Part shown: positions 1-64,000 of the stretch, in pieces | Layout: the number at the start of each line of letters is the position of its first letter | Numbering within the stretch: position 1 is the first letter of the stretch | Assembly: GCF_027111315.2 (NCBI RefSeq) | Contig: NZ_CP114289.2 | Span: 2,542,001-2,606,000 of the forward strand | From: Flavobacterium limnophilum | Lineage (GTDB): Bacteria > Bacteroidota > Bacteroidia > Flavobacteriales > Flavobacteriaceae | Direction: 5' to 3' | DNA length: 64,000 nt | Notes under the pieces: generated by a model | The model's input: the letters and a program-made list of their open reading frames with translations, nothing else | What the model was told of the DNA's origin: nothing | Databases searched by the model: none | Translations under genes and position numbers: made by a program

Positions 1-1
1 T

Positions 2-52
2 ATTTCTGATGAAGAAGCCCAAAAAGAAATTCAAGAATGGCTAGAAGATTAA
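2..52 (+). CDS. Antitoxin C-terminus (partial, cut by window start)
   Basis: Only the last 16 codons are present, reading ISDEEAQKEIQEWLED followed by TAA. The frame overlaps the start of the toxin gene at 37 by 16 bases, which is the usual arrangement of a translationally coupled antitoxin-toxin pair. The acidic, helical tail fits an antitoxin that wraps a RelE/ParE toxin. The assignment rests on position and on the downstream toxin; too little protein is visible to name a family. Confidence 0.5.
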   Translation: MSDEEAQKEIQEWLED

Positions 53-336
53 TTTGGTCTCCAGAAGCCCGAAATTCAAGAAAAAACATTTTTGACTATT
101 GGAATAATCGAAATAAATCAAAAGTGTATAATAGTAGAAAACTAAATTCTCTTTTCAATACCAATTTAAAAATCGTCATACAACTTCCTGAATTTGGCAA
201 ACCTACTTTTAGAGAAGATTCAAAATTTATAATTGTAAGTCATTTTGAAATCATTTACAAAATAACCCCAAATGAAGTTGTTGTTTTAGACATCTGGGAC
301 ACTCGCCAAAATCCTCAAGACTTTCCAATAAAATAA
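37..336 (+). CDS. RelE/ParE-family toxin
   Basis: A 99-residue basic protein with the RelE/ParE pattern: an N-terminal WSPEA strand, a helical hairpin (about residues 12-45), then beta strands ending in VVLDIWDTRQNP. The WDTRQNP tail is typical of Bacteroidota ParE/RelE-like proteins and recurs (as YDTRQNP) in the toxin at 6651-6947. ParE-type members inhibit gyrase and RelE-type members cleave mRNA on the ribosome; the sequence alone does not decide which. It overlaps the antitoxin upstream, and its stop is one base before the ctaA start, so ctaA may be co-transcribed with it. Confidence 0.75.
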   Translation: MARRLIWSPEARNSRKNIFDYWNNRNKSKVYNSRKLNSLFNTNLKIVIQLPEFGKPTFREDSKFIIVSHFEIIYKITPNEVVVLDIWDTRQNPQDFPIK

Positions 337-337
337 A

Positions 338-1360
338 ATGAAAAATACAAACAAAGCCGTAATTATCTGGCTACTTTCAGGTTGCTTATTATTGTTTATA
401 ATGGTCGTGGTTGGTGGAATCACCCGATTGACCAATTCAGGACTTTCAATGACTGACTGGCATTTGGTCACCGACACTTTCCCTCCGCTTACTGAAGAAA
501 AATGGTCGCAAGCATTCGAAGAATACAAGAAATTTCCGGAATACCAAAAAATCAACATCCATAATGATTTCCAATTGGAAGATTATAAGTTTATCTATTT
601 CTGGGAATGGTTTCACCGTTTTATAGGACGAATCATTGGATTGGTTTTTCTTGTTCCTTTTGTATATTTCCTTATCAAAAAACGACTTTCAAACGAAACC
701 ATAAAGAAATGCGTGGTGCTACTTGGAATGGGTGCTTTTCAGGGTTTTTTGGGTTGGTTTATGGTTCGAAGTGGTTTAATTGACAATCCGGACGTGAGTC
801 ATTTTAGACTTTCCTTGCATTTGACTTTCGCCTTTATCACCTTTGCTTACACATTGTGGGTAGCTTTGGATTTGATTTATCCTGAAAGAAAAAATGCCAT
901 AGCTTCACTTCAAAACATCGCTCGTTTTTCGCTGGTTTTTTTGTTAATACAAATCATTTATGGTGGTTTCGTTGCAGGTTTGAATGCGGGTTTAATTCAC
1001 AATCATTGGCCATTGATGAGCGACGGACAATTCCTTCACGAAAGTGTTGTTTTAGAAAAAGACACTTGGCTGCAAAGACTTACAGAAGGCAAAAGCGGCG
1101 TTCAATTTGCGCACAGAACTTTGGCTTATGTGGTAGTTGGATTCATAATGCTCTTGGCTTTCAAAAGCCATAAATTTGATTTAAATACAACTCAAAAATC
1201 AGGAATAACCGCTTTGGTAATCATCGTATTTATACAATTTGCATTGGGAGTATTTACCTTGCTTTACAGCGTTCCGTTATGGCTGGGATTGACTCATCAA
1301 GTAGTCGCTTTCTTTTTGCTTACGGCAATGACTTACACTTTGCATAGACTTTCTAAATAA
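338..1360 (+). CDS. ctaA: Heme A synthase (COX15/CtaA family)
   Basis: The 340-residue membrane protein oxidises heme O to heme A for aa3-type cytochrome oxidase. The N-terminal helix ends in GGITRLTNSGLSMTDWH, a signature of the family. The four heme-ligating histidine regions are visible: EWFHRFIGR (about residue 90), SHFRLSLHLTFAF (about 155), FAHRTLAYVV (about 258) and GLTHQVVAFF (about 320). About eight transmembrane segments are apparent, and length is normal for COX15. The start lies one base after the toxin stop, so translation may be coupled. No other oxidase-assembly gene is in the window. Confidence 0.93.
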   Translation: MKNTNKAVIIWLLSGCLLLFIMVVVGGITRLTNSGLSMTDWHLVTDTFPPLTEEKWSQAFEEYKKFPEYQKINIHNDFQLEDYKFIYFWEWFHRFIGRIIGLVFLVPFVYFLIKKRLSNETIKKCVVLLGMGAFQGFLGWFMVRSGLIDNPDVSHFRLSLHLTFAFITFAYTLWVALDLIYPERKNAIASLQNIARFSLVFLLIQIIYGGFVAGLNAGLIHNHWPLMSDGQFLHESVVLEKDTWLQRLTEGKSGVQFAHRTLAYVVVGFIMLLAFKSHKFDLNTTQKSGITALVIIVFIQFALGVFTLLYSVPLWLGLTHQVVAFFLLTAMTYTLHRLSK

Positions 1361-1441
1361 AAAAATCCCACAGTTGAAACTGTGGACAATTCATAATAAT
1401 ACCTGACTATATTGTCACATACTTTTGTTTAACATCTATAA

Positions 1442-2215
1442 ATGTCTAAACTTGCTGCCGAAGATAAATTCCTGGATTTGTCGGATTACGGAAGGCCGAT
1501 TGCAAAACTGTTTGTCAATCAATTAAAAAACACCCGATTTACGCCCATTCACGTCACGTTGCTTTTTGGCGTTTGTGGCTTGATTGCCATTTACTGCATT
1601 TTGCAAAATCAGTACCTTTTAGCCGGTTTTTTCATTATTTTGAAATCAATTATTGATGCTGCCGATGGCGAATTGGCAAGAGTAAAAAACACGCCTTCCT
1701 ACGTTGGAAGATACCTCGACAGCGTGTTTGACATTGTATTGAACTTTTTGTTTTTCATGACAATTTGTTATGTTTCCAAAACCTCATTTTGGATGGCGTT
1801 AATTGCCTTTTTTTGCATCCAATTGCAAGGGACTTTATACAATTATTACTATGTGATTTTGAGAAATAAATCGGTTGGTGGAGACAAGACGAGTAAAATT
1901 TTCGAAGACAAACCACCTCAAGCATTGCCGGGAGAAACTCAAAAATCAGTCGATATTATGTTTACAATTTACACGATTGTTTACGGCATTTTCGACAAAA
2001 TAATCCACGTTTTGGACAGTAATGCTTACAAAGCAAATACGTTTCCAAACTGGTTTATGACCTTCGTTTCCATTTATGGATTAGGCTTTCAATTGCTGAT
2101 TATAGCCTTTATGTTGCCTTTGAATTTGATAGAATATATAGTTCCATTTTTCATAATTTACTCTTTGTTTGTTTTTGTCTTAATCGCCATTAGAAAGACC
2201 TTTTTCAAGGCTTAA
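1442..2215 (+). CDS. CDP-alcohol phosphatidyltransferase family protein
   Basis: A 257-residue inner-membrane enzyme of the family that transfers a phosphatidyl group from a CDP-activated lipid to an alcohol. The diagnostic motif DGx2ARx8Gx3Dx3D is complete at about residues 76-100 (DAADGELAR, then GRYLDSVFD), so it should be catalytically competent. Several hydrophobic segments flank the motif (residues 40-70, 98-140, 205-255). A long loop at about residues 145-170 is family-variable. The alcohol acceptor cannot be inferred. A small hairpin at 1368-1385 separates it from ctaA. Confidence 0.85.
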   Translation: MSKLAAEDKFLDLSDYGRPIAKLFVNQLKNTRFTPIHVTLLFGVCGLIAIYCILQNQYLLAGFFIILKSIIDAADGELARVKNTPSYVGRYLDSVFDIVLNFLFFMTICYVSKTSFWMALIAFFCIQLQGTLYNYYYVILRNKSVGGDKTSKIFEDKPPQALPGETQKSVDIMFTIYTIVYGIFDKIIHVLDSNAYKANTFPNWFMTFVSIYGLGFQLLIIAFMLPLNLIEYIVPFFIIYSLFVFVLIAIRKTFFKA

Positions 2216-2454
2216 ATTTACAATAGACTAAATCTATAACAAACATACAAACCATTAAACACCAGCATTATTAAATATATTTATGTAATTTTTTAATTTA
2301 ATTTAAAAAACAACATTGGATTGTTAAAATACCAACCAACAATTTAGAAATTTCCCCGAATTATATAACAATTAGCATTAATTATACAACAGTCTTACTC
2401 CTATTTATCCCCAATTTTGTAACGAAATAAATAGTAATTTAAAACTTAAATAGT

Positions 2455-2637
2455 ATGCCGAATTCAAAAGAGATTAAAGGAAAATGGGATGAGTTGAAAG
2501 GAAAACTCAAACAAAAGTTTGCTGAATTGACAGACGACGATTTGTTGTTTGAAGAAGGAAAAGAAGATGAAACCTGGGGAAAAATTCAACAGAAAGTTGG
2601 AAAAACCGAGAAAGAAATTAAATCATTATTTGAATAA
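2455..2637 (+). CDS. CsbD family small stress-type protein
   Basis: A 60-residue hydrophilic protein with the CsbD pattern: N-terminal [26 protein letters not shown] followed by an acidic stretch and a [15 protein letters not shown] repeat. CsbD-like proteins are general-stress proteins of unknown biochemical role. It stands alone with about 240 bp of AT-rich leader upstream. Its transcript would end in the interleaved hairpins at 2639-2730. Confidence 0.85.
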
Positions 2638-2638
2638 T

Positions 2639-2730
2639 TTCGGCTTCTAAAAATCAAAAAACTGCTTCAAAAGCCGAATTCATTTTTTCCTTTTCAGGAT
2701 ATTTTGAACACGTTTTCGAAGCAGTTTTTT
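2639..2730. terminator. Interleaved convergent terminators, possible pseudoknot
   Basis: Stem 1 pairs TTCGGCTT at 2639-2646 with AAGCCGAA at 2671-2678. Stem 2 pairs AAAAAACTGCTTC at 2656-2668 with GAAGCAGTTTTTT at 2718-2730. The two stems interleave in the order of an H-type pseudoknot. Stem 1 followed by a T-rich run suits termination of the CsbD transcript; stem 2 gives a T-run on either strand and could stop the minus-strand LytTR operon. Confidence 0.7.
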
Positions 2731-2742
2731 AATACTTTTTCA

Positions 2743-3501
2743 CTACCCAATCCAAGCCTTGAAATCGGAAACTTTTTCGCGACTTACGACCACTTCATCT
2801 TCTTTATATGAAGGCAAAATCAACTTCAATCGAGAGTTGCTATAGACCACAATTTCCTTGATGGATTTTAACGGAATGATAAACTTTCGACTAATTCGAT
2901 AAAAATCTTTTGTGTCTAATTCTTGTTCCAAAACTTCCAAAGTGGATTCGATTAGATAGTTTCTGTTGTCGAAAGTATGAATATAGGTTCCTTTATTTTC
3001 ACTAAAAAAACATTCGATTTCGTCGATGGAAATGACTTTGAGATGCTGCCCTATTTTGACGGTGAACCGAGTTTTGAAATTCTTGTCGAATGGATTTTGG
3101 AACATTTTCTTGATTTGTTCAAAATCCAATTGAAGTGTATTTTCTGGTTTTGGCAAACGGTTTTGAAATTTAGAAATTGCTACTTCCAAATCATCTTCGT
3201 CGATGGGTTTCAAGAGGTAATCAATGGAGTTTAATTTGAATGCTTTTAGGGCATATTCATCGTAAGCCGTCGTGAAAATTACGGCACTTTTTATGTCCAC
3301 TTTTTCGAAAATTTCAAACGACAAACCATCCGATAATTGAATGTCGAGAAATATCAAATCAGGATGCTCGTTCTTGGAAAACCATTCGATGGATTCCTCT
3401 ACGGAATGAAGCATCACTCCTACTTCGATGTTGAGTTTATCTAGTTTGCGTTGCAATAATCTTGCTGCTGGTTTTTCGTCTTCGATTATTATTGTTTTCA
3501 T
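2743..3501 (-). CDS. LytTR-family response regulator
   Basis: 252 residues. An N-terminal receiver domain (about 1-120) begins MKTIIIEDEKPAARLL, has the phospho-acceptor aspartate in LIFLDIQLSDG (about residue 53), a conserved T/Y pair in FTTAYDEYALKAF and K in LLKPID. A LytTR DNA-binding domain follows (about 145-250), with the characteristic IECFFSENKGTYIHT and FYRISRKFIIPLKSI segments. It is last in a minus-strand cluster with the histidine kinase at 4274-5614, its likely partner. LytTR proteins bind pairs of about 9-bp direct repeats two helical turns apart; such pairs are present at 6343-6372 and 9148-9177. Confidence 0.93.
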   Translation of the reverse strand: MKTIIIEDEKPAARLLQRKLDKLNIEVGVMLHSVEESIEWFSKNEHPDLIFLDIQLSDGLSFEIFEKVDIKSAVIFTTAYDEYALKAFKLNSIDYLLKPIDEDDLEVAISKFQNRLPKPENTLQLDFEQIKKMFQNPFDKNFKTRFTVKIGQHLKVISIDEIECFFSENKGTYIHTFDNRNYLIESTLEVLEQELDTKDFYRISRKFIIPLKSIKEIVVYSNSRLKLILPSYKEDEVVVSREKVSDFKAWIG

Positions 3502-3583
3502 ATTTTAAATTGAGGGTTGGGAGTTAGAAGTTGGAAGTTGGAAATTCTACTGAACACTGGAAACTGAACACTGAACACTTCTC

Positions 3584-3934
3584 CTACTCCCATTTTTCAC
3601 TTTTCTCCTTTTCCATAAATTCCCGGATTTTTCTTTCTTCCCAGTTTTGTCCAAAAAACAGGTTTCTTCCAAAAACCGACATTCCGTGAGCCAATAAACC
3701 AATTCCCCAAAACAAAGCCGTAGAGAATGTTCCCCAATTAAAAAAATCTTTATCAGAATGCTGTATATGCGCATAACTTGAAATAATTAAATATGCATTT
3801 ACCAAAACATAAACTAGGGCATGGATATAAAATCCTTTGATTCTTTTTACTCGTTTATAAGCCAAACGGTAGCGTTCTTCTGGATTGAAATTTTCTGATT
3901 CGTATTCGTCAAACATTCTTCTTGATCGTGTCAT
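3584..3934 (-). CDS. 2TM domain-containing protein
   Basis: 116 residues with two transmembrane helices (about 33-53 and 65-90) between charged ends. The pattern YRLAYKRVKRIKGFYIHALVYVLVN, GxGLLAHGMSVF, then NWEERKIREFMEKE is the 2TM domain common in Flavobacteriia next to LytS/LytTR systems. It is the last of three such domains in a row (the others are at 3951-4256 and the C-terminus of the kinase). The function is unknown; sensing or anchoring in the two-component system is inferred from context. Confidence 0.8.
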   Translation of the reverse strand: MTRSRRMFDEYESENFNPEERYRLAYKRVKRIKGFYIHALVYVLVNAYLIISSYAHIQHSDKDFFNWGTFSTALFWGIGLLAHGMSVFGRNLFFGQNWEERKIREFMEKEKSEKWE

Positions 3935-3950
3935 TTCTTTAAATTTAAAA

Positions 3951-4256
3951 TTATTCCCAAGTTTTTTTTGATTGCTCTTCTTTGTCCATAAACTCTTTAA
4001 TCTTTTTTTCTTCCCAATCTTTCCCGAAAAACGGCATATAATTAAAGACTTTCATTCCGTGAAAAAACACTCCAATTCCCCAACCCAGCATTGGCCAAAA
4101 AAACCACAAATAAGCTGGCGAAGTGAGCAAATTAATGACCATAAGGCCAATGTTTACAATAACATATGCGATTAAGTTTCCGTAAAACCCCTTGATTTCC
4201 TCTACTCTTTTTCTTGCTTTAAAATAGCGTTCTTCTTCTTGATACTTATTTTCCAT
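3951..4256 (-). CDS. 2TM domain-containing protein
   Basis: 101 residues from the Met at 4256 (MENKYQEEERYFKARKRVEE), which aligns with its paralogues; an alternative start at 4283 overlaps the kinase stop by 10 bases and adds nine residues not conserved in the paralogues. It carries the same two-helix core with KGFYGNLIAYVIVN, GWGIGVFFHGMKVF and DWEEKKIKEFMDKEE. It lies between the kinase-fusion gene and another 2TM protein with 16-18 bp gaps, so one transcript is likely. Molecular role unknown. Confidence 0.8.
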   Translation of the reverse strand: MENKYQEEERYFKARKRVEEIKGFYGNLIAYVIVNIGLMVINLLTSPAYLWFFWPMLGWGIGVFFHGMKVFNYMPFFGKDWEEKKIKEFMDKEEQSKKTWE

Positions 4257-4273
4257 TTTCAAATAGTATAATG

Positions 4274-5614
4274 TTATTTCCAAGTTTCTTTTTTATCCTC
4301 TTTATTCAAAATCTCTTGAATTTTACGCTCTTCCCAATTGGAGCTGTATCCAAAAACCTTGAAAGCGTGCATCAACAATCCGAATCCCCAACCTGCAGCC
4401 GAAAACCAAAACCATTGAAATTGTGGCGAATACGTAAGATTTACAAAAATTAAAATTGGTATTACACAACAATAGGATATTAGATTTCCGTAAAATCCCT
4501 TAAGTTCTTCCACTCGTTTTTTAGCTCTATAATAAGCTGTATTCTCGTTATATGTTGCAGTTGTATCCATAACTGAAATTTGTTTGGTTAAAATTGGTAT
4601 TTTGACCGTGAATGTTTGTTCGTTTTGCTCTATCAGAACTTTTCTGTTGGTAATAATTCCGTAGCGATTGATAATGTTTTGCAAGCCGACACCTTTACGT
4701 TCCTGCAATACTTCTTTTTTTTGATAATCATTTTGAATGGCCAAATAATCGCCTTCGATAAAAATACGAATATGCAAGGGTCTTTGTTCGCTAACCACAT
4801 TATGTTTTACCGTGTTTTCCAATAAAAGTTGCAAGGAAAGCGGAACCACCTTGGCTTCCGGATTGGGAATAGTTGTTGGCAATTCATAAAACAAGCTGTT
4901 TTCGAAGCGCATTTTCAATAAATTCATATAGGTTTTGGCGAAAGCCAATTCTTCTTCAACCGAAACCAACTCTTTGTCTTTTTGTTCCAAAACATAGCGG
5001 TAAATTTTGGACAAAGAAGTAGTAAACCGCTGTGCATTTTCCGGATTTTCTTCAATCAAAGAACTCAAAACATTCAAACTATTGAAGAGAAAATGCGGAT
5101 CGATTTGGTTTTTCAAACTTTCGAACTTTGCCGAAGCTGTTCCTGCAATGATTTTTTGTTCTTTTACCCTATTTTCTTGATACCCTTTATAGAGATAAAC
5201 CAGGTGAACAATCAACAACACCACAAAAGTAAAAACAGAAGCTACAAAATAATCTGAAGCGTTATCATTGGCAATAAAAAAACTAAGTGACTGATTTTCA
5301 ATCAAAACAGAAATAAAAAGTCTAAGCAAAAAAATAACGAATAGTGAAAGGAAAAAAGAAGACACAAAACCAATAAGAATTCTCTTTTTTGAAAATCTAT
5401 CATTGACGAAAAATTTATCCAATGTTATAAACAAAAAAGTATTCGTTAAATGCAATGCCAAAGTATAAAGCATTGTATATAAAAACATTAACTTCAAATG
5501 TTCGTCAAAAGAAATGCTATCCCCGTTTAAAACTCGAATTAGATTAAGCAACCCAAAAATAGCAATTCCTACATAAAACGCTCTTGGTAATTCTTTAACA
5601 TAATCATTTTTCAT
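4274..5614 (-). CDS. LytS-type sensor histidine kinase with C-terminal 2TM domain
   Basis: 446 residues. Four hydrophobic segments (about 12-28, 42-65, 80-105, 122-142) precede the His_kinase domain; the phospho-acceptor is His174 in QIDPHFLFNSLNVL. A HATPase region follows, with LLLENTVKHN near 270 and GVGLQNIINRY near 320. Immediately after the kinase ends, a 2TM domain is fused in frame (about 349-446, from Met at 4570: MDTTATYNENTAYYRAKKR), homologous to the two stand-alone proteins downstream. It presumably phosphorylates the LytTR regulator at 2743-3501. An internal start at 4570 could alternatively give a separate 98-residue 2TM protein. Confidence 0.9.
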   Translation of the reverse strand: MKNDYVKELPRAFYVGIAIFGLLNLIRVLNGDSISFDEHLKLMFLYTMLYTLALHLTNTFLFITLDKFFVNDRFSKKRILIGFVSSFFLSLFVIFLLRLFISVLIENQSLSFFIANDNASDYFVASVFTFVVLLIVHLVYLYKGYQENRVKEQKIIAGTASAKFESLKNQIDPHFLFNSLNVLSSLIEENPENAQRFTTSLSKIYRYVLEQKDKELVSVEEELAFAKTYMNLLKMRFENSLFYELPTTIPNPEAKVVPLSLQLLLENTVKHNVVSEQRPLHIRIFIEGDYLAIQNDYQKKEVLQERKGVGLQNIINRYGIITNRKVLIEQNEQTFTVKIPILTKQISVMDTTATYNENTAYYRAKKRVEELKGFYGNLISYCCVIPILIFVNLTYSPQFQWFWFSAAGWGFGLLMHAFKVFGYSSNWEERKIQEILNKEDKKETWK

Positions 5615-5644
5615 TGCCTAAAGTATTTTATTACAGTTTCTAGA

Positions 5645-6265
5645 TTATTTACAATTTTTCAAAGCAGCTTCTGCTCTATCCAATCCCCATTTTGGAGAAA
5701 AAGGGGTTTCAGGTTTAAAAGTAGCAAAAAGTCCGATAGCTTTTTCAATTTGGGCGCACATTGGCTTAGTATCTTTACCCCAGAATTTTGCTCCGCCAAT
5801 TTCAAATTCCGCTTTTCCGAAAACTGCTCTAGGATTTTCTGGCGCGATAGCCTGGGCTTTGGCATATAATTCCATCACTGTTCCAGATAATTTTTGTCCG
5901 TTGGTCATTGGATCAAAAGCAATCCATGCAGTATGAATCATCGCTTGCATCACTAAAAGCTCGGCGTTGTTGGGTGTTTTTATCAATTCGACATCCAAAG
6001 CATTTTGAGCTTTGTCTAACAACAAACTGATTTGTTCTTTGTCTTTTGTACCAAAAGCCGTTGTCGTGTTCACCAAAGCCACATAATAATTAGGCAACCA
6101 AGATGTTTTTTCGGCGGCAGCAATTCTTTCGAACATAGCCGATGCTTCAGTGTTTTTTCCTTCACCCCAAAGTTGGAACGCTTTTCCCATTCCTTGCTCA
6201 AATTGTCCTTGGGCAGAAACTAAACTGGTAATAAAAAATACGATTGCAATGATAATTTTTGTCAT
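5645..6265 (-). CDS. Exported repeat-type (TPR-like) protein
   Basis: 206 residues with a signal peptide ending at about residue 19 (LVSAQGQ). The mature part is alpha-helical with TPR-like spacing (AFQLWGEGKNTEASAMFERIAA; LYAKAQAIAPENPRAVFGKAEFEIG). Two cysteines (about residues 169 and 205) may form a disulfide. It ends 30 bp before the kinase gene, so it is probably the first gene of the LytS/2TM/LytTR operon. A paired-repeat candidate operator and a -7 element lie upstream (6302-6372). No enzymatic function is visible. Confidence 0.7.
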   Translation of the reverse strand: MTKIIIAIVFFITSLVSAQGQFEQGMGKAFQLWGEGKNTEASAMFERIAAAEKTSWLPNYYVALVNTTTAFGTKDKEQISLLLDKAQNALDVELIKTPNNAELLVMQAMIHTAWIAFDPMTNGQKLSGTVMELYAKAQAIAPENPRAVFGKAEFEIGGAKFWGKDTKPMCAQIEKAIGLFATFKPETPFSPKWGLDRAEAALKNCK

Positions 6266-6301
6266 AATTTCTAGTTTTTAATTGGTTGATTAATTCTTGA
6301 A

Positions 6302-6309
6302 CAAATTTA
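6302..6309 (-). promoter_or_regulatory. -7 element for the LytTR operon
   Basis: On the minus strand the octamer reads TAAATTTG, matching the Bacteroidota TAnnTTTG element, 37 bases before the start of the gene at 6265. No TTTG -33 element sits at the usual distance, which would fit an activator-dependent promoter. Confidence 0.6.
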
Positions 6310-6342
6310 TATTGGTTGTAACGGTTTTAAAATTTACATTTA

Positions 6343-6372
6343 CTGAACTGTTGAATTTCGAGGATGAATTGT
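6343..6372 (-). promoter_or_regulatory. Candidate LytTR-box pair upstream of the LytTR operon
   Basis: Minus-strand reading gives ACAATTCAT (6372-6364) and ACAGTTCAG (6351-6343), two direct 9-mers with starts 21 bp apart. This resembles the paired direct repeats recognised by LytTR regulators such as AgrA. The downstream edge is 34 bases from the -7 element, the same as in the copy at 9148-9177. The antitoxin promoter at 6393-6400 diverges from the same site. Confidence 0.6.
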
Positions 6373-6392
6373 ATTGCGTATATTATTTTTTG

Positions 6393-6400
6393 TAATTTTG
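6393..6400 (+). promoter_or_regulatory. -7 element for toxin-antitoxin operon
   Basis: TAATTTTG matches TAnnTTTG and lies 15 bases upstream of the antitoxin start at 6416. Its position excludes a longer antitoxin beginning at 6374 and argues for a very short leader. Confidence 0.55.
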
Positions 6401-6415
6401 GTAAAACTTATGGTT

Positions 6416-6658
6416 ATGAGCACTGCTGAATTAAAACTGAAACTATTCCGAGAAATTGACACCCTTGAAAAATCAAAATTAGAACAGATTTATGGTTTGG
6501 TACTCAATTTCATCAACAAGGACAACGATACCGAAGAATGGAATGCTCTAACTACAACTCAACAAAAAGGATTATTGGATGCCATTGATGAGATGAATTC
6601 ATCAGACGGAATGGATCATAAAAAAGTAATGGAAAAATACAAAAACAAGTATGCTTAA
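6416..6658 (+). CDS. Antitoxin of RelE/ParE-type pair
   Basis: 80 residues from MSTAELKLKLFREIDTLEK; an in-frame ATG at 6410 is also possible. The protein is helical and charged, with a central NFINKDNDTEEWNALTTTQQKGLLDAIDEM segment like the small antitoxins that precede Bacteroidota RelE/ParE toxins. It overlaps the toxin start at 6651 by eight bases. Starts further upstream would include the -7 element at 6393-6400. The family is inferred mainly from the partner. Confidence 0.7.
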   Translation: MSTAELKLKLFREIDTLEKSKLEQIYGLVLNFINKDNDTEEWNALTTTQQKGLLDAIDEMNSSDGMDHKKVMEKYKNKYA

Positions 6659-6947
6659 ACCTATAAAATGGTCTTCGTATGCAGACGATGATTTTGCTAA
6701 ACTATTAGAATATCTTGAAAATAGATGGAATAAAAAGGTTTGCTTAAAGTTCATTACCAAACTCGATTTTTGTATTGAATTAATTCATAAAAACCCAAAT
6801 CAATTTCCTTTTTTCAATAAAGAATTTCAAATAAGAAAGTGTGTCGTGACTAAACAAAACACCCTTTATTACAGAGAAACAAACACAAGAATTGAAATTT
6901 TAAGACTATATGATACACGTCAAAATCCAGAAACTTTAAAATTCTAA
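6651..6947 (+). CDS. RelE/ParE-family toxin
   Basis: 98 residues, beginning MLKPIKWSSYADDDFAKLLEYLENRWNKK and ending RIEILRLYDTRQNPETLKF, with helical hairpin then beta sheet as in RelE/ParE toxins. The DTRQNP ending is shared with the toxin at 37-336, though the rest has diverged. It overlaps the upstream antitoxin, and its stop abuts the stop of the convergent TonB receptor with no gap. Whether it targets gyrase or mRNA is not visible. Confidence 0.75.
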   Translation: MLKPIKWSSYADDDFAKLLEYLENRWNKKVCLKFITKLDFCIELIHKNPNQFPFFNKEFQIRKCVVTKQNTLYYRETNTRIEILRLYDTRQNPETLKF

Positions 6948-9086
6948 CTACAAATTTTCCAACTGATTCGTCTTTTTGTCCTTGCTTATCGTCCAAAAGA
7001 ATCCCACAAAAAAGAATCGATCCGCAGTGGGAACAATCGCTTGACTTTCATAAATTCCTGCTGAATTTGGCGTATTCGCGTAATTATATCCATACACATT
7101 TTTGATTCCGGCAACATTGGTCACCGAGAAAAAAAGTATTTTCTGGGGCGAAATCAAATAAGCCCAATTCACGCTTAAATTGTTGTAGGTTTTCGTTTTT
7201 CCGTTCATAACAACGGTTTCATTTGGGTTATTGTACGGTCTTCCGGAACTAAAAGTATAAGTGGCTCCAATTTGCGAACGCCAATCTTGAATCCAATATT
7301 TGGTTACCAACGACAAGGTGTGATCTGCAACAAAACTAGGCGTTGCTTGTTTTGGAAAATTAGCATAATTCCGTTTGGTGTCTATATAGGAATAGGAAAT
7401 CCAATATTCCAAGTTTTTGATGTTCTTGTTGTCTCTCCAAAAAAGCTCCAATCCTTTGGCATAACCCGTTCCACTGTTATTGAAATTGCTATTGAAAACG
7501 GGCGATTTTGTGTCGTATTTTACTAGATTATCATAGCTTTTATAATAGACTTCGGCTTTAAAAATCTGCTTGTCCTTGTTGAATTCATAACTCAAAATAT
7601 AATGTTGCGCTTTTTCGGCTTGCAAATTGGTCGAGTATTTCAGGTAATCGTTTTTGGGTGCTTGTTCGAATGTTCCATAAGCCAATGAAATTTGCTGATT
7701 TTTGGCCACTTTATAAGCTAAAGCTATTCTGGGAGCAATAGAACTTTCGTCTAACAACTCGTTTTTCGAAAATCGGAAGCTCACTTTTGCAATCAAATTA
7801 TTGGTAAACAAGAAGTCTGTTTCAGAATAGGCTGCAAAAATATTCGAATGATACCCACTTTCGAAATTGGTAACCGATTCAGAAAAATTAGTATAAAAAT
7901 AATCGGCTCCAAAACTAGTTTTTATCTTACTGGAAATGGGTTTGGTCAATTTCAATTTCAAATGGCTGGCATTTTCGGAGGCATCATAATTATAGACATC
8001 ATAAATCCCGCTGTTTCGACTTTTGGCAAAACTAATCCCTGCAAAAATGTTCCAATTATCGCCAAAACCGCATTTGTACGAAAGGTTCGAATACAAATTA
8101 TTGTTCTTGTTTTGGGTACGCACTTTATCAGGATAATTAATATCATCTTGTTTCAAATCGAAATTGGCTGCTGTGTAGGATGCGTAAAATTTCAGCAATC
8201 CTCTATCCAATTTCTGCCTAAAAACGGTTTCTCCACCAATAGATTCATAGGGTTTTATCCATTCGATATTATCGGGCAACAAAGTTTGATACGGTTGCAA
8301 ATTGAGGTAACTCGTGTTCACGCTCAAGGAATTATTTTTCCATTTTTGGGTGTTTCCGAGACTGGCACCAACAGACATTACACCAATATCCGTTTTTTCC
8401 AAATCGGGTTCGTCAATGGTATTCATCACCAAAATACTCGAAAGCGCTTCGCCATATTCAGCCGAATATCCTCCCGTTGAAAAAGTCGTTCCCTTGAAAA
8501 GCATTGGCGAAAAAGTACTTCTTGTGGGCACATTATTCGCCGTTTGAATATAAGGTTGCGCCACTCGAATTCCATCAATAAAGGTTTGGGTTTCGTTTGC
8601 TTCACCCCCACGAACAAAAAGTTTGCCGCTTTCGCCAACAACTTGCGTACCCGGCAAGGTTTTGAATGCCGAAACAATATCGCCTGGATTTCCAGCTGTT
8701 GTCAAAATATCCAAAGGTTTCAAGACTGAAACTCTCGATTTGCCACCCGCTTCCATTGTTCCTGCGGTAATCAAAACTTCATTTAACTCGGTCAAATTAC
8801 GTTTAACCGCTATGGTTTGATAATGATATAAATTCATCACAATTGGCAGATTTTTAGTCTCAAAAGACAAAGCGCTGATGACCAAAATTTGGTTCCCTTC
8901 GGCAGTTGTTGTAAAACTAAATTCTCCAGTATTACTTGATGTTGCACCGTCATAAGTTCCATCAATATAAATATTGGCATTGGGAATTGGGTTGTTTTTT
9001 TCATCAACTATTTTCCCAGAAATCGTCGTTTGGGAAAACGAAATGATTGTAGAAAAGAAAATGATAATAAGTAAAAATGTTTTCAT
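6948..9086 (-). CDS. TonB-dependent outer-membrane receptor
   Basis: 712 residues. Signal peptide (to about residue 19, ISFSQ), then a carboxypeptidase-like regulatory beta-sandwich (TTISGKIVDEKNNPIPNANIYIDGT, about 20-100), a plug domain (about 120-230, with TLPGTQVVGESGKLFVRGGEANETQTFIDG) and a long beta-barrel. It imports a substrate through the outer membrane using TonB-ExbBD energy; the ligand is not evident. No SusD-like partner is adjacent. Its promoter at 9107-9114 and candidate LytTR boxes at 9148-9177 have the same geometry as those of the LytTR operon, so joint control is likely. Confidence 0.9.
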   Translation of the reverse strand: MKTFLLIIIFFSTIISFSQTTISGKIVDEKNNPIPNANIYIDGTYDGATSSNTGEFSFTTTAEGNQILVISALSFETKNLPIVMNLYHYQTIAVKRNLTELNEVLITAGTMEAGGKSRVSVLKPLDILTTAGNPGDIVSAFKTLPGTQVVGESGKLFVRGGEANETQTFIDGIRVAQPYIQTANNVPTRSTFSPMLFKGTTFSTGGYSAEYGEALSSILVMNTIDEPDLEKTDIGVMSVGASLGNTQKWKNNSLSVNTSYLNLQPYQTLLPDNIEWIKPYESIGGETVFRQKLDRGLLKFYASYTAANFDLKQDDINYPDKVRTQNKNNNLYSNLSYKCGFGDNWNIFAGISFAKSRNSGIYDVYNYDASENASHLKLKLTKPISSKIKTSFGADYFYTNFSESVTNFESGYHSNIFAAYSETDFLFTNNLIAKVSFRFSKNELLDESSIAPRIALAYKVAKNQQISLAYGTFEQAPKNDYLKYSTNLQAEKAQHYILSYEFNKDKQIFKAEVYYKSYDNLVKYDTKSPVFNSNFNNSGTGYAKGLELFWRDNKNIKNLEYWISYSYIDTKRNYANFPKQATPSFVADHTLSLVTKYWIQDWRSQIGATYTFSSGRPYNNPNETVVMNGKTKTYNNLSVNWAYLISPQKILFFSVTNVAGIKNVYGYNYANTPNSAGIYESQAIVPTADRFFFVGFFWTISKDKKTNQLENL

Positions 9087-9106
9087 TGTTTAAGGTTTTG
9101 ATGAAG

Positions 9107-9114
9107 CAAATATA
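9107..9114 (-). promoter_or_regulatory. -7 element for the TonB receptor gene
   Basis: The minus strand reads TATATTTG, matching TAnnTTTG, 21 bases before the start at 9086. A TTTG -33 element is not seen at the usual distance. Confidence 0.6.
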
Positions 9115-9147
9115 TTCCTGCAATTAGAGTCTTGAAATATTAGTTCA

Positions 9148-9177
9148 CCGAACTGTGGAATTTTGGGGATGAATTGT
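9148..9177 (-). promoter_or_regulatory. Candidate LytTR-box pair upstream of the TonB receptor
   Basis: The minus strand reads ACAATTCAT (9177-9169) and ACAGTTCGG (9156-9148), direct 9-mers 21 bp apart, 34 bases from the -7 element. The arrangement duplicates that at 6343-6372. The divergent YciI gene starts 93 bases away and might also respond. Confidence 0.6.
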
Positions 9178-9239
9178 AAGGACAAACACAATGAATTTAA
9201 AAATGACTGCAGATTCACGGATTCAATTCTTTAAAATCC

Positions 9240-9247
9240 TAAATTTG
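9240..9247 (+). promoter_or_regulatory. -7 element for the YciI-like gene
   Basis: TAAATTTG matches TAnnTTTG, with the ATG at 9270, giving a leader of roughly 15 bases. Confidence 0.5.
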
Positions 9248-9269
9248 TTTATTCCTAAAATTTAAAAAA

Positions 9270-9728
9270 ATGAAAAAATCAATCTTTTTAATTTTACTGC
9301 TGACTTTTAGCACTGCTCTATTTTCCCAAGAAAAAGAATCAACCTATGACGAAAAACTGGCAAAATCACTGAATGCAGATGACTATGGAATGAAAAAATA
9401 TGTCTTTTGCTTATTAAAAACAGGAAGCAATACCACTGTGACAAAAGAGGAAACACAAAAACTATTCAAAGGCCACATGGATAACATCGGTCGATTGGCA
9501 AAAGAAGGAAAACTCGTTGTCGCAGGTCCTTTTATGAAAAACGAAAGAAATTATAGAGGCATTTATATCTTTAACGCAAGTACCATCGAAGAAGCCAAAG
9601 AATTTGTGGCCACTGACCCAGCGGTACAATCCAATCTTCTTGAAGCCGAACTGACGCTTTGGTATGGAAGTGCGGCATTGCAGGAAACGCTAAAAATTCA
9701 CGAGAAAATAGCCAAAACCAAAATTTAA
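9270..9728 (+). CDS. Exported YciI-like protein
   Basis: 152 residues with a signal peptide ending near residue 19 (TALFSQEKE), unusual because most YciI proteins are cytoplasmic. The mature part has the YCII ferredoxin-like pattern: KKYVFCLLKTG, a conserved His in LFKGHMDNIGRLAKEGKLVVAGPF, and IYIFNASTIEEAKEFVATDPAVQSNLLEAEL with the conserved Asp-Pro. The YciI fold resembles muconolactone isomerase; substrates are mostly unknown. It is divergent from the TonB receptor and shares its upstream region. Confidence 0.8.
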   Translation: MKKSIFLILLLTFSTALFSQEKESTYDEKLAKSLNADDYGMKKYVFCLLKTGSNTTVTKEETQKLFKGHMDNIGRLAKEGKLVVAGPFMKNERNYRGIYIFNASTIEEAKEFVATDPAVQSNLLEAELTLWYGSAALQETLKIHEKIAKTKI

Positions 9729-9782
9729 TCCTGCTTATAAAACTTAGCAAGTCTTTTTGATTCAAATTCCCTAAATTCAAAT

Positions 9783-10349
9783 ATGAAAACCGAAAAAGAT
9801 AAAATGATAACCGGTGAATATTACTTGGCTGGTGACCCAATTCTGGTAAAAGAACGCCGAAAAACCAAAAATCTACTCCACCGATTAAACGTCATTGAAT
9901 ATAGAATAACTAAAAAGGCTAGAGAAATAATCCAAGAATTAATTCCTGATGCTGGAACAAATCTTTACATCGAACCGCCCTTTCATTGTGATTATGGGTA
10001 CAATATTGTTTGTGGCGACAATGTATATTTCAATGTGAATTGTGTGGTTTTGGATAGTGCACCCATAAAAATTGGTTCCAATGTTTTTTTTGCGCCCAAT
10101 GTTCAATTGTACACTGCCAATCATCCTTTGGAAGCTGAACTAAGAAAAACACTAGAAAATGCTTTACCCATTGCTATTGGCGATGATTGCTGGATTGGAG
10201 GAAATACCGTTATTCTTCCTGGAATAACCATAGGAAACGGCTGCGTGATTGGCGCTGGTTCTGTAGTAACCAAAGACATCCCTGATAATTCATTGGCAGT
10301 AGGAAATCCTGCGAAAGTGATTAAGAGACTCAATAACAACAACAAATAA
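9783..10349 (+). CDS. Sugar O-acetyltransferase (maltose/galactoside type)
   Basis: 188 residues. An N-terminal Mac domain (MITGEYYLAGDPILVKERRKTKNLLHRLN) is followed by left-handed hexapeptide repeats: CGDNVYFNVNCVVLDSAPIKIG, then IAIGDDCWIGGNTVILPGITIG and GAGSVVTKDIPDNSLAVGNPAKVIK. The catalytic histidine is in TANHPLEAE (near residue 119). The enzyme acetylates a sugar hydroxyl with acetyl-CoA; the physiological acceptor is unknown. It follows the YciI-like gene by 54 bp and may share its transcript. Confidence 0.9.
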   Translation: MKTEKDKMITGEYYLAGDPILVKERRKTKNLLHRLNVIEYRITKKAREIIQELIPDAGTNLYIEPPFHCDYGYNIVCGDNVYFNVNCVVLDSAPIKIGSNVFFAPNVQLYTANHPLEAELRKTLENALPIAIGDDCWIGGNTVILPGITIGNGCVIGAGSVVTKDIPDNSLAVGNPAKVIKRLNNNNK

Positions 10350-10430
10350 AAACAGACACGAGCTAGAAGCTCGCATTAGCGGTATAAAACAAGGTTGCCT
10401 TTATTTTCAAAACACATCATTAGTTAATTT

Positions 10431-10715
10431 ATGGTTCCAATTCATTTAATTTTTATAATGCTTATTGTTCAAATTCTTGGATACCTTTTATTTGATAAAT
10501 ATGGTTTTAAAAAGTGGAAATATCTGGTGTTTGGATTAATCTTGATTTTACATTTCTTTGTCTTTCCTGATTTTTTTATACCAAAATACAAAGAAGGAGA
10601 ATTGAGATGTGGACTACCCATTATGGGAGTTTATCTTGGTTTTTGGTTTATTGGTGGCGGACTCACTATTATTTTGCATTTTGGCTATCTTTTGTCAAAA
10701 AGATTTGCAAAATAA
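10431..10715 (+). CDS. Small membrane protein, unrecognised
   Basis: 94 residues, with three hydrophobic segments (about 3-21, 30-50, 66-90) and little else. A conserved-looking loop FPDFFIPKYKEGELRCGLP contains one cysteine. I do not recognise the family. It ends about 50 bp before the 21-bp-period array; a functional link is not established. Confidence 0.6.
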   Translation: MVPIHLIFIMLIVQILGYLLFDKYGFKKWKYLVFGLILILHFFVFPDFFIPKYKEGELRCGLPIMGVYLGFWFIGGGLTIILHFGYLLSKRFAK

Positions 10716-10761
10716 AACCGCAGTTAGTCCCTATTTTCCCTATCTATTTAGGTCTTTTACT

Positions 10762-11376
10762 AATCCGTTGGGGTTCAAGAATCCAAGATTGAGGTTCTTG
10801 AATAATCCGTTAGAGTCTTTTATTAATCCGTTGGGGTTCAAGAATCCAAGATTGAGGTTCTGGAATAATCTGTTAGAGTATTTTACTAATCCATTGGGGT
10901 TCAAGAATCCAAGATTGAGGTTCTGGAATAATCCGTTAGAGTCTTTTACTAATCCATTAGGATTCAATAATCCAAGATTGGGATTCTGGAATAATCTGTC
11001 GGTATCTTTTACTAATCCATTAGGGTTCAAGAATCCAAGATTGAGGTTCTGGAATAATCCGCTAGAGTCTTTTACTAATCCGTTGGGGTTCAAGAATCCA
11101 AGATTGGGGTTCTGGAATAGTCTGTCGGTATCTTTTACTAATCCGTTTGGGTTGTATAACTCCAAATTTATAGTTAAAGACCCCGAATTTGGGGTTATGA
11201 ACCTCAAAATTTGGGTTGTATAACCCCAACCGACCATTCTACAACCCCGAAATTGCAGTTTTGAACCTCAAAATTGGGGTTATACAACCCCAACCGACCA
11301 TTCTACAACCCCAAAGTTACGGTTATGAACCCCAAAGTTGCAGTTACACTACCCCAACCAACCTTTCTTAAACCCT
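10762..11376. repeat. Tandem array with 21-bp period (63-bp higher-order unit)
   Basis: Cores resembling TTGGGGTTC recur with TTG (or TTA/TCG) at 10768, 10789, 10810, 10831, 10852, 10873 and so on to 11146, exactly 21 bp apart. Units repeat most closely every third copy, i.e. every 63 bp. From about 11188 the cores appear in the complementary form AACCCCAA (11222, 11243, 11264, 11286, 11307, 11328), still 21-22 bp apart, and end near 11376. Because 63 is a multiple of three, long reading frames run through both strands (heptad peptides such as NPLGFKNPRLRF), but they lack credible starts. About 29 periods. Function unknown. Confidence 0.9.
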
Positions 11377-11681
11377 GCGAGATGGTTATTTTACTAGTTT
11401 GGAGCTGTATTATTGGCCTTGGCAGGGAGTTTTAACTAATTTACTTGTTCCTCTTGGTTTCGTATAGTCCTGATGGTGGCAACCGCCTTATAACCTAGTA
11501 TAGAGCATAGCTTACAGCATTGAAAACAGCATTGAAAACCCCAATAGTTATTCTCTAATTTTTCTAAAACTAGAAAACATTACAAAATCAGAAATTTAAA
11601 ATCTTATCAACAAATCCGAAATCTAAAATCTAAAATCTAAAATTAAATTTTACCTTTGACCTTTCAATAAAAACAAAGATT
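11377..11681. other. Gene-free stretch after the 21-bp array
   Basis: No gene is visible. There are short A-rich direct repeats of ATCTAAA near 11620-11640 just before the gene at 11682. I see no clear promoter octamer. Confidence 0.5.
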
Positions 11682-12224
11682 ATGGTTTACAAATTCAGGG
11701 TAATTCTCGATGCCGAAGAGGACATTTTTAGAGATATTGCGATACTTGCAGAAGATACTTTAGAGGATTTACACAACGCCATCTTCAATTCTTTTGGATT
11801 TGACGGTATGGAAGTGGCTTCTTTCTACACCTGTGACGACACTTGGAATCAGGAAGACGAAATTCCGATGTTTGATACCGGTGATATTCCGGGCGAACAA
11901 AAAACGATGAGCGATTATTTGCTTTCGGACATTTTGGACAAAGAAAACACTAAAATAATTTATGTTTACGATTTCATCAATATGTGGACTTTCCTTGTGG
12001 AACTAGCCGCAATCGAAGAAGTTGTTGCAGGAAACACCTATCCTGAAACTATTTTCTCTGTTGGCGAAATGCCGGATGAAGCCATGGAAAAACATTTTAT
12101 TGCCGAAGACGATGAAAATGAAAGTTATAATGAATTTGAAGATGATCTTGACGAAGAAGATCTAGACATGTTTAGCGGAGACGATAGTTTTGAAGACTAC
12201 GGATTTGAAGAAAACTGGAATTAA
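11682..12224 (+). CDS. pRiA4b ORF-3-like protein (IS1096 TnpR-like)
   Basis: 180 residues. The N-terminal part (MVYKFRVILDAEEDIFRDIAILAEDTLEDLHNAIFNSFGFD, then MASFYTCDDTW-like and YDFINMWTFLVEL segments) matches the PRiA4_ORF3 fold that databases also label IS1096 passenger TnpR. The C-terminus (from about 135) is extremely acidic (EDDLDEEDLDMFSGDDSFEDYG). Despite the label there is no transposase or inverted repeat around it, so a mobile role is doubtful. It ends in a clear terminator and precedes a nucleoid-associated protein. Confidence 0.75.
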   Translation: MVYKFRVILDAEEDIFRDIAILAEDTLEDLHNAIFNSFGFDGMEVASFYTCDDTWNQEDEIPMFDTGDIPGEQKTMSDYLLSDILDKENTKIIYVYDFINMWTFLVELAAIEEVVAGNTYPETIFSVGEMPDEAMEKHFIAEDDENESYNEFEDDLDEEDLDMFSGDDSFEDYGFEENWN

Positions 12225-12245
12225 AAAGAGAAGAAATCAATAATC

Positions 12246-12297
12246 AAGAACCAAGATGAAAGACTTCTACTCTGTCTTACATCTTGGTTCTTTTGTC
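12246..12297 (+). terminator. Rho-independent terminator
   Basis: A 13-bp stem pairs AAGAACCAAGATG (12246-12258) with CATCTTGGTTCTT (12280-12292), followed by a short T-rich tail. It ends the transcript of the gene at 11682-12224. Confidence 0.8.
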
Positions 12298-12318
12298 TAA
12301 AAAAAAACAAAAAAACCA

Positions 12319-13377
12319 ATGATAAATTTATTCAATACGCATATCGAAACGATTTCCATTCACAGAGTTGGGAACAAGAGCCGCAACGAAGCCATATTCT
12401 TGTCGGAAGAAGCTTTTAAGTTGAATGATGAAGTGGTGCCTTTGATTAAAGAATATTTCTTTAAACCTTTTCGCGAAAAAGAAGAAAACTACTTTCAGTT
12501 TGCCCACGAAGTCGATTTGGAATACAATGACATGTATAAATTGGCTAGCCAAATTTTCGAAAACCCGAGTAACATTCACGAAGTTTCTAAGCAAATAACT
12601 ACCCATTTATTCGAACAATCGAACCATCCGCACATCAAAAATGGAGAGGTTTACGTAACACATTTGACCAACCTGAATATCGACAACAATGTCGTGGATG
12701 CCATCGGGATATTCAAAAGCGAATTACAAGCAGATTTCTTGCAGTTTGAAGAAAAAGGTTCCAATCTTGAAATGGTTTTGCAACACGGAATCAACCTCAG
12801 CAAACTGGACAAAGGTTGTATAATTTTCAATTATAAAAAAGAAGAAGGCTACAAAATCTTGACTGTCGATAGTAACCGTTATGACGCCCGTTATTGGTTG
12901 GAACATTTCCTTTCGGTGGATGCTTTTGAAGACGAAAATTTCATCACCAAGAAATACTTGAAATTCTGTCAAGGATTTGCAAAAGACGTTGTTTTTCCAG
13001 CCGAAGACAAAAAAGAAGAAGTGATGTTCATGAATCGTTCAGTCAATTATTTTGCCAAAAATGACCAATTCGAAGAAAGCAATTTCCTGAATGAAGTTTT
13101 GGACAATCCCGATTTGATTCCTGAATTCAAAAACTACAAAGTAGATAAAGGCGAAAAATACAGCATCGAAGACGTGACAACGTTTCCTATTGCCAATGCA
13201 GCGGTTTCGGATGCCAGAAAATCGATTAAAAACGTAATCAACTTGGATACGCAAATTCAAATTAAGATGGATTTCATCAATCCGGAAAGTGCCGAGAAAT
13301 TTGTGGAAAAAGGTTGGGACGAAGAAAAACAAATGTATTACTACCTAGTTTATTTCAACAAAGAAGTGAAAAGTTAA
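12319..13377 (+). CDS. Nucleoid-associated protein (NdpA/YejK family)
   Basis: 352 residues resembling the 37-kDa nucleoid-associated family: IETISIHRVGNKSRNEAIFLSEEAFKLNDE at the start, an internal YVTHLTNLNIDNNVVDAIGIFKSE, then GCIIFNYKKEEGYKILTVDSNRYDARYWLEHFL, and a late EKYSIEDVTTFPIANAA segment. The Escherichia coli homologue binds the nucleoid; the biochemical activity is unclear. It is a single gene between two terminators (12246-12297 and 13402-13437). Confidence 0.85.
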   Translation: MINLFNTHIETISIHRVGNKSRNEAIFLSEEAFKLNDEVVPLIKEYFFKPFREKEENYFQFAHEVDLEYNDMYKLASQIFENPSNIHEVSKQITTHLFEQSNHPHIKNGEVYVTHLTNLNIDNNVVDAIGIFKSELQADFLQFEEKGSNLEMVLQHGINLSKLDKGCIIFNYKKEEGYKILTVDSNRYDARYWLEHFLSVDAFEDENFITKKYLKFCQGFAKDVVFPAEDKKEEVMFMNRSVNYFAKNDQFEESNFLNEVLDNPDLIPEFKNYKVDKGEKYSIEDVTTFPIANAAVSDARKSIKNVINLDTQIQIKMDFINPESAEKFVEKGWDEEKQMYYYLVYFNKEVKS

Positions 13378-13401
13378 TTTTTTTTAAATCAAAAATATTT
13401 C

Positions 13402-13437
13402 AATCCTCGATTAGTAAATAATTGGGGATTTTTTTTG
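13402..13437 (+). terminator. Rho-independent terminator
   Basis: AATCCTCGATTA (13402-13413) pairs, with two weak positions, with TAATTGGGGATT (13419-13430), followed by eight T residues. Confidence 0.75.
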
Positions 13438-13595
13438 TTTAAATCTTCTCTTAAAACAGCTTACAAAATATTTTTTATATTTTTTTTGTAAGCATTTTAA
13501 TTGTATTAAACTAAAAAACACGCAGTTAATCGTTTTTATTTGTCACTTAGTCGTCTTTGATGTAACTTCACTATCCCAAATTTAAAAGACCTAAT

Positions 13596-13838
13596 ATGAG
13601 TATAATCAAAATCAGGGAAATAAATTTTTCCGGCAAAATTTTTTGTTCGTTTCTCGGACATAAAATGGTCACTACCAGAAATGTGACCAATCATTTCAAG
13701 GAATACAAATGTTCTTGTTGTGGTTTAGAATTGACAAACGATCTGAAAGGTCACAAAACATTTTTGACCCCAGAATTAAAAGACATCAACGAAACACTGG
13801 TAAGTCTGTACCAAAAAAGACATTTTTCTGTTGAATAA
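13596..13838 (+). CDS. Small zinc-ribbon-like protein, unrecognised
   Basis: 80 residues. FCSFLGHKMVTTRNVTNHFKEYKCSCCGLELT contains a Cys-x2-(Leu)-Gly-His and a CSCCG knuckle, suggesting one metal site of the type seen in short DUF1660-like proteins. The rest (TFLTPELKDINETLVSLYQKRH) is helical and charged. The gene stands alone with about 160 bp of AT-rich leader. A conserved small protein is likely, but function is unknown. Confidence 0.6.
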   Translation: MSIIKIREINFSGKIFCSFLGHKMVTTRNVTNHFKEYKCSCCGLELTNDLKGHKTFLTPELKDINETLVSLYQKRHFSVE

Positions 13839-13860
13839 TTTACCCTAAAACCTATAAATT

Positions 13861-13959
13861 ATGCTAATCCTACTACTCCTAAAAAGCCTGATATTGCTCA
13901 AACAAACCATTGAAAGGAAACGTATTGCTCGAATTTCTGAAATTGAAATACGTTTATAG
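13861..13959 (+). CDS. Possible 32-residue peptide
   Basis: An ATG at 13861 opens a 32-codon frame, MLILLLLKSLILLKQTIERK then a basic tail, 22 bp after the preceding gene. One hydrophobic helix plus basic tail resembles small membrane peptides. No independent support exists, and it could be chance. Confidence 0.22.
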   Translation: MLILLLLKSLILLKQTIERKRIARISEIEIRL

Positions 13960-14004
13960 TCTTATGCAAATTGGATTTTTTTACAATATCGCTCAAAGCT
14001 TGGA

Positions 14005-15066
14005 TTATCTGAGGAAATCTGTGTTTTTATAATTTCGAGTGATAAAATCAAAGGCTGAACCAAGAACATTTCCCATAGATTTTGCCCGTTTAAAATTGAT
14101 GTCGTGTGTCAAGCGGTACAATTCAAATTTTAGTTGTTCCACATGCTCATCAGGAGCAAGGAAATCATTTCCCATAATATGCAATAATTTCTTGATTCGG
14201 GTTTCGGTCGAAAACAGCCTTTTGGCCAAAGCGGCCCTTTCTTCGTTTTTATATTGTTCGATCGAACTATACTCGAGTTTTTCTTTGACCAGTTTTACCA
14301 TTGGGTAATTTTCTTTAAAAAACTGGGGACGATACACCTTCAAATTACCTTCATAACATTGTTGGTCAAAATCTATGGGACGAATCCTGAAAACCACTTG
14401 ATCAAAATCGTGAATGGGAACAATCACGTAATTATAAGCCCTCATGTCTCCCAAAAGCCTGATCATGCAACGTTCGTTAAACTTGACAAACTCTTTTGCT
14501 ATTTGTGATTTTTCAGTCTCGGAACGATGCGTTAAATGCTCAGCCATGAAAACGTCGCCTGGAATCCCCATAATATGCTCCTCGATCAAAGTGTCTTTGT
14601 AAACCAAAAAATGGATTTTATCTGACGAAAGAATATGCTCCAATTCCAAGCCATACACTCGGGAAGCATCGGCTTTTTTGACATAAAAATAAGTATAATT
14701 GTCATTCAAGATGTTCCTTACTTTTACTCGAAAGGGTTTCGAATTTCCAAAAGTACAGTAATCGATGGCATCGACACTCAAATATTTTATGGTGTCTAGA
14801 TTTCCATCGGAATGCAGGTAAGAATAGATTTTTTTTAAATTCAAATCGATTTCATTTCTCTCAAACTCACTATAATAAACCCGAATCCACAAGGTATCAA
14901 CATCGTTTCGGTCATAAACATTTATGGAGCCCGAAAAACGCAATAAATCATCATAAAAAATAGAAACTTTAGACATACGATCAAATCGCTCCAAATAATC
15001 CAAAAACGAATTATTCAAAGGGTAAGTAGGTTTCTTGAAAACCATTAATGGTTCTTTCATTTTCAA
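14005..15066 (-). CDS. Unrecognised protein with kinase-fold-like motifs
   Basis: 353 residues, no signal peptide or membrane segment. I do not recognise the family by name. Segments occur in the order of a protein-kinase/aminoglycoside-phosphotransferase fold: YFYVKKADASRVYGLELEHIL (about 126-145, candidate strand-3 lysine and helix-C glutamate), LIEEHIMGIPGDVF (160-173, hinge-like), RLLGDMRAYNYVIV (203-216, Asp207-x4-Asn212 like a catalytic loop) and RPIDFDQ (229-235, Asp232 like the metal-binding aspartate). The N-terminal 100 residues have no counterpart. It is a lone gene, divergent from the T9SS cluster. A diverged or inactive kinase is an inference. Confidence 0.6.
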   Translation of the reverse strand: MKMKEPLMVFKKPTYPLNNSFLDYLERFDRMSKVSIFYDDLLRFSGSINVYDRNDVDTLWIRVYYSEFERNEIDLNLKKIYSYLHSDGNLDTIKYLSVDAIDYCTFGNSKPFRVKVRNILNDNYTYFYVKKADASRVYGLELEHILSSDKIHFLVYKDTLIEEHIMGIPGDVFMAEHLTHRSETEKSQIAKEFVKFNERCMIRLLGDMRAYNYVIVPIHDFDQVVFRIRPIDFDQQCYEGNLKVYRPQFFKENYPMVKLVKEKLEYSSIEQYKNEERAALAKRLFSTETRIKKLLHIMGNDFLAPDEHVEQLKFELYRLTHDINFKRAKSMGNVLGSAFDFITRNYKNTDFLR

Positions 15067-15209
15067 AACATTTGTTACAAATTTACATTAATATCATTTA
15101 TTAAAACCAAGTTGTCCCATAAAAAGTTGTCATTTTATATTGCAAAAAGAGCGTCACAGTCCTTGAAAAGTCACGATTCATTAGTTCAAAAACAAATACA
15201 GATTTGTGG

Positions 15210-15217
15210 TATCTTTG
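15210..15217 (+). promoter_or_regulatory. -7 element for the T9SS gene cluster
   Basis: TATCTTTG matches TAnnTTTG. The ATG at 15225 follows only seven bases later, so transcription probably begins at or next to the start codon. A TTG-initiated extension at 15204 would overlap the promoter and is rejected. Confidence 0.6.
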
Positions 15218-15224
15218 CATAACT

Positions 15225-17525
15225 ATGAAACGGTTTCAAACCATATTATTTTTCGCCTTAATTTGTTGCAATACAATCATTGTATCTGCGCAAAACATTA
15301 CCGTTGACGACTCTTATACGGCTCAACAACTTGTCGAAAATGTTTTGGTAAACAGTTCTTGTGCAACAGTTTCTAACTATGCTGCCAGTGGCGACACAAC
15401 TCCCGTTGGACAAAATAGTTATGGCTATTTTACCAATGCCGGCGGCAGTTTTCCTTTCAAAGAAGGAGTGCTTTTGAGCACTTGGGGAGCCAATAATTCT
15501 AAAGGGCCTTATGTTTTTTACAGAGGTGACGGAAATGATAGTGCTTGGTCAGGTGATATGGATTTGAATCAGGCGATAGGAATTGCATCCACAAACGCCA
15601 CATCGTTGGAATTCGATTTTACGCCCTTGACCAATTTCTTGAGTTTTGATTACATTTTTGCTTCCAATGAATATAAAGACGAAAGCCCTTGCCAATATTC
15701 CGATGGATTTGCTTTTTTGATTAAAGAAAAAGGAAGTCCTGCGAATTATCAAAACCTGGCAGTAATTCCCGGAACAACAACTACAGTCTCATCCATAAAC
15801 ATTCACCCTGCTACTCCTCTGGGAGGTTGTTCGGCAGTAAATGAAATATATTACAATGGAAACAACACGGCTACAAGTCCAATAAATTATGCTGGACAAA
15901 CAGTTGTCATGAATGCTCAAACCAATGTTGTTGCAGGAAAAACGTATCATATTAAATTGGTGATTGCCGATGATAAAAACCAGTATTACGATTCGGCCGT
16001 TTTCCTGAAAGCAGGAAGTTTTGCCCCGAAAATAGATTTGGGTCCCGATAGATTGAGGGACAACCCGGTTTGTTTTGGCGAAAGCCTAGTCATCGACACA
16101 AAATTGCCGGCGAGTTATGCTTACAAATGGTTTAAAAATAATGTGGAAATAATAGGCGAAACAAAACCATTTTATACCGTTACCGATACTGGAGCTTATA
16201 GTGTGGAAGTGATTTTTACGCCTGCAACTTGTAGTGCTACCGGAAATATAAATATAGAATATGCTCCAAAAATTCTGTTGACCGACACAACACTAACCCA
16301 ATGTGATGACAATGGCGACGGAGTTACCATTTTTGATTTGACCAAAGCGGACAACATCATCAAAAATAATGATGCCAGTTTAAGTCCAGTTGTTTATTAT
16401 GAATCGTTATCCGATGCACAGGGAAAAATTAATCCAATTCAAAATCCGGCTACTTATACCAACAAACTAACAGTTCCAAACCTTTTTGCCAGAGTTACCA
16501 ATACTTTCAACTGTGCCAATTATGCCCAACTTAGTCTTGTTATTGCAAACAACAGCATTGCACCGCAAAATCCTGTTTCGACCTGTGATGGCGATGCCGT
16601 TCAAGATGGTTTGTATCAATTTGATTTAAATACACAAGTAACGCCACAAGTTTTGACAGGATTACCGGCTGGAATGATTGTGGAATATTATCTGAATACA
16701 ACGGATGCTGTTTCGCAAAAAAACACGCTACCCAATATTTTTAAGAATACAACAGCAAATCAACAAATTATTTATGCCCAAATTGTAAACGGAGCCGATT
16801 GTTACGGAATTGTTCCAATAACCCTTGTCGTAAACACCTTTAGTCCTGCCAATTTTCAGGATGAAGCGGCAGCTTTATGCATTGGTTCCTCGACAACTTT
16901 AAATGTGGCTTCCGGGTATTCGAATTATTTATGGAATACTGGCGAGACGACAAATTCGATTAAGGTTACTGCCTCTGGAGATTATTCCGTAAAAGTTACC
17001 GATGTAAATGGTTGCGAGAAAACAAAAAAATTCAACGTAACAAGTTCTGGAATTGCAACAATTACAGCTGCCAAGGTAAATGATTTTGAAGGAAACGAAA
17101 ATTCTGTTTTGATAGAATATACAGGTGTTGGCAATTATGAATTTTCGCTTGACGGATTATATTTTCAAGACAATCCATTGTTTACAGGAATTGCTCCGGG
17201 CAATTATTTAGCTTATGCACGAGATAAAAATGGTTGTGGTTTATCTGCTCCTTTTCAAATTTATGTTTTGGATTATCCCCGTTTTTTTACTCCAAATGGC
17301 GATGGCTACAATGACTTTTGGAAAATTAAAAATCTGGATTTATTTCCAGATGCCGTCATAAGCGTTTTCAACCGGTATGGAAAATTATTAAAACAACTTA
17401 ACGCCAATAGCTCAGGCTGGAACGGCACATTCAACAATTCTGAATTACCCGCTGACGATTACTGGTTTCATCTCAATTTTGGTGACGGAAAAATAATAAA
17501 AGGTCATTTTTCCTTGAAAAGATAG
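15225..17525 (+). CDS. Secreted choice-of-anchor L protein with T9SS type B sorting domain
   Basis: 766 residues from MKRFQTILFFALICC; signal peptide to about 23 (IIVSAQN). A choice-of-anchor L domain follows (about 30-265), with FPFKEGVLLSTWG, FDYIFASNEYKDESPCQYSDGFAF and AGKTYHIKLVIAD. Then come Ig-like/PKD-like repeats with CDDNGDGVTIFDLT and CDGDAVQDGLYQFDLN, and a C-terminal gliding-type sorting domain (last 85 residues: FFTPNGDGYNDFW, VFNRYGKLL, GWNGTFN, DDYWFHL, KGHFSLKR). It is exported by the T9SS and anchored or released at the surface. First of three consecutive type B proteins; adhesion or cargo binding is a guess. Confidence 0.88.
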   Translation: MKRFQTILFFALICCNTIIVSAQNITVDDSYTAQQLVENVLVNSSCATVSNYAASGDTTPVGQNSYGYFTNAGGSFPFKEGVLLSTWGANNSKGPYVFYRGDGNDSAWSGDMDLNQAIGIASTNATSLEFDFTPLTNFLSFDYIFASNEYKDESPCQYSDGFAFLIKEKGSPANYQNLAVIPGTTTTVSSINIHPATPLGGCSAVNEIYYNGNNTATSPINYAGQTVVMNAQTNVVAGKTYHIKLVIADDKNQYYDSAVFLKAGSFAPKIDLGPDRLRDNPVCFGESLVIDTKLPASYAYKWFKNNVEIIGETKPFYTVTDTGAYSVEVIFTPATCSATGNINIEYAPKILLTDTTLTQCDDNGDGVTIFDLTKADNIIKNNDASLSPVVYYESLSDAQGKINPIQNPATYTNKLTVPNLFARVTNTFNCANYAQLSLVIANNSIAPQNPVSTCDGDAVQDGLYQFDLNTQVTPQVLTGLPAGMIVEYYLNTTDAVSQKNTLPNIFKNTTANQQIIYAQIVNGADCYGIVPITLVVNTFSPANFQDEAAALCIGSSTTLNVASGYSNYLWNTGETTNSIKVTASGDYSVKVTDVNGCEKTKKFNVTSSGIATITAAKVNDFEGNENSVLIEYTGVGNYEFSLDGLYFQDNPLFTGIAPGNYLAYARDKNGCGLSAPFQIYVLDYPRFFTPNGDGYNDFWKIKNLDLFPDAVISVFNRYGKLLKQLNANSSGWNGTFNNSELPADDYWFHLNFGDGKIIKGHFSLKR

Positions 17526-17549
17526 CTTATATTTTATTATTTTTAGCAA

Positions 17550-20500
17550 ATGAAAAAGTTTTTAATTTTACTCTTTATTTTTGCTTCCATAAATTGTTTT
17601 TCCCAGTTTAGCAAGACTCATTACATACCGCCATTGTCAGGTTCAAATTCTATCGCTGCACAAGAGCAATATTTATATATTTCCACCCCAAGTTTAACCC
17701 CCGTAAAAGTTAAAATCAATGCCATTGGAGTAGGAATCACCAATGTTACCGTATCTCAAAATAATCCCTATGTTTACACCATCGGCCCAGGAACAGATAC
17801 GCAACTAATGGCTAGCAGCGTTTTTTTAAACACGCCTCTTTCCGACAAGGGTTTTATTATCGAAGCAGAAAGCTTGGTTTATGTTGCTGCTAGGGTATTG
17901 GCAGGAAACTACAATCAAGCAGGTTCATTAGTTTCAAAAGGAATGTCAGCATTAGGAAAAGAATTTAGAGTTGGAGCCTTCATAAATACTGCCACAACAG
18001 ATTTTAGCCCAGCTCGATATACTTTTTTATCCATTTTAGCCACAGAAAACAATACTCTTGTTGAATTCAAAGACATCAAGCCGGGGGTCACTTTATTAAA
18101 TAATCCCAGCGTTGGAAACACTCCTCCAAGTATTACATTAAACAGAGGGCAAAGTTATATTTTGGCTATCGAAGACCTCAGTATTGCAAACAAAGACGGA
18201 TTAATTGGCGCATTAGTCAAATCGAATAAACCCATTGCTTTCAACTGTGGTTCTTTTGGAGGAACTAATGGTAACAACAATGGAAATTTGGACTTGGGAT
18301 TTGACCAAATTGTTCCAATAGAAAATATAAAAAATAGTGCTTCAAATGAAACCAAATACATTTTTGTAAGAGGTTTTGGATTAAACATCACCGAAAGACC
18401 TTTAATTGTGGCTCACGAAGACAATACCGAAGTATTTATCAACGAAGTTAGCACAACTATATTAAATGCAGGACAATATTTAGCTATAGACGGCTCTTTG
18501 TATGGAGCCAATGGAAATATGTATGTGAGAACTACAAAACCAACATTTGCTTTTCAAAGTGTTGGAGGTTCTGGTCAGGCCAATCAAGAAATGTTTTTTG
18601 TTCCACCATTAAATTGCTCAACACCAAACATTGTAAACAATATCCCATTCTTAGAAAGCATTGCTCCCCAGTCTTTTACAACAAATAGCGGTGTAAATAT
18701 CGTTACCGAAAGTGGAGCAACATTACAAATAGGAATTGATGGTACAAATTACCCCATTTCTAGTCTTCCCCCTGGAGTAACAGCAACTCTTAAAACCGTA
18801 GTTGCCAACCCCGCTTTTGAAGTGTATAGCATCACAGGTCTAAGAGGTAATATTGGTGCTTTCTCGAATAAACAAATTTATGTTTCTTATTTTGGTTCAA
18901 GTGGAGCAGCAACCTATGGCGGTTATTATTCAGGTTTTGATCTTAAACCCGAAATAATATCCGATATAAAAATAGGTTCATCTTCTTCTTGCATTCCGGA
19001 TGTGGTTTTAAAAATCAGCACTTTAACTGCTTATAATTCCTTTCAATGGTTTAAAAATGATGTGTTAATCCCAGCCGAGACAAGCAATCAATACACGCCA
19101 ACTTCTCCAGGTTTTTATCAAGTGAGAGGAAGTATTTCAGGTTGCTTGAGTGAGGTTTTTTCTGATAAAATTCCCGTTAGTGAATGTCCTACGGATTTAG
19201 ATAACGATAAAGCCTGTGACAACATCGATGTCGATAATGACAATGATGGAATCCTAAATTGTACCGAATCTTATGGAAATCAAAATATCGATATTTCAAA
19301 TTTAAATTCAGGAAATATTACTGTTGGAACGTATACAAATTCCTTCACAGGAAATGTTTCAACCTCAATAACAGCAAGCGCAATCCCATTTACTGGCAGT
19401 TCAGATGGCAGTTTTATATCCGAAGTTCCTGCTGGAAAAGGAAATAGTGCAACTTATACAATGAATTTTGCACAGCCAATAAGTGTAGGAATAGAATATG
19501 CTTCGACAGCAAATTCTTCCGATTTATTGAATGCGGATGCAGAATATGTTGTAAATTCAGAAATCAATAAAACCATAACGGTGCTCAATCCAACAAATCA
19601 ATTATTAATTGACACCAACTACGACGGCATTTACGAAAGTGGAGTAACCCAATTTTCTTCTTTCGAAATACGATTTAGACTTAACAGTACAACTCCTTTG
19701 GCAGCTGGCACTGGCACATTCAAATTCCAAACTTATTTAGCCAATTCGATAAGTTTTACACATAAAAATTTGTTGGATGATTTACCAAATAAGTCAACTT
19801 TAAAGTTTTTCACGCCCTGTGTTCCAAAAGATTCTGATTTAGACGGAATTCCCGACCAATTGGATCCAGACAGCGACAATGATGGAATCCAGGATGCAAT
19901 AGAAGCCCAAGCAAACAATTCGGTGGCTTTATCAAATACCGACACAAACATTAATGGAATAGACAATGCTTTCGAACCCGGATTTACGCCTTTTGACAAT
20001 GACAATGATGGAATTCCAGACTATTTGGATTTGGACAGCGACAATGACGGAATTTTAGATTCGGTAGAAAATGGAAATGACTTGGATACTGATGGAATCC
20101 GAAATTACCGCGATTTAGACAGCGACCAAGATTTGTGCAGCGACGTTATTGAAGCGGGATTTACCGATGCCGATGGAGATGCAAAATTTGGAAATTCACC
20201 AATAACCGTTGACGCAAAAGGACTCGTTATTGGAGCTCCCTACACTATTCCGAATCCAAATTACATCACGGCTGCTCCTATCGTAATAACCACGCAACCC
20301 AATGTGGCTCCAACTTGTGAATTACAAAACGCCACAATTTCATTAGTCGATAATGGAGGAAATACTTACCAATGGCAATTATCCACTGATGGAGTGAACT
20401 GGACCAACCTTTCCAACAATGCAACTTATCCTGACGTAACAGCAAATCCATTAAATATAATAGGCGTTACCAATGCGATGAACGGATACAAATATCGCGT

Positions 20501-22538
20501 GTTATTAAACAAAACAGGAAATTCTTGCGGATTGACTTCGGCCGAAACCACCTTGACCATTTATGCTTTACCCGTTGTGAATAATGTGACGATAGTACAA
20601 TGTGACGACGATCTGGATGCAATTTCGACCTTCAATCTAACAGTAAAAAACAATATAATTTCAAGCAATTCAGCTAACGAAACTTTTACGTATTACAAAA
20701 CTTTGGCTGGAGCCAATACCGCCGATGCAACACAACTAATCAGTACACCATTGGCTTTTACAAACACAACACCAGTAACAATGCCAGTTTGGGCTAGAGT
20801 GGTGAACACAAATGGCTGTTTCAGGACCGCACAAATTACTTTACAAGTTTCGGCAACGCAAATTCCAATTACTTTCAAACGAACTTTTGTAAATTGCGAT
20901 GATTTTCTGGATACAAACGGACTGAGCAATGCCAATAACGACAAAAGAGATGGAATTACCACTTTCAATTTAAGCAGCGTTACAAATGACATCAAGGCTT
21001 TGTTGCCAGCTGGAAATTTTAGCATAACCTATTACAGGAACCAAGCTGACGCCCTAGCTGAACTCAATGTCATTACCGATATTTCAAATTACAGAAACAT
21101 TGGTTATCCAAACACCCAAAATATTTGGGTTCGAATAGATAGCGACATAAACAATGCTTGTTATGGCTTGGGACCATTTGTAACTTTGACTGTCGAAAAA
21201 CTGCCTTTCGCCAATGCCGTTCCTGTTTTCAGACAATGCGACGACAATCAAGACGGGATTTTCCCTTTCGATACTTCAAATTTAGAAACCACTTTGTTGG
21301 GAAGCAACCAGTCGTTTCCCGTTACCGTGACCTATTTTGATGTTGCCAACAACCCGCTGAAAGATGCCAACGGAGCATTGATGACCAGCCCTTTTCCGGC
21401 AACTTTTTTCTCAACTTCGCAAACCATAAAGGCTGTTGTAACCAATAACACGACCCAAAAATGTTTTGACGAAACCACCATTCAATTTATTGTAGATGAT
21501 TTGCCGGAAGCTTTTGCTGTTCCTGTGAATTTGACAACGACTTGTGATGACGAATCAGATCCTTTAACCCAAGACGGAAAAATTGCTTTCGACACGACCA
21601 CATTCCAATCTACAATCCTGGGAACACAAACTGGAATGACGGTAAAATACTTCGATGCAAATGGAAATCCGTTGTCTAGTCCGTTGCCAAATCCATTTGT
21701 TACCGAAACACAAAACGTCACGGTTGTCGTGGAAAATCCAATAAACACGACTTGTACAGCCTCGGTAATTTTGCCATTTGTAGTAAATCCTCTACCTAAA
21801 ATTAATTTAAACACTGATGGAAGCGAGGATAAATTAGTTTGCCAAAACGACCCGACTTTCTTTGTTCAACTCGATGCAGGAATCCAAGATAACTCTCCTA
21901 CAAGCAACTATAACTATATCTGGTCAAAAGATGGAATCATTTTACCTGGTGAAACTAACTACACTTTAAACGTAAACGCAGAGGGAATTTATACTGTAGA
22001 AGTCACAACTCTATCTGGCTGTAGCAGAATTAGAACCATAAAAGTAACCGCTTCAAATATTGCAGATATCGAAACTATTAAAATTGTCGATATGGCCGAC
22101 ATCAATATGGTTACCATTATTGCTACTGGAACCGGAGATTATGAATATAGTTTAGGAGAATCCCTTAGTTTTTTCCAAGATTCCAACATCTTCACCAATG
22201 TTCCGGCTGGAATTCATACGGTTTATATAAGAGATAAAAACGGATGCGGAACAATTGATGAAACTATAGCTGTTGTTGGTTTGCCAAAATTCTTTACTCC
22301 CAACAACGATGGATACAACGATTATTGGAATGTAAAAGGGGTAAATGCGACTTTCAATCCCAATTCCATAATATATATTTTTGACCGATACGGAAAACTC
22401 ATCAAACAAGTTGCCGCCACAAGTGAAGGTTGGGACGGAACTTTCAACGGAGCTCCAATGCTTGGAGACGATTATTGGTACACCATAAAACTAGAAGACG
22501 GAAGAGAAGCCAAAGGGCATTTTAGTTTGAAAAGATAG
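17550..22538 (+). CDS. Giant secreted T9SS type B protein with IgGFc-binding-like region and Ca-binding repeats
   Basis: 1662 residues. Signal peptide to about 20 (INCFSQ). Residues about 25-480 resemble the IgGFc-binding-type domain (EQYLYISTPSLTPVKVKI, GKEFRVGAFIN, SNKPIAFNCGSFGG). Thrombospondin type 3-like calcium loops follow near 550-570 and 755-880 (DVDNDNDGILNC, DPDSDNDGIQDA, DLDSDNDGILDS). Then come several repeats with a CDDxxDG...FDL pattern and a C-terminal gliding-type sorting domain ending KGHFSLKR. Its last about 240 residues are very similar to those of the next gene. It starts 24 bp after the previous stop. Likely a surface adhesin; the ligand is unknown. Confidence 0.87.
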   Translation: MKKFLILLFIFASINCFSQFSKTHYIPPLSGSNSIAAQEQYLYISTPSLTPVKVKINAIGVGITNVTVSQNNPYVYTIGPGTDTQLMASSVFLNTPLSDKGFIIEAESLVYVAARVLAGNYNQAGSLVSKGMSALGKEFRVGAFINTATTDFSPARYTFLSILATENNTLVEFKDIKPGVTLLNNPSVGNTPPSITLNRGQSYILAIEDLSIANKDGLIGALVKSNKPIAFNCGSFGGTNGNNNGNLDLGFDQIVPIENIKNSASNETKYIFVRGFGLNITERPLIVAHEDNTEVFINEVSTTILNAGQYLAIDGSLYGANGNMYVRTTKPTFAFQSVGGSGQANQEMFFVPPLNCSTPNIVNNIPFLESIAPQSFTTNSGVNIVTESGATLQIGIDGTNYPISSLPPGVTATLKTVVANPAFEVYSITGLRGNIGAFSNKQIYVSYFGSSGAATYGGYYSGFDLKPEIISDIKIGSSSSCIPDVVLKISTLTAYNSFQWFKNDVLIPAETSNQYTPTSPGFYQVRGSISGCLSEVFSDKIPVSECPTDLDNDKACDNIDVDNDNDGILNCTESYGNQNIDISNLNSGNITVGTYTNSFTGNVSTSITASAIPFTGSSDGSFISEVPAGKGNSATYTMNFAQPISVGIEYASTANSSDLLNADAEYVVNSEINKTITVLNPTNQLLIDTNYDGIYESGVTQFSSFEIRFRLNSTTPLAAGTGTFKFQTYLANSISFTHKNLLDDLPNKSTLKFFTPCVPKDSDLDGIPDQLDPDSDNDGIQDAIEAQANNSVALSNTDTNINGIDNAFEPGFTPFDNDNDGIPDYLDLDSDNDGILDSVENGNDLDTDGIRNYRDLDSDQDLCSDVIEAGFTDADGDAKFGNSPITVDAKGLVIGAPYTIPNPNYITAAPIVITTQPNVAPTCELQNATISLVDNGGNTYQWQLSTDGVNWTNLSNNATYPDVTANPLNIIGVTNAMNGYKYRVLLNKTGNSCGLTSAETTLTIYALPVVNNVTIVQCDDDLDAISTFNLTVKNNIISSNSANETFTYYKTLAGANTADATQLISTPLAFTNTTPVTMPVWARVVNTNGCFRTAQITLQVSATQIPITFKRTFVNCDDFLDTNGLSNANNDKRDGITTFNLSSVTNDIKALLPAGNFSITYYRNQADALAELNVITDISNYRNIGYPNTQNIWVRIDSDINNACYGLGPFVTLTVEKLPFANAVPVFRQCDDNQDGIFPFDTSNLETTLLGSNQSFPVTVTYFDVANNPLKDANGALMTSPFPATFFSTSQTIKAVVTNNTTQKCFDETTIQFIVDDLPEAFAVPVNLTTTCDDESDPLTQDGKIAFDTTTFQSTILGTQTGMTVKYFDANGNPLSSPLPNPFVTETQNVTVVVENPINTTCTASVILPFVVNPLPKINLNTDGSEDKLVCQNDPTFFVQLDAGIQDNSPTSNYNYIWSKDGIILPGETNYTLNVNAEGIYTVEVTTLSGCSRIRTIKVTASNIADIETIKIVDMADINMVTIIATGTGDYEYSLGESLSFFQDSNIFTNVPAGIHTVYIRDKNGCGTIDETIAVVGLPKFFTPNNDGYNDYWNVKGVNATFNPNSIIYIFDRYGKLIKQVAATSEGWDGTFNGAPMLGDDYWYTIKLEDGREAKGHFSLKR

Positions 22539-22540
22539 TT

Positions 22541-24991
22541 ATGATACAGATCAATACTAAATTAGTTTTTGCTTTATTATTTTTGGCACTATTCACAAAA
22601 AGCAATGCACAAAATGACTGTACAGATGCCATTGTAGCGTGCGGAAACTCAGCTTTTACAGGAATTACTGTAACCGGAATAGGTATTCAAGAATTATCCG
22701 ACCAAACCAATACTTGCTCTAGCCAAGAAAACAACGCCATTTGGTTAAAAATTGCTATTAAAAAAGGAGGTACACTTGGCTTTTTGCTCCTTCCTGAAAG
22801 TGCCGATATTAACGAAGATTTTGATTTTTTTATTTTTGGACCAAATGCTACTTGCAATGCGCTTGGGCAATCTATACGCTGTTCTACTACAAATCCTAGA
22901 GCAAGCAATCAGAGTAATAATTACACTGGAATGAACGAAAATGAGACCGACACCTCCGAAGGGCCTGGGCCTAACGGAAATAGTTTTGTAAAATGGCTAA
23001 CAGTTTCCGATGGAGATACTTATTTTTTGGTCATAGATCGTCCTATCGGATATAGCAATTTTTCATTGCAATGGACAGGAACTGCCACTTTCAATGATGC
23101 ACCCGAAATTAAGATTCCAATAAGCACAACATTAAATATGAATCAATGTGATACCGATGGCGTTGCTGATTTTTCTACCACATTCGATCTAACCAAAAAC
23201 ACCTCTATAATCATTGGAAACCAGGATGATGTAATTGTAACTTACCACACGGAACTAAATGACGCAATAGTCAATATAAATCCGATTTTAAATCCAAGAT
23301 CTTTCGTCAATTCGTCAAATCCACAAACTATTTATACAAGAATTACTAATTCTAAAACAGATTGTTTCAGTACCTCTGAATTTACAATTGATACCACCCA
23401 GACAATAAGTTTTCCTGTAACCGAATCTTACATTTGTGATGATGCTACAGATGGTGACGATACGAATGGTAAAGCTATTTTTGATTTAAATAAAGTTACG
23501 TCCGAGGTTTTTAAAAATCAAGATACGAGCACTTATACGATCAACTATTATTTATCTCAAAGCGATGCCGATGCAAATCATAATGAGTTGCCACAGTTTT
23601 TCCACAACACAACAGCCCATCAACAAGACATTTACATAAAAGCTTATAGCAATGAGTTGTGTCCTGCCACGGCTAGAATTAAATTGCATGTCAATCCGCT
23701 TCCACAAAAGATCGAGGCATCATTAATTCAATGCGATACTGGTTTAAATCCTGACGGAATTAGCACTTTCAATTTAAGCGAAGCCAATTCTTCACTAACA
23801 AATAATCTACAAAATCTTGCTGTTGATTTTTTCTTAAATCATAATGATGCCATAAATAACACAAACCCGTTCCCAACAACTTTTGTCAATACTATCAATC
23901 CGCAAACTATAGTTGCCAAAGTCACAAATACCGCTACAGGATGCTACAGATTCAATAATTTAACATTAAAAGTAAATTTAATTCCAGAGCAAACCTATCC
24001 CTTAAAACCTGTTTGCGATGACGATGGATTAGAAGACGGAATACATGTTTTCGACCTAAACGAGGCTAATATACCTATAGCAAATACACAGACTATAGCG
24101 TATTACTTGAATTCTACCGATGCCTTATTAGAGCAAAACGCAATAAAAAATCCGCAAAACTTCATCAATCAAACTACCTCTAATCAAATTCTTTACGCTC
24201 GAGTTGAAGACAAAAATGATTGTTTTGGCATCAGCCCAATTGAATTAAAAGTGGACAAATTACCGCAAATAGAAATTACTTCAGCCGCTATAGTTTGTTC
24301 CAATCTTCCAGCCCTTTTTGTACCAATCAATGCTGGAATACTAGAAGGACTACCAGAAGATTACACTTACATCTGGTCTAAAAACGGAACTGTTCTACCA
24401 GAACAAACAGCTTACTCCATTGACATAAATACCGAAGGGAACTATACTGTAGAAGTATTAAATAGTGCTGGCTGTAGCAAAGTTAGAACCATCGCAGTCA
24501 CCCCTTCAAATGTGGCAGAAATTAAATCCGTTAACATTACTGAAATGGCAGATATAAATACGGTTACAGTAAATGTTACTGGTTCGGGCAAATACGAATA
24601 CAGTTTAGACAATCCTCTTGGGCCGTTTCAAAATTCTAATTTCTTTACTAATGTTACAGCTGGCATTCACGATATATTTGTTAACGATAAAAATGGCTGC
24701 GGAACCATTTCTAAAACCATGGCAGTCATTGGTTTGCCAAAAATCTTCACCCCAAACAACGACGGATACAATGATTATTGGAGCGTAAAAGGGACGAATG
24801 CTACATTCAACGCCAAATCCATCATTTATATTTTTGACCGATACGGAAAATTACTCAAGCAAATTACTCCAAAAAGCCAAGGATGGGATGGCACTTTTAA
24901 CGGAATTCCATTACCTACTGATGATTATTGGTACACCGTAAAACTAGAAGATGGAAGAGAAGTCAAAGGGCATTTTAGTTTGAAAAGATAA
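22541..24991 (+). CDS. Secreted T9SS type B protein (paralogue of upstream protein's C-terminal half)
   Basis: 816 residues. Signal peptide to about 24 (FTKSNAQN). The N-terminal part (about 25-190: DCTDAIVACGNSAFTG, SADINEDFDFFIFGPNATC, FLVIDRPIGYSNFSLQWTGTA) resembles beta-sandwich modules found in Flavobacteriia surface proteins. Three or four repeats with CDxxxxADFSTTFDLT patterns follow, then a C-terminal sorting domain ending KGHFSLKR. The start lies two bases after the previous stop, so translation is probably coupled. The C-terminal 240 residues nearly duplicate those of the 1662-residue neighbour. Confidence 0.87.
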   Translation: MIQINTKLVFALLFLALFTKSNAQNDCTDAIVACGNSAFTGITVTGIGIQELSDQTNTCSSQENNAIWLKIAIKKGGTLGFLLLPESADINEDFDFFIFGPNATCNALGQSIRCSTTNPRASNQSNNYTGMNENETDTSEGPGPNGNSFVKWLTVSDGDTYFLVIDRPIGYSNFSLQWTGTATFNDAPEIKIPISTTLNMNQCDTDGVADFSTTFDLTKNTSIIIGNQDDVIVTYHTELNDAIVNINPILNPRSFVNSSNPQTIYTRITNSKTDCFSTSEFTIDTTQTISFPVTESYICDDATDGDDTNGKAIFDLNKVTSEVFKNQDTSTYTINYYLSQSDADANHNELPQFFHNTTAHQQDIYIKAYSNELCPATARIKLHVNPLPQKIEASLIQCDTGLNPDGISTFNLSEANSSLTNNLQNLAVDFFLNHNDAINNTNPFPTTFVNTINPQTIVAKVTNTATGCYRFNNLTLKVNLIPEQTYPLKPVCDDDGLEDGIHVFDLNEANIPIANTQTIAYYLNSTDALLEQNAIKNPQNFINQTTSNQILYARVEDKNDCFGISPIELKVDKLPQIEITSAAIVCSNLPALFVPINAGILEGLPEDYTYIWSKNGTVLPEQTAYSIDINTEGNYTVEVLNSAGCSKVRTIAVTPSNVAEIKSVNITEMADINTVTVNVTGSGKYEYSLDNPLGPFQNSNFFTNVTAGIHDIFVNDKNGCGTISKTMAVIGLPKIFTPNNDGYNDYWSVKGTNATFNAKSIIYIFDRYGKLLKQITPKSQGWDGTFNGIPLPTDDYWYTVKLEDGREVKGHFSLKR

Positions 24992-25050
24992 AAAATAAAC
25001 AAATTCCCACTGACTACCAAAATAATATTTATACTTCAATCAAAAAAACA

Positions 25051-25470
25051 ATGTCAAAATTTTTCATCACAACTTTATTCGCTGTTTGCAGTTTTGGATT
25101 TGCCCAAAACGCAACTCTTACCGTTACCGTTACGGGTTTAAAAAACAATACCGGATTACTCACCGTCGAATTATACAATGCCAAAGGAAAATTTCTGAAG
25201 ATGGCTTATAAAACGGCTTCATCTGCTATCAAATCAAATACTGCGACTGTTACTTTTATTAAAATTCCCAAAACAGAATATAGTCTTATGGCGTATCATG
25301 ACGAAAACGACAATGGCAAATTAGATAAAAATTTTATAGGAATGCCAAAAGAAGCTGTTGCCTGTTCAAATAATGCAAAAGGATTTATGGGACCTCCCAA
25401 ATATGAAGACGCCAAATTTACCTTTACGGCCGATTCTAAAATCAGCATCAAAATGAATGCTGCGCTTTAG
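25051..25470 (+). CDS. DUF2141 domain protein, exported
   Basis: 139 residues with signal peptide ending near 18 (CSFGFAQN). The mature part is the DUF2141 beta-sandwich: LTVTVTGLKNNTGLLTVELYN, the MAYHDENDNGKLDKNFIGMPKEAVACSNNA signature and GPPKYEDAKFTF. The acidic DENDNGKLD loop looks capable of binding calcium. It follows the T9SS cluster by 59 bp and has no sorting domain, so it is probably periplasmic. Biochemical role unknown. Confidence 0.87.
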   Translation: MSKFFITTLFAVCSFGFAQNATLTVTVTGLKNNTGLLTVELYNAKGKFLKMAYKTASSAIKSNTATVTFIKIPKTEYSLMAYHDENDNGKLDKNFIGMPKEAVACSNNAKGFMGPPKYEDAKFTFTADSKISIKMNAAL

Positions 25471-25478
25471 CCATAAAA

Positions 25479-25511
25479 AAATCCCAAATTCACATCGTGA
25501 ATTTGGGATTT
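25479..25511. terminator. Bidirectional terminator
   Basis: AAATCCCAAATTCAC pairs perfectly with GTGAATTTGGGATTT around a three-base loop, with A/T runs on both sides. It separates the convergent DUF2141 gene and typA and can serve both. Confidence 0.85.
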
Positions 25512-25535
25512 AAACTATTGAAATTTAGAATTGAA

Positions 25536-27332
25536 TTAGATTTTAAATCTTTTTCTATCTGTTTCAGTCAAATATATTTTTCTCAAACGAATCGATTTTG
25601 GAGTTACCTCAACATATTCATCTTTTTGAATGTATTCCAATGCTTCTTCAAGAGAGAAAATGATCGGAGGAATAATTCTCGCTTTTTCATCATTTCCAGA
25701 AGAACGTACGTTAGATTGTTTTTTCTCTTTAGTTACGTTTACACACATATCATCACCACGAGAGTTTTCTCCAATTACCTGACCTTCGTAAATTTCTGCA
25801 TTTGGTTCAACAAAAAACTTACCACGATCTTGTAATTTATCGATAGAATAAGGAATCGCTTTTCCTTTTTCCATAGAAATCAATGAACCTTTGTTACGTC
25901 CGGCAATTTCTCCTTTGTAAGGTTCGTATCCTATAAAACGGTGTGCCATAATAGCCTCACCTGCAGTGGCGGTAAGCAATTGATTACGCAATCCAATAAT
26001 TCCACGTGATGGAATATTAAATTTTACAATCATACGGTCACCTTTAGTTTCCATACTCAACATTTCACCTTTACGCATGGTAACGAACTCTACAGCTCTA
26101 CCTGAAAGAGTTTCTGGTAAATCAATTGTCAATTCCTCAATTGGCTCACATTTTTTACCATCAATTTCTTTGATGATAACTTGTGGTTGACCGATTTGCA
26201 ACTCATACCCTTCTCTTCTCATTGTTTCGATAAGAACAGATAAGTGAAGTACACCGCGACCAAAAACCATAAATTTATCAGCTGAATCAGTTTCACCCAA
26301 TTTCATTGCCAAGTTTTTCTCTAATTCTTTTGTCAAACGCTCTCTAATATGACGAGAAGTTACAAATTTACCCTCTTTACCAAAGAACGGAGAGTCATTA
26401 ATTGTAAACAACATACTCATGGTAGGCTCGTCAATATCAATTGTTTTCAAACCTTCAGGATTTTCAAAACAAGCAATGGTGTCACCAATTTCAAAACCTT
26501 CTACTCCAATTATTGCACAAATATCTCCAGCTATTACTTCTTGCACTTTTTTACGACCAAGTCCTTCAAAAGTATGCAATTCTTTAATTCTTGACTTAGT
26601 AATTGCTCCATCTCTTTTTACCAAAGAAATTGGCATTCCTTCTTTCAAAACACCTCTTTCAAGACGACCAATGGCGATACGACCTGTAAAGGCGGAGAAA
26701 TCTAGTGATGTAATCAACATTTGAGGAGTTCCTTCAGAAACTTTTGGAGCTGGTACATTTTTGATAACCATATCCAATAATGGTTCAATATTGTCTGTAA
26801 TTACATTGAAGTCATCAGACATCCAGTTATTTTTGGCAGAACCATAAACCGTTGGAAAATCCAATTGCCATTCTTCAGCACCCAATTCGAACATTAAGTC
26901 AAAAACTTTTTCGTGAACTTCTTCAGGAGTACAGTTTTCTTTGTCTACCTTATTAATAACAACGCAAGGTTTCAAACCAAGGTCAAGTGCTTTTTGCAAC
27001 ACAAAACGTGTTTGCGGCATTGGCCCTTCAAAAGCATCAACCAAAAGGCAAACACCATCAGCCATATTCAATACACGCTCTACCTCTCCACCAAAATCGG
27101 CGTGGCCAGGAGTATCAATAATGTTGATTTTTATTCCTTTATATAACACAGAAACATTTTTAGAAGTAATGGTAATACCTCTTTCACGTTCCAAGTCGTT
27201 GTTATCAAGAATTAAGTCACCGGTATTTTCGTTGTCACGAAATAAATGACAGTGATACATAATTTTATCAACCAAAGTGGTTTTACCGTGATCTACGTGG
27301 GCAATAATTGCAATGTTTCTAATAGCTTCCAT
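25536..27332 (-). CDS. typA: Ribosome-associated GTPase TypA/BipA
   Basis: 598 residues from MEAIRNIAIIAHVDHGKTTL. Translational GTPase involved in ribosome assembly and stress adaptation. G1 AHVDHGKTT, G2 RERGITI, G3 DTPGHADFGGEVERVL, G4 NKVDKE and G5 GSAKNNW are all present, followed by the beta-barrel, the EF-G-like domains and the BipA-specific C-terminus. The upstream Met at 27362 is rejected because the -7 element at 27352-27359 lies between it and the true start. Confidence 0.96.
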   Translation of the reverse strand: MEAIRNIAIIAHVDHGKTTLVDKIMYHCHLFRDNENTGDLILDNNDLERERGITITSKNVSVLYKGIKINIIDTPGHADFGGEVERVLNMADGVCLLVDAFEGPMPQTRFVLQKALDLGLKPCVVINKVDKENCTPEEVHEKVFDLMFELGAEEWQLDFPTVYGSAKNNWMSDDFNVITDNIEPLLDMVIKNVPAPKVSEGTPQMLITSLDFSAFTGRIAIGRLERGVLKEGMPISLVKRDGAITKSRIKELHTFEGLGRKKVQEVIAGDICAIIGVEGFEIGDTIACFENPEGLKTIDIDEPTMSMLFTINDSPFFGKEGKFVTSRHIRERLTKELEKNLAMKLGETDSADKFMVFGRGVLHLSVLIETMRREGYELQIGQPQVIIKEIDGKKCEPIEELTIDLPETLSGRAVEFVTMRKGEMLSMETKGDRMIVKFNIPSRGIIGLRNQLLTATAGEAIMAHRFIGYEPYKGEIAGRNKGSLISMEKGKAIPYSIDKLQDRGKFFVEPNAEIYEGQVIGENSRGDDMCVNVTKEKKQSNVRSSGNDEKARIIPPIIFSLEEALEYIQKDEYVEVTPKSIRLRKIYLTETDRKRFKI

Positions 27333-27351
27333 CTGAATTTTTTTGAGGTTG

Positions 27352-27359
27352 CAAAGGTA
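27352..27359 (-). promoter_or_regulatory. -7 element for typA
   Basis: The minus strand reads TACCTTTG (TAnnTTTG), 19 bases upstream of the ATG at 27332. It fixes the start of typA. Confidence 0.65.
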
Positions 27360-27481
27360 CACTTTATTTTCATATAAAAAATATTTACATTTTAATAGTT
27401 ACAGTTTAATAACTTTAGAAAATCTTAACCAAAAAACAGTACAACTTTATAATCACACCCAAAAAAGTTACAAATTTTATT

Positions 27482-27489
27482 TATATTTG
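27482..27489 (+). promoter_or_regulatory. -7 element, possible leaderless transcript
   Basis: TATATTTG matches TAnnTTTG and the ATG of the PAS kinase follows four bases later at 27494, so the start codon would lie at or just before the usual initiation distance. Confidence 0.5.
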
Positions 27490-27493
27490 AATA

Positions 27494-29206
27494 ATGAAAA
27501 ACAAGAATAACAAAACAACCCTATTATACATCCTTGTTTCCTTGTTTATGGCCGTTATTAGCCATAAATTATTAGGAAAATACTTTTTGACATACAACCA
27601 CCCCCTTTATGATTTTATAGAAAATATCTTATTTATAGTTGCTTCCGCATTTTTTTTAAAATATATCTTACATAAAAAAGACATCAAGAACACTGCCGTC
27701 TATAATAAGTTGAGGAATACCAATATTGAAATCAAAGAATCAAATGAAAGATACGATATTGTATCAAAAGCCACAAGTGACATCATTTGGGATTGGAAAA
27801 TACAGGAAGACGAGATGTCTTGGAACAGGGGAATCGAAAATATTTTTGGATACACTCCAGATCAAGTAGGCTCCGGTTCAAAATGGTGGTTTGACAAGAT
27901 TCACCCTGAAGACACTATTAAAATGTCTATTAAATTATACTCCTTTATTGAACAAAAAACGGAAAAATGGCAGGATCAATACCGCTTTAGAAGTGCGGAT
28001 GACACCTACAAATATGTACTGGACAGAGGTTTTATTTTAAAGGATGAAAATGGCAAATCTGTCAGAATGATTGGAGCCATACAAGACATTACCAAACAAA
28101 AAGAAGAAGAACAAAGGCTTAAATTACTAGAAACAGTAATAACTCAGGCCAAAGATTCAATAATTATTATCGAACCGGATTTGCATAACAGCAACATTCC
28201 TAAAATAGTATATGTAAATCCAGCATTTTCGGTGATGTCAGGATACGATTCCGACGAAATCATAGGCGAATCGCCAAGTATTTTTATAGGTCCAAATTCC
28301 GATATGCAAGAACTCAAAAAACTAAGCATAGCAATAAGAAACAAGCAAGAATGCCAAATAGAAACCATCAGTTACAAAAAAAACAAGGAAGAATATTGGG
28401 TAGGCCTTTCAATGCTTCCCGTTTATAATTCGGATCAAGAACTTTCGCATTGGGTTTCCATTCAAAGAGACATTACCGAAAAGAAAAAACAAGAAGTAGA
28501 AAAAGAACAACTCATTCGAGAATTAACACAAAACAACAAAGATTTGCAGCAATTTTCCTATATAACATCCCACAACCTAAGAGCACCGCTATCCAACTTG
28601 ACCGGTTTACTGAATTTAATTGAAGACATTCCCATCGAGGATCCCGAACTAAAAGAAATATTAGATGGATTTAACAAATCTACCCATCTTTTAAACGAGA
28701 CAATTGAGGACTTGGTAAAAGTTATTGTCATAAAAGACAATCCGTCGATACAAAAAGAAGACCTTTCCTTGAAGGATGTTTTTGAAAATGTGTTTAGCCA
28801 ATTGGATTTCCTCATTGGCCTACACAAACCAATCATAATAATCGATTTCGAAAAGGTGCCTGTTTTAAACACCAACAAAGCCTATTTAGAAAGCATCTTA
28901 CTGAATCTATTAACCAATGCCATAAAATACAAATCAGAAAATAAAAAATCAAAAATAACAATCTCGGCAAATAAAATTGACGACACCGTATTTCTTATAT
29001 TTAAGGACAATGGAATTGGAATTGATTTAGTAAGAAATAAAGACAAAGTTTTCGGGCTATACCAAAGATTTCATGATTTCCCAGACAGCAAAGGACTAGG
29101 TTTATACCTTGTCAAATCACAAGTTGAAGCCATGGGAGGAACCATCAGCATTGAAAGCGAAGTTAACAAAGGCACCACATTTACATTAACGTTTAAAAAC
29201 AAATAA
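27494..29206 (+). CDS. PAS-domain sensor histidine kinase
   Basis: 570 residues. Two N-terminal membrane segments (about 8-25 and 40-58) precede two PAS domains: the first near 85-200 (SDIIWDWKIQEDEMSWNRGIENIFGYTP), the second near 210-335 (IVYVNPAFSVMSGYDSDEIIGESPSIFIGP), each followed by a PAC motif. The HisKA helix contains SHNLRAPLSNLTGLL with the phospho-acceptor His near 360; HATPase motifs are LLNLLTNAIKY, DNGIGIDL and GLGLYLVKSQVEAMGG. The response regulator starts three bases after the stop, so they form a pair. The signal is unknown. Confidence 0.92.
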   Translation: MKNKNNKTTLLYILVSLFMAVISHKLLGKYFLTYNHPLYDFIENILFIVASAFFLKYILHKKDIKNTAVYNKLRNTNIEIKESNERYDIVSKATSDIIWDWKIQEDEMSWNRGIENIFGYTPDQVGSGSKWWFDKIHPEDTIKMSIKLYSFIEQKTEKWQDQYRFRSADDTYKYVLDRGFILKDENGKSVRMIGAIQDITKQKEEEQRLKLLETVITQAKDSIIIIEPDLHNSNIPKIVYVNPAFSVMSGYDSDEIIGESPSIFIGPNSDMQELKKLSIAIRNKQECQIETISYKKNKEEYWVGLSMLPVYNSDQELSHWVSIQRDITEKKKQEVEKEQLIRELTQNNKDLQQFSYITSHNLRAPLSNLTGLLNLIEDIPIEDPELKEILDGFNKSTHLLNETIEDLVKVIVIKDNPSIQKEDLSLKDVFENVFSQLDFLIGLHKPIIIIDFEKVPVLNTNKAYLESILLNLLTNAIKYKSENKKSKITISANKIDDTVFLIFKDNGIGIDLVRNKDKVFGLYQRFHDFPDSKGLGLYLVKSQVEAMGGTISIESEVNKGTTFTLTFKNK

Positions 29207-29209
29207 AAA

Positions 29210-29605
29210 ATGCTAGATACAATTTTATGCGTAGATGACGACCCAATAACATTAATGTTAAGTAAAATGGTAATTAACAAAGCAGCATTTTCAAAAGAAA
29301 TAATTACAGCCAAAAATGGCGAAGACGCCTTGAATCACTTCAAGACAATCAACAACAATCCCAATATAAAAAAACCCCAATTAATCTTTCTGGATTTAAA
29401 TATGCCTGTTATGGGAGGCTGGGAATTCCTGAACACCTTTAGCACTGCAGATTATTCGGAATACAATACCATAAAAGTAATCATCCTCTCTTCGACTATT
29501 GATCCTGAAGACCTCAAAAAAGCAAAAAAATACCCTATGGTTCTTGATTTTTTGTCAAAACCTATTTCTAAAGAAATGCTGGAATACATTAAATCCAAAA
29601 TCTAA
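29210..29605 (+). CDS. Single-domain response regulator
   Basis: 131 residues, one receiver domain without output domain. Acidic pocket in ILCVDDDPITLML, phospho-acceptor in LIFLDLNMPVMGGWEF (about residue 64), Ser/Thr in VIILSSTIDPED, Lys in LSKPIS. It is probably phosphorylated by the adjacent PAS kinase and acts by protein-protein contact, in the CheY style. Confidence 0.92.
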   Translation: MLDTILCVDDDPITLMLSKMVINKAAFSKEIITAKNGEDALNHFKTINNNPNIKKPQLIFLDLNMPVMGGWEFLNTFSTADYSEYNTIKVIILSSTIDPEDLKKAKKYPMVLDFLSKPISKEMLEYIKSKI

Positions 29606-29615
29606 AAATAACGCA

Positions 29616-29650
29616 TAAAAAAAGTCCCGAAAATTTCAGGACTTTTTTTT
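29616..29650. terminator. Bidirectional terminator
   Basis: AAAAAAAGTCC pairs with GGACTTTTTTT around the loop CGAAAATTTCA. It separates the convergent regulator gene and rpsT. Confidence 0.8.
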
Positions 29651-29668
29651 ATCTATAAATTGTAGTGA

Positions 29669-29920
29669 TTACAATTTAGCAACGTGTTTCGTTAATTTAG
29701 ATTTTAAATTAGACGCTTTGTTATCATGAATGATATTCTTTTTAGCTAATTTATCAATCATTGAAATTACGCTTGGTAATTTTGAAGCAGCATCTGCTTT
29801 GTCAGTAGCTATTCTTAATGCTTTAATTGCATTACGAGTAGTTTTGTGTTGGTATCTATTTAATACTCTTCTTTTCTCGTTACTTCTAATTCTTTTTAAA
29901 GCTGACTTGTGATTTGCCAT
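29669..29920 (-). CDS. rpsT: 30S ribosomal protein S20
   Basis: 83 residues, highly basic and helical: MANHKSALKRIRSNEKRRVLNRYQHKTTRNAIKALR at the start and a C-terminal helix ending KHVAKL. S20 binds 16S rRNA in the small subunit body. Length is normal. The gene is convergent with the response regulator, and two tRNA-Glu genes on the same strand lie upstream. Confidence 0.96.
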   Translation of the reverse strand: MANHKSALKRIRSNEKRRVLNRYQHKTTRNAIKALRIATDKADAASKLPSVISMIDKLAKKNIIHDNKASNLKSKLTKHVAKL

Positions 29921-30077
29921 TTTTTCTTTTATTTTTAATTGTAATAATTATTATAAACTATCAGTTAAAAAAGAAAAACCTCCCACAATTGTTTTGACAA
30001 TCACTTTGGTTTTAACTAATAAAATAAAAACAGGAGACACCAATCTTTATTTCATAAAACTTATTTACAACTAATTG

Positions 30078-30149
30078 TAGTCCGTGGGGGAATCGAACCC
30101 CCCTTACCAGGATGAAAACCTGGCGTCCTAACCGATAGACGAACGGACC
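30078..30149 (-). tRNA. tRNA-Glu(UUC), copy 1
   Basis: 72 nt on the minus strand. The acceptor stem is GGTCCGT/ACGGACT with A73; anticodon stem CCAGG/CCTGG encloses loop TTTTCAT, giving anticodon TTC; the T arm is GGGGG TTCGATT CCCCC. CCA is not encoded. It differs from copy 2 at acceptor pair 6-67 (G-C versus C-G). Confidence 0.95.
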
Positions 30150-30187
30150 ATTATTCTCAATATTTAGACTCATTTGAATGAGTTTTG

Positions 30188-30259
30188 TAGTCCCTGGGGG
30201 AATCGAACCCCCCTTACCAGGATGAAAACCTGGCGTCCTAACCGATAGACGAAGGGACC
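30188..30259 (-). tRNA. tRNA-Glu(UUC), copy 2
   Basis: 72 nt on the minus strand, same sequence as copy 1 apart from the acceptor pair 6-67, here C-G (GGTCCCT/AGGGACT). Same TTC anticodon. The two copies lie 38 bp apart, in one probable transcript. Confidence 0.95.
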
Positions 30260-30336
30260 TACTTGCGTATTGCGGATGCAAAAATACAACTATTTTCTAT
30301 TCGCACAATAGCTGACGTAATTTTTTTTATATTTTT

Positions 30337-31815
30337 TTAATACGCTTTTGCAAATAGCACTCTTCCTGATGACGGATTACCAGTAAACACGCAGCTTCCC
30401 GCCTCCTCTACCCTATCCAAAGGAATGCATCTTATGGTTGCTTTGGTCAATTCCTTAATCTTTTCTTCCGTCTCTGCCGTACCATCCCAATGTGCTGAAA
30501 CAAAGCCTCCTTCATCGTTTAAAACCGTTTTAAACTCTTCAAAACTGTTTACTTCCGTAATATGGGAATCTCTATAATCTAATGCTTTTTGGAATAAATC
30601 TTTTTGAATTTGCTCCAATAATCCACTGACATGAGTCACGATTCCGTCTTTCAAAACCACTTCTTTGGTCAAAATATCTCTTCTGGCTACTTCAAAAGTT
30701 CCATTTTCTAAATCTTTTGGACCTACAGCAATTCGAACAGGCACTCCTTTCAATTCCCATTCGGCAAACTTGAATCCTGGTTTTTGAGTAGTTCTATTAT
30801 CGAATTTTACCGAAATATTAAGTTTTTTGAATTCCGATATTAATCCATTAACAACGGCCGAGATTTCATCCAATTGTTCGTCTGTTTTATAAATAGGAAC
30901 AATCACTACTTGAATTGGAGCCAAGCTAGGAGGCAAAACCAATCCTTGATCATCGGAATGCGTCATGACCAATGCCCCCATTAATCGAGTTGAAACTCCC
31001 CAAGAAGTTCCCCAAACGTGCTCTTGCTTTCCTTCGGCATTGGCGAACTTCACATCAAAGGCTTTGGCGAAATTCTGTCCCAAGAAATGCGAGGTTCCTG
31101 CTTGCAAGGCTTTTCCATCTTGCATCAAGGCTTCGATACAATACGTTTCTTCGGCTCCGGCAAAACGTTCGGTTTCGGTTTTCAATCCTTTTATAACCGG
31201 GATTGCCATAAAATTTTCGGCAAAATCAGCATATACATTCATCATTTTTTCAGATTCTTCCACCGCTTCTGCTTTTGTGGCGTGTGCGGTATGTCCTTCT
31301 TGCCATAAAAACTCGGCGGTTCTTAGAAACAATCTGGTTCTCATTTCCCATCGCACGACATTTGCCCATTGGTTAATCAACAATGGCAAATCCCTATAAG
31401 ACTGAATCCACCCTTTATAAGTGGACCAAATAATAGCTTCACTTGTAGGACGAACAATCAATTCTTCTTCCAATTTTGCATTGGGATCTACAATTAACTT
31501 GCCTGGATTATCGGGATCGTTTTTTAACCTATAATGAGTCACGATAGCGCATTCTTTAGCAAAACCTTCTGCATTTTTTTCTTCGGCTTCGAACATGCTT
31601 TTAGGAACAAACAAAGGAAAATAAGCATTTTGATGCCCCGTTTCCTTAAACATCCTGTCTAATTCCGCCTGCATTTTTTCCCAAATTGCATAGCCGTAAG
31701 GCTTGATAACCATGCATCCTCTAACTCCTGAATTTTCAGCCAAATCGGCTTTTACAACCAGCTCATTATACCATTTAGAATAGTCGTCTGCTCGTGTGGT
31801 AAGGTTCTTGCTCAT
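30337..31815 (-). CDS. proS: Prolyl-tRNA synthetase (archaeal/eukaryotic-like type)
   Basis: 492 residues. Class II synthetase that charges tRNA-Pro. The short form without the editing insertion: [36 protein letters not shown] at the start, motif 2 [27 protein letters not shown], an ATP/proline region [16 protein letters not shown], motif 3 [22 protein letters not shown], an anticodon-binding domain (about 285-385) and a zinc-less C-terminal domain. This type is common in Bacteroidota. The promoter at 31869-31876 is back-to-back with that of the neighbouring lipoprotein gene. Confidence 0.96.
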
Positions 31816-31868
31816 ATTGAATAGTTTGGCACAAATTTTGTTTTAATTATTTTAACTAAATAGTTCAG

Positions 31869-31876
31869 CAAAACTA
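31869..31876 (-). promoter_or_regulatory. -7 element for proS
   Basis: The minus strand reads TAGTTTTG (TAnnTTTG). It lies two bases from the plus-strand element at 31879-31886. A TTG (31896-31894) sits 17 bases upstream as a possible -33 element. Confidence 0.55.
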
Positions 31877-31878
31877 AC

Positions 31879-31886
31879 TATTTTTG
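31879..31886 (+). promoter_or_regulatory. -7 element for the Tyr/Gly-rich lipoprotein gene
   Basis: TATTTTTG matches TAnnTTTG, 31 bases upstream of the ATG at 31917. No good TTTG is seen at the -33 position. Confidence 0.5.
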
Positions 31887-31916
31887 TAATGTGCAACAAT
31901 AAAAAATCCCATTGAT

Positions 31917-32795
31917 ATGAAAACAAATCTATTTTTTTCCCGAAATGCAACACTTTATTCATTAATTGGATTAATAAGTTTTCTTGTGGCATCATGTGGC
32001 TCTTATCAAAACAGCTCCTATTATGACAGCGACGGCATCTATGGAAATTCTGCAAAAGCACAAAATACTTCAAGCAAACACTATCAGGAGTATTTCAGTT
32101 CTTTGCAAAATGAAAACAAAACTTTGGGTGACACTATTCAAGTTACAAACCAAGATTATCCTGGCTGGGGAGACAATCCATCAACAACTTCGGTAAACGT
32201 ATATACCAATCCTTGGAGTATGTCGATAGGTTTCGGATATGGATACGGTTATGGCTATCCATATTATGGATGGGATTATCCTTATTATGGATACGGTTGG
32301 GGTAATCCTTATTATGGATATGGATACCCTTACTACGGATATGGTTATCCATATTATGGCTATGGATATAACAACAACAATTATTCCTATAATTCAGGAC
32401 GAAGAGGCTCTTCATACTCTAGTGGAACGAACAACAATATTAGATATTCCCAAAACTCTTCTACAACAAGAGATGCAAGTGGCTCTAATTACAGAAGAAA
32501 CTCTACTGACACCAATAATAGCACAACTAGAAATAGCTCGTCCTTCATGACAAGGGATTATTCACAATCTCAAAACAATTCAGGGCGAACAAGAACCAGT
32601 ACAAACACAAATGGCTCAAGAAGCCAAAGCTACACTCCTACTAGATCATACAATGACACTCCAAGTTCAACCAATTACAGCAGCGGAAGAACATCAAGTG
32701 GTGGTTCATATGGCGGTGGATCATATGGTGGCGGCAGCAGCAGCAGTAGTGGTGGTGGAGGTCGATCATCTGGAGGTGGTGGTGGAAGAAGATAA
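31917..32795 (+). CDS. Tyr/Gly-repeat lipoprotein, unrecognised
   Basis: 292 residues with a lipobox (FLVASC, Cys27). Residues about 100-165 are repeats of YGYGYPYYGWGY type; about 165-255 are rich in Ser, Thr, Asn and Arg; the tail is poly-Gly/Ser (GGGSYGGGSSSS) ending RR. The repeats look unstructured. It precedes a FadL-like porin by 48 bp. I do not recognise a function; an outer-membrane-attached, low-complexity polymer is a guess. Confidence 0.75.
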   Translation: MKTNLFFSRNATLYSLIGLISFLVASCGSYQNSSYYDSDGIYGNSAKAQNTSSKHYQEYFSSLQNENKTLGDTIQVTNQDYPGWGDNPSTTSVNVYTNPWSMSIGFGYGYGYGYPYYGWDYPYYGYGWGNPYYGYGYPYYGYGYPYYGYGYNNNNYSYNSGRRGSSYSSGTNNNIRYSQNSSTTRDASGSNYRRNSTDTNNSTTRNSSSFMTRDYSQSQNNSGRTRTSTNTNGSRSQSYTPTRSYNDTPSSTNYSSGRTSSGGSYGGGSYGGGSSSSSGGGGRSSGGGGGRR

Positions 32796-32843
32796 TAAAC
32801 ATCTTTCTTTTTTAAAATAAAAAACTGAACTATAAACGAACTC

Positions 32844-34427
32844 ATGATGAAAAAATACATATTCCTTTTATTATCAGGTCTCATATTTAGTGTTGCACAA
32901 TCGCAAGACATCACTGATGCCATGCGTTATGCACAAGATAATTTGAGCGGAACGGCTCGTTTTAGAGCCATGGGCGGAGCTTTTGGGGCTCTCGGAGGCG
33001 ACTTATCTTCCATCAACGTAAATCCTGCGGGCTCAGCCATTTTTTCCAATAATCAAATTACGTTGACTTTAAGCAATTTCAGCACAAAAAACAATTCCAA
33101 TTATTTTGGAACCAACACTTCAGCTTGCGACAATTCTTTCGACATGAACCAAACTGGCGGTGTTTTTGTTTTCAAGAACCGAAACCCAAATAGCGACTGG
33201 AAAAAGTTGTCCTTTTCCATAAACTATGAAAACACGAATAATTTTGACAACTCAGTCTTTTCTGCAGGAACAAATCCAACCAATTCCGTAGATGGCTATT
33301 TCTTGAGTCATGCAAATTTTGGAAATGGAGGCGCTCCGGTACCACAGGAATTTGTAACCCTACAAAAGGGAGAATCAATTTCTGATTTATATGCATTTTT
33401 GGGCAGTAATTTACCGAATATGCAATATCCAAACTTGAGTGGATTTGCCGCACAACAAGCCATGATGGGTTATCAAGGTTACATCATAAATGCAGTGGAT
33501 GACACCAACAATAATTCTCTATACGTTTCAAATGTCACTCCCGGAGTAAATTACTACCAAAAAAACAGCATTTATTCCAACGGATACAACGGAAAATTAT
33601 CCTTCAACATCGCTACTTCTTATCAAGACAAATTGTATCTCGGAATAAACTTAAATTCACATTTTACCGATTTCTACCGCTCTACCAGCTTTTATGAAAG
33701 CAACACCAATCCTTTAACCACGGATTACACTGTAAGACAAATAAGTTTCGACAATAATTTATACACTTACGGAACAGGATTTTCATTTCAAATAGGCGCC
33801 ATCGCAAAAGTAACCAATGAAGTCCGTCTAGGATTAGCTTTTGAATCACCCACTTGGTACCATTTGAGTGATGAATTTTCCCAAAATCTAGTAGCTGTAA
33901 GCAAGAACATTTCAGGCGAATTGCCCGCAGATGTCGTAAATCCAAATATCATCAACTATTATGCTCCTTACGAACTACAAACCCCAGGAAAACTAACCGG
34001 AAGTTTTGCCTATGTTTTTGGAAAAGTTGGATTAATAAGTATTGATTACACATTAAAAGATTATGGCAACACAAAATTTCAACCCGAAAACGATTCATAT
34101 TTCAGAGGCTTGAACAACGAAATGAGCAACACTCTTGCTACTACAAGCGAAGTCAGGATTGGTGGCGAATACAAAATAAAAGCATTGAGTCTTAGAGGTG
34201 GATACCGTTTTGAACAAAGTCCCTACAAAAACTCTAAAACCGTTGGCGATTTGAATGGGTTCTCGGGAGGATTGGGCTATAATTTCGGCGTATTCAAACT
34301 AGATTTTGCCTATGCCTACTCTGAAAGAAGTTCGCAACAAGCTTTTTTCAACCAAGGATTAACTGACAGTGCCAAAATCAACACCATAAACAACAACGTT
34401 TCCATGACCATGTTGTTTGAATTATAA
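32844..34427 (+). CDS. FadL/TodX-like outer-membrane transport protein
   Basis: 527 residues. Signal peptide ends near 20 (VAQSQD). The FadL/OMPP1 signature follows directly: DAMRYAQDNLSGTARFRAMGGAFGALGGDLSSINVNPAGSAIF. The rest is a beta-barrel with aromatic strand ends and a final SMTMLFEL strand. FadL family members pass hydrophobic molecules through a lateral opening; the substrate here is unknown. It shares a transcript with the Tyr/Gly lipoprotein and ends in the terminator at 34460-34490. A start at 32847 is equally possible. Confidence 0.88.
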   Translation: MMKKYIFLLLSGLIFSVAQSQDITDAMRYAQDNLSGTARFRAMGGAFGALGGDLSSINVNPAGSAIFSNNQITLTLSNFSTKNNSNYFGTNTSACDNSFDMNQTGGVFVFKNRNPNSDWKKLSFSINYENTNNFDNSVFSAGTNPTNSVDGYFLSHANFGNGGAPVPQEFVTLQKGESISDLYAFLGSNLPNMQYPNLSGFAAQQAMMGYQGYIINAVDDTNNNSLYVSNVTPGVNYYQKNSIYSNGYNGKLSFNIATSYQDKLYLGINLNSHFTDFYRSTSFYESNTNPLTTDYTVRQISFDNNLYTYGTGFSFQIGAIAKVTNEVRLGLAFESPTWYHLSDEFSQNLVAVSKNISGELPADVVNPNIINYYAPYELQTPGKLTGSFAYVFGKVGLISIDYTLKDYGNTKFQPENDSYFRGLNNEMSNTLATTSEVRIGGEYKIKALSLRGGYRFEQSPYKNSKTVGDLNGFSGGLGYNFGVFKLDFAYAYSERSSQQAFFNQGLTDSAKINTINNNVSMTMLFEL

Positions 34428-34459
34428 TATTTTGGACATACGTTTTAAAAAAATTAATG

Positions 34460-34490
34460 GAAAGCCATTTCAATAATCGAAATGGCTTTC
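34460..34490 (+). terminator. Rho-independent terminator
   Basis: GAAAGCCATTTC pairs perfectly with GAAATGGCTTTC around AATAATC, followed by TCTTTG. It ends the porin transcript. Confidence 0.75.
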
Positions 34491-34589
34491 TCTTTGAAAA
34501 AAAGTCCAACATAGTAATGACTTCCCAATTCATTTATTGACGTATGTGTAGATAAATGGAAGAACTAAACCTCCATAAAAAAACAAAGG

Positions 34590-34622
34590 TTTGTACTTCT
34601 AAAAATAAAAATTGTAATTTTG
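34590..34622 (+). promoter_or_regulatory. Promoter for rimO
   Basis: TTTG at 34590-34593 and TAATTTTG at 34615-34622 are separated by 21 bases, a good Bacteroidota promoter. It lies downstream of the in-frame Met at 34556, so translation starts at 34655. Confidence 0.65.
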
Positions 34623-34654
34623 CAAAATTCCCAAATTATCGGGATTATAAACAT

Positions 34655-35956
34655 ATGAGAACCAAATCCTTAAAAAAGAATAAAATAAACGTGATCACTC
34701 TTGGGTGTTCGAAAAATGTATATGACAGCGAAGTACTCATGGGGCAACTTCGTGCCAGCGGAAAGGATGTCGTGCATGAACAAGAAGGAAACATCGTGGT
34801 AATCAATACCTGCGGATTTATTGACAATGCCAAAGCTGAATCGGTAAATATGATTCTGGAATATGCCGACAAAAAAGAAAAAGGATTGGTAGACAAAGTT
34901 TTCGTAACCGGGTGTCTATCTGAACGCTACAGACCCGATTTAGAAAAAGAAATCCCCAATGTGGACCAGTTTTTTGGAACCACAGAATTACCTGCTTTGT
35001 TAAAAGCTCTTGGAGCCGACTATAAACACGAATTATTGGGAGAACGTTTGACAACGACTCCAAAAAATTATGCCTATCTAAAAATTGCTGAAGGTTGCGA
35101 CAGACCTTGCAGTTTTTGCGCCATTCCAATTATGCGCGGCAAACACGTTTCGCAAACTATTGAAAAGTTAGTTAAAGAAGTGGAAGGTTTGGCAAAAAAT
35201 GGCGTAAAAGAGTTGATTTTGATAGCGCAAGATTTGACTTATTATGGTTTGGATATTTATAAAAAGCGTAATCTTGGCGAATTGTTGGAGGCTTTGGTAA
35301 AAGTCGAAGGAATCGAATGGATTCGTTTACACTACGCCTTTCCTACCGGTTTTCCGATGGATGTATTGGAAATCATGAAACGTGAGCCAAAAATTTGCAA
35401 TTACATCGACATTCCATTGCAACACATCTCGGATTCTATCTTGAAATCGATGAAACGTGGCACCACAAAAGCAAAAACAACGAAATTACTGAAAGAATTC
35501 CGCGAGGCAGTTCCCGGAATGACCATTAGAACGACTTTAATAGTTGGTTATCCTGGCGAAACACAGGAAGATTTCGAAATCATGAGAGATTGGGTTCAGG
35601 AAATGAAGTTCGAACGCTTGGGTTGTTTTACTTATTCACATGAAGAAAACACAAGCGCCTACGATTTGGTTGACGATGTTCCGGATGACGTAAAACAAAG
35701 TCGTGCCAATGAAATTATGGAATTGCAATCACAAATTTCCTGGGATTTGAACCAAGAGAAAATTGGAAAAACCTTCCGTTGCATCATCGACAGAAAAGAA
35801 GGCGAACATTTCGTGGGAAGAACAGAATTCGACAGCCCTGACGTGGACAACGAAGTGCTTATTGACGCATCAAAACATTATGTAAAAACCGGCGAATTTG
35901 TAATGGTAAAAATAACCGATGCCACAGAGTTTGATTTATACGCAGAACCTATTTAA
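34655..35956 (+). CDS. rimO: Ribosomal protein S12 methylthiotransferase RimO
   Basis: 433 residues from MRTKSLKKNKINVITLGCSKN. A radical SAM enzyme that adds a methylthio group to an Asp of ribosomal protein S12. The N-terminal UPF0004 domain has cysteines in LGCSKN, NTCGF and VTGCLSERY for one Fe-S cluster; the radical SAM triad is CDRPCSFC; the C-terminal TRAM domain (IGKTFRCIIDRKEGEHFVGRTEFDSPDVDNEV) recognises the substrate. An in-frame extension to 34556 lies upstream of the promoter and is rejected. Confidence 0.95.
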   Translation: MRTKSLKKNKINVITLGCSKNVYDSEVLMGQLRASGKDVVHEQEGNIVVINTCGFIDNAKAESVNMILEYADKKEKGLVDKVFVTGCLSERYRPDLEKEIPNVDQFFGTTELPALLKALGADYKHELLGERLTTTPKNYAYLKIAEGCDRPCSFCAIPIMRGKHVSQTIEKLVKEVEGLAKNGVKELILIAQDLTYYGLDIYKKRNLGELLEALVKVEGIEWIRLHYAFPTGFPMDVLEIMKREPKICNYIDIPLQHISDSILKSMKRGTTKAKTTKLLKEFREAVPGMTIRTTLIVGYPGETQEDFEIMRDWVQEMKFERLGCFTYSHEENTSAYDLVDDVPDDVKQSRANEIMELQSQISWDLNQEKIGKTFRCIIDRKEGEHFVGRTEFDSPDVDNEVLIDASKHYVKTGEFVMVKITDATEFDLYAEPI

Positions 35957-35983
35957 ATTTATATTTTTTTTTAAATACTAACT

Positions 35984-36499
35984 ATGAGAACAAGACAAAC
36001 ATTTCTAGTATTTGCATTTATGCTATTATCAATCACAAGTGTTTCTGCCCAATATGGCGGGAACGGCTACGGAGGAGGAGGTTACGGAGGAAATGGCTAC
36101 GGCGGTGGAATGAACCAAATGGGCAGCGCAATGAATCAGCAAAGCCAACCGGAAAAACCAAAAGAAATCCCAGCCGATGTAACTGCTGCCAAAATAGTTG
36201 AACAGATGAAACCTGCCCTAAATCTTGATGAACTTCAAGTAATTGCAATTACCAATGTTCTTATTGAAAGCCTCAACACACAAGGGAGAATCCTAAAACA
36301 AGACTCGACTCAAGACGAACAAATGAAAGATTTTCAGGCACTTTCAGAATCTACAGATCGAAAAATAAATCAATTTTTAAGCAAGGAACAAAAAGAAAAA
36401 TATCTTGTTTTTAAAGAAGACAGAAAAAACCAGAAAAAATCAAAAGAAAAATCTAAATCCAAACCAAAAAAGGAGAAAGAAAAAGAAAATCAGGAATAA
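35984..36499 (+). CDS. Exported Gly/Tyr-rich protein with charged tail, unrecognised
   Basis: 171 residues. Signal peptide to about 22 (TSVSAQYGG), then GYGGGGYGGNGYGGGMNQM repeats (about 24-45), then a helical region (about 60-140: AAKIVEQMKPALNLDELQVIAITNVLIES and LSKEQKEKYLVFKEDR) that recalls Spy/LTXXQ-type periplasmic helical proteins, and a lysine/glutamate tail. Role unknown. It follows rimO by 27 bp and may be co-transcribed. Confidence 0.7.
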   Translation: MRTRQTFLVFAFMLLSITSVSAQYGGNGYGGGGYGGNGYGGGMNQMGSAMNQQSQPEKPKEIPADVTAAKIVEQMKPALNLDELQVIAITNVLIESLNTQGRILKQDSTQDEQMKDFQALSESTDRKINQFLSKEQKEKYLVFKEDRKNQKKSKEKSKSKPKKEKEKENQE

Positions 36500-36535
36500 T
36501 TTATTTTATTTGAACATTAAATACTTTTAAATAGC

Positions 36536-37453
36536 GTGAAACATTTAACATATAAGCCTTTCTTCCTGCTGATTTTAGTAATTATCATAACTTCTTGCTC
36601 AACTAATCCTTATAAAAAAAGCGAAAAATCATACAAAGAGCAATTAGACAATTATAAAGAAAAGATTTCAAATATGGAACCGGCGAAGCTGGAAACTAGC
36701 AGTACTACCATATTGCCTAGCGAACCCGCTCCAATAGACCCACTAACACTTTACAAGGATACCTTATCCATAAAATCGCCAGTCGTTTTATCAAACGGAA
36801 TCAGCACCGAATGGATCAGTACCGTTAATTTTAACCTTAGAAAACCCAATTTCATAATTCTTCATCATACTGCCCAAGATTCATTGGCTCAAACATTAAA
36901 AACGTTTACCATCACCAAAACTCAAGTAAGTGCCCATTATGTAATTGCAGAGGACGGCAGAGTAGTCCAAATGGTGAATGATTATCTTCGAGCTTGGCAT
37001 GGAGGAAATGCCACTTGGGGAAAAAACAGCGATATCAATTCGGCGTCGATAGGAATTGAACTGGACAATAACGGAATTAAACCTTTTTCGGATAAACAAA
37101 TAATTAGTCTTTTGGCCTTGCTTACAAAATTAAAAAAGGATTACAATATCCCGACACAGAACATAATTGGCCATTCAGACATTGCCCCAACAAGAAAAAA
37201 AGACCCTAGTGCTTTTTTTCCATGGAAACTTTTGGCCACAAATGGTTTTGGAATTTGGCCGGACGAAGTTTTAGAACCCGCGCCAACTGACTTCAATGTA
37301 GAACAAGGACTTCAAATTATTGGTTACAACACGAAGAATCTTCCGGCTGCAATTTCGGCGTTTAAACTTCATTTTATTCAATCAGAAGTTGATACTGTTT
37401 TAGATGAAAAAACAATAAATACCATTTATAATATCTACAAGAAACAGCAATAA
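36536..37453 (+). CDS. N-acetylmuramoyl-L-alanine amidase (Amidase_2), lipoprotein
   Basis: 305 residues from a GTG start. Lipobox IITSC (Cys21). The Amidase_2 domain (about 95-240) has the first zinc His in FIILHHTAQDS, the second in IGHSDIAPTRKKDPSAFFPW, and the SAHYVIAEDGRVVQMVNDYLRAWHGGN core. It cleaves the bond between MurNAc and L-Ala in peptidoglycan, in the AmpD/AmiD manner, from an inner- or outer-leaflet membrane anchor. The C-terminal extension (about 250-305) resembles a peptidoglycan-binding helix bundle. Confidence 0.9.
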   Translation: MKHLTYKPFFLLILVIIITSCSTNPYKKSEKSYKEQLDNYKEKISNMEPAKLETSSTTILPSEPAPIDPLTLYKDTLSIKSPVVLSNGISTEWISTVNFNLRKPNFIILHHTAQDSLAQTLKTFTITKTQVSAHYVIAEDGRVVQMVNDYLRAWHGGNATWGKNSDINSASIGIELDNNGIKPFSDKQIISLLALLTKLKKDYNIPTQNIIGHSDIAPTRKKDPSAFFPWKLLATNGFGIWPDEVLEPAPTDFNVEQGLQIIGYNTKNLPAAISAFKLHFIQSEVDTVLDEKTINTIYNIYKKQQ

Positions 37454-37470
37454 TTAGTTTTAAGATAATT

Positions 37471-37511
37471 AAAAAGCGGTCTTTTGAACACTTCAAAAGA
37501 CCGCTTTTTTT
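37471..37511 (+). terminator. Rho-independent terminator of the amidase gene
   Basis: AAAAAGCGGTCTTTTGAA pairs with TTCAAAAGACCGCTTTTT around CAC, with a T-run. Perfect stem. Confidence 0.9.
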
Positions 37512-37713
37512 GTCTATCCATTATTATTTATGGATCGGAGACAATTTTCCTTTATACTTTAGATATGGTTTAAATATTTAGTCCTTTCTACCACACAAGA
37601 GACTTATAAATTATATTGGCTCGTCTGATTAAAACATGTATTTGTCCTTTTAATCAAAAAGAGAAATGAAATGAAATAAAATAGAAGGCAAGGAAATAGA
37701 TTGCCTTCTATTT
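37512..37713 (+). ncRNA. Candidate small RNA with orphan terminator
   Basis: Between the amidase and porin terminators, a 13-bp perfect stem (AAATAGAAGGCAA 37679-37691 with TTGCCTTCTATTT 37701-37713) followed by TTC has no gene attached. It suggests a separate short transcript upstream. Near-consensus TACTTTAG at 37556-37563 could be a weak -7 element. No reading frame is visible. Confidence 0.35.
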
Positions 37714-37837
37714 TTCAAGCATACACCCCGTAACCTACCTTTGAGGAAACACATTCCAGTAAAATCAATACCAGATAGGCATCATTACCGATATCTAAAT
37801 GAACAAAATTAAACCTTTTTAGACTATACATAAAAAA

Positions 37838-37877
37838 ACTGCCAAGACACTAGTAGCATCTTGGCAGTAAAAAAAAA
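37838..37877 (-). terminator. Terminator of the porin gene
   Basis: On the minus strand, ACTGCCAAGA and TCTTGGCAGT pair (37838-37847 with 37859-37868) and are followed by seven T residues. Confidence 0.8.
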
Positions 37878-37888
37878 TATTTTTCTAA

Positions 37889-38932
37889 TTAGAACGTATA
37901 TGTAGTCGCTAGTAAAACATAAGTATTTGATTTTGTCCCAACTGAATCACTATCTAAGAAAATATTATTAGAAGATTTATCATATCTAACCTCAGGAATA
38001 ATTGTCAAGTTACCTACTTTGTAGTTTAAAGACAAAGTATTACCCAATACTTTTCCGTCTATGGCACTAGCTGAAAGACCATCTTTATCATCAAAATACT
38101 CTAATCTGTAAGCCAAGCTAAGGTCAGATTTCACGGCATAGCTAGCGTATCCAACTAAAGAAAACCATTCTCCGTCCAAATCGCTATCAAAATCATCTGC
38201 CACAGAAGCATAAGTAGCGTTGAATCCTAAAGAGAATTTATCGTTAAGTTTTTTAGATGCAACAAAATCAAATTGAGTAATGTTTTTATCAGAACCTGGA
38301 TTATTACTACCAGCTGTTACATTAAAATAAGCGCTTCCAGTGTCACCTACATAACCTAATTGACCGATAAAAGTTTTGTTTTTTGACTCAGCATCAAGCG
38401 CAGATTTAAAATCGGTTGGGTTAGTAATCCCAGCCATAATACTGAATTTACCAGCAGTATATTGTGCTTTAACACCTGTATTAAAGAAAGGCCCGTTAGT
38501 AAATGCATAAGACATACTGTAGTTTTTGTTGTCTACTGCATCCAATAATTCATAACCAATATGAGTTCCAAAACTACCCATTGTAATTTTAAATTTATCA
38601 GAAACATCGTAAGTAAATGTCAACTGTTTAATCATAAATGTGTTTGCATCATCGTTGTATGTAAATTCCGAAGCTCTACTTCCAAAACCTAAATCTACAA
38701 AGACGGAAGCTTTACCAAATTTGTGAGAAGCCTCTATAGAAGCCATTCCCAATTGAAAAGAATCACTAGCATTAGTGAAGCTGGTAGAAACTGGCTGACT
38801 CATTTGTTTAGAAAAATCATACTTGTAAAACGCATCTGCAGATCCTGCAAAAGTTGTTGCCGGTGCTGCGTCTTGTGCAAATGTCATACTGCTCGTAAGC
38901 ATTAATGCTAAAATAAGTGCTACTTTTTTCAT
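37889..38932 (-). CDS. Outer-membrane porin-like beta-barrel
   Basis: 347 residues. Signal peptide ends near 19 (SSMTFAQD). The mature protein has alternating hydrophobic strands typical of a barrel (SADAFYKYDF, KITMGSFGTHIGYELL, LSLAYRLEYFDD) and ends in an aromatic strand VLLATTYTF. It resembles the OmpL-like beta-barrel porin-2 family of Bacteroidota. Substrate unknown. Its own terminator follows, and a long AT-rich region lies upstream. Confidence 0.8.
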   Translation of the reverse strand: MKKVALILALMLTSSMTFAQDAAPATTFAGSADAFYKYDFSKQMSQPVSTSFTNASDSFQLGMASIEASHKFGKASVFVDLGFGSRASEFTYNDDANTFMIKQLTFTYDVSDKFKITMGSFGTHIGYELLDAVDNKNYSMSYAFTNGPFFNTGVKAQYTAGKFSIMAGITNPTDFKSALDAESKNKTFIGQLGYVGDTGSAYFNVTAGSNNPGSDKNITQFDFVASKKLNDKFSLGFNATYASVADDFDSDLDGEWFSLVGYASYAVKSDLSLAYRLEYFDDKDGLSASAIDGKVLGNTLSLNYKVGNLTIIPEVRYDKSSNNIFLDSDSVGTKSNTYVLLATTYTF

Positions 38933-39592
38933 GTTTAATTTAGTTTAATTATTAATTTGGTTTTGTTTTGTTTTTAAATCACAATCACTAAACGTGTTTT
39001 CAAAACATCAGAAAAACATCATTTTTGTAAGTATAATTTGTTTAGGAAAGAACCTTTTTCCTGAGGCAAATCTATTAACTTATATTTTACCTGAATATAA
39101 AAAAACTACTTTTTTGCCTCTTCGACGAAAGAATTATCGATAACCAAGAAATGATTGCAAAATAATAGACATTCCGTATTTATAACAGATTATTTTATAA
39201 AATTAATATTTTATTTTTTCAACACACCCCCATATTTTTTGACTTAAAATCAAAAAACCAAATAAAAAAAGGTCTAAAATAGTGTTTTAAACCATATGAA
39301 TACAAAATCACCCAACACAAACGATAGTAAAGTTCTTTTTTAAACAAAACACAATAAAACACGAACACACCCGTAAATTTCAAAAAAAATCGAATTTAGA
39401 ACTAAAAAAACAATCAATATTAGAACTAAAAAACACTTAACATGAAGCAAAACCGACTGGAATGACAAGACGATTTTTTGGCTGCAATTTGTTCGTCCCA
39501 AAGGTTAAAGAACAAGAGCACGGCAATATTTATTCTTACAAAAAAGAACAATTACAGATGTTAATTTTTTTTTAAATTTTAATACAGAGTAC
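38933..39592. other. Long gene-free region between porin and small-protein gene
   Basis: About 660 bp, strongly AT-rich. It must carry the porin promoter on the minus strand, but I find no confident TAnnTTTG element at a usual distance. No structured RNA or gene stands out. Confidence 0.5.
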
Positions 39593-39622
39593 TTTGATTT
39601 CATTTGTTAAATTCTATTTTTG
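39593..39622 (+). promoter_or_regulatory. Promoter for small PPPEQA protein gene
   Basis: TTTG at 39593-39596 and TATTTTTG at 39615-39622 are 18 bases apart. The ATG at 39628 is only five bases downstream, so the transcript may be leaderless. Confidence 0.6.
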
Positions 39623-39627
39623 CCACT

Positions 39628-39909
39628 ATGAAGATAATGGCACGAATATTATTGTTTGTTTTTACAACTTTTCTAGTTACGCCAACTGTTGTTAGCGTAA
39701 TTGAGAAAAGTGCCGACATATCCGTATTTTACAGTTTTTCTGAAGAAGAAAAATCACATAAGGAAATCAAGGCCGTTTTCAACTTTGATTATCCAAACCC
39801 TCCAGCCTATTTATCGCAATTGAATTCCGGTTTGATTCATTCCGAGAACTTGTCCAAGAACGATAAAATTGCTTCCAAAATTTTCATCCCACCACCCGAA
39901 CAAGCTTAA
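39628..39909 (+). CDS. Small membrane-anchored protein ending PPPEQA (copy A)
   Basis: 93 residues from MKIMARILLFVFTTFLV; the start is just downstream of the promoter. One N-terminal hydrophobic helix, then VVSVIEKSADISVF and an acidic EEEKSHKE segment, and a C-terminus FIPPPEQA. The protein at 42665-42970 has the same design and the same PPPEQA ending. The function is unknown. It lies 89 bp upstream of the SulP transporter, which suggests a shared role in anion or CO2 handling. Confidence 0.65.
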   Translation: MKIMARILLFVFTTFLVTPTVVSVIEKSADISVFYSFSEEEKSHKEIKAVFNFDYPNPPAYLSQLNSGLIHSENLSKNDKIASKIFIPPPEQA

Positions 39910-39998
39910 TACATCCTTGATTTTATTTTTTAAAATCTCAAAAATAATCACATTAACTCATGTGATAAAATCTTTGTATTCATTTTTAGTAAGGTATC

Positions 39999-41594
39999 AT
40001 GACAAAAAAAATCAATCTTTTTGCCAACCTTAAATCTGATTTTGCATCAGGTTTAGTGGTTTTTTTGGTGGCGCTCCCGTTGTGTTTAGGTATAGCAATG
40101 GCTTCAGGCGCACCGTTATTTTCAGGTATAATTTCCGGCATCATTGGCGGTATAGTCGTGGGGTATTTAAGCAAATCCCATATTAGCGTTTCTGGTCCAG
40201 CTGCAGGATTGACAGCAATAGTGTTAACGGCAATTACCGATTTGGGAGCGTTTGACGTTTTTTTGACAGCTGTTTTCATTGCAGGTTTAATACAATTGGC
40301 ACTCGGATTCATTAAAGCCGGGAGCATTTCGAATTATTTTCCGACCAATGTAATCGAAGGAATGTTGGCTGGTATCGGAGTTATCATCATACTGAAGCAA
40401 CTACCACACGCTTTTGGTTATGACAGTGACTTTGAAGGAAATCACGGTTTTTCGCAATTGGACGGAGGAAACACTTTTTCGTCTTTATTCAACATATTGA
40501 ATTACTTGCAATTAGGCTCCGTATTCATTGCAGCCTTGTCTTTGATCATTCTAATATCTTGGGATAAAGTTCCTTTTCTTAAAAAATTAAAATTGATTCC
40601 AGGAGCACTTATCGCTGTAATTCTTGGAGTTGTATTGAATGAGTTTTTTATAGCCACAGGAAGTTCTTTAGCCATCTCCAAAGAGCATTTGGTTTCTTTG
40701 CCAGTACCTTCGAGCTTTGAAGAATTTAAAGAAATCATAGTAACGCCCAATTTTTCGGGAATCACCAATCCAAAAGTCTGGATTGTTGGTCTGACCATTG
40801 CCATCGTGGCTTCAATAGAAACATTATTGTGTATTGAGGCATCCGACAGAATGGATGTGCACAAACGCTACACCGACACCAACGTGGAATTGAAAGCCCA
40901 AGGAATTGGAAACATCGTGAGTTCTCTTTTGGGAGGATTACCAATGACTTCGGTGGTGGTACGCTCTTCGGCTAACAACAATGCAGGAGCAAAATCTAAA
41001 ATGTCAACCATAATACATGGTGTTCTTTTACTTATAAGCGTATTGACCATTCCGGTAATTTTGAATAAAATACCATTGGCAACACTGGCTGCCATATTAT
41101 TGTTGGTTGGATATAAATTAGCCAAACCCGCCACATTCAAGCACTTTTGGAGCAATGGCAAATACCAGTTCGTACCTTTTATAGCCACATTTGCGGCAGT
41201 AGTCTTTTTGGACTTGTTAAAAGGAGTTGCTTTAGGAATGATTATCAGTGTTTTCGCCATCTTGAGAGGAAACATGAAAAGAGCTTACTACTTTAGAAAA
41301 GAAGAATATCATGACGGTGATGTAATTCATATCGATTTGGCCCAGGAGGTTTCTTTCTTGAACAAAGCTGCCATTAAATTAACATTAAGCAAAATTCCAG
41401 AAAATTCGAAAGTAATTATCAATGCTAAAAATACTGTTTATATTGCTCATGACGTTCTAGATTTAATTAAAGAATTCAAAAAAATCAGGGCCAAAGAAGA
41501 AAACATAAAAGTAAAACTCGTTGGATTCAAAAAAGAATATGAACTGGAGAACACAGGAGAAGAAGAGAAACACGTATTCGTTTCTCACACATAA
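39999..41594 (+). CDS. SulP-family anion transporter, probable bicarbonate transporter
   Basis: 531 residues. SulP membrane domain with ten or more helices: LPLCLGIAMASGAPLFSGIISGIIGG, then the SVSGPAAGLTAIV signature, and VASIETLLCIEASDRMD. The C-terminal STAS-like part (about 440-525) is short. SulP proteins carry sulfate, bicarbonate or other anions. The carbonic anhydrase gene 24 bp downstream points to bicarbonate, an inference from this frequent pairing. Confidence 0.9.
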   Translation: MTKKINLFANLKSDFASGLVVFLVALPLCLGIAMASGAPLFSGIISGIIGGIVVGYLSKSHISVSGPAAGLTAIVLTAITDLGAFDVFLTAVFIAGLIQLALGFIKAGSISNYFPTNVIEGMLAGIGVIIILKQLPHAFGYDSDFEGNHGFSQLDGGNTFSSLFNILNYLQLGSVFIAALSLIILISWDKVPFLKKLKLIPGALIAVILGVVLNEFFIATGSSLAISKEHLVSLPVPSSFEEFKEIIVTPNFSGITNPKVWIVGLTIAIVASIETLLCIEASDRMDVHKRYTDTNVELKAQGIGNIVSSLLGGLPMTSVVVRSSANNNAGAKSKMSTIIHGVLLLISVLTIPVILNKIPLATLAAILLLVGYKLAKPATFKHFWSNGKYQFVPFIATFAAVVFLDLLKGVALGMIISVFAILRGNMKRAYYFRKEEYHDGDVIHIDLAQEVSFLNKAAIKLTLSKIPENSKVIINAKNTVYIAHDVLDLIKEFKKIRAKEENIKVKLVGFKKEYELENTGEEEKHVFVSHT

Positions 41595-41618
41595 ACCATT
41601 AATTTAGACCTTACACAA

Positions 41619-42302
41619 ATGAAAACACATACAAAAGAAACACAAGCACAAATAAACCCAAGAAAAGCTTTGGAGATATTGCAAGAAGGAAATGATAGAT
41701 TTATCAAAAATTTGAAAGCCAACCGCAATTTATTGCAGCAGGCCAACGAGACTGTTGAAGGTCAATGGCCATTTGCCACAATACTAAGTTGCATTGACAG
41801 CAGAACATCGGCCGAACTAATTTTTGACCAAGGCCTGGGCGACATCTTTTCGGTAAGAATTGCTGGAAATGTTGTCAATACCGACATTCTGGGAAGCATG
41901 GAATTCGCCTGTAAATTGGCCGGTTCAAAACTAATCGTGGTTTTGGGACACACCAAATGCGGTGCCGTTAAAGGGGCTTGCGACCATGTAGAAATGGGTA
42001 ACCTTACCGAATTATTGTCAAAAATACAACCGGCAGTTTACCAAGAAAAAACGACCAAAACCGACAGGACATCAAAAAATAGTGGTTTTGTGGAAAATGT
42101 ATCGACAATAAATGTAAAAAGAACCGTAAAAAACATAATCGAGCGCAGTTTTATTTTGGAGCAAATGGTAGAAAACGGGGCAATTGGAGTTGTAGGAGCC
42201 ATGCATGACATCGAAACTGGGAAAGTAACTTTTTATACCGACGTCATGTACATCAGGGACGACAAAAACCCAAAATTCTCGGTAGCCGATTTAAGACATT
42301 AG
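41619..42302 (+). CDS. Beta-carbonic anhydrase
   Basis: 227 residues. Zinc ligands and the catalytic dyad are complete: Cys58-x-Asp60-Ser-Arg62 (SCIDSR) and His111-x2-Cys114 (GHTKCGAVKGA). The enzyme interconverts CO2 and bicarbonate, presumably supplying or using the ion moved by the SulP protein directly upstream. Length is normal for bacterial beta enzymes. No signal peptide, so it is cytoplasmic. A terminator follows at 42347-42384. Confidence 0.94.
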   Translation: MKTHTKETQAQINPRKALEILQEGNDRFIKNLKANRNLLQQANETVEGQWPFATILSCIDSRTSAELIFDQGLGDIFSVRIAGNVVNTDILGSMEFACKLAGSKLIVVLGHTKCGAVKGACDHVEMGNLTELLSKIQPAVYQEKTTKTDRTSKNSGFVENVSTINVKRTVKNIIERSFILEQMVENGAIGVVGAMHDIETGKVTFYTDVMYIRDDKNPKFSVADLRH

Positions 42303-42346
42303 GACACTTTCCAGAAAAACGTTTTAGATTTAAACACGATTTTAAA

Positions 42347-42384
42347 ACAGTAGTAAACATAAAGTTTACTGCTGTTTTTTTTTA
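42347..42384 (+). terminator. Terminator after the carbonic anhydrase gene
   Basis: ACAGTAGTAAAC (42347-42358) pairs with GTTTACTGCTGT (42364-42375, one mismatch), followed by nine T residues. Confidence 0.8.
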
Positions 42385-42664
42385 TTAAAAAAAAACCAAG
42401 TCAATGTTTTAACAATATTTTTTTATCCTAATTTGATGCTTCACCTTTTCAACCAAAAAGCTTATCCTTTTGACTTTAAAATTCCCTATAAAAAAATCAA
42501 AACCACCCCTAAAAAACAAGGGTTACGCAATAAAAATAAGCCAAAAAACCACCTACAGCCTCCCAAAAAAAACCCAAAACAAAACACGCAAAAACAAAAG
42601 CAAAAAACAACACAAAAAGCACCAAAACACTTGTCAATTGAAGCTTTATCATTAAATTTGGAAT
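42385..42664. other. Gene-free, almost G-free region
   Basis: The stretch from about 42480 to 42640 is made almost only of A and C on the plus strand, with a few T and very few G. A 99-codon Lys/Pro/Gln-rich frame runs through it but overlaps the next gene and has no protein-like features. Confidence 0.6.
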
Positions 42665-42970
42665 ATGAAAAACGGCGCACTCCAACTATTTTTTTCACTA
42701 TTAATTACCACTTTTTCCTTAATCTGGATTAGTGACAAATTATCCGTAATTATGGAAAATGAAAGATATGGTTATTATGAAACAACCGAAAAAAATGATG
42801 CCGAAAATCAAACAGAAAACAAATTAAAAATCCAACTTATAGATTCAATTGAACTTTTAAATTTGGCACAATTCTCTTTATCAGATCCAAAAAACAACAA
42901 CACCTACTATTTGTGCAAAATCAAAGAGATTTCTTTTGAAAATCCAACTCCACCACCTGAACAAGCATAA
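42665..42970 (+). CDS. Small membrane-anchored protein ending PPPEQA (copy B)
   Basis: 101 residues: one N-terminal helix (MKNGALQLFFSLLITTFSLIW), ISDKLSVIMENERYGYYETTEKND, a polar middle, and the tail NPTPPPEQA. It matches the small protein at 39628-39909 in design and tail. The two bracket the SulP-carbonic anhydrase pair. Function unknown. Confidence 0.65.
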   Translation: MKNGALQLFFSLLITTFSLIWISDKLSVIMENERYGYYETTEKNDAENQTENKLKIQLIDSIELLNLAQFSLSDPKNNNTYYLCKIKEISFENPTPPPEQA

Positions 42971-43059
42971 ATATTTCCCAACAGCATAAGACTTTTACAG
43001 CAATAATTATTAAATAACAGGCTGCGGTTCAATCGTGGCGACACTAAATATATCCAAAA

Positions 43060-43539
43060 ATGAAAAACTTATTAACCGTATTGGCAGTAATGCTTACAGC
43101 TCAACTTTTTGCACAATCCCACGAAATCATCAAACACGATGGCGAAAAATTAAATGTGAACTTTATAAAAATCGAAAGCAATTTAGTTTACTATACCCTA
43201 CCCAACAGTATGGAAGAACAAAAAATAAGTCGATATGCCGTGGCTCAATTAAATGAAAAATCCAATAAAAAATCCCAAATCTTATCCAATAAAATAAATT
43301 TAACCCAAAAATCAGAATACAAAAAAGTCATTATACTGAAAGAGTCGGAAACTATTGGATTAAAAACATCAGGTGATTTAACCCTCTTTTTTGGCAAAAC
43401 AAAAGGACAAACCAAACAGTCTTTGGCTTCAATGGGAGAAAAGCGTTTAAAAGAAAATGCCGCACAAAAAGGAAATCCATTTATCGTAATAACATCCAAT
43501 AAAACAGATGATTTAAAAGCTACAGCTTACACTTATTAG
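43060..43539 (+). CDS. Exported protein, unrecognised
   Basis: 159 residues with a signal peptide ending near 18 (AQLFAQSHE). The mature part starts HEIIKHDGEKLNVNFIKIESNLVYYTLPN, a pattern seen in small beta-rich Flavobacteriia proteins that read KxGxxxxGxI-type motifs, then a charged region and a hydrophilic C-terminus. I cannot name it. It ends in the terminator at 43577-43610. Confidence 0.6.
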   Translation: MKNLLTVLAVMLTAQLFAQSHEIIKHDGEKLNVNFIKIESNLVYYTLPNSMEEQKISRYAVAQLNEKSNKKSQILSNKINLTQKSEYKKVIILKESETIGLKTSGDLTLFFGKTKGQTKQSLASMGEKRLKENAAQKGNPFIVITSNKTDDLKATAYTY

Positions 43540-43576
43540 GAACTTCCAAAACCATTATTTAGTTTAAATTTACCCC

Positions 43577-43610
43577 AAAAACGACTTCTTTTTTAGACAG
43601 TCGTTTTTTT
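43577..43610 (+). terminator. Rho-independent terminator
   Basis: AAAACGACT (43577-43585 region) pairs with AGTCGTTTT (43599-43607) around TCTTTTTTAGAC, followed by T residues. Confidence 0.65.
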
Positions 43611-43700
43611 CTTTCCAACAGAATCAAAAATCCGTAGAAAACCACAAAATTCTTGATTAGCCACTCTTTATATTCTAATAAATTTCTGTAATTTCGGGCT

Positions 43701-45425
43701 ATGATTTTCAAGAAGTTTCATTTTCCGATTTTTGTTTTATTGGCAGTATTTTTTGCTCTGCAATCCTGCGAAAAAAAGCCTAAAAAAAAACCAGAAAAAA
43801 AGAGCAATTTAGTAGAAATTAATCGTCTTATTCTACTAGGCGAAAAGCACTTCACAAACACGAAATATGATAGTTCTTATTATTATTTCAGCAAAGCCAA
43901 ATCACTCTGTGACGTAAAAAAAGACACCGCCAAAATTATCTATTCTATATTAGAATTAGCCTATATTGAACAAAATCAAGGGAATTATTCGGGCTGCGAA
44001 ACTACTATCCTTGAGGCTTTTCCTTATTTAAAAAACAATCCAAAACCCAACCATCATTGGGCTTTATACAATATAATGGGGCATAATTATTTACAAACTT
44101 TAGATTATAAACTTGCCCTTCATTATTACAATTTAGCTTTGCATTTTAAAACAAACCAATTTAGAAAAGCTTGTATCAAAAACAATATTGCAGTAGTCCA
44201 TATGGACACACAAGATTATCCTAATGCCATACAAATTCTCCTGCCATTAACTTCAGAAAAAGAAATCAAAAATAAACCAGAAGAATTTTGTAAAATTCTG
44301 GATAATTTAGGATATAGCTATTTCAAAGTTGGAAATCCAAAAGGAATTGGCTATATGAAGCAATCTTTACTAATTAGGAAACAAATAAAGGATGACTGGG
44401 GATTGGTAAGAACTTACATTCATCTTAATGAATACTATCAAAAAAACAACCCAAAACTAGCAAATGAATACGCACAATCAGCCTATGAAAAAGCAACAAA
44501 AGTAAATAATGCAGACGACCGATTGGAATCATTAAAGCTATTAATAAAAAACAGCCATAGAAACCAATTAAAAAAATATTCTTTAGATTATATCCGAATC
44601 AATGATAGCCTAGTAAAAGCCAGACAAAAAGCCAAAAACCAGTTTGCCAAAATCAAATACGATTCTAAACTGGACAAAGAAGAAAACCTAAGATTGAAAA
44701 CCCAAAAAGCCGAAACTGCTCTTGAATTGGAAAAACAAAAAAACCAAAACCTGGTTTTAAATTTTCTGGTTATAACGGGTATTCTTTCCACTATTTTTCT
44801 TTATTATTTTTTAAAAGCCATCAACAAAAAAGAAAAAATCCAGACTTCCTACGATACCGAAACCCGGATTTCGAAAAAATTGCACGACGAATTGGCAAAC
44901 GACGTCTATCACACCCTGGCTTTTGCCGAAACACAGAATTTATCCACCAGTCAAAACAAGGAATCATTGCTCAACAATTTAGACAACATCTATTCCAGGA
45001 TCCGCAATATTTCAAAGGAGAACAGCATTGTTGATACTGGAATAAAATATGTTGAAGGCTTGAAAGAAATGATGTCCGGTTTCAATACCTGCACCATCAC
45101 CATATTGGTAAACGGAATGCATTCTATCGATTGGAATGCATTGGAAAACAATAAAAAAATTATTGTTTATCGGGTCATCCAAGAATTATTGGTCAACATG
45201 AAAAAACACAGTCAATGCAGTTTAGCCATAATAACTTTCAAAAAAAGTGAAAATAAATTACAAATAGATTACAGTGATAACGGGGTTGGAGCGGCACTCG
45301 ACAAAATAAATTCAAGAAATGGACTGCAAAATGTGGAAAACCGTATTCTATCAATAAATGGAACCATTACTTTTGATACTAAATCAGACAAGGGATTCAA
45401 AACTAGTTTTACAATTCCTGCGTAA
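43701..45425 (+). CDS. TPR-containing sensor histidine kinase
   Basis: 574 residues. Hydrophobic start with a lipobox-like ALQSC (Cys24), then helical TPR repeats (about 35-300: YDSSYYYFSKAKSLCD, LALHYYNLALHFK), a coiled segment, a membrane helix (about 350-372, FLVITGILSTIFLYYFL), and a kinase domain: H-box KKLHDELANDV (His near 394), ATP region VIQELLVNMKKHS, GVGAALDKINSRNGLQNVENR. This is the NarX-like HPK7 layout. The response regulator starts 12 bp after its stop; they form a pair. The signal is unknown. Confidence 0.9.
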   Translation: MIFKKFHFPIFVLLAVFFALQSCEKKPKKKPEKKSNLVEINRLILLGEKHFTNTKYDSSYYYFSKAKSLCDVKKDTAKIIYSILELAYIEQNQGNYSGCETTILEAFPYLKNNPKPNHHWALYNIMGHNYLQTLDYKLALHYYNLALHFKTNQFRKACIKNNIAVVHMDTQDYPNAIQILLPLTSEKEIKNKPEEFCKILDNLGYSYFKVGNPKGIGYMKQSLLIRKQIKDDWGLVRTYIHLNEYYQKNNPKLANEYAQSAYEKATKVNNADDRLESLKLLIKNSHRNQLKKYSLDYIRINDSLVKARQKAKNQFAKIKYDSKLDKEENLRLKTQKAETALELEKQKNQNLVLNFLVITGILSTIFLYYFLKAINKKEKIQTSYDTETRISKKLHDELANDVYHTLAFAETQNLSTSQNKESLLNNLDNIYSRIRNISKENSIVDTGIKYVEGLKEMMSGFNTCTITILVNGMHSIDWNALENNKKIIVYRVIQELLVNMKKHSQCSLAIITFKKSENKLQIDYSDNGVGAALDKINSRNGLQNVENRILSINGTITFDTKSDKGFKTSFTIPA

Positions 45426-45437
45426 TTCTTCTTCAAT

Positions 45438-46106
45438 ATGTTTAAAAAAGTTTTAGTAGCCGAAGATTTTGACAGTATTAGCATCGCTGTCGGGCAAGCA
45501 CTCAAAGAACTTTCGGTTTCCGAAATTCACCACGCCAAGTATTGTGATGATGCTTTTTTGAAAATAAAAAAAGCAATCCAAGACGATGCCCCTTATGATT
45601 TATTGGTTAGCGATTTATCATTCAAAACAGATCATCGCGAAAACAAGCTAAATTCTGGAGAGGAATTAATTACTGCCATAAAAAAATTGCAGCCAGACAT
45701 CAAAACGATTGTTTTTTCCATAGAAGATAAGTCTTTCAGGGTAAAGTCACTTTTTACAAATTTAGGAATCAATGCCTACGTTTCAAAAGGAAGAAACAGT
45801 ATTCCAGAACTTAAAAAAACCATCACGGAAATTCTCAATACTAACTCAAAAATATTTTCGACTGGATTGTCACACGCTTTAAGAGACAAATCACTAATCG
45901 AAATTGAAAACTATGATATTGAAATTCTAAAATTATTGTCAAAAGGCTATATTTTGGATGAAATCTCCACTGAATTCAAGAATATGAGCATCGCCCCGAA
46001 TGGCAGCAGCAGTCTGGAAAAACGTATTAACAGGCTAAAAATATACCTTAAAGCCAACAACAACGTGCATCTCATTGCCATTGCCAAAGACTTGGGAATG
46101 ATTTAA
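45438..46106 (+). CDS. NarL-type response regulator
   Basis: 222 residues. Receiver domain with acidic VLVAEDFDSI, phospho-acceptor in DLLVSDLSFKTD, and Ser/Lys in VFSIEDKSF and VSKGRN. The C-terminal part (about 145-222: DIEILKLLSKGYILDEISTEFKNM and SSLEKRINRLKIYLKANNNVHLIAIAKDLGMI) has the spacing of a LuxR-type helix-turn-helix. Partner of the TPR kinase. A TACGG-N4-CCGTA palindrome lies 40 bp downstream, before the next gene. Confidence 0.88.
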   Translation: MFKKVLVAEDFDSISIAVGQALKELSVSEIHHAKYCDDAFLKIKKAIQDDAPYDLLVSDLSFKTDHRENKLNSGEELITAIKKLQPDIKTIVFSIEDKSFRVKSLFTNLGINAYVSKGRNSIPELKKTITEILNTNSKIFSTGLSHALRDKSLIEIENYDIEILKLLSKGYILDEISTEFKNMSIAPNGSSSLEKRINRLKIYLKANNNVHLIAIAKDLGMI

Positions 46107-46145
46107 TAGACTCCCTTCAATTTTTTTTTATTTTTTTTTACTTTT

Positions 46146-46159
46146 TACGGTTTCCCGTA
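46146..46159 (+). promoter_or_regulatory. Candidate palindromic operator TACGG-N4-CCGTA
   Basis: A perfect inverted repeat TACGG TTTC CCGTA, centred about 30 bases upstream of the -7 element at 46182-46189 and about 43 bases before the likely transcription start. That is a normal position for an activator. The NarL-type regulator just upstream is the likely binder. Confidence 0.5.
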
Positions 46160-46173
46160 AGGATACCTTTTTT

Positions 46174-46196
46174 ATTGCATCTATTTTTGATGCAAT
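46174..46196 (+). promoter_or_regulatory. -7 element inside an 8-bp inverted repeat
   Basis: ATTGCATC (46174-46181) and GATGCAAT (46189-46196) flank TATTTTT, so that TATTTTTG (46182-46189) matches TAnnTTTG. The ATG of the next gene is at 46211. Confidence 0.5.
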
Positions 46197-46210
46197 TTTA
46201 AAGACCTACA

Positions 46211-46456
46211 ATGAAAACCAGTACTAAAACAAAGTCATTAGCCTCAAAAACAAGCTTAACAAAAGACATTAATTCTGTTATTGCAACATCCAACACCATA
46301 ATCATCATCACGGGAATTCTATCTTCCATCATTTTACTTTTAGTAAAAATAAGCTGGATAGACATCAATTGGAAAATCCCTTTTATTCCATTAATGGTTG
46401 CCTTGCAAATTATTTTCCTGACATCGGCCGTAAAAAACAGGTACAAAAAAATATAA
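46211..46456 (+). CDS. Small two-helix membrane protein, unrecognised
   Basis: 81 residues: polar Ser/Thr/Lys N-terminus, two hydrophobic helices (about 27-45 and 53-72) and a basic C-terminus (KNRYKKI). No family recognised. Its promoter carries the palindrome next to the response-regulator gene, so it may be a target of that system. Confidence 0.6.
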   Translation: MKTSTKTKSLASKTSLTKDINSVIATSNTIIIITGILSSIILLLVKISWIDINWKIPFIPLMVALQIIFLTSAVKNRYKKI

Positions 46457-46579
46457 TCATCAATATCTGAAAATGACTTTAGTTAAAGTCGAATATAAAA
46501 CGCTATTGATTAAAAAAAACATGAGCAAATAAATCATAAAAATTGCAAATCGCTGCCTCTTCTAAATCCCCAAATTTAA

Positions 46580-46801
46580 ATGAAAAAACTTAACTTAACC
46601 CAATTCCTTTTCTTGTGCTTTATCCTCTTTTCTTGTCAATCAAAACCAGAAAAAAAAGAAATAAAACGAACCACATTTGAATACACCATCCCAAATTACA
46701 AACTTGATGACGATGAAATAGAAAGAAGAAAAAAAGACACTTTGGCTAAAGAAACAACCGTCAAGGAAGAAAAAAACGATTCATTGCTTATCAAGAATTG
46801 A
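46580..46801 (+). CDS. Small lipoprotein, unrecognised
   Basis: 73 residues with a lipobox (CFILFSC, Cys about 19) and a very charged mature part (KPEKKEIKRTTFEYTIPNYKLDDDEIERRKKD). No family recognised. It probably belongs to the same small-protein group downstream of the two-component pair, though about 120 bp separate it from the gene before. Confidence 0.55.
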   Translation: MKKLNLTQFLFLCFILFSCQSKPEKKEIKRTTFEYTIPNYKLDDDEIERRKKDTLAKETTVKEEKNDSLLIKN

Positions 46802-46891
46802 TAAAAAAATTCGAATCTATTTAGAATTTATTGATTGGTATCTTTATATTTAAAAGATACTCGTCAACGATTGTTCTTTTTTACATCAAAA

Positions 46892-47665
46892 TTATTCATC
46901 CCCGGAAGTATGATGAACAGGAGCAGGTTTATTGGATTTTATACTCGAATTGAGATAAAAGAACAATCTCAAGGTATGATTCATGTCGTATTGATAACCT
47001 GTGTATTTTTGCTGATAGACATTCATGTAGCCAAAATCAAAGCTAAGTTTAGGATTTATGGATTGTTTGATTCCTATAAACAAACGGTTTTGGTCAAAAG
47101 TATTGTAGACCACTTCTTGTCCAAAATGAATTAAAATCTCGTCTGAAAGAACAAGTAATGGTGCCGTTTTTTTCTTAAAAATTGGAATATTGAAACTAAC
47201 CAAATAGCGAACCCTGTCCGTGAATCGGTTTTCTCCCGTTGACTCATCGTTAACGATTTTTTCTTGCCAACGCTGTTCGTTTCTAAGCCTTTGAAGAACG
47301 CTAACTTTCCCTATTTTGGTGGTCATTTGCGCTTGTTGATAAATCCTGTTTTCATCCGAATAGGTATCCCAGCCTTCTTTTGTTGGCGCAAGCCACATAT
47401 GGGCATAACCTCCCGTGATAGAAACTGCGGGATTTGGAATATAGCTAATTCCTCCTCTTAGAAAATAAAAATTATTATCATGAAAAACTTCGTTGCTCCT
47501 GATGTGGGCATCGGCAACAATCCCCCAATGTTCACTAAATTTGGTCACCGTATTTATAGACACCCAAGTCTGTGTCTGTTCATTGATTACTTTTTTTGTT
47601 TGGGCTTGTCCCAAAGCAATTATGGGCAATAAAATAACCAAAATTATAAGCTTGAATCTTGACAT
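46892..47665 (-). CDS. DUF2490 outer-membrane beta-barrel-like protein
   Basis: 257 residues with signal peptide (LPIIALGQAQ, to about 20). DUF2490 signatures: VNEQTQTWVSINTVTKFSEHWGIVADAHIRSNE at the start, LRNEQRWQEKIV, FTDRVRYLVSFNIPIF and a last strand NHTLRLFFYLN. Likely a barrel in the outer membrane; no function known. The neighbour at 47851-48609 is a paralogue in the same orientation, about 185 bp apart. Confidence 0.82.
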   Translation of the reverse strand: MSRFKLIILVILLPIIALGQAQTKKVINEQTQTWVSINTVTKFSEHWGIVADAHIRSNEVFHDNNFYFLRGGISYIPNPAVSITGGYAHMWLAPTKEGWDTYSDENRIYQQAQMTTKIGKVSVLQRLRNEQRWQEKIVNDESTGENRFTDRVRYLVSFNIPIFKKKTAPLLVLSDEILIHFGQEVVYNTFDQNRLFIGIKQSINPKLSFDFGYMNVYQQKYTGYQYDMNHTLRLFFYLNSSIKSNKPAPVHHTSGDE

Positions 47666-47850
47666 AGGAAATAAATTTAAAACGAAAACGAAGTTGTATT
47701 CACTTGCAAAATAACACTATAAAAAGAGCCTGAAATATGATAAAAATCACGTTTAAACTATTTTCACAAACTTAATCGATGTAGTCAACTCAGAATTTTG
47801 ATTATCAATTTTAATGCTTTCCTAAAACAATAAACCGTCTAAAAAAGGAA

Positions 47851-48609
47851 TCAGGAATGATGCCCAACATGAACAATAGAATTGGCGTTGTTTTTGTAAT
47901 AAAAGAACAATCTCAGCGTGTGGTTCATGTCATATTGATAGCCGGATTTTTTTTGCTGATAAACATTCATGTAACCAAAATCAAAGCTGAGCTTGGGCGT
48001 GATGGACTGTTTGATTCCAACAAAAAACCAGTTTTGATCGAATGTGTTATAAACAATATTCTTTCCAAATTGAACAAAAATCTCGTCGGATATAACAAGG
48101 GAGGGCAATGTTTTTTTCTTGAAAATCGGAATATTGAAACTTGCCAAATAACGAACCCTGTTGGAAAACACTTTCTCTCCAGTCCAAGCATCATTCACGA
48201 TAACTTGTTGCCAACGTTGTTCGTTTCGAAAGCGATTCAAGATGGACACATTGCCTATTTTAGAGTTCAGGTCCAACATTTGATACGTGAAATCTTCATT
48301 CGAAAAAGTAGTACAACCAGGATTCGATGGAGCCGTCCACATGTGTCCATACCCCAAAGCCAGCACTTTTTTGTTCTCGGTTATATAGGCCAATGCCCCT
48401 CGAACCATGTAAAAACTGTCGTTATCCACAAAATCATCTCTTCGTAGGTGAAAATCAGCCAATACACCCCAATGCTTGTCAAATGTGATGGTATTGTTTA
48501 AACTAAACATGGATTGCACCTGTTCGTTAACCACTTTTTCGTTTTGTATTTGTCCAATGCCTATTAATGGGAATAAAACGACGAACATTACAATTCTAAA
48601 CTTCAACAT
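47851..48609 (-). CDS. DUF2490 outer-membrane beta-barrel-like protein
   Basis: 252 residues, similar along its whole length to the protein at 46892-47665: VVNEQVQSMFSLNNTITFDKHWGVLADFHLRRDD, LNRFRNEQRWQQVIVND, FSNRVRYLASFNIPIFKKK, YDMNHTLRLFFYY. Signal peptide to about 19 (IGIGQIQ). A tandem duplication. The mature part ends in a His-rich tail (HVGHHS). Confidence 0.82.
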   Translation of the reverse strand: MLKFRIVMFVVLFPLIGIGQIQNEKVVNEQVQSMFSLNNTITFDKHWGVLADFHLRRDDFVDNDSFYMVRGALAYITENKKVLALGYGHMWTAPSNPGCTTFSNEDFTYQMLDLNSKIGNVSILNRFRNEQRWQQVIVNDAWTGEKVFSNRVRYLASFNIPIFKKKTLPSLVISDEIFVQFGKNIVYNTFDQNWFFVGIKQSITPKLSFDFGYMNVYQQKKSGYQYDMNHTLRLFFYYKNNANSIVHVGHHS

Positions 48610-48758
48610 AAAATAATTTTTAACTAAATTAACCTCTTCCTTATTTGCGGCAAATTAACGCACTAAAAAAAGTTTGGAGTATGATAAAAATCAGGTTGAA
48701 AGATAAAATTACCCGAAAAAACAAGAATAATTTTTGATTGAGTGAGAAGTATTCAGTA

Positions 48759-50021
48759 TCAGGTTTTCTGTTTCTTTTTTCTTGCCGCAGGAAACAACAC
48801 ATTGTTCAAAATCAACCGATACCCTGGAGAATTGGGATGCAAATCTAAAACAGTTACTGGATCTCCCACTCTATGCTGGTAATCTTCAGGATCATGACCA
48901 CTATAAAAAGTAAACATTCCCTTGCCTCTTTCGCCGTGAATGTAACGCGCTTCCCCATTGAGTTCACAAGTCCCCATTACCAACACATTAGACTTTATAA
49001 GTTCTGCATCAAAAGAAGTAGTTTGCCCCATAAATCCTTTTATCAATTGCGTATGATTTTGGCACAACATACTCGGAATTGGATCCCATTTGGCCGAAAA
49101 CTCCATCAAGGTAAAATAGTCTTTCTCCATTGGAATTCTTCTTTTTTCGGTCATGTCAATATCCGAGAATTCGTAATGCTCGGGTTTTCGGTCTAAAATA
49201 AAATCCTTGAAAGCAAAGGAATTGACATAATTTATTTTGGATTGGTAATTGGCTTCGCTTGCATCGCCGTCAAACATCGATTCGCAAATATCAACACCAT
49301 CGGCAGCCAAAGCAATGTCAAAACTGTCCGTTGCAGAACACATGGCAAACATAAATCCGCCGCCAATGACGAAATCCCTGATTTTTTTGGCCACGGCCAA
49401 TTTCTCTTCCGATACTTTTTTATAGCCCAATTTGGTTGCCAAAATCTCGGCTTCTTTCTTTTGGTCAATGTACCAAGGTGAATTTCTGTTGGAACCAAAA
49501 AACTTTCCATATTGTCCCGTAAAATCTTCATGATGCAAATGCAGCCAATCATAAAGCAACAATTGGTCACTCAAAACTTCTTCATCATAAATGGGCGTAA
49601 AAGGAATTTCGGCATAAGTCAAGACCAAAGTCACGGCATCGTCCCAAGGCTGTTTTCCTTTCGGAGTATAAACGGCAATTTTGGGGGCTTTTTCGAGCAC
49701 AACCGCTTCCATATTTTGGGAAGGACTAGCTATTTCTTCCAAAATTTGATTAGTTTCGGCATCGCTCAACACTTCAAAACTCACTCCTCGGATCTGACAT
49801 TCTTTACGGATTTCTGGAGCATCTATCAACAAAAAAGAACCACCACGGTAATTGAGCAGCCAACTGGCTTTGTATTTTTTGTCGATGCACCAATAAGTAA
49901 TTCCGTAGGCTTTCAGGTGATTTTGCTGCGTGGTTTCGTCCATTGGCAACAAAATAAAAGAAGCTTTGACCGAAAAGGAAATCAGGAGTAAAACTATAAA
50001 GAACACCTTTTTAGAAGCCAT
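48759..50021 (-). CDS. Exported conserved protein (databases may say asparagine synthetase B)
   Basis: 420 residues with a signal peptide (FFIVLLLISFSVKASF). Segments include LLNYRGGSFLLIDAPEIRKECQIRG, KIAVYTPKGKQPWDDAVTLVLTYAEIPFTPIYDEEVL, YDWLHLHHEDFTGQYGKF, GGGFMFAMCSATDSFDIALAA and a C-terminal GKGMFTFYSGHDPEDYQHRVGDP. Homologues in Flavobacteriia are often labelled asparagine synthetase B, but neither the N-terminal Cys of the glutaminase nor the SGGLDSS ATP-pyrophosphatase motif is present, and the protein is exported. I regard the function as unknown; the middle looks like a class I amidotransferase-type or ThuA-like alpha/beta fold. Confidence 0.6.
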   Translation of the reverse strand: MASKKVFFIVLLLISFSVKASFILLPMDETTQQNHLKAYGITYWCIDKKYKASWLLNYRGGSFLLIDAPEIRKECQIRGVSFEVLSDAETNQILEEIASPSQNMEAVVLEKAPKIAVYTPKGKQPWDDAVTLVLTYAEIPFTPIYDEEVLSDQLLLYDWLHLHHEDFTGQYGKFFGSNRNSPWYIDQKKEAEILATKLGYKKVSEEKLAVAKKIRDFVIGGGFMFAMCSATDSFDIALAADGVDICESMFDGDASEANYQSKINYVNSFAFKDFILDRKPEHYEFSDIDMTEKRRIPMEKDYFTLMEFSAKWDPIPSMLCQNHTQLIKGFMGQTTSFDAELIKSNVLVMGTCELNGEARYIHGERGKGMFTFYSGHDPEDYQHRVGDPVTVLDLHPNSPGYRLILNNVLFPAARKKKQKT

Positions 50022-50124
50022 TTTTATTTTTTTTTAAAAGCACCATTAATCCGCTTTAATAATGTCAAATATACTGGTTTTATTGGACGAAAAACCATAA
50101 AAAACAGAACATTCTCTTTTCTAA

Positions 50125-50190
50125 ACCATTAAGCTCATTAAGAAAATTAAGTTTTGAAGTGTCCTTAATTTTCTTAATGAGCTTAGTGGT
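50125..50190. repeat. 27-bp inverted repeat (terminator-like or REP-like)
   Basis: ACCATTAAGCTCATTAAGAA plus seven bases (50125-50151) pairs with its complement at 50164-50190, one mismatch, around a 12-base loop. It lies between dnaB and the upstream-strand gene with no obvious T-run. Confidence 0.7.
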
Positions 50191-50233
50191 TAAATATTTA
50201 ATCTTTCAAACAAATGCCCTGTTGAAACATATT

Positions 50234-51772
50234 CTAAAACGGCATATCATCATCGTCATCGTTCAAATTACTACCGAAGGCTTCATTGGGTGACGGAAGA
50301 TTTTTGGTTTGAAAAGGATTTTCATCATGGTTCATGCTCGAAGGTAAATCATCATAACTTCCGTTGTAATCATCAAGGTTGTCAAATTTACCTAAATGTC
50401 CGATAAATTTCAATCGAACGTTTTCTATACCACCATTACGGTGTTTGGCAATCATTATTTCGGCCTGACCAGCAGTTGGCGAAGCTTCGTCATCATCCCA
50501 TTCGTCAATTTTGTAATATTCTGGACGGTATAAAAACGAAACAATATCGGCATCTTGCTCAATCGCACCCGATTCACGAAGGTCGGAAAGCAACGGTCTT
50601 TTGCTGGATCCACGGGTTTCAACCGCACGCGATAACTGCGAAAGTGCTATTACGGGAACATTCAATTCCTTGGCCAACGCCTTCAAGTTTCGAGAGATGG
50701 TCGATATTTCCTGCTCCCTGTTTCCTCCGCCTTTACCGTTTCCGCCGGCAGTCATCAATTGCAAATAATCGACAATGATGATTTTGATGCCGTGTTGCGA
50801 AACCAAACGTCTGGATTTGGCACGTAAATCAAAAATAGAAAGTGATGGCGTGTCGTCAATAAACAAAGGTGCTTTTTCCAAATTCTTTACTTTGGTACTC
50901 AACATCGTCCATTCGTGTGGTTCCAATTTACCGGTACGCAATTTCTCCGAAGACAAACCGGTTTCCGATGAAATCAACCTTGTAATCAACTGTACTGATG
51001 CCATCTCCAAAGAAAACAAGGCCACTGGGTGTCCAAAATCGATGGCGATATTTCTGGCCATCGAAAGTACGAAAGCGGTTTTTCCCATCGCAGGACGAGC
51101 GGCAATGATAATTAAATCGCTCGGTTGCCAGCCTGAAGTCAGTTTGTCGAGATTGGTAAAACCAGTTTCTACTCCACTTAATCCTTCTTGTTTACTGATT
51201 TCTTCAATTCTTTTTTTGGCTTGTAACACCAAACTTTGGGCCGTTTCGGAACTTCGTTTTATGTTTCCTTGGGTTACTTCGTACAGTTTCGATTCGGCTC
51301 TGTCCAATAAATCAAAAACATCGGTCGTTTCGTCATAAGAATCTTCGATAATTTCGGTAGAAATTCGAATCAAGCTTCGTTGAATAAACTTCTGAAGAAT
51401 GATTCTGGAATGGAATTCGATGTGTGCCGAGGACGAAATTTTTTGCGTTAGTTGAATCAAGTAGAAATCACCTCCTGCAAGCTCTAATTTTCCGTTTTTT
51501 TTGAGTTGGGCCGAAACGGTTAATAAGTCAATGGGCTGTGTGTCCGTAAAGAGTTGCACTATGGCCTCAAAAATATATTTATGGGAATCTTTATAGAAAG
51601 CATCGGCTTGCAATATGTCTATCACATCATCCACACCTTTTTTATCAATCATCATTGCGCCAAGCACAGCCTCTTCCAGCTCTAAAACCTGAGGTTGCAA
51701 TTTGCCTTTTTCAAGATTGATAATCGTTGTTTTATCGATTCTAATTGGGTTTATATTCTTGACATTTTCCAT
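50234..51772 (-). CDS. dnaB: Replicative DNA helicase DnaB
   Basis: 512 residues. The N-terminal domain starts QVLELEEAVLGAMMIDKKGVDDVIDIL, then the linker and RecA-like helicase domain with Walker A ARPAMGKTAF, Walker B IIIVDYLQLM, and the SRNLKALAKELNVPVIALSQLSR motif. It unwinds DNA at the replication fork. The tail (about 465-512) is acidic and Asn/Asp-rich. Length and motifs are normal; no intein. Confidence 0.97.
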   Translation of the reverse strand: MENVKNINPIRIDKTTIINLEKGKLQPQVLELEEAVLGAMMIDKKGVDDVIDILQADAFYKDSHKYIFEAIVQLFTDTQPIDLLTVSAQLKKNGKLELAGGDFYLIQLTQKISSSAHIEFHSRIILQKFIQRSLIRISTEIIEDSYDETTDVFDLLDRAESKLYEVTQGNIKRSSETAQSLVLQAKKRIEEISKQEGLSGVETGFTNLDKLTSGWQPSDLIIIAARPAMGKTAFVLSMARNIAIDFGHPVALFSLEMASVQLITRLISSETGLSSEKLRTGKLEPHEWTMLSTKVKNLEKAPLFIDDTPSLSIFDLRAKSRRLVSQHGIKIIIVDYLQLMTAGGNGKGGGNREQEISTISRNLKALAKELNVPVIALSQLSRAVETRGSSKRPLLSDLRESGAIEQDADIVSFLYRPEYYKIDEWDDDEASPTAGQAEIMIAKHRNGGIENVRLKFIGHLGKFDNLDDYNGSYDDLPSSMNHDENPFQTKNLPSPNEAFGSNLNDDDDDMPF

Positions 51773-51860
51773 AGAGCGAAAGTAACTAAAATTAAAAAAA
51801 CTTTACTATTGACTTATTAGAAATAATTGTTAATAAGGAATCATTTTTTGTTCATAACCA

Positions 51861-51892
51861 AAAAAAAATCCGAAACGGCGAGGCTTCGGATT
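51861..51892 (-). terminator. Terminator of the accA gene
   Basis: On the minus strand AATCCGAA pairs with TTCGGATT around GCCTCGCCG, followed by nine T residues. Confidence 0.85.
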
Positions 51893-51913
51893 AATTACAA
51901 TATTGTAAGATTT

Positions 51914-52867
51914 CTAGTCTTTAAACTCTCCCATTTGAAGGTATTTCTCCATTCTTTGGGCAACTAATTCTGCTGTTGATAAGTCTTTCAATTCGTTGAA
52001 TCCTTTCATGATATATTGCTCCACGGTTTTGAATGCGACTTCTCTATCGTAGTGGGCTCCACCAAGTGGTTCTGGAATAATATCATCCACTAATTTTTGT
52101 CTTTTCATGTCGGCTGATGTCAATTTCAAGGCTTCGGCAGCTTGTTCTTTGTAATCCCAGCTTTTCCACAAAATAGAAGAACAAGATTCTGGAGAAATAA
52201 CGGAATACCAAGTGTTTTCCATCATGTAAACTCTATCTCCCACTCCTATTCCCAATGCGCCACCAGATGCACCTTCACCTACAATTACAACAATAATAGG
52301 CACTTTCAAGCCAACCATTTCAATAATGTTTCTGGCAATGGCTTCTCCTTGTCCGCGTTCTTCGGCTTCGATTCCAGGAAAGGCTCCCGGTGTGTCCACC
52401 AATGACAAAACTGGAATACCGAATTTTTCGGCCATTTTCATTAATCGCAACGCTTTTCTATAACCTTCCGGATTGGGCATTCCAAAATTCCTGTATTGAC
52501 GTGTTTTGGTATTGAATCCTTTTTGTTGACCAATAATCATGAACGATTGTCCATCAATTTTTCCCAAACCGCCAATCATGGCTTTGTCGTCCTTGAATCC
52601 TCTATCGCCGTGAAGTTCCAGAAAAGTATCGCCACAAAGCGCTTTTATATGATCAAGGGTGTAAGGTCTATTGGGGTGTCTTGACAATTGAACACGTTGC
52701 CAAGCGGTAAGGTTTTTATAAATATTCCTTTTGGTTTCTTCGAGTTTCTTGCTGATTTGTTTGCAAGTATTTGTTACATCAACTTCTGACTCTTGCCCAA
52801 TAACCAGACATTTGTCCAACTGCTCTTCAAGTTCTTTTATTGGAAGCTCAAAATCTAAATATTCCAT
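51914..52867 (-). CDS. accA: Acetyl-CoA carboxylase carboxyltransferase subunit alpha
   Basis: 317 residues from [20 protein letters not shown]. Transfers carboxyl from biotin to acetyl-CoA for fatty acid synthesis, with AccD. Recognisable segments: [128 protein letters not shown]. The upstream Met at 52963 is rejected because the -7 element at 52902-52909 lies between. No accD in the window. Confidence 0.96.
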
Positions 52868-52901
52868 AAGGTTTGTTCTTTTTTTGTTCTGATTTGAACT
52901 G

Positions 52902-52909
52902 CAAATATA
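52902..52909 (-). promoter_or_regulatory. -7 element for accA
   Basis: The minus strand reads TATATTTG (TAnnTTTG), 34 bases before the ATG at 52867. Confidence 0.6.
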
Positions 52910-52984
52910 AAATTTAAAATTATCAAAATGGTTTATTTGGCATCTAAATGCAAATAAATTCATAAAATCAGGCTCTTAAAATCA

Positions 52985-53869
52985 TTATTCTTTATCCGTA
53001 AAGTAATGTTTTACAATACCGTTGAGGATAACCGTAAGGACAATTAACAAGGCTCCAATATAAAACTCGAAGCTCATTTTTTCTTTTCCGCCAAGGATAA
53101 AATAGGCCAAAACAATCCCATAAACCGGTTCTAAACTTGTGGTAAGCATAATGGTATAAGGCGATAATTTCCGCATCACTTTTACCGAAGCCGTAAAAGC
53201 ATAAGCAGTACAAATTGATGACAGGATTAACAGCAAAATCCAGTCATTGGCAGTCAAGATGAAGAAATCGGCAGTAAATTTATTTTCGAACAAAAAGTAG
53301 ATGGAAATAAAAACAACTCCCGCCATAAATTCATAAAACGTGATGACCGAAGATTCGTGCCTATCCGTCAATTTTCCGTTGATTAGGGTAAACAAAACGC
53401 CCACAATCACGGAAGCCAAAGCATATATCATTCCTTCGAAATAATTCATTTCGACCTGCAAAATGATGCCAAGTCCCGCAATAATGACCAATCCGAAAAA
53501 CACTTCGTACCAAAGTACTTTTCTGCCGTAAAACAAGGGTTCGAGCAACGATGCGAAGAAAGCTCCCAAGGAAAAAACGGCCAATGTGATGGATACATTG
53601 GAAACATGAATGGCCTTGAAAAAAAATATCCAATGAATGGCTATCAAAAAACCCACAAAAATTAGTTTGAACAACTCCTTTGGCGGAACTGAAAATGATT
53701 TCTTTTTAAAGACAATAAACAGCACCAAAAAAACAGCTGCCAAAAGCATGCGATACCATACCAAGGCATCTGCATTTATGGATATTAAAGCTCCCAATAC
53801 CGCCGTGAATCCCCAAATAAAGACAATCAGATGGAGACTTAAATAGCTTCCTAATTTACCGTTTTGCAT
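52985..53869 (-). CDS. EamA/DMT-family transporter
   Basis: 294 residues from MQNGKLGSYLSLHLIVFIWGFTAVLGAL, with ten membrane helices in two EamA repeats (first through about 140, second about 150-285). Drug/metabolite transporter fold; substrate unknown. The start overlaps the preceding permease gene by 14 bases. The longer reading from 54004 (TTG start) lies wholly inside the permease gene and is rejected. Confidence 0.85.
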   Translation of the reverse strand: MQNGKLGSYLSLHLIVFIWGFTAVLGALISINADALVWYRMLLAAVFLVLFIVFKKKSFSVPPKELFKLIFVGFLIAIHWIFFFKAIHVSNVSITLAVFSLGAFFASLLEPLFYGRKVLWYEVFFGLVIIAGLGIILQVEMNYFEGMIYALASVIVGVLFTLINGKLTDRHESSVITFYEFMAGVVFISIYFLFENKFTADFFILTANDWILLLILSSICTAYAFTASVKVMRKLSPYTIMLTTSLEPVYGIVLAYFILGGKEKMSFEFYIGALLIVLTVILNGIVKHYFTDKE

Positions 53870-54944
53870 TTCGTAATAAAAAAATTGCCAAAATTCCGAA
53901 TACGATATTAGGAAACCAAACTGCCAACAAAGGAGGGAAACTGGACTTTTCGGCCAAGGTGCCAAATATCTTGTCGAAAAACACGAAAGCAAAAGCAATA
54001 CCAATTCCTATGGCTAAACTCAATCCCATTCCGCCCCTACGTTTCATTGCCGAAACGGCAACGGCAATAATGGTCAAAATAAATGCCGAAACTGGAATGC
54101 TGTATTTTTTGTACAAAACCACCTTATAAACGTTGATATTGGAGGAACCTCGATTTTTTTCTTTCTCGATAAATCGGTTCAATTCGCCTAAAGTCAATGT
54201 TTCGGCAATATAGACCACGGGGGCTAAATCCTCTAAATCAAAACTAAATTTGGCGTCTTTTTTATCGGCTTTCTCGATTTTGTCCCCTAATTCCCCAACG
54301 GTTCTTTTGACGTAATCATACATGGTATAATTTTTTGTCTTTGGATTCCATTGTATCCTGCTGGCCGAAATTTTATACTCCAATTTATCTTTTATAAACC
54401 TTTCGTAACTAAAACTGTAAGCCGTTTTTGTATCGGTATTGAAGCTATTGACATAGATAAATTCGTTATCGCTAATTTGACGGTACACATCGGTGTTGTC
54501 GCCCCGCATGGCTTGTTTTCCGTCACCTCTAAGATAAGTGTACCTAAAATTATTGAATCCTTCACTCGCTTTTGGAACGATAAAAAATCCCATCAACAAC
54601 ACGATTACCGAAATGATGCAGGCTCCAATTATAAAAGGCCGCAAAAATCTCGTAAAAGAAATTCCGGAGCTTAAGATGGCAATGATTTCGGTATTGTTGG
54701 CCAATTTAGATGTAAACCAAATCACCGACAAGAACAAAAATATGGGAAATAACAGATTCATGAAATAGATGGTAAAATGATAATAGTAAATCAAAATCTC
54801 CGTAAGCGGGATTTTGTTTTCTATCATTTTATTTACCTTCTCCGAAACATCAATGATAATCCCAATAGGTGCAAACAACGCCAACATCACACCGAAAGTG
54901 GCCAGGTATTTTTTTAGGATGTATTTGTCTATTATTGTTAACAT
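53856..54944 (-). CDS. LptF/LptG-type permease (YjgP/YjgQ family)
   Basis: 362 residues: MLTIIDKYILKKYLATFGVMLALFAPIGIIIDVSEKVNKM at the start, six membrane helices (three N-terminal, three C-terminal) and a periplasmic jellyroll (about 130-260) with AMRGDNTDVYRQISDNEFIYVNSFN. The family transports lipopolysaccharide to the outer membrane with LptB. In Bacteroidota such proteins occur singly or in pairs; which of LptF or LptG it is cannot be told. It is in an operon with tgt upstream and the EamA gene downstream. Confidence 0.88.
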   Translation of the reverse strand: MLTIIDKYILKKYLATFGVMLALFAPIGIIIDVSEKVNKMIENKIPLTEILIYYYHFTIYFMNLLFPIFLFLSVIWFTSKLANNTEIIAILSSGISFTRFLRPFIIGACIISVIVLLMGFFIVPKASEGFNNFRYTYLRGDGKQAMRGDNTDVYRQISDNEFIYVNSFNTDTKTAYSFSYERFIKDKLEYKISASRIQWNPKTKNYTMYDYVKRTVGELGDKIEKADKKDAKFSFDLEDLAPVVYIAETLTLGELNRFIEKEKNRGSSNINVYKVVLYKKYSIPVSAFILTIIAVAVSAMKRRGGMGLSLAIGIGIAFAFVFFDKIFGTLAEKSSFPPLLAVWFPNIVFGILAIFLLRNAKR

Positions 54945-54950
54945 AGTAAA

Positions 54951-54998
54951 GTTTAATCGGTTAAACGATTAATCGGTTAAACGAATAACCGATTAAAC
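54951..54998. repeat. Nested repeat between lptG-like gene and tgt
   Basis: GTTTAATCGGTTA (54951-54963) is the inverse of TAACCGATTAAAC (54986-54998). A direct copy TTAATCGGTTAAACGA lies between (54969-54984), so three copies of one motif sit in 48 bp. Confidence 0.7.
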
Positions 54999-55002
54999 AA
55001 CT

Positions 55003-56133
55003 TTATAATCTCTGGCTCATGTTTCGAACCATCATTTCTTTCCAAGTCCTGAAATCTCCTGCCAAGATATGTTTTCTGGCTTCACGAACCAACCACATAT
55101 AGAATCCAAGATTGTGTATCGTGGCAATTTGTTTTCCAAGGTATTCATTGGCGGCAAACAAGTGACGCAAATAGGCTTTGGTATATTCCGTATCCACAAA
55201 TGTGTGACCCATTTCATCCACAGGCGAAAAATCGTCTTCCCATTTTTTGTTTTTGATGTTGATGGTTCCATTGGCGGTAAACAACATTCCGTTTCTGGCG
55301 TTTCTTGTGGGCATAACGCAGTCGAACATGTCAATTCCCAAGGCTATATTTTCCAAAATATTAATCGGAGTTCCCACGCCCATCAAATAACGAGGCTTGT
55401 CTTCTGGCAGGATTTCGCAAACCACCTCGGTCATCGCATACATTTCTTCGGCTGGTTCTCCTACCGAAAGTCCTCCGATGGCGTTTCCTTGTTGGCCGGA
55501 ATTCGCAATATATTCTGCTGATTGTTGACGCAAATCCTTGTATGTACTTCCTTGAACAATTGGGAAGAAAGTTTGGTCATAACCATATTTTGTAGGCACT
55601 TTATCCAAATGATTGATGCATCTGTCCAACCAACGGTGCGTCATTTTCATCGATTTTTGTGCATAACGATAATCGCAAGGATAGGGTGTACATTCGTCGA
55701 AAGCCATAATGATGTCGGCGCCAATGGTGCGTTGAATTTCCATCACGTTTTCGGGAGTGAAAAAATGATAAGAACCGTCAATATGCGATTTGAATTTTAC
55801 GCCTTCTTCCTTGATTTTTCTATTGGCCGAAAGCGAATATACTTGGTAGCCACCTGAATCGGTCAAAATATTCCTGTCCCAATTCATAAATTTGTGCAAA
55901 CCACCCGCTTTTTCCAGGATTTGAGTTTGCGGACGCAAGTATAAATGGTAGGTATTCCCAAGGATAATATCGGGGTTTATTTCTTCTTTCAATTCGCGTT
56001 GGTGCACTCCTTTTACAGAGGCAACGGTACCAACAGGCATAAAAATTGGGGTTTCAATCAGGCCGTGATCAGTAGTTATACTTCCTGCTCTGGCTTTGGT
56101 ATGTGGATCTTTTTGTAATAAATCAAACTTCAT
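55003..56133 (-). CDS. tgt: tRNA-guanine transglycosylase
   Basis: 376 residues. Exchanges G34 for preQ1 in tRNAs with GUN anticodons. Active-site aspartates in GGYQVYSLSANRKI-containing ILTDSGG and in MFDCVMPTRNARNG; zinc ligands near the C-terminus are less clear, with the family's LRHLFAANEYLGKQIATIHNLGFYMWL segment preserved. Its promoter lies at 56153-56160. Confidence 0.95.
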   Translation of the reverse strand: MKFDLLQKDPHTKARAGSITTDHGLIETPIFMPVGTVASVKGVHQRELKEEINPDIILGNTYHLYLRPQTQILEKAGGLHKFMNWDRNILTDSGGYQVYSLSANRKIKEEGVKFKSHIDGSYHFFTPENVMEIQRTIGADIIMAFDECTPYPCDYRYAQKSMKMTHRWLDRCINHLDKVPTKYGYDQTFFPIVQGSTYKDLRQQSAEYIANSGQQGNAIGGLSVGEPAEEMYAMTEVVCEILPEDKPRYLMGVGTPINILENIALGIDMFDCVMPTRNARNGMLFTANGTINIKNKKWEDDFSPVDEMGHTFVDTEYTKAYLRHLFAANEYLGKQIATIHNLGFYMWLVREARKHILAGDFRTWKEMMVRNMSQRL

Positions 56134-56152
56134 AAGGACATTTTTCAGTGCG

Positions 56153-56160
56153 CAAAGATA
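56153..56160 (-). promoter_or_regulatory. -7 element for tgt
   Basis: The minus strand reads TATCTTTG (TAnnTTTG), 19 bases upstream of the ATG at 56133. Confidence 0.6.
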
Positions 56161-56214
56161 ATTGATTTAAGATTTAACAATTAGGAATTACGATTTTATT
56201 TAACATTGTATTTC

Positions 56215-56260
56215 CATGAAGCCCTGTCAGGGTTCAAAACCCCGACAGGGCTGGGTTCAA
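56215..56260. repeat. GC-rich hairpin (REP-like)
   Basis: AGCCCTGTCAGGGTT and ACCCCGACAGGGCT pair around CAAA, followed by another GGGTTCAAAACCC. The base composition is unlike the surrounding DNA. It lies between the stops and starts of tgt and the gene at 56288-56980. Confidence 0.6.
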
Positions 56261-56287
56261 AACCCGGGCTATCTCGCTCTTACGGAA

Positions 56288-56980
56288 CTAAACCGGATTT
56301 TCGGCCGTTACAGCTGCTTCGCCCGAGACGGTATTGTAAATCACATAATCATTGTACTTCGCCACATCCTTGCTGGCCCAAATATCTTGCCCCGTTTGGG
56401 TATAAATCACCAGTAGCGAATAAATAGCATTGCCATCCTCTACACGGTCTTCTTGCTGAATATCTCTTTCGCCTATTTTCAGTTTTTGCTCAATAAGCAA
56501 AGCCTCAAATTGTTCGTTGAGTAAGCTAATATTATCTAAAAAAGCAGCGGTTAAACCTGTCGAAGCTAAATCGCCCAAACCATCAGTGCCCACTCTCACC
56601 ACCCTTTTGGCCGTTATGATCAAATCGGCATCGCTTTGTTTGCTCAAGACACCTACACCATAATTTTTGTAACGAGCCGAATCGGCACCATATTTCTGAG
56701 CCACCCTGGTCATTACGGCTCTAATGGCGGTGCGCAGTTCTTCGGCTTTGGCTTCTTTTTTCTCGCTGATTTGCGCCTGGTTGCTCGACGATTCAATATC
56801 GGTAACCAAATTAGAAAAGGCCGCAATCTGGGTTTCTAAAGCCGCAAATTGAGTTTCGTTCAATCCAAAAAGAGCAAAGGCCTCTAGGTCTCTGCGCATA
56901 AAGGCAATTTTTTCATTTCCGACGGCTATCAGTTGCGCATCCGAAAATTTATACAATCTCGTAACTTCTGCTTTTTTCAT
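56288..56980 (-). CDS. Helical protein, unrecognised
   Basis: 230 residues from MKKAEVTRLYKFSDAQLIAVGNEKIAFMRRD, the start placed by the -7 element at 57010-57017. All-alpha, no signal peptide or membrane helix. Segments such as AFALFGLNETQFAALETQIAAFS, ADSARYKNYGVGVLSKQSDADLIITAKRVVRVG and IGERDIQQEDRVEDGNAIYSLLVIYTQTGQDIWA look like a repeated-helix protein. I do not recognise a family. Its 5' region contains a 21-bp-period array. Confidence 0.6.
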   Translation of the reverse strand: MKKAEVTRLYKFSDAQLIAVGNEKIAFMRRDLEAFALFGLNETQFAALETQIAAFSNLVTDIESSSNQAQISEKKEAKAEELRTAIRAVMTRVAQKYGADSARYKNYGVGVLSKQSDADLIITAKRVVRVGTDGLGDLASTGLTAAFLDNISLLNEQFEALLIEQKLKIGERDIQQEDRVEDGNAIYSLLVIYTQTGQDIWASKDVAKYNDYVIYNTVSGEAAVTAENPV

Positions 56981-57009
56981 ACTAAAAAAGTTTTTAAGGT
57001 TTATCCTAA

Positions 57010-57017
57010 CAAAATTA
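57010..57017 (-). promoter_or_regulatory. -7 element for the gene at 56288-56980
   Basis: The minus strand reads TAATTTTG (TAnnTTTG), about 30 bases before the ATG at 56980. It rules out the longer reading from 57151. Confidence 0.6.
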
Positions 57018-57180
57018 GTAAAATATTGAATTCTAAACGAATAGGATTTGTTTTTTTTACTTTCTTTTTCGAAAAAATTTAGCTTTTCTTTTAATAACAA
57101 TAATCGATACCCCTTTTTTAGGTTTATTCCTTTCCGATTTCGTTTTGGCATTCCCTGAAATTGTCGTCAAAAAATATAAA

Positions 57181-57355
57181 ATAGCCTGCGGAAGCCTAAA
57201 ATCAACTGACGGAAGCTCTAAATTTTGATACGGAAGATTAAAATTAGCTGACGGAAGACCAAAATCTTGATACGGAAGATTAAAAGCAGCTGACGGAAGC
57301 TCTAAATCTTGACACGGAAGCCTTAAAGTAGCAGACGGAAGCTCTCGGGAAGTCA
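57181..57355. repeat. Tandem array with exact 21-bp period
   Basis: The core CGGAAG recurs at 57189, 57210, 57231, 57252, 57273, 57294, 57315 and 57336, exactly 21 bp apart. Alternate units are more alike (42-bp higher order; TGAC- and ATAC-type flanks alternate). On the minus strand this reads as heptads such as LPSANFN and LPYQNLE, without protein-like ends. No sequence kinship with the array at 10762-11376. Confidence 0.9.
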
Positions 57356-57681
57356 TTATTTGAGCTTCTGAGCACCTCTAGCGTTCTTTTTTGACCATTT
57401 TGCCTCTTTCGGACAGCAAATGATTCTTTTATAAAAACCAGTATTCTTTTTTTAATACCGATTTGAAAATGAATTTTACCAAAGCAGTTGTTTCTTATCA
57501 TGGAATGCACCACGCGCAAGGACTATTTTGCATATCTAGGCGGGATGAAACTAATGTAAGAAAGTTTACCTGTTACTTGAGATTATTTTATATATTTGAA
57601 ATTAAATAAAGTATGACGTTTGTCATACATATCAACCCAAAAATGGGTGGCTTTGTATGATTTTGTCACACATATAAACGA
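57356..57681. other. Gene-free stretch before the cassette-like region
   Basis: About 325 bp without a gene. There is a direct repeat around 57630-57675 (GTTTGTCATACATAT and TTTTGTCACACATAT) with the hairpin ACCCAAAAATGGGT between. It borders the first cassette-like unit at 57682. Confidence 0.5.
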
Positions 57682-57722
57682 GTTAGCTGTAACCATAAAA
57701 AAAACGTACTAAAAAAAACATT

Positions 57723-58196
57723 ATGAAAAAAATCACAATTTTATTTTTATTTATTTTAAACTTTAGTTATTCACAAACTAAAGAAGAAACAATTAATTGG
57801 CTGAATCTTAAATTAAAAGAAAATTCAGATTCTTATATGGGTGAATATAGTATCAAAATTCAAAAAGATAAAGATTGGGGAGAAACATTAGTTATATCTG
57901 TACGCATAAAAAACGATTATATGAGTGAGCATTATGAACAGTACTCATTTTTACCAAAAAATATAGCATCAGTTATAACAACAAAAAAGTTTAGAAATGA
58001 TGGTAAACTTGGATTAATAATTTCTGCTAAAGGAGAAAATATTTACCTCAATAGCAAAAAATTTGTGAGCGAAATTGAGATTTTATGTACACCTGCACCT
58101 GATGAAACAATAATACGAATTCAAAAAGGTTTTATTCATTTACTAAACTTAATGGGAAACCCAATAAAAATAACCAAAGAATTATTTAATGATTAA
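57723..58196 (+). CDS. Exported protein, unrecognised (cassette cargo)
   Basis: 157 residues with signal peptide (MKKITILFLFILNFSYSQTK, about 19). The mature part is alpha/beta: KEETINWLNLKLKENSDSYMGEYSIKIQ, a central ISVRIKNDYMSEHYEQYSFLPKNIASVI, and a C-terminal helix with GFIHLLNLMG. I do not recognise it. It sits 26 bp inside the left end of cassette-like unit 1 and 3 bp before the acetyltransferase gene. Confidence 0.6.
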   Translation: MKKITILFLFILNFSYSQTKEETINWLNLKLKENSDSYMGEYSIKIQKDKDWGETLVISVRIKNDYMSEHYEQYSFLPKNIASVITTKKFRNDGKLGLIISAKGENIYLNSKKFVSEIEILCTPAPDETIIRIQKGFIHLLNLMGNPIKITKELFND

Positions 58197-58199
58197 TTT

Positions 58200-58619
58200 A
58201 TGACAAAATTTGAAGCTGAAGAGATAGCCGATTTAATAAATAACCGAAATCAATTAACAAAAAAATATTCTTACGAAGAGATTTTATCTAATTCTGAAAA
58301 TTTTGTCTACTTAAAAGAAGAAAATAAAATTGTAGCCTGTGCTGAAAGTAAAAAAGTTCAATGGTATCAATTTGAAATCTTACACGTTTCAATCGCACAA
58401 GACTTTGAAGGAAAGGGTTTTGGAAATTTAATATTAAATCTTGCTGAAAAAAATGCGATAGAAAAAAATGCAAAAATTTTACAATGTACGATAAGGACAA
58501 ATAATGATAATAGTATTAGACTTTTTACAAGAAAAGGATATAAACAAGTGAATTCATTTTTCAATAATAAAAGTGGAAATTGGATTTTTATCTATCAAAA
58601 AACTATTGCAAATAAATAA
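58200..58619 (+). CDS. GNAT-family N-acetyltransferase (cassette cargo)
   Basis: 139 residues with the GNAT pattern: ENKIVACAESKKVQWYQFEILHVSIAQDFEGKGFGNLILNLAEKNAIEKNAKILQCTIRTNNDNSIRLFTRKGYKQVNSF. The acetyl-CoA loop is QDFEGKGFGN (normally Q/RxxGxG/A). Substrate unknown. It follows the secreted-protein gene by 3 bp and ends 2 bp before the right end of the cassette-like unit. Confidence 0.85.
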   Translation: MTKFEAEEIADLINNRNQLTKKYSYEEILSNSENFVYLKEENKIVACAESKKVQWYQFEILHVSIAQDFEGKGFGNLILNLAEKNAIEKNAKILQCTIRTNNDNSIRLFTRKGYKQVNSFFNNKSGNWIFIYQKTIANK

Positions 58620-58633
58620 AAATGGCTACAGCT

Positions 58634-58741
58634 AACAGCTAGAGTTCGTTGCGTGCGCAGCACGAACAATGAAACTTCTGTTGAACGGAACCGGCAATTA
58701 TCTTATACTATGGAGTTATCGAAAATTTGGAAAAGGAATAT
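58634..58741 (+). repeat. Shared repeat, copy 1
   Basis: TAACAGCTAGAGTTCGTTGC onwards, containing the hairpin GTTCGT...ACGAAC, then GGCAATTATCTTATACTATG, GAGTTATCGAAAATTTGGAA and AAGGAATAT. A second copy occupies 59873-60003. Each copy starts at the right end of a cassette-like unit. Confidence 0.8.
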
Positions 58742-59055
58742 GTAAGAAGTGTTTTTTATTCCTAATATGGAGTTATCGACAATCTATTGATTTTTAATAT
58801 AATAAATCAAATTCAAATGCCGTAACTACAATGCAAAAGTACAAACTAAATTGGGTTATGGCAATTATTTAAATTTGTTTTCAAAGGCTTCTTAGATAAT
58901 TATATTTTAACACAGCTACCGTAGGTTTAGTTCAACACACGCTACAAGCAATTTGGGGATTAGGCTTAATGGAAAAATGGTTTTGTATTTGATGTATTTG
59001 TTTTTAACCGAAAGATTACGCATCTTTAATCCCAGCCTGCTTGTAGCGCGGGAAC
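58742..59055. other. Non-coding stretch with long hairpin before unit 2
   Basis: No gene. CGCTACAAGCA (58940-58950) and GGGATTA (around 58956) pair with TAATCCC and TGCTTGTAGCG (59026-59048), forming an interrupted stem directly before the left end of unit 2 at 59056. A partial copy of the shared repeat (TATGGAGTTATCGACAATC) lies near 58770. Confidence 0.55.
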
Positions 59056-59876
59056 GTTACCTGCAAGTTTAAAAGACCGAAAATGAAAATTAACACAAAT
59101 ATTACTAGCCTTTCAGAATTTATAAGTTTTATAAATAATACCGAACACCGACATATCTCGCAATGGTTATATCGTGGTCATTCTAATTCTAATTATGAAT
59201 TAATTCCTAGTTTATTCAGAATTGACACAAAAGAATCTTGGGCTCATTGGGATAGTATAGAAGAATATATAATGACGCAATTTAAAAGAGAATCCATACC
59301 TTTTTTAAAAACAATTCCGAATAGTGAAATTGAATGGTTAACTATTGCACAACATTATGGACTACCCACAAGATTATTAGATTGGTCGACAAATCCTCTT
59401 ATAGCTTTGTACTTTGCTGTAGAAAACTTTGAAAATAATGAAGATGCAAATGTTTGGTTATATGGATTATCGTCTACGAATAATTGTTGGGAAGAAAGTA
59501 CGTGGCTAGCTAAAAAAATAAATCTAGGTGGAAATATTTGCGAAAATATTATTTTTCCACAACATATAGATTCTCGCATAACTAATCAGTCAGGATGTTT
59601 TACCATTCACCAAATTCCGAATAATAATGAAAAGTTTTTGCCTGCAAATGATTCTCCCAGAGTATTTGATACATTTATAAAACTTAATATCGATAGAAGT
59701 TTAAAAAAACAAATTCTTAATGAATTATATTATGTTGGAATACATAGAGGTTTCATTTATCCAGGATTAGAAGGAATTACTTCAAGAATAAAGTTTGAAA
59801 TTGGAACTACTCATAGACGAACAACATATAGAGATTTAATAAAGAATCATACAGAATAAAAAAACCTGCAGGTAAC
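59056..59876 (+). mobile_element. Cassette-like unit 2 (FRG-domain gene)
   Basis: GTTACCTGCAAGTTT (59056-59070) is the inverse of AAACCTGCAGGTAAC (59862-59876) at 14 of 15 positions, with the mismatch again at position 11. The unit is filled by one gene. It ends in the second copy of the shared repeat. The terminal sequence differs from that of unit 1 except for GTTA-CTG, so the ends pair with each other rather than matching a common sequence. Confidence 0.6.
59083..59859 (+). CDS. FRG-domain protein (cassette cargo)
   Basis: 258 residues: SEFISFINNTEHRHISQWLYRGHSNSNYELIPSLFRIDTKESW, then IEWLTIAQHYGLPTRLLDWSTNPLIALYFAVENFENNEDANVWLYG, the FRG domain signature (here YRG, QHYGLPTRLLDWS). The domain is widespread in bacterial and phage-associated genes and its activity is not settled. 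Codon usage is more AT-rich than the neighbours'. The gene fills cassette-like unit 2. Confidence 0.88.
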   Translation: MKINTNITSLSEFISFINNTEHRHISQWLYRGHSNSNYELIPSLFRIDTKESWAHWDSIEEYIMTQFKRESIPFLKTIPNSEIEWLTIAQHYGLPTRLLDWSTNPLIALYFAVENFENNEDANVWLYGLSSTNNCWEESTWLAKKINLGGNICENIIFPQHIDSRITNQSGCFTIHQIPNNNEKFLPANDSPRVFDTFIKLNIDRSLKKQILNELYYVGIHRGFIYPGLEGITSRIKFEIGTTHRRTTYRDLIKNHTE

Positions 59877-60003
59877 AGCTAGAATTTCGTTGCATGCGCA
59901 GCACCAACAATGAAACCCGTGTTGAACAGCTTGTCCCGATGCATCGGGAGAACCGGCAATTATCTTATACTATGGAGTTATCGAAAATTTTGGAAAAGGA
60001 ATA
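59873..60003 (+). repeat. Shared repeat, copy 2, with inserted palindrome
   Basis: It matches copy 1 (TAACAGCTAGAATTTCGTTG, CAGCACCAACAATGAAAC, then CCGGCAATTATCTTATACTA), except for an insertion containing the perfect 16-bp palindrome TCCCGATGCATCGGGA near 59935-59951. Confidence 0.8.
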
Positions 60004-60240
60004 TTAGATTTTGCACTAATATATTCCGCTTTGTATGGCGAATTTAAAATTATCTTGTCAAAATTAGAAACTATCTTTTTAGTTTCCATTAATTCTTTGA
60101 TCATAATATGGTATTTACATTATCACAAATATTCATTTTCATTTTCATTTTCATTTTCATTTTCATTTTAAATAAAAAGCATTTGATATTTTATCGAAAT
60201 CTTGTCGCAATAAGACTATATGCCGCAGATGAAAAACTTT
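60004..60240. other. Gene-free region with hexamer repeat
   Basis: Six copies of CATTTT run from 60134 to 60169. No gene; the next terminator-like hairpin is at 60241. Confidence 0.7.
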
Positions 60241-60267
60241 AGTCCTGCTTCGGTGGGACTTTTTTTG
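60241..60267 (+). terminator. Orphan terminator-like hairpin
   Basis: AGTCCTGC and GTGGGACT (60241-60248 and 60253-60260) pair around TTCG, followed by a T-run. It would end any transcript leaving the cassette region. Confidence 0.7.
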
Positions 60268-60385
60268 TCTTGTTCCAAAACAACGTTCCCTTTTACCAAG
60301 ACACCAAACGCCAGTAATCAACTTATTATCAATACTTTTAATAAAATAAACACTGCTTTTGATTGCGTGTTATTGCATATATAAG

Positions 60386-60393
60386 TACCTTTG
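60386..60393 (+). promoter_or_regulatory. -7 element for the LolA-like/ABC operon
   Basis: TACCTTTG matches TAnnTTTG, with TTG at 60363-60365 20 bases upstream, and the ATG at 60435. Confidence 0.6.
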
Positions 60394-60434
60394 AGAGAGT
60401 GACAATCTAGCATTTTACCCTTAAAAAGTTAGTC

Positions 60435-61181
60435 ATGAAAAAGACGTTACTCCTCTTGTTTTTTCATTTCGCATTTATCCTTGCTGCGGTTGGACAAGAC
60501 GCAAAAGATATTGTCAAAAAAGCCGACGAAAAGGCAAAAGGCAAAACCTCCATCTCCAATATTACCATCCAAATCATCAGGCCAACTTGGTCTCGGGAAA
60601 TGAGCGTGAAAGGCTGGTCAAAAGGCAATGATTATAGCCTGGCATTGGTTTTGGCTCCAGCCAAAGAAAAAGGAGTCGTCTTCTTGAAACGGAAAAAAGA
60701 AGTCTGGAACTGGATTCCTTCCATTGAACGGAACATCAAAATGCCGCCATCGATGATGAGCCAAAGCTGGATGGGAACGGATTTTACCAATGATGATTTG
60801 GTCAAGGAAGCCTCCATTCTCGAAGATTACGACCATTCGTTTATTGGAGATGTCAGCATTGACGGTAGAGATTGCTATAAAATTCAGCTAATCCCAAAAC
60901 CCAAATCGGCTGTCGTCTGGGGAAAAATCATTATGGCCATCGACAAAAAAGATTTTATGATGCTGCACGTCGAGTATTTTGACGAAGACAAAGCTTTGGT
61001 CAACACCATGTATTGCAGCGATATAAAAATGATTGGCGGTCGTTTATTACCCGGAAAAATGGAAATGGTTCCTGCCAACAAAAAAGGGAACAAGACGGTT
61101 TTGATCTACAATTCGATTGTTTTTGACACGCCACTGGAGGATTCTTTTTTTAGCACACAAAATATTACCAAAGTAAAATGA
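60435..61181 (+). CDS. LolA-like outer-membrane lipoprotein-sorting protein
   Basis: 248 residues; signal peptide to about 20 (FILAAVGQD). LolA-like family pattern: DIVKKADEKAKGKTSISNITIQIIRPTWSREMSVKGWSKGNDYSLALVLAPAKEKGVVFLKRKKEVWNWIPSIERNIKMPPSMM and a long hydrophobic-concave beta-sheet (KMIGGRLLPGKMEMVPANKKGNKTVLIYNSIVF). It is first of a four-gene operon with two permeases and an ATPase, with 4-base overlaps. In this context it probably receives a lipid-modified or hydrophobic ligand from the ABC transporter in the periplasm. Confidence 0.87.
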   Translation: MKKTLLLLFFHFAFILAAVGQDAKDIVKKADEKAKGKTSISNITIQIIRPTWSREMSVKGWSKGNDYSLALVLAPAKEKGVVFLKRKKEVWNWIPSIERNIKMPPSMMSQSWMGTDFTNDDLVKEASILEDYDHSFIGDVSIDGRDCYKIQLIPKPKSAVVWGKIIMAIDKKDFMMLHVEYFDEDKALVNTMYCSDIKMIGGRLLPGKMEMVPANKKGNKTVLIYNSIVFDTPLEDSFFSTQNITKVK

Positions 61182-62392
61182 TACTGAAATTAATCTGGAG
61201 AAACCTCTGGCGCAACAGCCGCCGAACGCTAATCACGATGGCTTCGATTGCTTTTGCCGTTTTGTTTGCCATTTTGATGAAGTCGTTCCAGAATGGGGTT
61301 TTCAACAATTTAATCAAAAATGTCGTCGGTTATTATTCGGGTTATGTCCAAATTCACCAAAAAGGATATTGGAACGAACAAGTACTCGACAATTGCTTTG
61401 CATTGGATAATTCCCTAATCGAAAAGCTCCAACAAAATCCACAAATAAATGAAGTTGTTCCCCGGTTGGAGACTTTTGTTTTGGTTTCAAAAGAAAACAC
61501 CACCAAAGGCTGTATGTTGGTGGGCACGGACGCTGTAAAAGAAAATAACTTAACCCAGTTAAAAAATAAACTGATTGACGGAAGCTATTTCAACAACAAT
61601 GAAGAATCCGTAATTCTTGCCGAGGGTTTGGCAAAACGGATTAATGCAATAGTTAACGACACCATCGTACTATTTGGTCAAGGCTATCACGGCGCAATGG
61701 CTGCGGGAAAATTCAAGATAAAAGGCATCGTGCACTTAGCCTCACCTGCAATGAATGATGCTTTTGTGTATTTGCCGTTATCTGCAACGCAATATTATTT
61801 AAGCGCAGAAAACAGGCTCACTTCCCTATCCTTGGGAATTGCTAATGCCGAAAACGGAAATACAATTGTCGAGAACCTAAAAAAAACGATAGGCAAAAAG
61901 TACGAAGTCATGTCTTGGCAGGAAATGATGCCCGAAATTGCCAACCACATCAAAGCGGATGGTTTTTCGTTTTACGTATTTTCTGGAATATTGTACCTCA
62001 TCATCGGTTTCGGACTTTTTGGGACTATTTTGATGATGACTATTGAACGAACGTATGAATTCGGAATGCTCATCGCCATTGGAATGAAAAAAGGGAAATT
62101 GAAAATGATTTTATTGGGCGAGGCATTTCTGATTACATTGCTTGGCGTGCTTTTGGGAATCTTGTTAAGCCTGCCTTCTGTGCTTTATTTACAGGAAAAA
62201 CCCATTCGTTTTAGCGGCGATATTGCCAAAGCCTACGAGCAATTCGGCTTTGAAGCCATATTCCCTGCGGAGCTGGATTTAAATATATTTTTCACCCAAT
62301 CACTGATTGTGTTATTTATGTCGATCTTGATTGGTTTGTATCCGCTTTGGTTTGTTAACGGTTTGAATCCAGTTAAAGCAATGAAAAAATGA
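61178..62392 (+). CDS. ABC transporter permease (FtsX/MacB-like)
   Basis: 404 residues. Four membrane helices: one N-terminal (LITMASIAFAVLFAIL), three C-terminal (from about 275: ILYLIIGFGLFGTILMM, LGEAFLITLLGVLLGILLS, FFTQSLIVLFMSILIGLYP), with a periplasmic MacB_PCD-type domain between. Start ATG overlaps the LolA-like stop by 4 bases. FtsX-type permeases carry lipoproteins or peptides across the inner membrane without a channel. Confidence 0.92.
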   Translation: MILKLIWRNLWRNSRRTLITMASIAFAVLFAILMKSFQNGVFNNLIKNVVGYYSGYVQIHQKGYWNEQVLDNCFALDNSLIEKLQQNPQINEVVPRLETFVLVSKENTTKGCMLVGTDAVKENNLTQLKNKLIDGSYFNNNEESVILAEGLAKRINAIVNDTIVLFGQGYHGAMAAGKFKIKGIVHLASPAMNDAFVYLPLSATQYYLSAENRLTSLSLGIANAENGNTIVENLKKTIGKKYEVMSWQEMMPEIANHIKADGFSFYVFSGILYLIIGFGLFGTILMMTIERTYEFGMLIAIGMKKGKLKMILLGEAFLITLLGVLLGILLSLPSVLYLQEKPIRFSGDIAKAYEQFGFEAIFPAELDLNIFFTQSLIVLFMSILIGLYPLWFVNGLNPVKAMKK

Positions 62393-63606
62393 ATGTGTTA
62401 GTCAAAATAGCGAGCAGAAATATCTGGAGAAGCACCAAAAGAAGCCTCATCATCATCACAGCGGTAAGCATTGGATTATGGACAGGAATTTTTATTATGG
62501 CATTTTATAACGGAATGATTGAGCAACGCATCAACTCAGCCATCGCCAGTGAATTATCACATATTCAACTGCATCATTCCGAGTTTAGAAAGGATCACGA
62601 AATAAAATATTATTTGCCCAAAGGAAGAAAAATGCTCGAGATAATTTCCAAAAAACAGGGAATAAAGGCGGTGGCTGGCCGGGTTATTATCAAAGGAATG
62701 ATTGCATCTGCAGCGGGAAGTAGCGGAATCACCATAAATGGAGTGATGCCAGAGCAAGAAAATGTATTGACCAATCTTAAAGGAAAAATAATAAAAGGCC
62801 TTTATTTCAATTCAAAAAAAGAGAACGAAATACTAATCAGCGAAAAAATTCGCAAGAAATTGAAACTTGACTTAAACAAGAAAACCATCCTGACTTTTCA
62901 AGATAAAGAAGGTAATCTCGCATCGGCGGCTTTCCGGATTAGTGCCATATACAAAACCATCAACAGTCCTTATGACGATGCCAATGTGTTTGTAAAAATC
63001 ACCGATATTGATTCGCTTGCCGGAATCCCGAAAGCCATCAATGAAATTGCAATCTTGCTCGAATCGAGTAAATCAGTGCCAGAAACTCAAAGAAATCTAA
63101 AACAACAATTCCCAAAAATAGAAATCAAGAACTGGATGGAAATTTCACCTGAATTAGGATTGACGGTTTCTGTTGGTGACCAAATGGTTTATATTTTTAT
63201 GGGAATTATTTTGCTTGCTTTGGCTTTTGGCATCGTCAACACGATGATGATGTCGGTTCTGGAAAGAACCCGCGAAATAGGAATGCTGTTGGCTTTGGGA
63301 ATGAATAAATTCAAAATATTCCAGATGATTCTCCTCGAAACTTTTTTCCTGATTCTTGCCGGCTGTCCTATTGGAATTTTGCTTGCGTTTGCAACCATTG
63401 GAATAACAAATCGAACCGGAATCGACTTTAGCCAATTCTCGGAAGTGTATTCCAGTTTTGGATACAGTTCCATCATATATCCCACTTTGAGTTGGAACCA
63501 ATTTGGAAATATTGTCTTGTTGATTATCCTGACCGCCCTTGTTTCCGCTTTGTTTCCAGCAAGACGAGCCTTGAAATTGAAACCTGCCGAATCATTAAAA
63601 AAATAA
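62389..63606 (+). CDS. ABC transporter permease (FtsX/MacB-like), second
   Basis: 405 residues, a paralogue of the preceding permease: N-terminal helix LIIITAVSIGLWTGIFIMAF, periplasmic domain, then MVYIFMGIILLALAFGIVNTMMMSVLERTREIGMLLALGM and two more helices ending KPAESLKK. The start overlaps the previous stop by 4 bases. The two permeases likely form a heterodimer as in LolC/LolE. Confidence 0.92.
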   Translation: MNVLVKIASRNIWRSTKRSLIIITAVSIGLWTGIFIMAFYNGMIEQRINSAIASELSHIQLHHSEFRKDHEIKYYLPKGRKMLEIISKKQGIKAVAGRVIIKGMIASAAGSSGITINGVMPEQENVLTNLKGKIIKGLYFNSKKENEILISEKIRKKLKLDLNKKTILTFQDKEGNLASAAFRISAIYKTINSPYDDANVFVKITDIDSLAGIPKAINEIAILLESSKSVPETQRNLKQQFPKIEIKNWMEISPELGLTVSVGDQMVYIFMGIILLALAFGIVNTMMMSVLERTREIGMLLALGMNKFKIFQMILLETFFLILAGCPIGILLAFATIGITNRTGIDFSQFSEVYSSFGYSSIIYPTLSWNQFGNIVLLIILTALVSALFPARRALKLKPAESLKK

Positions 63607-63611
63607 ATGCG

Positions 63612-64000
63612 ATGCAAGAAACAGTAATTGACGCACACAATTTGTCGAAAATTTACGACGAGAAAACCATTCCGGTTTATGCCTTAAACAAGGTTCACCT
63701 CCACATTTCTCGAGGAGAATTTACGGCCATCAAAGGGCCATCGGGTTCCGGAAAGACGACTTTGTTGAATATGATTGGTGGATTGGACGTTCCTTCTGAA
63801 GGTTTTGTCGAGATTAACGGAACCAACATCACCGAATTGAAAGGCAATGAATTAATTGATTTCCGATTGAAAAATATTGGATTTGTTTTCCAGTCCTATA
63901 ATCTGATTCCCGTTCTGACGGCCAAGGAGAATATTGAATTTATTATGCTTTTGCAAAAATGGTCATCCAAAGAAAGAGAAAAAAGGGTGCTGGAATTGTT
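63612..64000 (+). CDS. ABC transporter ATP-binding protein (partial, cut by window end)
   Basis: First 129 codons from MQETVIDAHNLSKIYDEKTIPVYALNKVHLHI. Walker A GPSGSGKTTLLNMIGGLD (about residues 44-61) and Q-loop GFVFQSYNLIPVLTAKENIEF are present. LolD/MacB-type ATPase for the two permeases, five bases after their stop. The signature and Walker B lie beyond the window. The ATG at 63607 runs into a stop within six codons and is rejected. Confidence 0.93.
   Translation, partial: MQETVIDAHNLSKIYDEKTIPVYALNKVHLHISRGEFTAIKGPSGSGKTTLLNMIGGLDVPSEGFVEINGTNITELKGNELIDFRLKNIGFVFQSYNLIPVLTAKENIEFIMLLQKWSSKEREKRVLEL

Follow-up and report, generated by a model that had tools for sequence, protein, structure and literature searches.

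Two putative gene cassettes of an integron-like system in Flavobacterium limnophilum

We analysed two units in a 64-kb stretch of the Flavobacterium limnophilum genome (the window) and conclude that they are very probably gene cassettes of an integron-like system of Bacteroidota. A sequence-only reading of the window had noted private, self-complementary 15-nt ends on both units, and these were confirmed: 14 of the 15 positions match within each pair, and the sole mismatch falls at position 11 in both units, with A at the left end and G on the complement of the right end. When the window was scanned for end pairs lying 150-5000 bp apart, with positions 4-9 matched exactly, at least four of positions 10 and 12-15 matched and position 11 unused, three pairs were returned; two are these units, the only A/G pairs, and the third has C/G at position 11. 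As a control, the scan was repeated with the two ends in swapped order and returned no pairs. By its layout the locus is a relic platform, with an attI-like leader and two putative cassettes, one site of which has been broken by an IS91-derived insert (Table 1).

Table 1. Putative features of the cassette locus (window coordinates unless marked C1, which are contig coordinates)
Feature	Position	Strand	Remarks
attI-like leader	57590..57681	+	ends at GTT of unit 1; no adjoining integrase gene
cassette 1 (unit 1)	57682..58636	+	left arm 57682-57696 GTTAGCTGTAACCAT, right arm 58622-58636 ATGGCTACAGCTAAC
cassette 1 gene a	57723..58196	+	157-aa protein, function not assignable; signal-peptide-like start (our reading)
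cassette 1 gene b	58200..58619	+	GNAT acetyltransferase, PF00583 E 2.9e-12
internally deleted IS91-family element	58637..58936	+	at AAC of attC-like site, AAC on both sides
attC-like body of cassette 1	58937..59055	+	119 nt, imperfect hairpin, between AAC 58934-58936 and GTT 59056-59058
cassette 2 (unit 2)	59056..59876	+	left arm 59056-59070 GTTACCTGCAAGTTT, right arm 59862-59876 AAACCTGCAGGTAAC
cassette 2 gene	59083..59859	+	FRG-domain protein, PF08867 E 3.2e-28
IS91-family left-end remnant	59877..60004 (end approximate)	+	at AAC of cassette 2; matches C1:2601870-2602004

The only Pfam match of gene a was T4_gp9_10_C, under its cut-off, and the FRG protein of cassette 2 matches the candidate anti-phage defence family PDC-S15 (PADLOC PDLC04938, E 3.7e-74). 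The body of cassette 1 was recovered by a profile of such bodies at 58934-59058 (model positions 1-125, E 1.5e-29), with arms CGCTACAAGC and GCTTGTAGCG; this was the only match of the profile in the whole window, and no attC-like body follows the remnant behind cassette 2. No Rfam family reached its gathering score in 56000-61500, and no near-exact copy of the two units was found among the matches listed for the other 397 genomes of the genus, with two candidates scored per genome, which we count against movement of these two units themselves. The earlier statement that no recombinase is visible holds for the locus, where tblastn over 54001-62000 found no remnant (best E 0.16). It does not hold for the genome: the check for a tyrosine recombinase elsewhere located one at C1:1017957-1019009, about 1.58 Mb away in contig coordinates, heading a larger array.

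Linkage, covariation and mobility together lend strong support to the earlier suggestion that Bacteroidota have a cassette system in which the two ends of a unit pair with each other. Its platform would consist of a gene for a tyrosine recombinase of about 350 aa, then an attI-like leader about 100 nt long, then cassettes arrayed head to tail. Each of these would be a gene between private 15-nt arms (GTT... / ...AAC) with a downstream attC-like body, most often of 108-120 nt in the genus. Seven genomes, the window's own and six others of the genus, carry arrays of 6 to 48 detected A/G units behind such a recombinase, in all 174 A/G units and no G/A unit. The body profile, trained on 106 bodies between units selected by pairing and requiring AAC and GTT at the ends, found 232 bodies in these arrays, all on the recombinase strand and none on the opposite strand. 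At 80 loci of recombinase relatives we counted 134 end pairs (overlapping ones included) vs. 22 in the reversed control; the 77 A/G pairs all lie downstream of the recombinase and the 25 G/A pairs all upstream, with no exceptions. Counting against the cassette reading, a unit that conforms to the rule is absent at 42 of the 80 loci, some of them on short contigs. Among plasmids with recombinase relatives, the strict 15-nt detector gave five pairs on L195 vs. six in the control, one of the five being A/G and the other four not, and no A/G unit on L196 or L197.

Lack of covariation between the ends would, by the sequence-only reading, have refuted it; the check was run on 214 units bounded by consecutive bodies, a sample whose borders were set without using arm pairing, and did not refute it. 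Self-pairing arms were found in 164 of the 214, compared with 6 for random partners. Pairing reaches 92-95% at positions 4-9 (26-76% with a random partner), 75% at position 10 (24%) and 79-90% at positions 12-15 (30-47%), and is at background from position 16 on. There are 156 distinct left arms among these units, and position 11 is A/G in 187. On the other side of the ledger, 50 of the 214 fall below 12 of 13 paired arm positions and 27 do not have A/G. The sites are bounded by AAC and GTT, in that bodies start after AAC and end before GTT, partly by construction since both the detector and the border search require these triplets. Short inverted repeats are common in AT-rich DNA, as the 22 control pairs at the 80 loci illustrate, and the units could in principle be chance inverted repeats or transcription terminators. 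Such an origin is hardly credible here: the arms lie hundreds of bases apart and covary over 156 distinct sequences, mostly with one fixed mismatch, and we regard it as refuted.

The sequence-only reading also described a shared repeat after each unit and a site of over 400 bp between units. The repeat is indeed present after both units, but it is an IS91-family end or a deletion derivative and lies outside the unit; we therefore rejected it as a component of the site. The length does not stand, as the gap is made up of a 300-bp insert and the 119-nt site (58937-59055), and the extra length in the window is thus due to the IS91-derived insert. Longer copies in the main array of this genome match the first 58 nt of the insert with their left end (95-97% identity) and its last 22 nt with their right end (95%), and the last AAC of the insert (58934-58936) doubles as the AAC of the attC-like site itself. 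The remnant behind cassette 2 has the left junction AAC|AGCTAG, and its right end was not found. A longer copy in the main array encodes an IS91 transposase (NF033538, 440.3 bits, cut-off 125), which places an IS91-type (HUH) transposase with the insert family and not with the units; the copies in the window are without the gene.

Could the units be passengers of this IS91-family element, an end of which lies behind each? In this genome such ends trail many units (16 of 19 regular-expression matches directly after AAC), not one of the five main-array gaps has the plain length of a site, and the element encodes a tyrosine recombinase of its own. Nevertheless, this explanation is very improbable. 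Across the seven arrays, 122 of 167 gaps between detected units measure 90-190 nt, mostly 108-120, and these 122, all in the six other genomes, are too short for the element. Moreover, the insert splits a site that resumes beyond it, and the right junctions, found for 9 of the 19, invariably have GTTCAAC and then the beginning of an attC-like sequence. The remaining 45 of the 167 gaps are of other than site size and count against the cassette reading. The IS91 family accounts for the shared repeat as an intruder in the site, distinct from the cassette system.

The leader of the window resembles those of three of the seven arrays with a recombinase, measured from the recombinase stop to the first detected cassette. 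It is 84.4% identical over 96 nt to that of genome G109 (E 7.5e-24), 70.3% identical to that of G167 and 71.6% to that of G389 (E 1.8e-6 each). In G109 and G167 the match stops exactly at the GTT of the first cassette; G389 gave no detected unit at that position. None of the four remaining leaders of the seven arrays matches the window leader significantly, which we count against the cassette reading. The first detected unit lies 104, 104, 105 and 105 nt past the recombinase stop in four of the seven arrays and, again to be counted against that reading, 151, 865 and 1237 nt past it in the other three. A position next to the recombinase fits an attI-like element, and some leaders are related between genomes.

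Mobility is indicated by 28 near-identical pairs of units (at least 97% identity, within one genome, some pairs sharing a unit). Their downstream bodies are 98-100% identical (mean 99.8%) and their upstream bodies 79% identical on average, the downstream body being the more alike in 27 pairs and equally alike in one. For units shared between genomes, the downstream body is more alike in only 7 of 10, which counts against the cassette reading. The recurring unit is a cassette with its own downstream body, and this recurrence with its own downstream hairpin site is, as far as comparison of the copies can tell, the logic of a gene plus its attC. One 1319-bp cassette with its own 117-nt body occurs in both F. 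enshiense and Flavobacterium sp. SM15 at 96.9% identity, with neighbours that differ between the two species and surrounding sites mostly of 148-153 nt. It is improbable that Xer recombinases of the cell, or homologous recombination between similar bodies, move the arrays and that the adjoining recombinase gene is incidental. Within a genome the bodies are alike enough for recombination, given the 79% average upstream, and the pair G324_u25/u28 also shares its previous unit, like a block duplication. However, the arms are private yet self-paired, and homologous recombination neither creates nor needs such pairing; orientation to the recombinase is kept in 102 of 102 A/G or G/A pairs; and a cassette with a 117-nt body amid 148-153-nt sites recurs in two species.

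Folding is likewise consistent with cassettes of an integron-like system. The bottom strand is the more stable in 149 of 155 distinct sites, and a site folds better with its own arm than with a foreign one in 118 of 122 cases. One long hairpin can form from the bottom strand of arm, body and arm; in the structures printed it has an R stem of 15-16 bp and an L stem of about 20 bp, with an unpaired spacer between the two. At position 11 the fixed A/C gives a G.T pair on the bottom strand only. We infer that the recombinase would recognise the folded bottom strand, tell the left from the right arm by the mark at position 11 (sometimes also at position 10), cut at GTT and insert the cassette at attI.

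The recombinase was found at full length in 10 of 14 genomes. Across 42 sequences R207, K232, H296, R299 and Y331 do not vary and H322 hardly does; these six we take to be the catalytic residues of tyrosine recombinases. The spacing from KGKxxR to LRH is 66-69 residues in 48 of 48 Bacteroidota recombinases and 72-74 in 6 Xer proteins vs. 108 in 20 of 20 IntI over the cut-off. Judged by this spacing, the Bacteroidota recombinase is without the insert that defines IntI and does not have the additional domain of that family; against the integron integrase profile TIGR02249 it scores 202.7 bits, short of the cut-off of 265. It carries an extra N-terminal domain (residues 1-75) that is absent from IntI, and the structure comparison mostly covered residues 71-336. 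A motif of the domain is, to our eye, reminiscent of the HARP domain of SMARCAL1. A profile search of solved chains placed 4o66 (that HARP domain) at E 1.1, under six unrelated rows, and Pfam gave a weak DUF5710 match in 9 of 31 members (best E 0.002); HARP identity is a lead only.

A bolder proposal, which we consider plausible though slightly short of probable, is that Bacteroidota possess a second class of integron, present in at least a third of the genomes of the main class. Its integrase would never have had, or would have lost, the IntI insert; its folded site would be recognised through a private 15-bp stem in which G.T at position 11 would signal both the strand and the polarity of the arms; and the N-terminal domain absent from IntI may grip the hairpin. 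Integrons are the best known gene-collecting machine of bacteria. Since the recombinase here is without the part that defines known integron integrases, such a machine may have escaped notice in a large bacterial group. If Flavobacterium-type genomes hold arrays of dozens of cassettes, current searches would miss a large cassette reservoir, whose cargo includes toxins, methylases and candidate defence genes along with many genes that match nothing in Pfam. What lets an integron integrase recognise a folded single strand would also become directly testable, given one that does its work with no IntI insert. No such arrays in Bacteroidota are described in the titles and abstract openings of the literature searched, a search whose reach stops short of preprints. 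The portion of the IntegronFinder 2.0 report at hand gives one Bacteroidetes genome with a complete integron, Salinibacter ruber M1, besides Chlorobi and Ignavibacteriae (PMC9024848), and Bacteroidota are absent from the 11 taxa with attC models named in the text at hand of PMC8352920.

The closest alternative is an ordinary integron or CALIN, in which a genuine IntI of the same cell would act on classical attC cassettes. The layout is alike, with an integrase, an attI-like leader, oriented cassettes, a downstream hairpin site and bottom-strand asymmetry. The published range of attC also leaves room for the present sites: arms may pair past 7 nt, to 9-11 nt, reported lengths are 57-142 nt, and conservation is claimed just for the AAC and GTT at the boundaries in the part of that work available (PMC2727003). 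Even so, we consider this explanation improbable. Service by an IntI of this genome was rejected, as none scores over the family cut-off there, and by hand count IntI over the cut-off occurs in 1 of 98 genomes of the window's own strain, genus, family, order or class. The classical R-box consensus is RYYYAAC / GTTRRRY; GTTRRRY fits just 20 of the 214 left arms, and GTTRNNNG fits 187. A scan for 9-nt arms of the GTTRRRY type, used in place of a second finder for classical attC sites that gave 8 vs. 5 sites, showed an excess at 21 IntI loci (20 over the cut-off and one so annotated; 48 vs. 6 in the control, counting both strands), with position 11 matched in 62%. There was no such excess at the 80 Bacteroidota loci (56 vs. 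52), and a slight one at 13 array loci of the genus (26 vs. 14). The strict 15-nt detector gave 15 pairs vs. 5 in the control at 20 IntI loci, with A/G or G/A in 2 of the 15, a result that is expected because classical arms are shorter and is alone no proof of difference.

Among known systems, the definition of an integron demands an IntI with an integron-specific additional domain around patch III, and that of a CALIN at least two attC sites less than 4 kb apart without a neighbouring IntI, as worded in the part available of PMC9668308. Like a CALIN, the window has cassettes without a neighbouring integrase; unlike one, it keeps an attI-like leader and only one complete site, of the non-classical Bacteroidota class. 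The TIGR02249 match is also the point of likeness to the 'integron-like' subgroup of tyrosine recombinases, in whose description, so far as available, the insert is described as indispensable to the function of integrons and no mention is made of members that lack it and run cassette arrays (PMC8138268). Sedentary chromosomal integrons share with the Bacteroidota arrays an integrase gene adjoining an attI-like leader, long same-direction arrays of small cassettes, private R-type GTT/AAC arms, a hairpin site downstream of the gene, bottom-strand asymmetry, duplicated cassettes and toxin genes of toxin-antitoxin systems in the cargo. As in classical integrons, the attC-like sites have, by folding, a structured bottom strand in an imperfect hairpin, and a cassette comprises a gene and its own downstream site in 28 of 28 within-genome pairs; GTTRRRY R boxes are not shared. 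The Bacteroidota integrase differs from that of sedentary integrons by its extra N-terminal domain and the missing IntI insert, and the array is codirectional with the recombinase for 77 end pairs and points away from it for 25. What sets this putative system apart from classical integrons is, on present comparisons, its 15-nt arms with a fixed mark at position 11, mostly not of the GTTRRRY type, together with an integrase without the insert.

The two cassette-like units and their self-complementary ends are present as the sequence-only reading had described them. A detector blind to position 11 of the 15-nt arms (GTT... at the left, ...AAC at the right) found three end pairs in the whole window, two of which are units 1 and 2, and both carry A at position 11 of the left arm and G on the complement of the right (A/G). 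With the order of the ends reversed, this detector found no end pairs in the whole window. Position 11 places A opposite C on the top strand and T opposite G on the bottom strand, so the stem is unbroken on the bottom strand only. The cargo comprises a protein of unknown function, a GNAT protein and an FRG protein matching the candidate defence family PDC-S15. No near-exact copy of the units appeared among the matches listed from 397 other same-genus genomes.

Coordinates of features in the window and in its own genome (contig C1; L020, a stretch of the main array)
Feature	Sequence	Position	Strand	Remark
Tandem 21-bp repeat (CGGAAG...)	window	57189-57341		upstream of the attI-like leader
Unit 1	window	57682-58636
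Shared repeat after unit 1	window	58637-58936		IS91-family end/derivative
Body (attC-like site)	window	58937-59055		119 nt, intact; found by body profile
Unit 2	window	59056-59876
Shared repeat after unit 2	window	59877-60004		IS91-family end/derivative
Matches to DNA after unit 1	C1	993-1016 kb	minus	8 of 18 in the genome (self included)
Main array	C1	993-1017 kb		headed by the recombinase, same direction
Tyrosine recombinase, 350 aa	C1	1017957-1019009
Same gene	L020	12958-14010	minus	extra N-terminal domain, residues 1-75

In the same genome, 16 of 19 right ends inspected could be anchored. The private bases before AAC pair with an upstream GTT end in 12 of these 16 (one ambiguous), all 12 being A/G; no such GTT end was found for the other four. 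The earlier statement that no recombinase is visible holds beside the window locus, where we found no remnant of the gene next to the leader, and fails for the genome, since the proposed search for a tyrosine recombinase elsewhere located one at the head of the main array. Its nearest named relatives, 84-86% identical, point to Flavobacterium as the genus and to the main class of Bacteroidota. The extra N-terminal domain carries a conserved motif (F..N..LI..K...WS...W) and is absent from aligned IntI and Xer proteins; a HARP-like fold was considered, and searches did not confirm it. A stretch of 95 bases whose last three are the GTT of unit 1 matches the leader (the attI-like stretch between recombinase stop and first cassette) of G109, a same-genus genome, at 84% (E 7.5e-24) and those of two others, G389 and G167, at 70-72%, and four other leaders, including that of the own genome, gave no significant match. 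Therefore, with no recombinase trace beside it, the window locus is most simply a second, decayed platform from a sub-lineage other than that of the 1.02-Mb recombinase.

The shared repeat that follows each unit and the long gap, read as a site of over 400 bp, are both due to IS91-family insertion: the repeat is an end or derivative of such an element, and the gap is an IS91-derived insert beside an intact body. In the own genome, elements of 2374-2399 bp, or 300/322-bp deletion derivatives, separate private AAC ends from attC-like bodies, and the one copy examined encodes an IS91 transposase (NF033538, 440 bits) and a 287-aa tyrosine recombinase. Of 19 regex hits, two of which are a single copy seen in overlapping loci and one of which is probably false, 16 show the left junction, AAC followed by AGCTAG-like sequence. 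The right end, located for 9 of the 19, is GTTCAAC followed by an attC-like start. In the window and the main array (L019, L020), the insertion point of the element coincides with the AAC of attC-like sites, as if it targeted cassette recombination sites. The annotation of a Chryseobacterium oryzae plasmid (L196) likewise shows IS91 with a tyrosine recombinase at two places downstream of the recombinase gene.

Fourteen same-genus genomes were picked for many site matches, and 10 have a full-length recombinase; we read the array regions of the own genome and of six of these 10, picked for site clusters near the gene. The seven arrays contain 29, 27, 48, 42, 11, 11 and 6 detected A/G units (174 in total), no G/A pairs and 11 pairs without the position-11 mark, and the largest extends 51 kb beyond the recombinase. 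The first detected unit begins 104, 104, 105, 105, 151, 865 or 1237 nt after the recombinase stop. In G389 (1237 nt) the leader match ends about 107 nt past the stop, so its first unit may have escaped the detector. Leaders of G259, G167, G397 and G109 (L174, L177, L180, L185) have inverted and direct repeats whose sequence varies by genome; by eye, the pairing seems to be kept despite sequence change, as if the leader likewise had species-private arms. In the G324 array (L150, L182, L183), many of the 42 detected units are ~497-511-bp copies of related cassettes with bodies of 108-111 nt, possibly a self-amplifying cassette, and the longest ORF is antisense to the array in 21 of the 42.

Because the detector itself selects on pairing, covariation was examined with unit borders set by a body profile. 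Its training set was 106 bodies, each lying between pairing-selected units, taken from six arrays other than that of the own genome. The profile ends were forced to AAC and GTT, so arm positions 1-3 match by construction. It identified 232 bodies, and every one lies on the same strand as the recombinase gene. The ends do covary as anticipated: in the 214 units between consecutive bodies, at least 12 of 13 arm positions paired in 164 with the unit's own arm vs. 6 with a random partner, and this excess ends at position 15. Position 11 was A/G in 187, A/C in 16, A/A in 8, A/T in 2 and T/G in 1.

In integrons, each site is counted as part of the cassette that precedes it. Within single genomes, 28 unit pairs were at least 97% identical; their downstream bodies were 98-100% identical and their upstream bodies 79% on average, the downstream body being the closer match in 27 and on a par with the upstream one in the remaining pair. 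Neighbouring units had background likeness in most pairs, with one or both alike in four. Ten whole-unit pairs between genomes were 87-90% identical, and the downstream body was more similar in seven; the pair that links G397 with the own genome is not among these. A 1319-bp cassette with a 117-nt body occurs in both F. enshiense and Flavobacterium sp. SM15; in these two, most other sites measure 148-153 nt, and the neighbouring cassettes differ. The longest ORF of each unit, where it reached 60 aa, gave 91 distinct cargo proteins across five genomes; no Pfam family occurred in more than two of these, and matches include YoeB, ParE, PIN, Fic and DNA methylases.

A recombinase scan with one genome per species gave 550 relatives, of which the best 80 loci were analysed; by title these are mostly Bacteroidota, with a few from other phyla. 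We found 134 end pairs (overlapping ones included) vs. 22 in the reversed-order control, with A/G or G/A at position 11 in 102 of 134 vs. 4 of 22. All 77 A/G pairs lie downstream of the recombinase and all 25 G/A pairs, one of them (L082) likely due to chance, upstream; one or more rule-conforming units occur at 38 of the 80 loci. At 13 same-genus loci selected for their richness in site matches, 130 pairs were found, of which 125 were A/G or G/A (control, 14 pairs). In one Lachnospiraceae-labelled assembly (L074), four A/G units lie downstream of a recombinase with 60% identity; either the DNA is mislabelled or the system extends outside Bacteroidota. Full-length relatives, 46% identical, are encoded on two Chryseobacterium plasmids; one has a rule-conforming unit and its body behind the gene, and the detector gave none on the other. 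The recombinase profile (E up to 1e-60) matched in 200 of 395 class genomes and 115 of 196 genera, a count of recombinases rather than arrays that takes in relatives without the N-terminal domain, e.g. IS91-borne ones; that domain alone (E up to 1e-6) matched in 137 genomes and 79 genera, likewise a count of proteins. Of 395 genomes in the phylum, 105 have an IntI (the classical integron integrase) scoring above cut-off; among the 98 listed as own, genus, family, order or class, a count by hand gave one.

The layout, the covariation and the recurrence of units with their own sites give good support to a system that would work like an integron. It is not an IntI integron, because on test the recombinase lacks the insert of integron integrases and the arms mostly depart from the GTTRRRY consensus, and our search of published papers, preprints being outside its scope, found no description of such a system. 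The bottom strand folds more stably in 149 of 155 distinct arm-body-arm sites (mean difference 4.1 kcal/mol), and swapping the left arm for that of another unit worsened the fold in 118 of 122. For attC sites it is reported that the bottom strand is the one used and that an extrahelical base in L'' marks polarity (PMC2727003); by analogy, position 11 may be the polarity mark here.
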